DNA of 24,170 bases. It comes from a virus. A program made the translations under genes and the position numbers. Below are positions 1 through 24,170 of this stretch, in pieces. Under the pieces are notes generated by a model that saw only the letters and a program-made list of their open reading frames with translations, had not been told where the DNA came from and did no database searches. Position 1 is the first letter of the stretch. Every line of letters starts with the position of its first letter. Location: positions 1-24,170 of IMG/VR virus record IMGVR_UViG_3300027782_003934; one strand, 5' to 3'.

Positions 1-58
1 AAGATCTATTTGAGCACTATGCTCTATGAACTGCCCTTAACGGTACAATTCACAATTT

Positions 59-66
59 TATTTATA
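59..66 (-). promoter_or_regulatory. T4-type late promoter octamer
   Basis: The minus strand reads TATAAATA, the exact T4 late-promoter consensus. It lies just past the stop codon of the MazG-like gene and points out of the window to a gene below position 1. A 5-bp hairpin (GAGCA/TGCTC, 12-24) lies in the presumed leader. Confidence 0.6.
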
Positions 67-351
67 TCAGATATTCTCTAAATTCTGAATATTTGACCAC
101 TTTTTTAGCTTTTCAATTTTAGCAGTTTGAGCTCGCTCAATGTTGGTGTATGACACAATATCCATGCTGTGTAGGATATCAATCATTGCCATCATATCAC
201 CTAGCTCTTCTTCTAAATGCTCGCGGTTGGTTTTAGGCTTACCGGGTTTGAAGTTGTCTAGCCCAAATCTGCTGATTTTGCTAACTGCTTGAATTACTTC
301 TGCACATTCCTCTTGGAGAATGTCCATGACTTCTTTAGTTTGACTGTCCAT
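67..351 (-). CDS. MazG-like nucleotide pyrophosphohydrolase
   Basis: This 94-residue protein has the all-alpha MazG/dUTPase-like signature: EECAEVIQ near residues 14-21 and EEELGDMMA near residues 47-55, which give the ExxE and ExxD magnesium ligands. Small phage MazG proteins hydrolyse NTPs or dNTPs, or alarmones such as ppGpp, to monophosphates; which substrate applies cannot be read from the sequence. The ATG lies three bases beyond the stop of the upstream exonuclease gene, whose last codons supply an AAAGG ribosome-binding site, so the two are co-transcribed and probably coupled. The length is normal for a single-domain phage MazG. The family call is secure; the substrate is not. Confidence 0.8.
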   Translation of the reverse strand: MDSQTKEVMDILQEECAEVIQAVSKISRFGLDNFKPGKPKTNREHLEEELGDMMAMIDILHSMDIVSYTNIERAQTAKIEKLKKWSNIQNLENI

Positions 352-354
352 TTA

Positions 355-936
355 TTACCTTTGGTTAGCGAATGGTGCGATATAACTACCGTTGCTCATG
401 GTGCTGGTGCGCAGAGCCTTGTAGACATTTTGTACACCCACTGCTTGATTCCACGCATCTTCGAGAGCATGATGCTTTAATACTGGAGGACGATTGGGAT
501 TAATGCCTACATCAAAAATTGTACGGGTGTCGCGAACTTCCCAAAAACTCCAAGGAATAGCTTTGCCAATTTTACGGAAATACCATTCTAGGATAGTAAC
601 ATCAAATCCAGCACCGTGACTCCATACTCGCTTTCCGCCCCAACAAAACTTATACAGTTGTGTCATTGCTTCTTCAATGGAAATTCTGTTCTCAGGATCA
701 AATGCTTCGTTCTGAGCATCCTGGCTTTGATTAGCCCACCAATCTAGCGTCGCCTGGCTAACCGTAGCACCAATCCGATCACAACTATCAACATCAACAC
801 GGACATAAAATTTCTCACATTTCTTTTCGTTTACATCGTCACCGAATGGATCAAATTTAACTGCTCCGATGGTGAGGATTGTGGCGGAGGGGAGTACGTC
901 AAGCGTCTCCAAGTCGATCATAATATCTGTGTTCAT
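355..936 (-). CDS. DEDDh-family 3'-5' exonuclease (Rv2179c-like)
   Basis: The 193-residue protein starts with an exonuclease motif I (MIDLET, D8 and E10). Motif II is GAGFDVTIL (D112), and the C-terminal motif is HHALED with H155 and D160 in the DEDDh arrangement. The overall form resembles the Rv2179c-like exoribonuclease family common in tailed phages. It probably trims RNA or DNA 3' ends; the substrate is not evident. A near-consensus sigma-70 promoter at 943-971 places the expected start site on or within a base or two of this ATG, so the mRNA may be leaderless. No Shine-Dalgarno sequence is possible in that case. It is followed at once by the MazG-like gene. Confidence 0.85.
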   Translation of the reverse strand: MNTDIMIDLETLDVLPSATILTIGAVKFDPFGDDVNEKKCEKFYVRVDVDSCDRIGATVSQATLDWWANQSQDAQNEAFDPENRISIEEAMTQLYKFCWGGKRVWSHGAGFDVTILEWYFRKIGKAIPWSFWEVRDTRTIFDVGINPNRPPVLKHHALEDAWNQAVGVQNVYKALRTSTMSNGSYIAPFANQR

Positions 937-942
937 ACAGTT

Positions 943-971
943 ATTATACTACCTTTCTGACCAATGGTCAA
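943..971 (-). promoter_or_regulatory. sigma-70 promoter with 13-bp palindrome
   Basis: The -35 is TTGACC (966-971) and the -10 is TATAAT (943-948), with a 17-bp spacer. A perfect palindrome TGACCA-T-TGGTCA (958-970) covers most of the -35 and is a plausible operator. The -10 ends seven bases before the A of the exonuclease ATG. Confidence 0.75.
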
Positions 972-974
972 TGA

Positions 975-1211
975 TTAAAACAGTTTAGGGGGAAGTTGTT
1001 GATCGCGGAGTTTTTTACGCCAACGTGCTTTGGCAGCACCTTTTTTGCGTTTGCGTTCAGTGGTGGGTTTTTCATAGAATTCTTTGGCACGTAGAGTATC
1101 TAGTGTACCAGCTTCTTCGATTTTCTTTTTAAATCGACGTAGAGCCTGATTGATATTTTCGTTTTCTTTTAGAACAACGCCAGTACCTTTTGATTTACTA
1201 AATCTATTCAT
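975..1211 (-). CDS. rpsU: Ribosomal protein bS21, phage-encoded
   Basis: The 78-residue protein matches bS21: [14 protein letters not shown] followed by an Arg/Lys-rich helix containing [23 protein letters not shown]. bS21 sits on the 30S platform near the anti-Shine-Dalgarno sequence and aids initiation. The protein is slightly longer than the usual 65-71 residues, with a short C-terminal extension ending in PKLF. Its ATG overlaps the stop of the upstream unknown gene in an ATGA, indicating translational coupling. Phage copies of bS21 are known in pelagiphages and other aquatic phages; they are thought to compete with host bS21 and bias initiation toward phage messages, which is inference here. 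Confidence 0.92.
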
Positions 1212-1600
1212 GATGATTTTGAGACTTTTTCCAATAAAATTAAAATTTCTTCAACACTATATATAGCACGATCGTTGGCCATATGTAAATCTTTTAGATT
1301 TCCAAAATAATAAGATCGTGGTTGAGCGGCCACCCAACCTATGATTAATTCTATAGCGCCATTATTTTCAGGACTAGCATTGAATATAATTAAATCACCT
1401 TTGACAATTTTGTCCATCAACCATTCAATAGAATTTCCCATTTTCCAAACATAGTTTATGATGGTATAAGGCAGTGTGGTCTGCATTAATGCATTAGAAA
1501 CAATAGAACTGTGTTCTTCTGTTAGTTCTACGTGAACAATTCGAATACCCTGTAACAAGGTATCGTCTGGTGGGGTAACAACTAGAATACGGTCACTCAT
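1208..1600 (-). CDS. Conserved-looking hypothetical protein
   Basis: I do not recognise this 130-residue protein. It opens with a beta-strand-like segment (ILVVTPPDD) and alternates strands and helices with no transmembrane segment or signal peptide, suggesting a small soluble alpha/beta fold. An upstream in-frame ATG at 1627 exists, but the ATG at 1600 overlaps the stop of the membrane-protein gene in an ATGA, the junction style used throughout this window, so I place the start there. Its own stop overlaps the bS21 start in the same way. It therefore sits between the membrane coiled-coil protein and bS21 in one operon. Confidence 0.7.
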
Positions 1601-3075
1601 TTCTTGGCGTCTTGAATTCGTTGCCAAATTGTACGTTCGTTCTGTTCAGCATTTTGTTGATAGTTTTCTTTGATACGTTTGATCTGATTGCCCTGTTCAT
1701 CATGTTCCATCCACGACACATCAGAAACACCACGTTCTTCAGCCCACTCTTTGGCCTTTGCTGATTCTTCTGTGTCGGGATTTTCATCAGCCCATTTCTT
1801 GGCTTCTACGGCAGCTTCATCTACAAAGTCTGCCCGAGGCTTGAGATAATCGTACCACGGTAAATGATCTATGATGCCTTTTGCTAATAACTGTCTTTGA
1901 AACTTTAGGCTGGAATCTGGATTATCATGTTTCCATGCTGCCATTGCCTGCTTTTCTGTTTCAGGAACAGACGCTAAAATTTCTGAGTCTTCTAGTTCAC
2001 GCTCTTGTTCTACAGCTTTCTCAGCCTCTTCGATCATTTTGTTCCATTGTTCTAACGGCAAGTCTTCTACCGTTTCTACTGGCTTTTCCTCTGTTGCTGT
2101 TATATCACCTCCTAGTGCAGTCAACGGTGTTTCGCCTGGAACTTCTGTGTGTGTTTGTAATTTATATGCTGAAGGGAATGGCCAGTATGCTGAGGCTGCC
2201 GGACCAAAATGGTGCTGTGTAGATTCTTCTTCGGGCTCTACCTCTGTTTCTTCAGGAACCGGTTCTATGGCATCAGCTGCTAAATTTTCTTCTTCTTGTT
2301 TTCGAAACCATTGGAAACTGTACTGGCTGGCCAATAATAGAATCACTGCCAGCGGATCAAACACCACCACTATGATAATGATCACCCAGGTCACTGCTTT
2401 TTCTAATATGTTGGCATCTGGATTGTCTCCGTAGATAAAATTGGCAATATATTTTATTGGCCCTACTTCAGCCTCGACCTTTCGTACTTCCGCCGCGATG
2501 GGCGCACGTTCTTCGCTAACGGCGGCAACAATTTTCTGTTCGGCCGCAATCTCAGATTGAAGGCGGACTCTTTCTTTTTGCTGTGCTCTTCGGAGTCCAA
2601 CAGCCTTGTCAGCACCTTTTTCATCACTGCTTCGACCCATAACTTGGTCCACAGCCTCATCCATCTGTCTAAGCGCCTTACGGTTCGCATCTATATTGTC
2701 CTTGGCTGTTTTGATCTTTTCGTCGTAGATTGCAATCCTGCTCTGTACATCGCCGGACACAAGACTTTGATCACTGTGTGCTTTGCTTAGGAATCCAAAG
2801 ATACCCATGCTGGTAATCAACATTAATATGGCAATGGCTGCTAGTAGATAGGCTCGGATAAAATACGGTGCTCGAGTCCAATTTTGTTTGAGCCATACAG
2901 TGCCGGCAAGTTTGCTGATTTCCAAGGCCACACCCATCACAATGATTGGGATGACTGCCGCAGAGAATATGGCCACTAGTCCAGCCACACTGTAATAGAT
3001 GGCCACCGCAGATACTGTTAAACCGCTGAGTAAGGCTGACCAGGCAATGAATTTGTCGCTTGTATGTATTCTCAT
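1597..3075 (-). CDS. Phage membrane protein with coiled coil (DUF4407-like architecture)
   Basis: The 492-residue protein has hydrophobic helices at about 10-30, 31-52 and 74-97, then a charged coiled-coil-like stretch (about 105-205). A fourth helix at about 226-250 contains IIIVVVFDPLAVILLLAS. A long acidic C-terminal tail (about 255-492) is rich in Glu. Helix-coil-helix layouts with an FDPLAV-type last helix occur in DUF4407-like proteins, but I cannot confirm membership. It is probably an inner-membrane protein with the coiled coil on one side and the acidic tail in the cytoplasm. A TAAATATT element just upstream resembles the late-promoter motif. The role is unknown. Confidence 0.75.
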   Translation of the reverse strand: MRIHTSDKFIAWSALLSGLTVSAVAIYYSVAGLVAIFSAAVIPIIVMGVALEISKLAGTVWLKQNWTRAPYFIRAYLLAAIAILMLITSMGIFGFLSKAHSDQSLVSGDVQSRIAIYDEKIKTAKDNIDANRKALRQMDEAVDQVMGRSSDEKGADKAVGLRRAQQKERVRLQSEIAAEQKIVAAVSEERAPIAAEVRKVEAEVGPIKYIANFIYGDNPDANILEKAVTWVIIIIVVVFDPLAVILLLASQYSFQWFRKQEEENLAADAIEPVPEETEVEPEEESTQHHFGPAASAYWPFPSAYKLQTHTEVPGETPLTALGGDITATEEKPVETVEDLPLEQWNKMIEEAEKAVEQERELEDSEILASVPETEKQAMAAWKHDNPDSSLKFQRQLLAKGIIDHLPWYDYLKPRADFVDEAAVEAKKWADENPDTEESAKAKEWAEERGVSDVSWMEHDEQGNQIKRIKENYQQNAEQNERTIWQRIQDAKK

Positions 3076-3080
3076 GAACT

Positions 3081-3088
3081 AATATTTA
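3081..3088 (-). promoter_or_regulatory. Possible late-promoter-like element
   Basis: The minus strand reads CTAAATATTAG just before the membrane-protein gene, overlapping the stop codon of the gene upstream. It is a weaker version of the TAAATACT element seen elsewhere in the window. Confidence 0.3.
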
Positions 3089-3454
3089 GCTGTACCAGTG
3101 CCACCTATTATCTACTTCGTTAAAGCAGGCGGTGGTTTGTAGATTTTTCTGCATGTTATGTGCGATAACACTCACGTGCAGGCGTTTGCATAATGTGCCA
3201 TTTCTAGGAAACTGCCAGGCCACTCTAACTGTACCACTGGCGTTGTTCTTGTACCATCTTGAGAACTGTCCAGGTTGTACTTCTTCTAGAGCCAGGATCA
3301 GTGAACTGTAGTAGGCATCTTTCTGATCAGCATCAAGACCCTTGAACCAACCAAAACTGACATTGAGAATCTGTTCCAGCCAAGGCCCGTTGGTCTCTGG
3401 ATAGAATTTAGGATTTTCTATGTTGACAGTCTGTGCGTTAGTGGACGTATTCAT
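3086..3454 (-). CDS. Small secreted protein resembling the 17-kDa surface-antigen C-terminal domain
   Basis: From the ATG at 3454 this gives 122 residues. The open frame extends to 3553, but that part lies inside the upstream lipoprotein gene in another frame. Alternative TTG or GTG starts a few codons upstream would add a hydrophobic stretch (VLLLVM), giving a better signal peptide before NAQ. The C-terminal half (W-Y-K-N-N-A-S-G, then a Cys-Lys-Arg, then T-A-C-F, then a final W) follows the spacing of bacterial 17-kDa surface-antigen-like domains, with two cysteines that could pair. It ends a run of envelope proteins after the SleB hydrolase. The start is uncertain. Confidence 0.55.
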   Translation of the reverse strand: MNTSTNAQTVNIENPKFYPETNGPWLEQILNVSFGWFKGLDADQKDAYYSSLILALEEVQPGQFSRWYKNNASGTVRVAWQFPRNGTLCKRLHVSVIAHNMQKNLQTTACFNEVDNRWHWYS

Positions 3455-3788
3455 AACCAACAACAGCACCGTTGTGGTCAAGAATCTGACAGCTTTTGAT
3501 TTGTACGTTAACAAGTTTATCTCCAGATTGAACAGTTCTATTTGCGATACCACATTGGCCAGCCATGCCCATTCTCACAGCAGTAAGCCGTTTGAATTGA
3601 TCATCAGTGCATTCAACCACAGTCTTGCTTTCTACCCTCTCACCATTCTGAGTCTGGATGGTTTGGCTGGTGTGACAGTACTGTGGTTTCTGTGCCTGCA
3701 CCCTGGGAGCTGAGCCACATCCTGTCAGCGCCATAACACAGGCCAACAAGAATGTGGGTACCACTGCAACAGCAAGAGCTCGCATCAT
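3438..3788 (-). CDS. Small lipoprotein
   Basis: The 116-residue protein has a clear lipoprotein signal: basic start, hydrophobic core and a lipobox LTGC with the acylated Cys at residue 24. The mature part holds several Cys residues and no domain I recognise. The start overlaps the stop of the lipoprotein gene upstream (CAATGATG); either of two adjacent ATGs could be used. It lies in the same operon as the SleB-type hydrolase region. A role as an outer-membrane spanin-like partner in lysis or as an envelope modifier is possible but unproven. Confidence 0.75.
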   Translation of the reverse strand: MMRALAVAVVPTFLLACVMALTGCGSAPRVQAQKPQYCHTSQTIQTQNGERVESKTVVECTDDQFKRLTAVRMGMAGQCGIANRTVQSGDKLVNVQIKSCQILDHNGAVVGYEYVH

Positions 3789-4264
3789 TGTGCCTTGGCT
3801 TGTTTGGCTTCAGCGATCAACTGCTCAAATACATCTTTCTTCATTTCAAGACGAGCATAAGTGTAGTGACGTCCGTTCATAGTGAAATGACCTTTTTCGG
3901 TTTTCACATGTTTACGGATAGCAGTATCTTGAACCTTGTAAGAAATCAAAGTACGAGTGGTTTTCTTGTCGTCTTTGATATCGATAACGGTTTCAGAATT
4001 AACTGTACCGTTGATGCGTTTTGCAAAGTTGTTCATTGCAATAGCATCCATTTGTTCTTCAGCTGCCTGAGCGTATGCTGATTCTCCTGCACCGCAGGAA
4101 TAGACCATGTCTTCTTTCCACCAGAACCAACCCTTGACGCCTTCTTGAGCACAGCTCTGATACCAATCTGGTTGTGCATAGGTCTTGCGATCTGGAATAT
4201 CCTTCATCGAAGAACAGCCTGTAATGGCTGCTGCCATTAAGCCTACCAAAATTACCTTTTTCAT
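3785..4264 (-). CDS. Small lipoprotein
   Basis: Starting at the ATG at 4264, the 159-residue protein opens with a compact lipoprotein signal, MKKVILVGLMAAAITGC, with the lipid-attached Cys at residue 17. The frame could open earlier at 4327, but only this start has a spaced AAAGG ribosome-binding site and lies downstream of the promoter at 4299-4327. The mature region contains two further Cys (YQSCAQEG and VYSCGAGES) and an alpha/beta-looking C-terminal half; I do not recognise the family. It is the first gene of the transcript covering the two lipoproteins and the secreted protein. Confidence 0.8.
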   Translation of the reverse strand: MKKVILVGLMAAAITGCSSMKDIPDRKTYAQPDWYQSCAQEGVKGWFWWKEDMVYSCGAGESAYAQAAEEQMDAIAMNNFAKRINGTVNSETVIDIKDDKKTTRTLISYKVQDTAIRKHVKTEKGHFTMNGRHYTYARLEMKKDVFEQLIAEAKQAKAQ

Positions 4265-4298
4265 CGTATACCTTTCTGTGTGTGTTAACGATAACAAT

Positions 4299-4327
4299 AG
4301 TATAGCACCATAGCTGACCAAAGTCAA
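4299..4327 (-). promoter_or_regulatory. sigma-70 promoter upstream of lipoprotein genes
   Basis: The -35 is TTGACT (4322-4327), the -10 is TATACT (4299-4304) and the spacer is 17 bp. An interrupted palindrome TGAC-N4-GTCA (4315-4326) covers the -35 and resembles the palindrome in the exonuclease promoter at 958-970. The leader contains a CACACACA run before the ribosome-binding site. Confidence 0.75.
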
Positions 4328-4344
4328 CTAGGTGCTTTACCAAA

Positions 4345-4644
4345 TTATTTGAAGAAGATTAGAGCCATTAGAACTGCCTGGATAATAAATCCAAATCCGA
4401 TTGTGACAATGTTCAACATGTCTTTTTGGATTGTGGCTTTGACAAACAACAAGGTTAATCCTGTCCAAACCAACAGTACTAGATCTACCCCGGGCAGTCT
4501 GTCTGTGAGTCCTGCCATCACTGCTAACATGCTGGGCACAGTAGCAGAGTGAAGCACTATGGCAGCAAGCCAGCCAAATGTTTCTGCTGAGATTGTAGAG
4601 ATTTTGGTTTGAACAAATGTCTTGACTTGATTGATGTCGATCAT
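4345..4644 (-). CDS. Three-helix membrane protein, possible holin
   Basis: The 99-residue protein has predicted helices at about 22-46, 53-70 and 77-98, a short charged N-terminus and a single C-terminal Lys. Size, three helices and position directly after a peptidoglycan hydrolase gene (ATGA overlap) fit a class I holin. There is no family motif I can name, so this is a context-based suggestion. A ribosome-binding site AAAGGAACC sits inside the end of the hydrolase gene. An alternative is a generic inner-membrane protein unrelated to lysis. Confidence 0.6.
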   Translation of the reverse strand: MIDINQVKTFVQTKISTISAETFGWLAAIVLHSATVPSMLAVMAGLTDRLPGVDLVLLVWTGLTLLFVKATIQKDMLNIVTIGFGFIIQAVLMALIFFK

Positions 4645-5195
4645 ATTTTGGTTCCTTTCTGTTTATAAAAAATGTGTTGTCCAATTTGACCTATTTTATC
4701 TAGCTGCCATCTCGGGTTAACGTAGGTGGCATGATAAAACAAAGCATCTTTGAGAATAGATAATCTAAATCCTTCCAAAAGAACTTTTTTAGCGACTTCA
4801 TAGCTTTCATTATAGGCTTCCTTGTTTATCGGTCTGTTTCTATGTACGGAATCACATGCCCATGAGAATTGACATACAACTTTTTCCATAAAAACATTTT
4901 TTTGATACACTACACCGCAGACATCGTTGCCGAATTTACCAGCGGCTACCCGATTCATAGTTACCTGCGCTACTGCAACTTTACCTTCGAAGGGCTCATA
5001 CCCTGCTTCACGGTAAATGTTGATGGCCAAACAATCCAACTGTTTTTCACGTGTTTGTATTGAAACCACGTCATTGCTGTAGGCACCATTCTGCTGTCTC
5101 AATTGTTGAAACTTGGCAGCGGTCATGGTCGTAACTAGACACGCCACAGCGATCAATCCTAGTACATAGGATACTAACTTAATTGACTTTTCCAT
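4641..5195 (-). CDS. SleB-type cell-wall hydrolase with N-terminal membrane anchor
   Basis: The 184-residue protein has an N-terminal hydrophobic segment (about 6-26), then a Hydrolase_2/SleB domain. Visible motifs are IYREAGYEP with the catalytic Glu at 63, VAQVTMNRV, ALFYHATYVNPRW and IGQHIFY. Such enzymes cleave the glycan strand of peptidoglycan. The frame could open 14 codons earlier, but the ATG at 5195 follows an excellent AAAGGAGG, so it is the start. The uncleaved-looking anchor is typical of secreted or signal-anchor endolysins that reach the periplasm by the Sec system. It is followed by a possible holin. About 296 bases of structured non-coding sequence precede it. Confidence 0.85.
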   Translation of the reverse strand: MEKSIKLVSYVLGLIAVACLVTTMTAAKFQQLRQQNGAYSNDVVSIQTREKQLDCLAINIYREAGYEPFEGKVAVAQVTMNRVAAGKFGNDVCGVVYQKNVFMEKVVCQFSWACDSVHRNRPINKEAYNESYEVAKKVLLEGFRLSILKDALFYHATYVNPRWQLDKIGQIGQHIFYKQKGTKI

Positions 5196-5239
5196 AAGTC
5201 CTCCTTTAACTTGGTGCGATCCAAAACTATAGATCACAT

Positions 5240-5491
5240 TACATAAAGGGAGTTAACTTCACGAGGCTCTGAAAGAACCCTACTTTCGTGTAGTTGTCTC
5301 CATTGGACGCACTGTCTCATAATCAGTGTGCCTTTGGCGACCCTTGGCTTCCCGAAAATACGGGTTTCTCATTGGCCAAGACCCGCGGAACCGTTTCAGC
5401 TTGTGACATACTTTGGTTCTACTATCTTAGTTTCTTTGCGAAACGTTTAATATATAGTCGATATTTTGGATTCATAGACTAAAACCGGCGA
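5240..5491 (-). ncRNA. Candidate structured RNA or long structured leader
   Basis: This stretch between two genes has no convincing coding frame but many local hairpins on the minus strand. They are GTTTC-GCAAA-GAAAC; CTTGGC/GCCAAG enclosing CCCG-TATTTT-CGGG; CACTG/CAGTG; CTAC-ACGAAA-GTAG; and GGTTC-TTTCA-GAGCC enclosed by CACGA/TCGTG. It could be a free small RNA or the 5' leader of the SleB gene. It lacks tRNA, RNase P and tmRNA hallmarks. I cannot name the class or set exact ends. Confidence 0.4.
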
Positions 5492-5887
5492 TTATCGACG
5501 CATTCTGGCAATATCAACGGCTTCTTCGTCGCTGAAGACTGGCACGGCATTGCTTTTGTGCATTGTAGCAATGCCTTTGACTTTGGTTCCTGTATACACG
5601 TTGGCAGGTTTGAGTGTGGCATTACCACCTGTGTCCACACTTTTGATGTGTGCAGTGGTATTGCGGCCCTCTGGTATTGTCAAACTGTAACTGCTACTCA
5701 AACTAGGAGCAGATAATGCTCGAGTGCGTTTCTTATCTTCAATTTCCACAGCCCACCTCTTCTGTAGCTCTTTCCACGATTCGTCCAATTCACGAGCTTT
5801 TCGAGCGTGATCAGCAGAAGCAAATTTCTTTTTACCTTTTTTCTTGCCTGTGGTGCTAAGCCACGGACCTTCTAAATGCATACTCAA
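5492..5887 (-). CDS. Conserved-looking basic phage protein of unknown function
   Basis: The 131-residue protein has a Lys-rich N-terminal region (TTGKKKGKKKFASADHARKAR), a helical middle and an extended C-terminal half ending in GIATMHKSNAVPVFSDEEA and a final ARMRR. I do not recognise a function. The start is either TTG at 5887, seven bases after AGGAG, or ATG at 5881, thirteen bases after; the spacing favours TTG. Its promoter (5919-5947) lies across the end of the epimerase gene, so it is transcribed independently. The next feature downstream is the structured non-coding segment. Confidence 0.75.
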   Translation of the reverse strand: MSMHLEGPWLSTTGKKKGKKKFASADHARKARELDESWKELQKRWAVEIEDKKRTRALSAPSLSSSYSLTIPEGRNTTAHIKSVDTGGNATLKPANVYTGTKVKGIATMHKSNAVPVFSDEEAVDIARMRR

Positions 5888-5918
5888 AATAGCACTCCTA
5901 AAAATTTACTGTACACAC

Positions 5919-5947
5919 AGTATAACGTCTTTGTCAGTGTTTGTCAA
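5919..5947 (-). promoter_or_regulatory. Near-consensus sigma-70 promoter
   Basis: The -35 is TTGACA (5942-5947), the -10 is TATACT (5919-5924) and the spacer is 17 bp. It overlaps the last codons of the epimerase gene and drives the basic protein gene with a leader of about 25 bases. Confidence 0.8.
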
Positions 5948-6902
5948 CACCAAAATAGGGATCGTTTTTCAACCAATCATGGTAGTTTTGGAAACCTTGG
6001 GCTACATCAACTTTTGGATCAAATCCAAAATCTCTGCGAGCAGCATCAATGTTTAGAGCACCTCTGCTAGGGAAATCTAAATCACGATTACCTACAAAGA
6101 TTTCACCCTTACCTGCAACTTTTACAGCTAACTTGGCAGCATCTAGCAGACTGTGGCTGTGGCTTTTGGTAATGTTATAAGTTTTGTTGTCTGTGCGATC
6201 AGAAAGTGCGGCAGCAACGATTCCGTCAGCAGCATCGTCTACATAGGTAAAGTCTAGCGTTTCACTAGCACCGTTTACTCTAAGTGGGATGCCTCGCATG
6301 GCATTGAGAATAAACTTGCTTATCACTCGGTCTTCTACATCCAGCGGTCCATACACAGCACTGGGACGTATGATGGTATAAGCAAGATTGGTACGACGAG
6401 CATGATCTTTAACCAACCATTCTCCTGCCAGCTTGAGAATACCATATTGTCCCTGCGGGTGACATTCTGCATCTTCTGTGACATCATCTTTGAAATCACC
6501 GTAGACCATCGAGCTGGAAATGTAGATAAACTTTCGAACTTGGTATTGGTTGCTGTGGTCCAGCAAATTCAACAGGCCTTCTGACATGGTTCGACTTCCT
6601 CGGCCTGGGTGAGCATTCACTACCTTCTGTCGTGGAAAGCTGGCCATGTGTATGACTATTTCAGGCTTGTCAACGCTGAAACATGACTCCATGGTCCATT
6701 TATTCACAATATCAAGACAATAGTATTTTGTCAAGTCTAATCCTTGTGAACGTTGTGCTATGAGATGATCAATTTCTTCCTGAGGAATAATGTCATAATT
6801 GGTTTTTGTATCAATGATACTTACTGTGTGGCCCTGTGCCTGTAGTCGTCGAACTACATTATGACCAATAAGTCCTAGACCGCCTGTTACTAGAATGTTC
6901 AT
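5934..6902 (-). CDS. NAD-dependent sugar epimerase/dehydratase (WcaG-like)
   Basis: The 322-residue protein is an extended short-chain dehydrogenase. It has the Rossmann motif GGLGLIG (residues 7-13), an SSSMVYGD segment with catalytic Ser near 130, and YGILK with Tyr153 and Lys157. These enzymes epimerise or dehydrate NDP-sugars, commonly for lipopolysaccharide or capsule sugars. The length is normal and all catalytic residues are present. Its ATG overlaps the stop of the SGNH hydrolase gene. In a phage it may remodel host surface glycans or supply a sugar for glycosylation; the exact substrate cannot be told. Confidence 0.88.
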   Translation of the reverse strand: MNILVTGGLGLIGHNVVRRLQAQGHTVSIIDTKTNYDIIPQEEIDHLIAQRSQGLDLTKYYCLDIVNKWTMESCFSVDKPEIVIHMASFPRQKVVNAHPGRGSRTMSEGLLNLLDHSNQYQVRKFIYISSSMVYGDFKDDVTEDAECHPQGQYGILKLAGEWLVKDHARRTNLAYTIIRPSAVYGPLDVEDRVISKFILNAMRGIPLRVNGASETLDFTYVDDAADGIVAAALSDRTDNKTYNITKSHSHSLLDAAKLAVKVAGKGEIFVGNRDLDFPSRGALNIDAARRDFGFDPKVDVAQGFQNYHDWLKNDPYFGVDKH

Positions 6903-7309
6903 CGTGTTTGATTAGAAATAGTTTTATAACCCTTGCCCGTAGGGTGTACACGATCAGGGCTTAGATCGTGATTGCGAGTTTCGATAACATGATCATGATG
7001 CTTGTTAGCCACGGCCCAAACAGCCTTGCGTTTTTCTTCTTTAATGGCTGGCAGGATCCAATAAACTCGATCTGCCTTGACCAGTTGCCGCAGTGTGTTT
7101 AATTCTTCAAAGGTATTGATATTTTGAGTATCGTTTGATCCTAGACTGATGATGATGCTTTTGGCCTGCGTGTTACCTTTGGTATGCAGTATGTGCCGGT
7201 TCACATAGTCATAGCTGTTGATACCACTTTTGGCGAGAGTAACACATTCGGTACGAACCTGTCCCACACCTACTGCAAGGCTGTCGCCTAATATCAAACA
7301 TTCTAACAT
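6899..7309 (-). CDS. Small SGNH/GDSL-type hydrolase
   Basis: The 136-residue protein has SGNH blocks in order: GDSLAVG (Ser10), SG at 28-29, GSND with Asn59, and SPDRVHP with Asp119 and His122. The family comprises esterases, lipases and carbohydrate O-deacetylases. The frame runs upstream to 7393, but the ATG at 7309 follows a GGAGG and lies downstream of a near-perfect promoter, so it is the start. The protein is short for the family and keeps only a minimal core. Its coupling to the epimerase suggests a role in trimming or decorating a surface glycan. Confidence 0.8.
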   Translation of the reverse strand: MLECLILGDSLAVGVGQVRTECVTLAKSGINSYDYVNRHILHTKGNTQAKSIIISLGSNDTQNINTFEELNTLRQLVKADRVYWILPAIKEEKRKAVWAVANKHHDHVIETRNHDLSPDRVHPTGKGYKTISNQTR

Positions 7310-7340
7310 GATTCCTCCGAAAATTTCTATCATAAAATAT

Positions 7341-7368
7341 AGTATAACATACTTAATACATATGTCAA
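7341..7368 (-). promoter_or_regulatory. Near-consensus sigma-70 promoter for the SGNH-epimerase operon
   Basis: The -35 is TTGACA (7363-7368), the -10 is TATACT (7341-7346) and the spacer is 16 bp. It starts immediately after the terminator of pqqA. Confidence 0.8.
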
Positions 7369-7391
7369 GAGAAGACCCACCGAAGTGGGCC
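7366..7391 (-). terminator. Terminator hairpin after pqqA
   Basis: The RNA would form GGCCCAC-TTCG-GTGGGTC (7374-7391), a 7-bp stem with one G-U pair closed by a stable UUCG loop. A modest pyrimidine tract TTCTCTT follows. It separates pqqA from the next promoter. Confidence 0.65.
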
Positions 7392-7407
7392 ATTCTTTTA
7401 GTTCCTA

Positions 7408-7479
7408 TTAACGATTCATCACGTACATAGTGATTTCGAACCCGTAACGCATTTCAACTGCTTCTGGTGTTGTCCACAT
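7408..7479 (-). CDS. pqqA: Coenzyme PQQ precursor peptide PqqA
   Basis: This 23-codon gene encodes a peptide that begins MWTTPEAVE and continues MRYGFEITMYVMNR. It matches the PqqA pattern at W2, P5, R11, G13, E15, T17, Y19 and R23. In characterised systems, the Glu (E15) and Tyr (Y19) are cross-linked by PqqE, with PqqD as chaperone, and become the backbone of pyrroloquinoline quinone. An AAAGGAG ribosome-binding site sits seven bases upstream of the ATG. A -10 element and inverted repeat lie upstream and a terminator downstream, so it is a monocistronic unit or the end of one. No other pqq gene is in the window, so it would depend on host PqqBCDE. Confidence 0.88.
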   Translation of the reverse strand: MWTTPEAVEMRYGFEITMYVMNR

Positions 7480-7537
7480 AGTATTTCTCCTTTGGTTAAC
7501 AAAATTACATACTGTCTGTGTAACTGTATGTATCGTT

Positions 7538-7568
7538 ATTATATGATAGAATCACCACAGATCATATA
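7538..7568 (-). promoter_or_regulatory. Probable pqqA promoter with inverted repeat
   Basis: A consensus -10 TATAAT (7538-7543) lies about 60 bases before pqqA, but there is no good -35. An 8-bp inverted repeat TATATGAT/ATCATATA (7540-7547 and 7561-7568), centres 21 bp apart, overlaps the -10 and the -35 zone and could be a regulator site. Confidence 0.5.
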
Positions 7569-7647
7569 GTGAAAATCATTAAAAGGAGTTAGTGTTAGTA
7601 CTGGTTACGGATTCCAGTGATACCTTATCTTGTATCCGATTTACTTA

Positions 7648-7947
7648 TTAAACTATTTTTTGTTCTGGTTCAACAAAAGCAATTATCTCTGTACCTTGAT
7701 CATCTAGGCCACCTTCTGGAAAAGGCCATGCTGCTTGAGCAACGTGTTCTTCTTCCGACATTTCTTCGTAATTTTCTTCAGAGTCTTCATCATCTGGTAT
7801 TGATACTACTGACAACATAACTTTGTCGTATGCTGATAGTTCGTCAACTAGATCTTTCACCTGTTGTAAAATCTCCAAGCCGTTGTATGCACTATCATCT
7901 AATTCTAAACTAACATTCAACCCGTGTACTGTCATTTCAAGTTTCAT
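7648..7947 (-). CDS. Acidic hypothetical protein
   Basis: The 99-residue protein is strongly acidic, with a run near the middle (DDEDSEENYEEMSEEEH) and no membrane helix. The N-terminal part alternates polar and hydrophobic residues (MKLEMTVHGLNVSLELDD) as in a small beta-rich fold. The frame opens at 7983, but the ATG at 7947 has a well-placed AAGGAG. I do not recognise a family. It lies between the glycosyltransferase and pqqA; a DNA-mimic or protein-binding role is conceivable from the charge alone but is speculation. Confidence 0.65.
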   Translation of the reverse strand: MKLEMTVHGLNVSLELDDSAYNGLEILQQVKDLVDELSAYDKVMLSVVSIPDDEDSEENYEEMSEEEHVAQAAWPFPEGGLDDQGTEIIAFVEPEQKIV

Positions 7948-8004
7948 TTTGAGCTCCTTGTGGTTAGTGTGCTTGTGACACACACCTATTTAAGTGATGT
8001 TCGA

Positions 8005-9012
8005 TTACAAAGATTTTACAGCTACTAGATTGTCACGAAATATTTCCCAGGCCTTTTCCCAAGTCCAACGAGAACTGCCCGCTAATACCTTGGCTCTATT
8101 TAATTTTAACGCATCATGCACTGCTTGAGCCAAGTCTTCACGCATACAGCCAGTGATGCCTTCATCTATGACATCTAACGGGCCTTGACAAGGATAAGCA
8201 GCTACGGGAGTGCCGCAGGCCATTGCTTCAATCATAACAAGCCCAAATGTTTCCCAACGACTAGGGAACACAAATACATCTGCCATGGCAAAATATTTGG
8301 CTAATTCTTGACCGCGCTTGGCGCCTACAAATTTTACATTGGGGTACTGTGCCTTGTACTCTTCCAACATGGGACCATCGCCTACCATGAATTTGACGCC
8401 CTCATAGGGCATTTCAAAATATGCTTCTAGATTCTTTTCTTTGCTGACTCTGCTGACACATACCAAGATAGGACCATTTGTCACTGTGCCTGTTCTTTGA
8501 CTTGGATTGAATATAGTTCTATCCACACCACGAGTCCAAGGAACAACATCGCCATCAAATCCGTGTGCCCGTAACTCTTGAACCATGGTATCTGTGGTGG
8601 TTAATACTTTGCCTGCGTGTTTGTGGAACCATCGCACTAAAGGCCAAGTAAGTGCCTCAGGGATTCCAAATAGGGCTCTAAGTCCTTCAGGGAACTTAGT
8701 ATGATAAGCAGTATTGTAGCGAAGATTATGTTTTGAAAGATATTTTCTAGCAGACAGACCAACAGGACCTTCTGTGGCGATATGGTAATAATCCGCACCG
8801 ACCGCCTCAATCTTCTTGCCCATCTGCCTGGTAACGGCAATCTTGACTTCGTTGTAGCCAGGACAATCAAAGTAGCGGAAGTCCCTGGGAGTAATGTAAA
8901 CAACGTGATAACCATCCAGAATCGCACAAGCTTCAATGTTTTTGTAGGTCGTGACCACGCCATTTATCTGCTCCGGTAAGTTATCAGTTATTATAAGTAT
9001 CGTCTTTGTCAT
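8005..9012 (-). CDS. GT4-type glycosyltransferase, probable diacylglycerol glycosyltransferase (Agt-like)
   Basis: The 335-residue protein is a GT-B fold enzyme. The N-terminal domain opens with ILIITDNLPEQINGVVTT, an acceptor-side start seen in SqdX/MGDG-synthase-like lipid glycosyltransferases. The C-terminal domain holds VSRVSKEKN (Arg188, Lys191) and the E-x7-E nucleotide-sugar motif ETFGLVMIEAM (Glu254, Glu262). It overlaps the end of the plcP-like gene by 29 bases. In marine and soil proteobacteria the same pair (plcP with agt) makes glycolipids: PlcP releases diacylglycerol and Agt adds a sugar. I infer that function here from sequence type plus neighbour. An alternative is glycosylation of lipopolysaccharide. 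Confidence 0.82.
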   Translation of the reverse strand: MTKTILIITDNLPEQINGVVTTYKNIEACAILDGYHVVYITPRDFRYFDCPGYNEVKIAVTRQMGKKIEAVGADYYHIATEGPVGLSARKYLSKHNLRYNTAYHTKFPEGLRALFGIPEALTWPLVRWFHKHAGKVLTTTDTMVQELRAHGFDGDVVPWTRGVDRTIFNPSQRTGTVTNGPILVCVSRVSKEKNLEAYFEMPYEGVKFMVGDGPMLEEYKAQYPNVKFVGAKRGQELAKYFAMADVFVFPSRWETFGLVMIEAMACGTPVAAYPCQGPLDVIDEGITGCMREDLAQAVHDALKLNRAKVLAGSSRWTWEKAWEIFRDNLVAVKSL

Positions 9013-9757
9013 TCTGTTTGGTCCATGTTACAATTTCCCAACGGCCATCGTGATGTTCCACAAGTGCTGTGCATGACTCAACCCAGTCTCCGTCATTCAT
9101 GTATGCGACGCCGTTGATTTCTTTGATCTCTGCGTGGTGTATGTGTCCACAGATGACACCATCAAAGCCACGTTTCTTGCAGTAGTTAGCCAAGTTCTCT
9201 TCAAACTTGAACACAAAGTCTACTGCTTTTTTAACCTTGTACTTAAGATACTTGCTAAGGCTAAAGTACCCAAAACCCATGCGCCGACGAATCCAATTAA
9301 ATTTATTGTTGAGTGTAAGAACAATGTCATATGCTTTGTCTCCTAGGAACGCTATCCACGGTGCCAATCTAGTAATACCATCAAATAGATCCCCGTGTAC
9401 TACCAAATAGTGTTTGCCATCGGCACCTATGTGTTCTGTTTGATTGTGTATTTCAATAAGACCAAATGAGAAACCATAAGGTATCATTGGCCTTAAAAAC
9501 TCATCATGATTGCCTGCTATGAATACCACACGGGTACCACGTTTGGCGTGTCCGAGAACTCTGCGAACCACGTTGGTATGGCTCTGTTTCCAACGCCATT
9601 TGTTTTGTTGTATCTTCCACGCATCGATGATATCTCCTACGAGATACAGCGTGTCACAAGAATTGTGTTTGAGGAAGTTGTTGAGCTTGTCTGCTTGACA
9701 ATCTCGTGTGCCTAAGTGTACGTCAGAAATAAAAATGCTACGATAAGTTTTCTGCAT
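8984..9757 (-). CDS. PlcP-like phospholipase C (metallophosphoesterase, COG2908-type)
   Basis: The 257-residue protein has the full calcineurin-like metal site: SDVHLGTRDCQ (D12, H14), VGDIID (D42), AGNHDEF (N83, H84), VVHGDLFD (H121) and CGHIHH (H205, H207). The text between motifs (FLGDKAYDIVLTLN, NWIRRRMG, GDWVESCTALVEHHDGRWEI) follows the PlcP branch known from rhizobia and marine bacteria rather than true LpxH. PlcP hydrolyses phosphatidylglycerol and phosphatidylethanolamine to diacylglycerol when phosphate is scarce. Annotation tools usually name it UDP-2,3-diacylglucosamine diphosphatase. It is coupled to the glycosyltransferase downstream. A 12-bp inverted repeat flanks its start codon. 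Confidence 0.85.
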   Translation of the reverse strand: MQKTYRSIFISDVHLGTRDCQADKLNNFLKHNSCDTLYLVGDIIDAWKIQQNKWRWKQSHTNVVRRVLGHAKRGTRVVFIAGNHDEFLRPMIPYGFSFGLIEIHNQTEHIGADGKHYLVVHGDLFDGITRLAPWIAFLGDKAYDIVLTLNNKFNWIRRRMGFGYFSLSKYLKYKVKKAVDFVFKFEENLANYCKKRGFDGVICGHIHHAEIKEINGVAYMNDGDWVESCTALVEHHDGRWEIVTWTKQNDKDDTYNN

Positions 9758-9777
9758 AGCAGTATTTATCGTAGCAT
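9735..9777 (-). repeat. 12-bp perfect inverted repeat flanking the plcP start codon
   Basis: The arms are ATGCTACGATAA (9735-9746) and TTATCGTAGCAT (9766-9777), separated by 19 bases that contain the ATG (9755-9757). In RNA this would be a 12-bp stem with the start codon in its loop. In DNA it could be an operator. The upstream arm also contains the late-promoter-like TAAATACT. Confidence 0.75.
9761..9770 (-). promoter_or_regulatory. Late-promoter-like element before plcP
   Basis: The minus strand reads GATAAATACT only a few bases before the plcP ATG. If it acts as a T4-type late promoter, the transcript would start at or very near the start codon. Confidence 0.4.
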
Positions 9778-9801
9778 GGTGTGTGTAATATTACAGTTGT
9801 G

Positions 9802-9960
9802 TTAAATCTGTACCAAGGTCCATTTACGTGTAAATGATTTGCCTTCGGCCTTGTGTTTCAGTATCTTAGCGAACTCTTTTTTACGAAGTTCGGAAACCGT
9901 TTCTGTATCATGGTCGACGCAAGCCCTGTACAGTTTAGCTAATAGCTTTTGCTGTTTCAT
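9802..9960 (-). CDS. Small basic protein of unknown function
   Basis: This 52-codon gene starts with MKQQKLLAKLYRACVDHD and ends KSFTRKWTLVQI. It has an AGGAGG ribosome-binding site nine bases before the ATG, strong support for translation. It is Lys-rich and predicted helical, without a recognisable motif. It lies between ahpD and plcP in the same direction and probably the same transcript. A possible late-like element (AATAAATA) occurs just upstream in the ahpD tail. Confidence 0.75.
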   Translation of the reverse strand: MKQQKLLAKLYRACVDHDTETVSELRKKEFAKILKHKAEGKSFTRKWTLVQI

Positions 9961-9986
9961 GGTTGTGTCCTCCTGTACTTTATTTA

Positions 9987-10493
9987 TTAACTGTTTAACA
10001 CTTTTGCCACGGAATTCATTACACTGGCAATGCGGCCAATATCACGAAGCTGTTCTACAGTATAGCCTTCTTGTTTGAGTGTTTCGTAATGTGCTTTCAC
10101 ACAGAAGTGACACTTGCCTACAATACTTGCAGCCAAACTAAATGCTTCAAAGTTTACCTTGGTAGTTCCACCGTGACTTGCAATGGCATTCATCCGTAGT
10201 CCTGCTGGCAATCCTTTCAATGCTGGATCATCGGCCATTTCAACATATGGATACCATACATTGTTCTGTGCCATGATGCTTGCGGCTGTCATTGCTGAGT
10301 CAGCATGTACAGGAGCATCTGCTAACAAGACAGCTAATACTTTACCGTTGCCAGTTGCGGCTAGGGCAGCTACAGCACAACCCATGGCCACATCCGCATT
10401 CAACGTACTACGCACAAGCACAGCATCAAGATTTAACTTGGTGTCCTTGGCGTAGTCTGGCAACGCTTCTTTGATAGCGTCAATGAATGCCAT
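9987..10493 (-). CDS. ahpD: Alkylhydroperoxidase AhpD
   Basis: The 168-residue protein has the AhpD active site GKCHFCVKAH with Cys128, His129, Cys131 and His135, plus Glu116 in VNFEAFSLA. These match mycobacterial AhpD Glu118, Cys130, His132, Cys133 and His137 in type and spacing apart from small offsets. AhpD is a thiol reductase that passes electrons from lipoamide-bearing proteins to AhpC, and has weak peroxidase activity itself. Its ATG overlaps the ahpC stop in TAATG. Length and residues are intact, so it should be functional if host dihydrolipoamide is available. Confidence 0.93.
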   Translation of the reverse strand: MAFIDAIKEALPDYAKDTKLNLDAVLVRSTLNADVAMGCAVAALAATGNGKVLAVLLADAPVHADSAMTAASIMAQNNVWYPYVEMADDPALKGLPAGLRMNAIASHGGTTKVNFEAFSLAASIVGKCHFCVKAHYETLKQEGYTVEQLRDIGRIASVMNSVAKVLNS

Positions 10494-11050
10494 TACAGTG
10501 TCTCTCCGCCTACTGTACGGTTACAAGCACATAACTCGCCGGTCTGTAGTGCATCCAATACACGCAATGTTTCTTCTGGGCTACGGCCAACGTTCAAGTT
10601 GTTGACAGTCACGTGTTGGATAACGTTGTCTGGATCAACAATGAATGTTGCACGAAGTGCGGCACCTGCGGGAGCATAGAACACGCCAAGCTGATTGATC
10701 AGGCTTAGATCTTCCATAGTCTCGTCATTCCAACGTTGGATGTCAGCGAACTGGTTGTGTGTGATCTTCTTCAAATCAGCGTGGGCCATTTGCCATGCAG
10801 TCTTACAAAACTCATTATCTGTGCTACCTGTTAGCAATACTGCATCGCGGTCAGTAAAGTCGCCTGTTAGTTTGTCGTAGGCTACAATTTCTGTAGGGCA
10901 AACGAATGTAAAGTCTTTTGGGTAGTACACGATTACTTTCCATTTGCCAGGAAAGCTCTCATCTGTGATTGTAAAGTATGCGTCTTCTGGTTGTCCCGGC
11001 TTAACACCTGTGACTGCGAATTTTTCTAATTTATCACCAACTGTTTTCAT
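10493..11050 (-). CDS. ahpC: Alkyl hydroperoxide reductase AhpC (2-Cys peroxiredoxin)
   Basis: The 185-residue peroxiredoxin has the peroxidatic cysteine in YPKDFTFVCPTEI (Cys51) and a resolving pair in ELCACN (Cys174, Cys176). The CAC tail is the type found in AhpC proteins that work with AhpD, as in Mycobacterium, rather than with AhpF. It reduces hydrogen peroxide, alkyl peroxides and peroxynitrite. The gene has its own promoter (11106-11134) and an AAGGAG ribosome-binding site, and is coupled to ahpD. Peroxiredoxins are rare in phage genomes, so this is an acquired host gene. Confidence 0.95.
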   Translation of the reverse strand: MKTVGDKLEKFAVTGVKPGQPEDAYFTITDESFPGKWKVIVYYPKDFTFVCPTEIVAYDKLTGDFTDRDAVLLTGSTDNEFCKTAWQMAHADLKKITHNQFADIQRWNDETMEDLSLINQLGVFYAPAGAALRATFIVDPDNVIQHVTVNNLNVGRSPEETLRVLDALQTGELCACNRTVGGETL

Positions 11051-11105
11051 ATCTTCTCCTTGTGTGTGTTGAAAACTAACTCTTCAGTGTTTATACTGAT
11101 ATTAT

Positions 11106-11134
11106 ATTGTACGTTTATTTAACCTATAGGTCAA
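11106..11134 (-). promoter_or_regulatory. ahpC promoter with ACCTATAGGT palindrome
   Basis: The -35 is TTGACC (11129-11134), the -10 is TACAAT (11106-11111) and the spacer is 17 bp. A perfect 10-bp palindrome ACCTATAGGT (11122-11131) overlaps the -35. A near copy, ACTATAGGT, lies at 11174-11182. Both could bind a regulator. The flanks are AT-rich. The whole ahpC-upstream gap (11051-11224) holds no other gene. Confidence 0.7.
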
Positions 11135-11224
11135 GCGATTTTAATAGATTTTTCAATAAATGTTTTAATGACGACTATAGGTTTTTTTAATAATAAAAAG
11201 GACTTGTTATGGCGTATGAATTAA

Positions 11225-12121
11225 TTATACAACTGGAATGTATTCGATGCCAGTCGTGGCCAACCCTACCAAACCAATTGTAGTTTCAAATGTTGCCAAT
11301 TCGCTAGCAGCAACCAATACATCAGCTTGACTATATTTGTTGCCCGACATCCAATTTAACAAATTTTGTGTATCAGTGTAGGTAGCATTGGTACCCATAA
11401 CATTTTTGTAAACATGCTTGATAAATGTTTCATCACTGACACCGCCAGCATCTGCTTTATACACATCGGTGTTTAAAATTGCTGCGGCTAATTGTTTGTT
11501 GGTCCATCCTTGGTCTGCAAAATAAATTCCAAGGCCTTTGTATGTAGCAGTTACATCAGTTACACCAAGTGCGGCCGACAATAATGCGTATACGTCTCCT
11601 GCGCGGCCTGCTGCATCATAGGCAATGGCTTTGTCTGTGAACACAACACGTTCATGATCAGCAATATTAAATTCAACATTGGCGGCCAATGAGCTATTCA
11701 ATTTAATGTTATTGATTGTTTTGGTAATAGCATATTCTGTGCTGGCACCTCCTACAGTGTACGTGTCAACTCCTGCTGTTCCAGTAACATCGACTAGCAC
11801 ATCAATAGTACCGTCACCGACTCGACCAGTTCCAATAACTCCAAAGGTTGCAACTTTGCCTAATGTGCCTACTGTAGCTACTGTGACAATTAGGTTGTTG
11901 GTTGATGTTCCACCGAGTGCTGTTCCTGCCAGAGTAATTGTATCACCGGCTGCATATCCGCTGCCTGCACTTGCGGCTAGTGAATCAAGAACAACAGAAT
12001 ATGTTCCGTTGGTTTTTGTTACATCAAATGTTGCACCGTCGCCTGAACCGCCTGTGATGCCAGTTAAATTTTGATATGTTGCATTAATTGGTTTGTCTTT
12101 AATGGTAATTGTGGTTGTCAT
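11225..12121 (-). CDS. Glycine-rich beta-structured protein with DUF4214-like C-terminal domain
   Basis: The 298-residue protein starts at the ATG at 12121, eight bases after AAAGGAG; the frame could open at 12151 but without a site. Residues about 15-110 hold Gly/Thr/Val-rich beta segments (GSGYAAGDTITLAGTALGG) as in phage fibre and adhesin domains. The last third (about 175-290) is helical and resembles DUF4214, with FIKHVYKNVMG and a following W-M-S-G-N-K-Y-S. DUF4214 domains occur in surface-layer and secreted repeat proteins. It has its own promoter and palindrome. It may be a virion decoration or a secreted protein; no signal peptide is visible. Confidence 0.65.
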   Translation of the reverse strand: MTTTITIKDKPINATYQNLTGITGGSGDGATFDVTKTNGTYSVVLDSLAASAGSGYAAGDTITLAGTALGGTSTNNLIVTVATVGTLGKVATFGVIGTGRVGDGTIDVLVDVTGTAGVDTYTVGGASTEYAITKTINNIKLNSSLAANVEFNIADHERVVFTDKAIAYDAAGRAGDVYALLSAALGVTDVTATYKGLGIYFADQGWTNKQLAAAILNTDVYKADAGGVSDETFIKHVYKNVMGTNATYTDTQNLLNWMSGNKYSQADVLVAASELATFETTIGLVGLATTGIEYIPVV

Positions 12122-12150
12122 AATTTCTCCTTTTGATATATGATCATACA

Positions 12151-12194
12151 ATTATACATAAGTTATCAAACAAAACTTGTGCGTACACGCACAA
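12151..12194 (-). promoter_or_regulatory. Promoter with 18-bp palindrome upstream of the DUF4214-like gene
   Basis: A consensus -10 TATAAT lies at 12151-12156 with no good -35. An 18-bp palindrome TTGTGCGTACACGCACAA (12177-12194; arms of 8 bp) covers the position of the -35. This is the layout of a repressor or activator site. Confidence 0.5.
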
Positions 12195-12222
12195 CTTCGA
12201 CACGATAATTAGTTGACATTGC

Positions 12223-12248
12223 CAAAAAGAAACCCGCCGAAGCGGGTT
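12223..12248 (-). terminator. Strong intrinsic terminator of the tmRNA transcript
   Basis: The RNA forms AACCCGC-TTCG-GCGGGTT (12231-12248), a 7-bp GC-rich stem with a UUCG loop, followed by TCTTTTT. It ends the csp-tmRNA transcript. Confidence 0.9.
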
Positions 12249-12294
12249 CTGCTATTTTGGATTACAAGGTATAACTACCTCGGACCGCTGTTTT

Positions 12295-12390
12295 TTAGGC
12301 AGCTAGGGCAAATCTGCTTTCATTAGCAGCACCGCGAACGGTGTTACCAGTGAAGCTCATTGCGCTGAAGTCAAATGTATCTGCTGTTGC
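12295..12390 (-). other. tmRNA proteolysis-tag reading frame
   Basis: The frame ends in TAA (12295-12297) after codons for AANESRFALAA, close to betaproteobacterial tags. The tag frame stays open back through pseudoknot 1. By position (about 86-94 bases from the coding-piece 5' end) the resume codon is the GCA at 12388-12390 or at 12382-12384, giving a tag of about 29-31 residues. The exact resume codon cannot be fixed by sight. Confidence 0.65.
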
Positions 12391-12475
12391 ATTTACGATT
12401 TTTGCTTGATTTACGGTCATCGCCTACCGTGTTGCCGTCTCTATTATCTCACCCTGTCGAAACCATGGCAGGCCC

Positions 12476-12536
12476 ATTATTAAGTACACTCAGCTTTCGC
12501 CTTGCTTCCAGAATACTCGGATCGGAGTATACTTAA
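12476..12536 (-). other. Intervening segment between tmRNA pieces
   Basis: The 61 bases between the acceptor 3' CCA and the coding-piece 5' G have complementary ends (TTAAGTATACTC with GAGTGTACTTAA). They would fold into a long hairpin next to the processing sites. In known split tmRNAs this segment is removed by tRNA-processing enzymes. Confidence 0.8.
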
Positions 12537-12604
12537 TGGTGGACCTGGCGGGAGTCGAACCCGCGTCCAGAATGCCTTCACTTTGAAGGGATTACAACAA
12601 TTCC

Positions 12605-12808
12605 TTAGGCTGGCTGAATGTTACTAGCCTGCTGCCCTTTTTGACCCTGAGTTACTTCAAAACTTACAGTCTGTCCTTCTTGCAAGCTCTTGAAGCCACT
12701 CGAATTAATCTGTGAGAAGTGAGCAAATAAGTCTGCGCCACCATCGTCGGGAGTAATGAATCCAAAACCTTTGGCGTCGTTAAACCATTTTACTTTTCCT
12801 GTTACCAT
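12605..12808 (-). CDS. Cold-shock domain protein (CspA family)
   Basis: The 67-residue protein is a complete cold-shock domain with RNP1 KGFGFI (13-18) and an RNP2-like LFAHF (27-31). The start [20 protein letters not shown] and the ending [19 protein letters not shown] are of the betaproteobacterial CspA type. These proteins bind single-stranded RNA and melt structure. The stop codon lies within a few bases of the tmRNA acceptor piece, so the two are most likely one transcript. An AAGGAAAA ribosome-binding region precedes the ATG. A host origin is likely. Confidence 0.93.
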
Positions 12809-12852
12809 TTTACTTTTTTCCTTGTGTTAAAAATGTTTATCTGTGTGTGTTG

Positions 12853-13263
12853 TTATTTAATCCAACCTATCTTTTCACCAGCTTCTTTACGGCGATCGTG
12901 TTCTTCGGGAGTGTTAGGAAATCTCCATGCCCAAATTGCCACCATCATCATAAACACTGCTGTGCTCAATATGCCTACAGGTTTTACTCCTGTCACATAC
13001 ATTATTATAATGCTGATTGACATCATTGTCAACATCATATAGCGCATTTTCTGTGGGAATACTCTCTTTTCATTCCAATTTGTCAAAAACGGGCCGAAGA
13101 TTGGGTGATTGTAGATCCAACGGTGCATGCGTTCTGAACCTTTTGAAAAACAATATGCTGCGGCTACCACAAAACAACTGTAGGGTATGCCTGGGGTAAT
13201 CAAGCCTATGTAGGCCATGCCAAGACTTAGAAAACCCAATATGTTCCAAAATAATTTTTTCAT
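12853..13263 (-). CDS. DUF454 (YbaN-like) inner-membrane protein
   Basis: The 136-residue protein has the DUF454 pattern. It opens with a hydrophobic helix (FWNILGFLSLGMAYIGLITPGIP), then FVVAAAYCFSKGSERMHRWIYNHPIFG, two C-terminal helices (about 70-110) and a charged tail. The family is widespread in proteobacteria but functionally unknown; the Phe/Tyr-Ser-Lys-Gly-Ser and Asn-His-Pro segments are its hallmark. It starts one base after the stop of the peptidase-domain gene. It is an unusual gene for a phage and probably of host origin. Confidence 0.85.
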   Translation of the reverse strand: MKKLFWNILGFLSLGMAYIGLITPGIPYSCFVVAAAYCFSKGSERMHRWIYNHPIFGPFLTNWNEKRVFPQKMRYMMLTMMSISIIIMYVTGVKPVGILSTAVFMMMVAIWAWRFPNTPEEHDRRKEAGEKIGWIK

Positions 13264-13264
13264 G

Positions 13265-14257
13265 TTATGCTGCCACTATGCGGTTAGGTACTGCGGCTTG
13301 GATGATATCCGCATGTAGGTTTGGTTGAAATTTACCACCTGACGCTCCATTCAATGTGGCTAATATGTTTCCAGGTTTTGATTTTCGTATGCAGAGTCCA
13401 CCATATGGAAGATTGGGCAAGGCAAAACTCATGTGAACCCATACAGTCTTGCTTGGTAGATATTCCAGCAACAGTTGATCGTAGGGAATATTCTGTTCAA
13501 TCCATTTGGCTATTTCAAAATAGTTGTGTGCAGGGACACCTCGAAATTGTAGATCACAGGCCTGTCCAGTACCGTGTTGACCGCCTCCAATGGTTGATCC
13601 ATGTCTATAGGAGTTGGTCACTAGTGTGTTTGGATACTTGGCTTTGATTGGTTCTATGCAATTTTGTGCCAGGGCCGCAAGATTGTTTATCACTGCTGTG
13701 GGACCAGCAACCGAAGGATGGCATTCTGCTAACTGTGGTATGGTCCTAGGAAAGGTGACATTTTTTATCATCTGTGCCAAGGTAGTGCCTTTGGGTGTCA
13801 ACACCATCTCCATAGAGATGCCAGCGGTCACAGCAGAAAAGTCTTGACTCTTCTTGGGAGGGCTGGCTTTTACTCCTGGGCCTTTGGGTTCTGGAGTTGT
13901 AGTCAATTGTTTGTATTCTGCCGCAGTGATCCTGCCCTCAGCTAGAAACCTATCTGCTTGTTCCTTGCCTAATGTATTGTTATCATCACCTTCTACATTC
14001 TGCACTGCTGATGTCACTGTGACAAACGGCACCGACGGTGGAGAAGATGCGCCACCAGTACTGGCAGCATTGTATAATGCAATTAAAACACCGTTGGCAT
14101 AGACATTGACAGCATCGTAGACTGGTTCAACTCTTCCATTGGTACCAAATCGCAGGCCTGTAATCGCAGTAAACGGGTGTGTATGCGGGACTGGTGGAAA
14201 AGGTCCAGTTGCGGTATTTGATGCCGAAGTTGACGGGTTTATCGTTGGTGTGGCCAT
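13265..14257 (-). CDS. Structural protein with M15-like metallopeptidase domain
   Basis: The 330-residue protein begins with a Pro/Thr/Ser-rich extended region and a small beta segment (about 25-85), then a linker. The C-terminal domain (about 155-330) carries an M15-type zinc site: SYRHGSTIGGGQHGTGQACDLQF (His228, Asp235) and VWVHMSF (His275). M15 peptidases cut peptide cross-links in peptidoglycan. With its long N-terminal part it is more likely a virion-associated lysin on the baseplate or tail than a free endolysin. It lies between a small unknown gene (shared TAAATG) and the DUF454 gene. Confidence 0.78.
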   Translation of the reverse strand: MATPTINPSTSASNTATGPFPPVPHTHPFTAITGLRFGTNGRVEPVYDAVNVYANGVLIALYNAASTGGASSPPSVPFVTVTSAVQNVEGDDNNTLGKEQADRFLAEGRITAAEYKQLTTTPEPKGPGVKASPPKKSQDFSAVTAGISMEMVLTPKGTTLAQMIKNVTFPRTIPQLAECHPSVAGPTAVINNLAALAQNCIEPIKAKYPNTLVTNSYRHGSTIGGGQHGTGQACDLQFRGVPAHNYFEIAKWIEQNIPYDQLLLEYLPSKTVWVHMSFALPNLPYGGLCIRKSKPGNILATLNGASGGKFQPNLHADIIQAAVPNRIVAA

Positions 14258-14566
14258 TTAGAATTTAGCTATGTCGTTTAGTTTAGAATGATAATCTGTC
14301 AATGCTGTTAGCCCTATTGCTCCGGTGTCATCGACAGAAATTTTATACATGCTGGCTGCTAACAACCAACTATAAGCCGGTATGGTTTTTATACCGTCTG
14401 TCGACGCCATTACAACTAATTGTTCAAGTGCTGTAGCGATTCTTTCATATTTGTCCGAGTAGTCAATGGCCATATTGCCAGTTGACTCGTCAAACACAAC
14501 ATTTATAGTTGTTGAAGAGTCTTGTGCTTGTACTGGTTCAACTTGAAAACGTGGTCCTTGAGACAT
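14258..14566 (-). CDS. Small phage protein of unknown function
   Basis: The 102-residue protein has an extended N-terminus (PRFQVEPVQAQDSSTTINVVFDE) and a helical middle (YERIATALEQLVVMAS). There is no signal peptide. I do not recognise it; its place just before the peptidase-domain structural gene suggests a virion or assembly role. A late-promoter element (TAAATACTAC) is about 15 bases upstream of its ATG, with an AGGATC site in between. Confidence 0.7.
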   Translation of the reverse strand: MSQGPRFQVEPVQAQDSSTTINVVFDESTGNMAIDYSDKYERIATALEQLVVMASTDGIKTIPAYSWLLAASMYKISVDDTGAIGLTALTDYHSKLNDIAKF

Positions 14567-14580
14567 AGTATGATCCTAAA

Positions 14581-14590
14581 GTAGTATTTA
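14581..14590 (-). promoter_or_regulatory. Late-promoter-like element
   Basis: The minus strand reads CTTAAATACTAC, matching the TAAATACT element found before four other genes here. It lies across the end of the Sm-like gene and precedes the 102-residue structural-region gene. Confidence 0.5.
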
Positions 14591-14881
14591 AGCCAATGCA
14601 ATACCAGTGGTTGACTGGATAAATTGATCAGCAAATGCTTTGTCTGTGGCTTCTGCTACTGTTACTGTTGTTTTTAACAGTTTGATCTCTTTGTTGGGAT
14701 CTACTGTAAACAAATAGGGCATCAATCCCGGCCCTTTTGGTCCCATTCCAATTACCTGTGGATTTTTTAGTTTGTAGTATGCAGCACCGTCTTCAACTAG
14801 TTTGGCAACAATTTCTTCACCACTGGTTAGTTTTAATGTGATTACTTCACCTTCTGCAACACCTTTGTCTATTAACATCAT
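14588..14881 (-). CDS. Sm-like protein of cyanophage type
   Basis: The 97-residue protein opens with an Sm1-like strand pattern: GEVITLKLTSGEEIVAKLVED, followed by YYKLKNPQVIGMGP and GLMPYLFTVDP. This matches the small Sm-like fold described for proteins of putative cyanophage origin. Sm folds form rings that bind RNA, but a viral role is not established. The start is an ATGATG overlapping the glutaredoxin stop. The C-terminal helix (ATDKAFADQFIQSTTGIALA) follows the core. The family call is by pattern; function is unknown. Confidence 0.65.
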   Translation of the reverse strand: MMLIDKGVAEGEVITLKLTSGEEIVAKLVEDGAAYYKLKNPQVIGMGPKGPGLMPYLFTVDPNKEIKLLKTTVTVAEATDKAFADQFIQSTTGIALA

Positions 14882-15132
14882 ATTTCACCTTTGCCGAATC
14901 CGCCGGCTGTTTGTTCTAAATGTTGGCGCAGTTCTGTAAACCCGCCAATTAGTTGATTATGAATAAAAATCTGGGGAACGGTTCTTGCATTAGGCACAGC
15001 TTCTAAAAGCTCTTCTCTAGTGTAACCATCTCCAATCTTACGTTCTTCGTATTTAATACCTCGTTGTGTTAGCAGGGCTTTGGCCTGATCACAATAGGGG
15101 CAATTATACTTACTCCATACGATAGCTGTCAT
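14878..15132 (-). CDS. Glutaredoxin
   Basis: The 84-residue protein has the CPYC active site (Cys11, Cys14), the cis-proline segment TVPQIF (Pro53) and the GGFTEL glutathione-binding motif. It reduces disulfides with glutathione and is the expected electron donor to the ribonucleotide reductase encoded just upstream. It is the length of a minimal glutaredoxin such as E. coli GrxC. It is coupled to the Sm-like gene by an ATGA overlap. Confidence 0.95.
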   Translation of the reverse strand: MTAIVWSKYNCPYCDQAKALLTQRGIKYEERKIGDGYTREELLEAVPNARTVPQIFIHNQLIGGFTELRQHLEQTAGGFGKGEI

Positions 15133-15145
15133 TGCATTTCCTTTG

Positions 15146-15313
15146 TTAATTTGAATAAATCACAGCACCTTTTTTGTCCGTGACTCGAACCAACAATACA
15201 CCTTTGCGTTTGTACTGTAAAGCGGCACTAATAGCTGCTTGTTCACTGTTATAAGTTCCTATAACGATCCAGCTTTCGTAGGGTGAGTTGCGTTTGTACT
15301 GTGCTTTAAACAT
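15146..15313 (-). CDS. Small basic protein between nrdB and glutaredoxin
   Basis: The 55-codon gene begins MFKAQYKRNSPYESWIVIGT and ends KGAVIYSN. Its ATG lies four bases past the nrdB stop (TAATGTATG), indicating coupling. A strand-helix-strand-like pattern with a basic helix (AAISAALQYKRKG) suggests a small alpha/beta fold. I do not recognise the family. Position inside the nucleotide-reduction operon hints at a link to it, but nothing in the sequence shows what it does. Confidence 0.75.
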   Translation of the reverse strand: MFKAQYKRNSPYESWIVIGTYNSEQAAISAALQYKRKGVLLVRVTDKKGAVIYSN

Positions 15314-15316
15314 ACA

Positions 15317-16417
15317 TTATATAGCTGGCAATGCATCATAGTCAAGATTTTCGCTCATTACACCTATGACATAGTTGGTGCTTTCGCTTTCTTGTAGAGC
15401 TGTTTGTTTTTTGCTGGTATCAACGTGTTTGTTAAACCAAGGAATTGGAGTTGATCTAGGAGCAGCCTGCTGATATTTTATGCCAATGTCTTTGAGTGCG
15501 CCCACTGCTGTGTAGTCCACAAAGTCTTTGAGAATGTTGGCATTCAACCCAATCACTGGGCCTTTGTTGAACAAGTAGTCAGCCCATTCTTTTTCTTCAC
15601 GTATGACATCTAGATACAATGCGTATACTTCAGACTCACATTCTGCTTTGACTTCAACGAAGCGATGGTCTTCTTTGACCACTTGATTAATTAAGAACGC
15701 TGTCCAGCCTTTGTGTAACAGTTCGTCTTGTAGGATCAATTGGATGATGTTGCCATTGCCCATGAAGATCTTGTTCTCTACCATTGCAAGGCTTGTAGCA
15801 AAGCTAACCATAAAGCGGAATGCTTCCAAAGCATACGATGCGTGTAGTGCCATCCAAATTGCTCGGATATATTCTTTTTCTGGAATTGTTTCGCCTAATT
15901 GTTTACGACAGTTGATAACGTGTAATGCTTCATAGTAGTTGCCAACACTTGATGCCATATCCACAATTTCTTTGGTATCATGTATGGTGTTGAACACATC
16001 TTTGGGCACGTTGTAGATGTTACGGATAATATGGCTGTAACTCTTTGAATGAATGTTTGTTTCAAAGAATGTCCAATTGTACACCAATGCTTCCAATTCA
16101 GGCAGGCTAATCACCGGCATAAAGATTTGACTTGGTCCACGTCCTTGCAAACTATCCAATGCTGTTTGGCGTAGCAAGTTGCTGGTGAAGATATGCTTCA
16201 CAGCATCACTGGCATCCTTGAAATCGTTTGAGTCTTTAGTAAGGCTGATCTCTTCTGGTTGCCAAAAGAAGCCACGTGCTGTTGCTTCAAAGTCTGCAAT
16301 CTTCTTATACTTAACTTCTTCAAATCGTTGAATAGTAACCGGCCCGGCTGGATCCAGAAACATCTTACGATTAAGATAGTCTGTCTTTGTGTGTAAATTG
16401 TATTGTTGTTTGCTCAT
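15317..16417 (-). CDS. nrdB: Class Ia ribonucleotide reductase beta subunit
   Basis: The 366-residue protein has TALDSLQGRGPS (first Asp ligand), PELEALVYNWTFFETNIHSKSYSHIIRN with the Tyr radical site, YALEAFRF (Glu ligand) and LQDELLHKG (Glu and His ligands). It forms the di-iron tyrosyl radical that starts catalysis in NrdA. I prefer the ATG at 16417, which overlaps the nrdA stop in ATGA and has GAGG ten bases upstream, over one nine bases earlier. Relative to E. coli NrdB the metal-site helix reads ETNIH, one residue longer than ETIH. Confidence 0.93.
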   Translation of the reverse strand: MSKQQYNLHTKTDYLNRKMFLDPAGPVTIQRFEEVKYKKIADFEATARGFFWQPEEISLTKDSNDFKDASDAVKHIFTSNLLRQTALDSLQGRGPSQIFMPVISLPELEALVYNWTFFETNIHSKSYSHIIRNIYNVPKDVFNTIHDTKEIVDMASSVGNYYEALHVINCRKQLGETIPEKEYIRAIWMALHASYALEAFRFMVSFATSLAMVENKIFMGNGNIIQLILQDELLHKGWTAFLINQVVKEDHRFVEVKAECESEVYALYLDVIREEKEWADYLFNKGPVIGLNANILKDFVDYTAVGALKDIGIKYQQAAPRSTPIPWFNKHVDTSKKQTALQESESTNYVIGVMSENLDYDALPAI

Positions 16418-18747
16418 AGTTTGCATGCCTCGCAGTCGTCTTCTTCTATGATTTCACGTTCATTGTGGAATCCGTTGTAATGAACTTCTGGTGTTCGTTG
16501 TTCTTGTCTACTACCGGCCTTGTTGATTAGGCTGTAGTAGAATGTTTTCAATCCCCATACATGTGCCTGCATCAAGTTCTTGGCAATCAATGTGGTGGGC
16601 ACTTTGCGATCCGCAAAGTGTGCTGGGTTGTAGAATGTATTGGTTGAGATACTTTGATCAACATAAGCTGCCAAGACCGCTGCTGTTTTAATATAACCGT
16701 CACAGTCTTTCTGTTCCCACATCAGTTGATATTTGTGTTTCAATCTATTGTATTCCGGAACTACCTGTGTGAATGATCCTGCCTTGCTTTCTTTAGTAGA
16801 AATCAAACTCATAGGCATTTCAATACCATTGGTTGAATTGATAACCACAGAACTAGACTCCACGGGTGCAATCGCCATTAGTGTGGCATTTCGCACACCG
16901 TGTAACATCATTTCTTGTCGTAGTGGTTCCCAGTCAAGTTCTGGTGCAAAGTCAGTGAGCTCGTTTACTCCTCTGGCTCTTCTTTCCCAAGGGAACTCTC
17001 CCTTGCCGTATCTGGTGTGATCGGAATCTTTACAGCGTCCTCTTTCTTTCGCCATTTCGACCGTGGCCTCTGTAAGGTAAAAGGCTTGATGCTCCATCCA
17101 AACTTTAACTTCTGCCAGTGCGTCTTTGTCGCCATATTTTATTCCCCTTCTTGCATGCCAATAAGCAAGGTTAGTTACACCAATGCCTAAGGGTTGAATT
17201 TCGTCGTTTGACAACTTGCTTTGAATACTCAAAAAATCTTGATAATCTAAGATGTTGCACAAACTACGTTGTAGTATGCGACATGCACGGCGCATGTCTT
17301 CTGGGTTACGGAACGCACCCCAGTTGATGGATCCCAGTGTACATAACGCTATGCGTCCTGTCTCGTCGTCTAGTCTTTTAAATGGACGAGTCGGTAGTAA
17401 GATCTCACAGCACAGGTTACTTTGATATATGGTATGGTACTCTGGATCGAACGGACCCTGTTCCATAACATTATCAATAAACACCAAATAGATGCGACCT
17501 GTATCTGTACGCTCCTTGAGAATGCCTGATCTGAATACTTCTTCAGCACTCATTGTTTTCTTCCGCAAGTCTTTGCGCTTTTCATATTTCACATATAGCT
17601 CTTCGAATCTCTGTGTGTTTTTATAAAATGCTTCGTACAAGTCTGGTACTTCGTTGGGGTCAAAGAATGTTATGTCTTCTTTGTTTTTAAATCTTCTCCA
17701 GAAGAAAGCTGACAGCACAACGCCATAATCCATGTGTCGAACTCGTGTTTCGTCTGTGCCTTGATTGTTTTTAAGCACGATGAGATCATCGAACTGTAGG
17801 TGCCATATGGGATAGAACACTGTAGCTGATGCATTACGAATACCACCTTGGCTACAACTACGCAGGTCGCCGAACCATTTCTTTAGGAATGGTATCATAC
17901 CAGTGTGCTGAATTTCTCCGCCACGTATAGGAGACCCTAATGACCGTAGACGTCCTATCTCTAAGCCAATGCCAGCACGTTTGCTGGCATACTTGGCCAT
18001 CATCTCGCCAGAAGCAAAAATGGAGTCAAGGTCATCATCACTGCGAATGAGCACACAACTACTGAACTGCTTAGTGGGAGTGCCAAGGCCAGCAAGAACA
18101 GGAGTAGCGAGAGTAAATAAACCGTCTGAAGCTGCATTGTAGTATTCCTTGATTAATTTCATTCTTGCTGTGTTAGGTTCTTCTTTGTGGAACACAGTGG
18201 CCGCAGCTATCATATATCGAATCTGAGGTGTTTCGTAGATTTCTTTGGTGGCACGATTCTTGACAAGATATTTTTCAATCAACTGTTCAATGGCAGCATA
18301 AGAATACTCTTCATCTTTGGCATGATCCAACATTTCATGCATGCGGTTCCAATCATCTTCACTGTACCATTCTAGCAATTCGTTAGTGTAGAGTCCCACT
18401 GACACATTCTTCTTTACAATGTCATAGAGGTGGGGTGGAGTATAACTGCCATACACATCCTTCCTCAACATGCTGAGTCTTTGTTTACCTGCTACGAATT
18501 GGTAATTGGTGTTGCCTACATCTGGATTTGATTCGACATCAATTAGATCCACTATGGCTCGTAGGGTGAGTCCATCTATGGCTTCTGTAGTGATGCCGTC
18601 ATAAAAATGAGGTTGGGCTTTGATCTCTATCATCGACTGACTAACGTCAGCAATGCCTTGACAAACTTTGGCAACCTGCGCTTGCCACTTTTCTACTGCC
18701 AGCGGCTCTTTATTGCCGTTTCTTTTAATAACTGTAATGCTTGTCAT
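16414..18747 (-). CDS. nrdA: Class Ia ribonucleotide reductase alpha subunit
   Basis: The 777-residue protein reduces ribonucleoside diphosphates to deoxyribonucleotides. It carries an N-terminal ATP-cone-like region (VIKRNGNKEPL), QFSSCVLI (Cys231), SNLCCEI with Asn444, thiyl Cys446 and Glu448, and GRIALCTLGSIN (Cys469). The double-Tyr KTFYYSLI provides the radical path, and the C-terminal CEAC thiols accept electrons from glutaredoxin. All catalytic residues of E. coli NrdA have counterparts. A late-like element (ATAAATAC) sits about 28 bases upstream. The nrdA-nrdB-grx order forms one nucleotide-supply operon. Confidence 0.96.
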   Translation of the reverse strand: MTSITVIKRNGNKEPLAVEKWQAQVAKVCQGIADVSQSMIEIKAQPHFYDGITTEAIDGLTLRAIVDLIDVESNPDVGNTNYQFVAGKQRLSMLRKDVYGSYTPPHLYDIVKKNVSVGLYTNELLEWYSEDDWNRMHEMLDHAKDEEYSYAAIEQLIEKYLVKNRATKEIYETPQIRYMIAAATVFHKEEPNTARMKLIKEYYNAASDGLFTLATPVLAGLGTPTKQFSSCVLIRSDDDLDSIFASGEMMAKYASKRAGIGLEIGRLRSLGSPIRGGEIQHTGMIPFLKKWFGDLRSCSQGGIRNASATVFYPIWHLQFDDLIVLKNNQGTDETRVRHMDYGVVLSAFFWRRFKNKEDITFFDPNEVPDLYEAFYKNTQRFEELYVKYEKRKDLRKKTMSAEEVFRSGILKERTDTGRIYLVFIDNVMEQGPFDPEYHTIYQSNLCCEILLPTRPFKRLDDETGRIALCTLGSINWGAFRNPEDMRRACRILQRSLCNILDYQDFLSIQSKLSNDEIQPLGIGVTNLAYWHARRGIKYGDKDALAEVKVWMEHQAFYLTEATVEMAKERGRCKDSDHTRYGKGEFPWERRARGVNELTDFAPELDWEPLRQEMMLHGVRNATLMAIAPVESSSVVINSTNGIEMPMSLISTKESKAGSFTQVVPEYNRLKHKYQLMWEQKDCDGYIKTAAVLAAYVDQSISTNTFYNPAHFADRKVPTTLIAKNLMQAHVWGLKTFYYSLINKAGSRQEQRTPEVHYNGFHNEREIIEEDDCEACKL

Positions 18748-18774
18748 TTATCGTTCTCTGTTTTATCTTTGTGA

Positions 18775-18784
18775 GGTATTTATT
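18775..18784 (-). promoter_or_regulatory. Late-promoter-like element before nrdA
   Basis: The minus strand reads CAATAAATACC across the stop codon of the upstream gene, about 28 bases before the nrdA ATG. It matches the core ATAAATAC of the other elements. A late signal on an early-type gene is unexpected, so its role is uncertain. Confidence 0.4.
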
Positions 18785-19220
18785 GCAATTTGCTAACTGC
18801 GTATATTGTCTTGGTATCGAGGGTTTTAAGTTGTTCTGCGCTTACTACTGTGCCATATTCAAGGTTAAGAACCTGTTCGTCTCCGACTACTAACATGTAT
18901 TGGTGTTGTTTCTCTTGTGGGCACATAGACATATGTATCTCACATTTGGTATCAATAAACCGCTGTGTTAATTTAATAGTATACAGCATTCCTAACACTA
19001 ATGCAAGATTATCCAGCCTAAGATCTAGCATTAAATGCCAGGGATCGGGCCATTCTGTGGGGAGTTGTGGATCTAAGTATGGACTAACAAAAGGTGCATG
19101 ACACCAAAGTTCAGCAACATCTTCCAATGGGGTTGGACTTGTTTCCAAACTTTCTCTAAACTGTCTCCAGGCTGCTAGTCTTTTGGTTCCATACTCATCA
19201 AACACCGTAGGCCACATCAT
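18780..19220 (-). CDS. Conserved-looking phage protein of unknown function
   Basis: From the paired ATGs at 19220/19217 the protein is about 146 residues. The frame opens at a TTG at 19250, deeper inside the tail-spike gene. It has a Trp/Pro-rich N-terminal half (MWPTVFDEYGTKRLAAWRQF, then APFVSPYLDP, then WPDPWHLMLDLRLDN) and a beta-like C-terminal half. No membrane segment is evident. I recognise the pattern as one found next to tail-fibre genes in T4-like phages but know no function. It overlaps the end of the tail-spike gene by 23 bases. Confidence 0.7.
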   Translation of the reverse strand: MMWPTVFDEYGTKRLAAWRQFRESLETSPTPLEDVAELWCHAPFVSPYLDPQLPTEWPDPWHLMLDLRLDNLALVLGMLYTIKLTQRFIDTKCEIHMSMCPQEKQHQYMLVVGDEQVLNLEYGTVVSAEQLKTLDTKTIYAVSKLQ

Positions 19221-20802
19221 ACGATATGGACCCGGCGATACCGGTGGCAAGAGGATTTTTATAGGTCAACATCACAGTATCTATTACCGCTGCTGTTGAA
19301 TCGTCTAAGACAGTGTTACTGCTCTTAGCCACGCTGAATTCAAAATTGGTCATTGTGCTTCCTCCTGGTGATGTAAGTGTATTTGGTGAATATGCGAAAC
19401 TATCTGTGATTGAGACATCGCTGCCGTGGCTTTCAGGACTGAGATCATCGCCGATGACTATAGTGGCTGTGCCATATCTAGTGTGTTCGCCTAGTTTAAG
19501 ACAGTAATTTATCACAGTAAACTTATTTTGTGCAGAAAATGCTGCTAGGGGAGCAAAACTGTCAGATAGTGGTACAGCAGCATAATTTTTATCAACAAAA
19601 GACACACCCGAAGCGTTGTAGACTTCCGAGAAAGCAGCTGTACCTGACGTAACAGTTGGCAAAGTACCTGCAGCCTGTTGGCGATCGCTGGTGCAATCAA
19701 CTAACACATTGCCTATCTTTTCACCAAAGTACACCACGTAGTCGTTGGGGCTAGTGCTGAGGCTAGTACCAGTACCTACAGCTTTGAATTTTGATCTCTG
19801 TATTAATGTACCGCGACCTGCAGTTGATCTAAATGCTTGATTAGCAACTTCTTCAAATTCACAGTCGTTGATCTGCCAACGATTACCCTGAGCAGTAACT
19901 CCATCGATGTAGATGGCTGTGTCATTGACAAAAAATTTGCAGTCTTGAAATCTCACTGCGGTATCAAATGCATCACTTTGCAAACACTTTGCTGATACCG
20001 CGTTTTGTTCGAATACACATCCGTCGAACACAATGTTATGTGCCCTGGTGCCGATCCCAGTGTTCTGCCAAAACACCGCAGCAGGAGCAGAGTTAAAGTC
20101 TACTGCATTGCCTAGATTATATTCACCGAGGAATCTCAAACTCTCGAATCTAGATTCTGCTAGTCCAGACAATGTCAATGTTCCAGTGGTGCGTTTAATA
20201 GTAAAATTACTCCATCGCATGTTCTGTGGTCGATTGGTACTATTGAAATCTCCCAGCTCAAGTCCTTGGCTGGTTATTAATCGAATGTTGTTGCCGCCAA
20301 TGTTTAACACAGCGCCTAACTGTGTTTCACCTTTGAGGATCACTCCGCTGGGCACAGCAAGGTCGGTGGTAAACAGGTACTCGCCGTTGGGTATCAATAA
20401 TTCTTTTTTGTAATTTTCGTTGGCGTTTCTAAATAGTTCTGTGAACGCAGTTTCAAATGCTGCCACACAGTCAGTGCTTCCGTCTCCCACAGCACCAAAG
20501 TCTGCCACGCTGACAGTTTCATCTTCTTTGCTCTGTAGACTTCGTGACACGCTGAGAGTGATGGCTGTGTCATCGCTGGCAAACTGGTAGCTAGATGCTA
20601 GTTCTAGTATGTTATCGTGTTCGGTGAGTACTTTGGTATTGCCCACATACGGAGCACCTTCTAGTACGCTGCCATTGCCTATGAACAGTTCTTGAGAATC
20701 TACTGCCCATGCAAATTCAGCAGAGCTCAGTTGCGGAATTCCACTATTGGAGTTTTTTTGGCCTCTTCTGACCTGGATTTTTGAGATTTGGACCACTGCC
20801 AC
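19198..20802 (-). CDS. Tail spike or fibre protein with pectate-lyase-like beta-helix
   Basis: The 534-residue protein starts with an N-terminal attachment domain (MAVVQISKIQVRRGQKN, EFAWAVDSQELFIGNGS) seen on many T4-like phage fibres. Residue 98 onward matches the Pectate_lyase_3 start (VADFGAVGDGSTDCVAAFETAF). A long run of Asn/Gly-rich turns (about 120-380) follows, as in a right-handed beta-helix, and the C-terminal 150 residues form a beta-rich tail. Such spikes bind or cleave host surface polysaccharide. Catalytic residues are not identifiable. A late-promoter-like element precedes it. Confidence 0.88.
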   Translation of the reverse strand: MAVVQISKIQVRRGQKNSNSGIPQLSSAEFAWAVDSQELFIGNGSVLEGAPYVGNTKVLTEHDNILELASSYQFASDDTAITLSVSRSLQSKEDETVSVADFGAVGDGSTDCVAAFETAFTELFRNANENYKKELLIPNGEYLFTTDLAVPSGVILKGETQLGAVLNIGGNNIRLITSQGLELGDFNSTNRPQNMRWSNFTIKRTTGTLTLSGLAESRFESLRFLGEYNLGNAVDFNSAPAAVFWQNTGIGTRAHNIVFDGCVFEQNAVSAKCLQSDAFDTAVRFQDCKFFVNDTAIYIDGVTAQGNRWQINDCEFEEVANQAFRSTAGRGTLIQRSKFKAVGTGTSLSTSPNDYVVYFGEKIGNVLVDCTSDRQQAAGTLPTVTSGTAAFSEVYNASGVSFVDKNYAAVPLSDSFAPLAAFSAQNKFTVINYCLKLGEHTRYGTATIVIGDDLSPESHGSDVSITDSFAYSPNTLTSPGGSTMTNFEFSVAKSSNTVLDDSTAAVIDTVMLTYKNPLATGIAGSISYDVAYGV

Positions 20803-20830
20803 GATAGTTCTCCTAGAAACTTCTGTTTCT

Positions 20831-20838
20831 AGTATTTA
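20831..20838 (-). promoter_or_regulatory. Late-promoter-like element before the tail spike
   Basis: The minus strand reads GCTAAATACTAG about 29 bases before the tail-spike ATG. It shares TAAATACT with the elements at 9761, 14581 and 24143, and a structural gene downstream fits a late promoter. Confidence 0.5.
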
Positions 20839-20840
20839 GC

Positions 20841-21539
20841 TTATCGCAGTGAGTAATACTCTTCCACTTTAGTCAACCAGGCATCTTGCCACTTGTTGAA
20901 ATCTTTGGGTTCTAGCGTAAACTGTTGATATTCAAAAGCACGACTGCACATAAAGATAACACCTTTCTTGATGTCTGTGCCGTAGACTTCATTATGTGCT
21001 AATATATATGCCATTAGCTGTAGATAGTAATCTTCTACCCACTCTGCTTTCTTAGGCTTGTTAGTCTGTTTGTGATCCATTACTGCGGGTTCACCATCAT
21101 GCACACCTACAAGATCAGTGGTACCTGAGAACAGACCTGGAAAGTATAGACTCTGCTCCATGGCCCATACTTCGCTGACTTTGCTGAGTCCATTCTCGAT
21201 GATAACATCGGCCATTTTATTAGCCTGAACATGCACAGGTGCATTGCCGGGCTGTCGCTGTTCACCAACAACAAATCGTTCTAGGTTGGCATGCATGGCT
21301 GTGCCTACTCCAGCCGCCTCTGTAGTGATCTGTTGTGCTTTGGCATGTCCGATCCTATCTCGCCATTCGTTTAAGTGTGTCATATCCTTGGTAGCTGAAA
21401 GGATAGTAGTAACACTCGGCAGGCTTTCACCGTCGGGTGTTAGATACACACGTTTGCGTGTAACAGGATCGTTGATCTGTTTGCAGTTTTTATATTGGAT
21501 CCGTTCGATGAACGGTGGAGGAGTAAAAGTTGTAGTCAT
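20841..21539 (-). CDS. PD-(D/E)XK nuclease (RecB-like)
   Basis: The 232-residue protein contains GVGTAMHANLERF (His83), SGTTDLVGV (Asp142), AVMDHKQT with Asp155 and Lys157, and YYLQLMAY (Gln174). This is the full active site of RecB/Cas4-like nucleases. Such single-domain enzymes occur in T4-like phages of aquatic bacteria and probably degrade or process DNA ends in replication or recombination. Its promoter (21547-21575) places the predicted transcript start one base before the ATG, so the mRNA may lack a leader, though AGG lies just ahead of the ATG. Confidence 0.85.
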   Translation of the reverse strand: MTTTFTPPPFIERIQYKNCKQINDPVTRKRVYLTPDGESLPSVTTILSATKDMTHLNEWRDRIGHAKAQQITTEAAGVGTAMHANLERFVVGEQRQPGNAPVHVQANKMADVIIENGLSKVSEVWAMEQSLYFPGLFSGTTDLVGVHDGEPAVMDHKQTNKPKKAEWVEDYYLQLMAYILAHNEVYGTDIKKGVIFMCSRAFEYQQFTLEPKDFNKWQDAWLTKVEEYYSLR

Positions 21540-21575
21540 CCTGTATATATTACAGGTTTTTAATCAAGTTGTCAA
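21540..21575 (-). promoter_or_regulatory. sigma-70 promoter with CCTGTA/TACAGG palindrome
   Basis: The -35 is TTGACA (21570-21575), the -10 is TAATAT (21547-21552) and the spacer is 17 bp. A palindrome CCTGTA-N5-TACAGG (21540-21556) spans the -10 and start site. It resembles a LexA box (CTGT-N8-ACAG) but has N7. Confidence 0.7.
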
Positions 21576-21940
21576 GCCTGAGCGGCTAATTGTTGGGGAG
21601 CCGCAGATGCTGCTATTTGATCCACTTGGTCTTGACTGGTCTGACCCTGTTTGACTGGGGTTTGAGTATCTTTGTCAGTGCCTGGCACATTTAGTTCGAT
21701 GCCGTCGGCGTTGAAATTCTTTACCAAACTTTGAACAATTGGGCTGGAATCATAGATGCTTTTAAAAGTTTCATAGTCGGCACCCATTTCGAATCCGCTG
21801 CGATCTGCAATCTGCTGTAGGCTCTTCCAATTTAACTTGGCGGCTTGTTTTTTAGAAGCTGACCTTCCTACAAAGTTTTTAAGTATGATCACAAACTTGT
21901 CGAGATCAACATCAGTGTCTGCGAATTCAAAAAATCTCAT
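21572..21940 (-). CDS. Small phage protein, candidate internal head or neck-region protein
   Basis: The 122-residue protein begins MRFFEFADTDVDLDKF and has a helical middle (KQAAKLNWKSLQQIADRSG). A segment DYETFKSIYDSSPIVQSLVK and a Gln/Ala-rich disordered C-terminus follow. The opening Met-Arg-hydrophobic-acidic pattern is shared with the next two genes upstream. The start overlaps the stop of the repeat protein (ATGA). I do not recognise a function. The promoter of the nuclease gene overlaps its last codons. Confidence 0.65.
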   Translation of the reverse strand: MRFFEFADTDVDLDKFVIILKNFVGRSASKKQAAKLNWKSLQQIADRSGFEMGADYETFKSIYDSSPIVQSLVKNFNADGIELNVPGTDKDTQTPVKQGQTSQDQVDQIAASAAPQQLAAQA

Positions 21941-22365
21941 TTTATCTGTGCCAGTTGTTGTTGTAGCTGTTGCAGTTCTTGTTGCTTGGCTTTGATTTGA
22001 TCCTGCACTTCTTTTTTAGCAGCAGCCACCTGTTGAGCTTGTGCGGCCGGATCTACTTCACCGCCTAGGCCTCCGGCCTGAGCTGCTTGCCCGACCGCTT
22101 TGACTCCCTGTCCTACTGCCTTGGCACCTTGTGATGCTACATTGCTCACAGTTTTTGCACCTTGTGATGCCACATTCCCTAACGCTTTTGCACCCTGTGA
22201 AACCGCGTTGCCGACACCTTTGGCAAGAGCAGTACCACCTCTCATTGCGGCACCACCTAATGCAGCAGCGCCTCGTGCTACTCCGCCTGCTACTGCGCCC
22301 AACACCGGAAGAATTTCGTCTAACTGTTGTTGTTCTTTAGCAGAAGTAATTTCACTGAGTCGCAT
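21937..22365 (-). CDS. Ala/Gly-rich repeat protein, candidate internal head protein
   Basis: The 142-residue protein starts MRLSEITSAKEQQQLDE, then has an Ala/Gly-rich amphipathic region with an 11-residue repeat (consensus GNVASQGAKTV), and ends in a Gln-rich coiled coil (KEVQDQIKAKQQELQQLQQQ). The low-complexity helical nature fits a scaffold, tape or DNA-associated head protein. Leu-Asp-Glu at 15-17 would fit a T4-type prohead protease site ((L/I)xE). The ATG overlaps the stop of the 585-residue gene. No family is recognised. Confidence 0.65.
   Translation of the reverse strand: MRLSEITSAKEQQQLDEILPVLGAVAGGVARGAAALGGAAMRGGTALAKGVGNAVSQGAKALGNVASQGAKTVSNVASQGAKAVGQGVKAVGQAAQAGGLGGEVDPAAQAQQVAAAKKEVQDQIKAKQQELQQLQQQLAQIK
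22121..22219 (-). repeat. Three 33-bp in-frame tandem repeats
   Basis: A 33-bp unit with the core GCACC-TTGTGATGC (plus strand) recurs at exact 33-base spacing at about 22121, 22154 and 22187, and a decayed copy follows. It encodes the 11-residue repeat of the Ala/Gly-rich protein. Third-position differences show the copies are diverged, not freshly duplicated. Confidence 0.8.
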
Positions 22366-24122
22366 TAGCCTGCCAACACTTTGAGTAGGCTGCTGCTGCG
22401 GTTGATGCTTTCGCGCTGCTCACGACCTGCATCACCTAGTCCACCTGCTGCTGGTTCAGCTGCGGCAAACTCATCTTCGCCACCCATGTCGCCTATGTCG
22501 CCGTCCATGTTCATTGCGTCTGGCTCTGCTGGTCCCATTTCATCACCACCCATTGCAGCTGGATCACTACCTAGCATTTCTGCACCTTGTTCTTCGCCGG
22601 TTAGTTGGCGAACACCAGTGGCCATTGTTTCACGTGTGGATTTTAAATTTTCCAGTGCTTGTTGGATCGCAGGAGCCACTGAGCTAATAAATGCTTTGGC
22701 TTGTTCTTGTCCCATTTCATCACGGATTGAATCACCTAACTGTAGCAGTGTATCATTCTCCATGCTTGATAATTCTTCAATCCAACGGCTGACTCTGTCA
22801 ACCATGGTCTTTGCTGTAACGATAGCGGAAGCCTGTTGTACTTCGCCTTCTTGTAATCTTGTCATAATATCTCCTGTATTGACTGATTCTGTATTAACTG
22901 ATTCTTTCATATTGGCTTCAATCCATTGCATAACGTCATATAGATCGTTGACCAATTGATTTGGTCTAACTGGATCGCCTTGACCAAGTTCGGCCATTTT
23001 AGATTGTTTTCTAATATCTGCTAAAAGATTGATCGCATCTCTAGCATTATTAATATATGCTTCGTTGGTATTCATATCTTCCTTTTGATTAATGCTTTCA
23101 GTGGGGTTCTCGCCAGTAATAGAAACGGTCCATTTCTTGCCTGTGGACTCGCTCTTTTTAGCTGCCCAATCTTTGAGTTGGTAATAGTGCTTTCTTTCGG
23201 CTGAGTCGTCAGCATACTGGCCACGACCTTTGAATACTTTCCACTGCTTGCCGTTGATACTAACAGCAAAGTTGTTTGGTGGCTCTGTGTTGCCTTCATC
23301 CCAATCTTCTGGATCTCTTTCTCGTTCCATTGTAACATCTTCGCCTACATCGTGTTCATGTCTTTGTAGCCACTTGTACTCGCTGATAAAGTCGCTAGGA
23401 AAGTCTTCATCGTAGCTGAAATAATATCGAGCAGCTTTTGCGCCATCTCGTTGTTTCATTATTGAAAAACCAGCATTTAAAATGTCATCTTCTGAATCTA
23501 GGTCTGGGTTAGATTTATATAATTCTTGTGCCATACTCATTCTAGATGATTCGTCTTCAGTTTCTATGCTTTCGTAGTCTTCGTCGCTGCCAAAGCCTGC
23601 TGAGGCTAGTGCGTAATTGTCGTCAGTTTCACCACCTTCATCATCATAAGTGCCGCCATGGAATCTGTCTGCTAGTTCTTCAGCATAACTTTCAATATCA
23701 TCTTCCGGAACTTCTCCGTCTAGAAAACGTAGGGCTTTATCAAATACAACTTTGTCATCGCCGCTGTCATCATCCATAGGAGCATATTCACTGTTCATCC
23801 ATTGATTAAACAATTCGTCTGGATCTGTCTCTGGGCCTTCTCGAACATCAGTGTCTACTATGTGCTCTTGACGATCCATTAGTTCTGCAACAATAGCATC
23901 GTGCATGAACTGTGCCTGCGTTAGGGTTTCGTTTTCGATAGTTTCATTGAATCCGCTGTCTTGGCGGGCTGTATGTATTTGGGTGCGTAGTTTGTTACGT
24001 GCATCCTCTAGCTTGGGAGTATCAAAACTCTCTAGGTCTAGCTTTGTTCCAAATGTCTTAGCCAACGACTCGTTGAGTCTTTTTGAAGATCTATTGTTTT
24101 TAAAAAGGTCGGTTGTTCTCAT
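22365..24122 (-). CDS. Large acidic phage protein, candidate head or core protein
   Basis: The 585-residue protein is very acidic. It begins MRTTDLFKNNRSSKRLNE, followed by a helical region, then an Asp/Glu-rich stretch (about 90-280). A small beta domain follows (about 280-345: NNFAVSINGKQWKVFKG, KKWTVSITGENPTE), then a helical domain (about 355-500) with ASAIVTAKTMVDRVSRWIEE and GDSIRDEMGQEQAKAF. The end is a Met/Gly/Asp/Ala-rich tail. The C-terminal helical domain occurs in T4-like phages of aquatic bacteria without known function. Leu-Asn-Glu at 16-18 fits a prohead protease site. A short duplication gives ESVNT twice. It is the first gene after a late-promoter element. Confidence 0.7.
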   Translation of the reverse strand: MRTTDLFKNNRSSKRLNESLAKTFGTKLDLESFDTPKLEDARNKLRTQIHTARQDSGFNETIENETLTQAQFMHDAIVAELMDRQEHIVDTDVREGPETDPDELFNQWMNSEYAPMDDDSGDDKVVFDKALRFLDGEVPEDDIESYAEELADRFHGGTYDDEGGETDDNYALASAGFGSDEDYESIETEDESSRMSMAQELYKSNPDLDSEDDILNAGFSIMKQRDGAKAARYYFSYDEDFPSDFISEYKWLQRHEHDVGEDVTMERERDPEDWDEGNTEPPNNFAVSINGKQWKVFKGRGQYADDSAERKHYYQLKDWAAKKSESTGKKWTVSITGENPTESINQKEDMNTNEAYINNARDAINLLADIRKQSKMAELGQGDPVRPNQLVNDLYDVMQWIEANMKESVNTESVNTGDIMTRLQEGEVQQASAIVTAKTMVDRVSRWIEELSSMENDTLLQLGDSIRDEMGQEQAKAFISSVAPAIQQALENLKSTRETMATGVRQLTGEEQGAEMLGSDPAAMGGDEMGPAEPDAMNMDGDIGDMGGEDEFAAAEPAAGGLGDAGREQRESINRSSSLLKVLAG

Positions 24123-24142
24123 TTTATGGGATCCAGATTGAT

Positions 24143-24152
24143 GTAGTATTTA
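24143..24152 (-). promoter_or_regulatory. Late-promoter-like element
   Basis: The minus strand reads AATAAATACTAC about 20 bases before the ATG of the 585-residue gene. It is the best match in the window to the extended TAAATACTAC form and fits a late structural transcript. Confidence 0.55.
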
Positions 24153-24170
24153 TTCAATTCACAACAAACG

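Follow-up and report, generated by a model that had tools for sequence, protein, structure and literature searches.

A selectively constrained 23-codon pqqA gene on phage DNA, with counterparts in phages of methylotrophic bacteria and shared candidate control elements

The window analyzed here, the whole 24,170-base IMG/VR virus record IMGVR_UViG_3300027782_003934, contains at positions 7408–7479 on the minus strand a complete open reading frame of 23 residues (ATG 7479–7477, TAA 7410–7408), which an earlier note, made from the sequence alone, had taken for a gene of the PQQ precursor peptide PqqA. Both curated PqqA profiles match the product, MWTTPEAVEMRYGFEITMYVMNR, over their cut-offs. PF08042, the family named in that note, gave an E-value of 4.5e-8 and 33.3 bits (cut-off 21.1) along positions 1–19 of 19, and the NCBIfam equivalog TIGR02107 gave 4e-8 and 32.9 bits (cut-off 20) along positions 1–21 of 21. 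In a six-frame search this was the sole PqqA match of the record, and none of 14 control genomes had a match. Glu15 and Tyr19 of PqqA are the residues joined by PqqE, and both are present in the window peptide as the pair Glu15-x3-Tyr19, so that the hallmark described previously is indeed there.

The signals around the gene (Table 1) largely bear out what had been described. The strong ribosome-binding site and the upstream −10 were both recovered, and nearly all phage copies of pqqA have an AGGA-type site in front of them. Of the supposed terminator the hairpin stood (RNA fold z = −3.65), but the U-tract behind it is weak. The hairpin in the 5′ UTR recurs in relatives, in which the letters of the stem differ and the pairing is kept (ATAAGTACT/AGTACTTAT, ACATACT/AGTATGT). 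Since the next gene has a strong promoter of its own, pqqA probably constitutes a small transcription unit by itself.

The gene lies on phage and not on host DNA, the virus record also encoding an endolysin, a tail spike, exonucleases and a class Ia ribonucleotide reductase (NrdAB-type), along with a nucleotide-sugar epimerase, a glycosyltransferase, a peroxiredoxin and an AhpD-like protein. This context, together with the homologs in cultured phages given below, agrees with the earlier placing of a PqqA gene in a phage. Whole-window megablast against GenBank phage records gave no match at the DNA level. Relatives of the window exonuclease or peroxiredoxin were found in at least ~600 viral stretches, among them records of 347–353 kb, which makes it probable that the window is part of a very large phage genome. 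The peroxiredoxin, with its relatives in these at least ~600 stretches, and the AhpD-like protein form an antioxidant pair that is unusual for phages. The window also holds a permuted tmRNA adjoining a cold-shock gene, the tag of which, as predicted by ARAGORN, ends ...ANESRFALAA. It was considered as a marker of the host and set aside, as it is of Betaproteobacteria type with matches scattered over the order and indicates no single host family.

Table 1. Positions of features in the window and in other pqqA-bearing records.
Record	Feature	Position	Strand	Remarks
Window	pqqA	7408..7479	-	23 codons + TAA (72 bp); product MWTTPEAVEMRYGFEITMYVMNR
Window	Shine-Dalgarno AAAGGAG	7487..7493	-	~8 nt before ATG
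Window	5′ UTR hairpin TACATAC/GTATGTA	7506..7532	-	stem letters vary in relatives, pairing kept
Window	-10-like TATAAT	7538..7543	-	~60 nt upstream of pqqA; without -35 consensus
Window	Promoter element TTTAATGATTTTCACTAT, palindrome-like AATGATTTTCACTAT	7566..7583	-	-35 region; common to other phages and some Methylophilaceae
Window	Terminator-like hairpin GGCCCAC-UUCG-GUGGGUC	7374..7391	-	GC-rich; weak U-tract; behind pqqA
Window	Strong sigma-70-like promoter TTGACA-16-TATACT of next gene	7341..7368	-	directly after hairpin
Window	Peroxiredoxin (AhpC/TSA), then AhpD-like gene (CMD family)	9987-11050	-	2.5-3.6 kb upstream of pqqA
Window	Permuted tmRNA, Betaproteobacteria type	12323-12640	-	RF01850 + RF04321
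L401	Leader RNA	12232-12285	+	window relative
L149	Leader RNA	3029-3076		
L131	Leader RNA	6015-6062		
L200	Leader RNA	2374-2430		
L197	Leader RNA	7006-7056		
L497-L519	Leader RNA			
L131	ROSE_3 RNA thermometer	4506-4572		before small heat-shock protein gene
L149	ROSE_3 RNA thermometer	1445-1510		before small heat-shock protein gene

Upstream of its pqqA copies the window lineage shows a common set of signals, with TTTAATGATTTTCACTAT in the −35 region, then TATAAT and the hairpin with conserved pairing. The strict form of the element occurs once each in 15 of 20 loci with pqqA and in none of 140 loci without it. Judged from these sequences, pqqA travels with its own putative promoter element in the window lineage. 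A matrix trained on this lineage alone, and run with shuffled controls, located 65 sites upstream of 176 pqqA genes of other phages, a 60-fold enrichment relative to the remaining sequence of those contigs, and 14 sites upstream of 130 host pqqA genes (23-fold enriched). By eye, TTTAATGATTTTCACTAT agrees with the general Fur-box consensus at 13 of 19 positions and is a candidate Fur-box-like element. The exact phage motif had six matches in 187 host genomes, five of them one and the same Fur-box-like sequence and one preceding an outer-membrane-receptor-like ORF. None was seen upstream of pqqA, and the phage consensus is therefore not identical to the host site.

The distribution of pqqA among phages was surveyed by tblastn against 50,697 phage records, with E ≤ 1e-3 taken as confident. 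Ten records qualified: MEP401, MEP402, P19250A, MEP301, Venkman, four Melnitz strains and one environmental phage. Nine are isolates, all grown on Methylophilales/Methylophilaceae, and represent six distinct cultured methylophages (P19250A, Venkman, MEP301, MEP401, MEP402, and Melnitz). Their pqqA genes have 23–24 codons, and the peptides are 68–78% identical to that of the window and keep the Glu/Tyr pair. In the phage records inspected, the site carries either no annotation or, on the other strand, a hypothetical protein; in Venkman (MT375522.1) the unannotated gene is at 9977-10045. With pattern scans of IMG/VR and the relatives of the window included, there are at least ~190 viral pqqA loci, the longest record being one of 356 kb (L079). 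The window and the cultured methylophages are unrelated phage types that have pqqA in common, and the phages carrying it include Zobellviridae, siphovirus-sized phages, Melnitz-type phages and very large genomes. One further candidate, Acinetobacter phage MD-2021a (L008, CAKLQF020000010.1), was rejected; it has ppk and pqqA-pqqBCDE in host order and is probably a bacterial contig that entered the database under a phage name.

All 166 viral copies among the matches listed have both Glu15 and Tyr19. The overall conservation is partly built in for most loci, because these were found via motif patterns; one of the patterns, however, left the codons of Glu15 and Tyr19 both free, and the scan with it returned no copy without either residue among the matches listed. 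The window lineage and the isolates together form a set of 22 distinct sequences that were selected without a motif; here both residues are invariant (22/22) and dN/dS is 0.11. Together with the profile score, this ratio excludes a chance reading frame. PqqA scores among the relatives of the window drop from at least 32 bits directly to 10, hence there are no decaying copies among them. The frame is kept in related phages, on which the earlier note had made its reading depend. The phage gene is an intact PqqA peptide gene under selective constraint.

On the host side, the window peptide is ~78% identical to PqqA of Methylophilaceae and 64–68% identical at best to PqqA found on plasmids of other Burkholderiales. 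It shares with the former its length, the MW-x-x-P start, the [ED]-M-R-x-G-F-E-[IV]-T-M-Y core and the ribosome-binding site. This identity, and the origin of nine of the ten confident phages from such hosts, upholds the suggested link to betaproteobacterial methylotrophs. The similarity of the 23-residue peptide and the shared regulatory sites make a Methylophilaceae bacterium the likely host of the phage. The core of the peptide differs in at least 4 of its 18 positions from each of 108 distinct host cores, none of which has the Y12 and I16 of the window, so the phage version appears to be long separated and not a recent copy. Orphan copies of pqqA away from pqqBCDE are normal in Methylophilaceae, and that of the window likewise stands alone. 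The family has several pqqA genes, the other pqq genes being single-copy as a rule (PMC4109929), and 1–12 copies per genome were counted here in 30 genomes; of the five copies in one methylotroph that produces PQQ, only some show high expression (PMC9851590). That hosts multiply pqqA alone suggests that the supply of the peptide is what selection adjusts.

A candidate structured leader RNA of the form UCUCAAG-stem-CYU-hairpin-UCU-stem-GAUCUG-hairpin-AAGGAGAA precedes pqqA in some of these hosts and phages. Visual selection entered the choice of its seeds but not the genome search, which located it in 23 of the 187 Methylophilaceae genomes. All 23 are small and OM43-type, with one site each that lies directly before pqqA. 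It also occurs in 13 viral loci. It is absent from the window and present in a relative (L401). In the alignment, 98.9% of the cells of the central stem pair, with 26 double changes against a shuffled mean of 6.9 (0/500 as high). The model had essentially no match elsewhere in ~2.4 Mb of loci, apart from a weak extra one in L169. The 5′ UCUC is predicted to be able to pair with the Shine-Dalgarno GGAGA in hosts and several phages. No family in Rfam matched, and the leader RNA is apparently undescribed so far; it may possibly act on pqqA as a riboswitch or as some other switch of translation. ROSE_3 RNA thermometers found in two pqqA-bearing phage contigs (L131 and L149) were also considered as elements of pqqA and discarded, as they belong to the small heat-shock gene.

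Phage pqqA is a solitary gene as a rule. PqqE was not found in the window record and no pqq gene was found among the scanned window proteins, in agreement with the earlier statement that no other pqq gene is near. Of 50 long viral records with pqqA, none has a PqqE over the cut-off (there were three weak radical-SAM matches), and a PQQ alcohol dehydrogenase occurs in one. That these are phage records is supported by terminase matches in 20 of the 50, 18 over the cut-off. On a 72 kb record shared with the pqqA-bearing L097, L300/L301 match a PQQ-dependent alcohol dehydrogenase (TIGR03075, 608 bits), and in having the two genes together this record resembles Baikal phages.

It is established that PqqE, acting together with PqqD, links the Glu of PqqA to its Tyr, after which a protease, PqqB and PqqC yield PQQ (PMC10906245). 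The phage gene has a metabolic homolog in the host and is subject to purifying selection, as expected of an auxiliary metabolic gene, and we consider it likely to be a functional pqqA that would serve the synthesis of PQQ by the host. PqqA would be made during infection from the phage's own promoter, bound by host PqqD and joined at Glu15 and Tyr19 by host PqqE, with the host protease, PqqB and PqqC completing PQQ. Infection would stop the supply of new host PqqA while the host enzymes persist, and because one PqqA is used per PQQ and the enzymes turn over, the peptide would be the first to run out when host transcription falls. A gene of 72 bp would then be the cheapest means by which PQQ-dependent dehydrogenases, those of methanol and of other alcohols, stay charged with their cofactor and go on delivering energy to phage replication, and in this way phage pqqA may support periplasmic oxidation, as the earlier note had proposed. 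The presence of pqqA in many phages of methanol-eating bacteria suggests that these phages refill a used-up precursor. Cyanophages with psbA resupply the single host component that is spent during infection; by analogy phage pqqA may do the same, with the difference that psbA replaces a damaged protein and pqqA would supply a peptide consumed as substrate.

It could be argued that the peptide is instead a decoy that occupies PqqD/PqqE or acts as a dead-end substrate, lowering PQQ and halting periplasmic oxidation. A lone short precursor without enzymes would also fit a competitive inhibitor, as would the distance of the window peptide from every sampled host core, but Glu15 and Tyr19, both of which a decoy could lose, are invariant in every copy, purifying selection is strong over the whole peptide and the variants are conservative. 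We regard a decoy as improbable.

A second alternative would leave supply of the precursor intact and change its purpose, PQQ from the phage peptide being used mainly for something other than methanol dehydrogenase, such as redox protection during infection. The window has its peroxiredoxin and AhpD-like gene upstream of pqqA, and in the 20 pqqA-bearing loci of the lineage pqqA lies 0.6–3.8 kb downstream of ahpC. However, a coupling of the two genes had to be rejected, as ahpC is equally common in relatives without pqqA, and pqqA also occurs in small methylotroph phages; this use is quite improbable.

Among members of the lineage with the neighborhood covered, pqqA is present in those 20 loci and missing in 47, and entire lineage records of 347 and 353 kb are without it. 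This makes it an accessory gene, repeatedly gained or lost, which many relatives can do without, perhaps the ones that infect other hosts. On the AhpC tree its presence is weakly clustered, with 14 changes against a shuffled mean of 16.9 (of 500 shuffles, 27 gave as few), and many of its branches are too weak for gains and losses to be counted. That such patchiness reflects a neutral host fragment acquired by chance is disfavoured and very improbable, given the low dN/dS, the lack of decayed copies among relatives, the occurrence of the gene in unrelated phages and the conserved promoter element that accompanies it.

Viral pqqA is already known as a kind. It was published in 2020 for the Lake Baikal phage population VP_266, a T4-like phage with a predicted Methylophilaceae host, where it was proposed to aid methanol oxidation (PMC7678222), and virus-encoded pqqA, pqqE, and pqqD are reported from reservoir sediments (PMC13188868). 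In VP_266 the gene accompanies one for methanol dehydrogenase, whereas no dehydrogenase was seen in the window or in 49 of the 50 long records. For cultured methylophages no report of pqqA was found in the literature searched: the paper on MEP401/402 does not mention pqq, that on MEP301 names no auxiliary metabolic gene, and that on Melnitz mentions PQQ only as a medium supplement. What is added here is breadth, solitary carriage and shared regulation.

Taking the supply of precursor to the host as the preferred reading, we put forward tentatively, and with slightly less than even confidence, that pqqA is a widespread and systematically overlooked gene of methylotroph phages carried as a regulated cassette, in which unrelated lineages keep host-type control elements (the Fur-box-like palindrome, and the leader RNA found only upstream of pqqA with its predicted pairing to the Shine-Dalgarno) and a host signal would time the supply of the precursor. 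If the preferred reading is right, pqqA would be among the smallest phage metabolic genes known and common in viruses of methylotrophs, a group active in the methanol turnover of lakes and coastal seas; surveys would miss it because gene callers skip genes of 23 codons. That reading also predicts that a stoichiometric host peptide, and not an enzyme, limits PQQ during infection, which can be tested in culture. The shared control elements may offer an entry to the regulation of pqqA in the Methylophilaceae.
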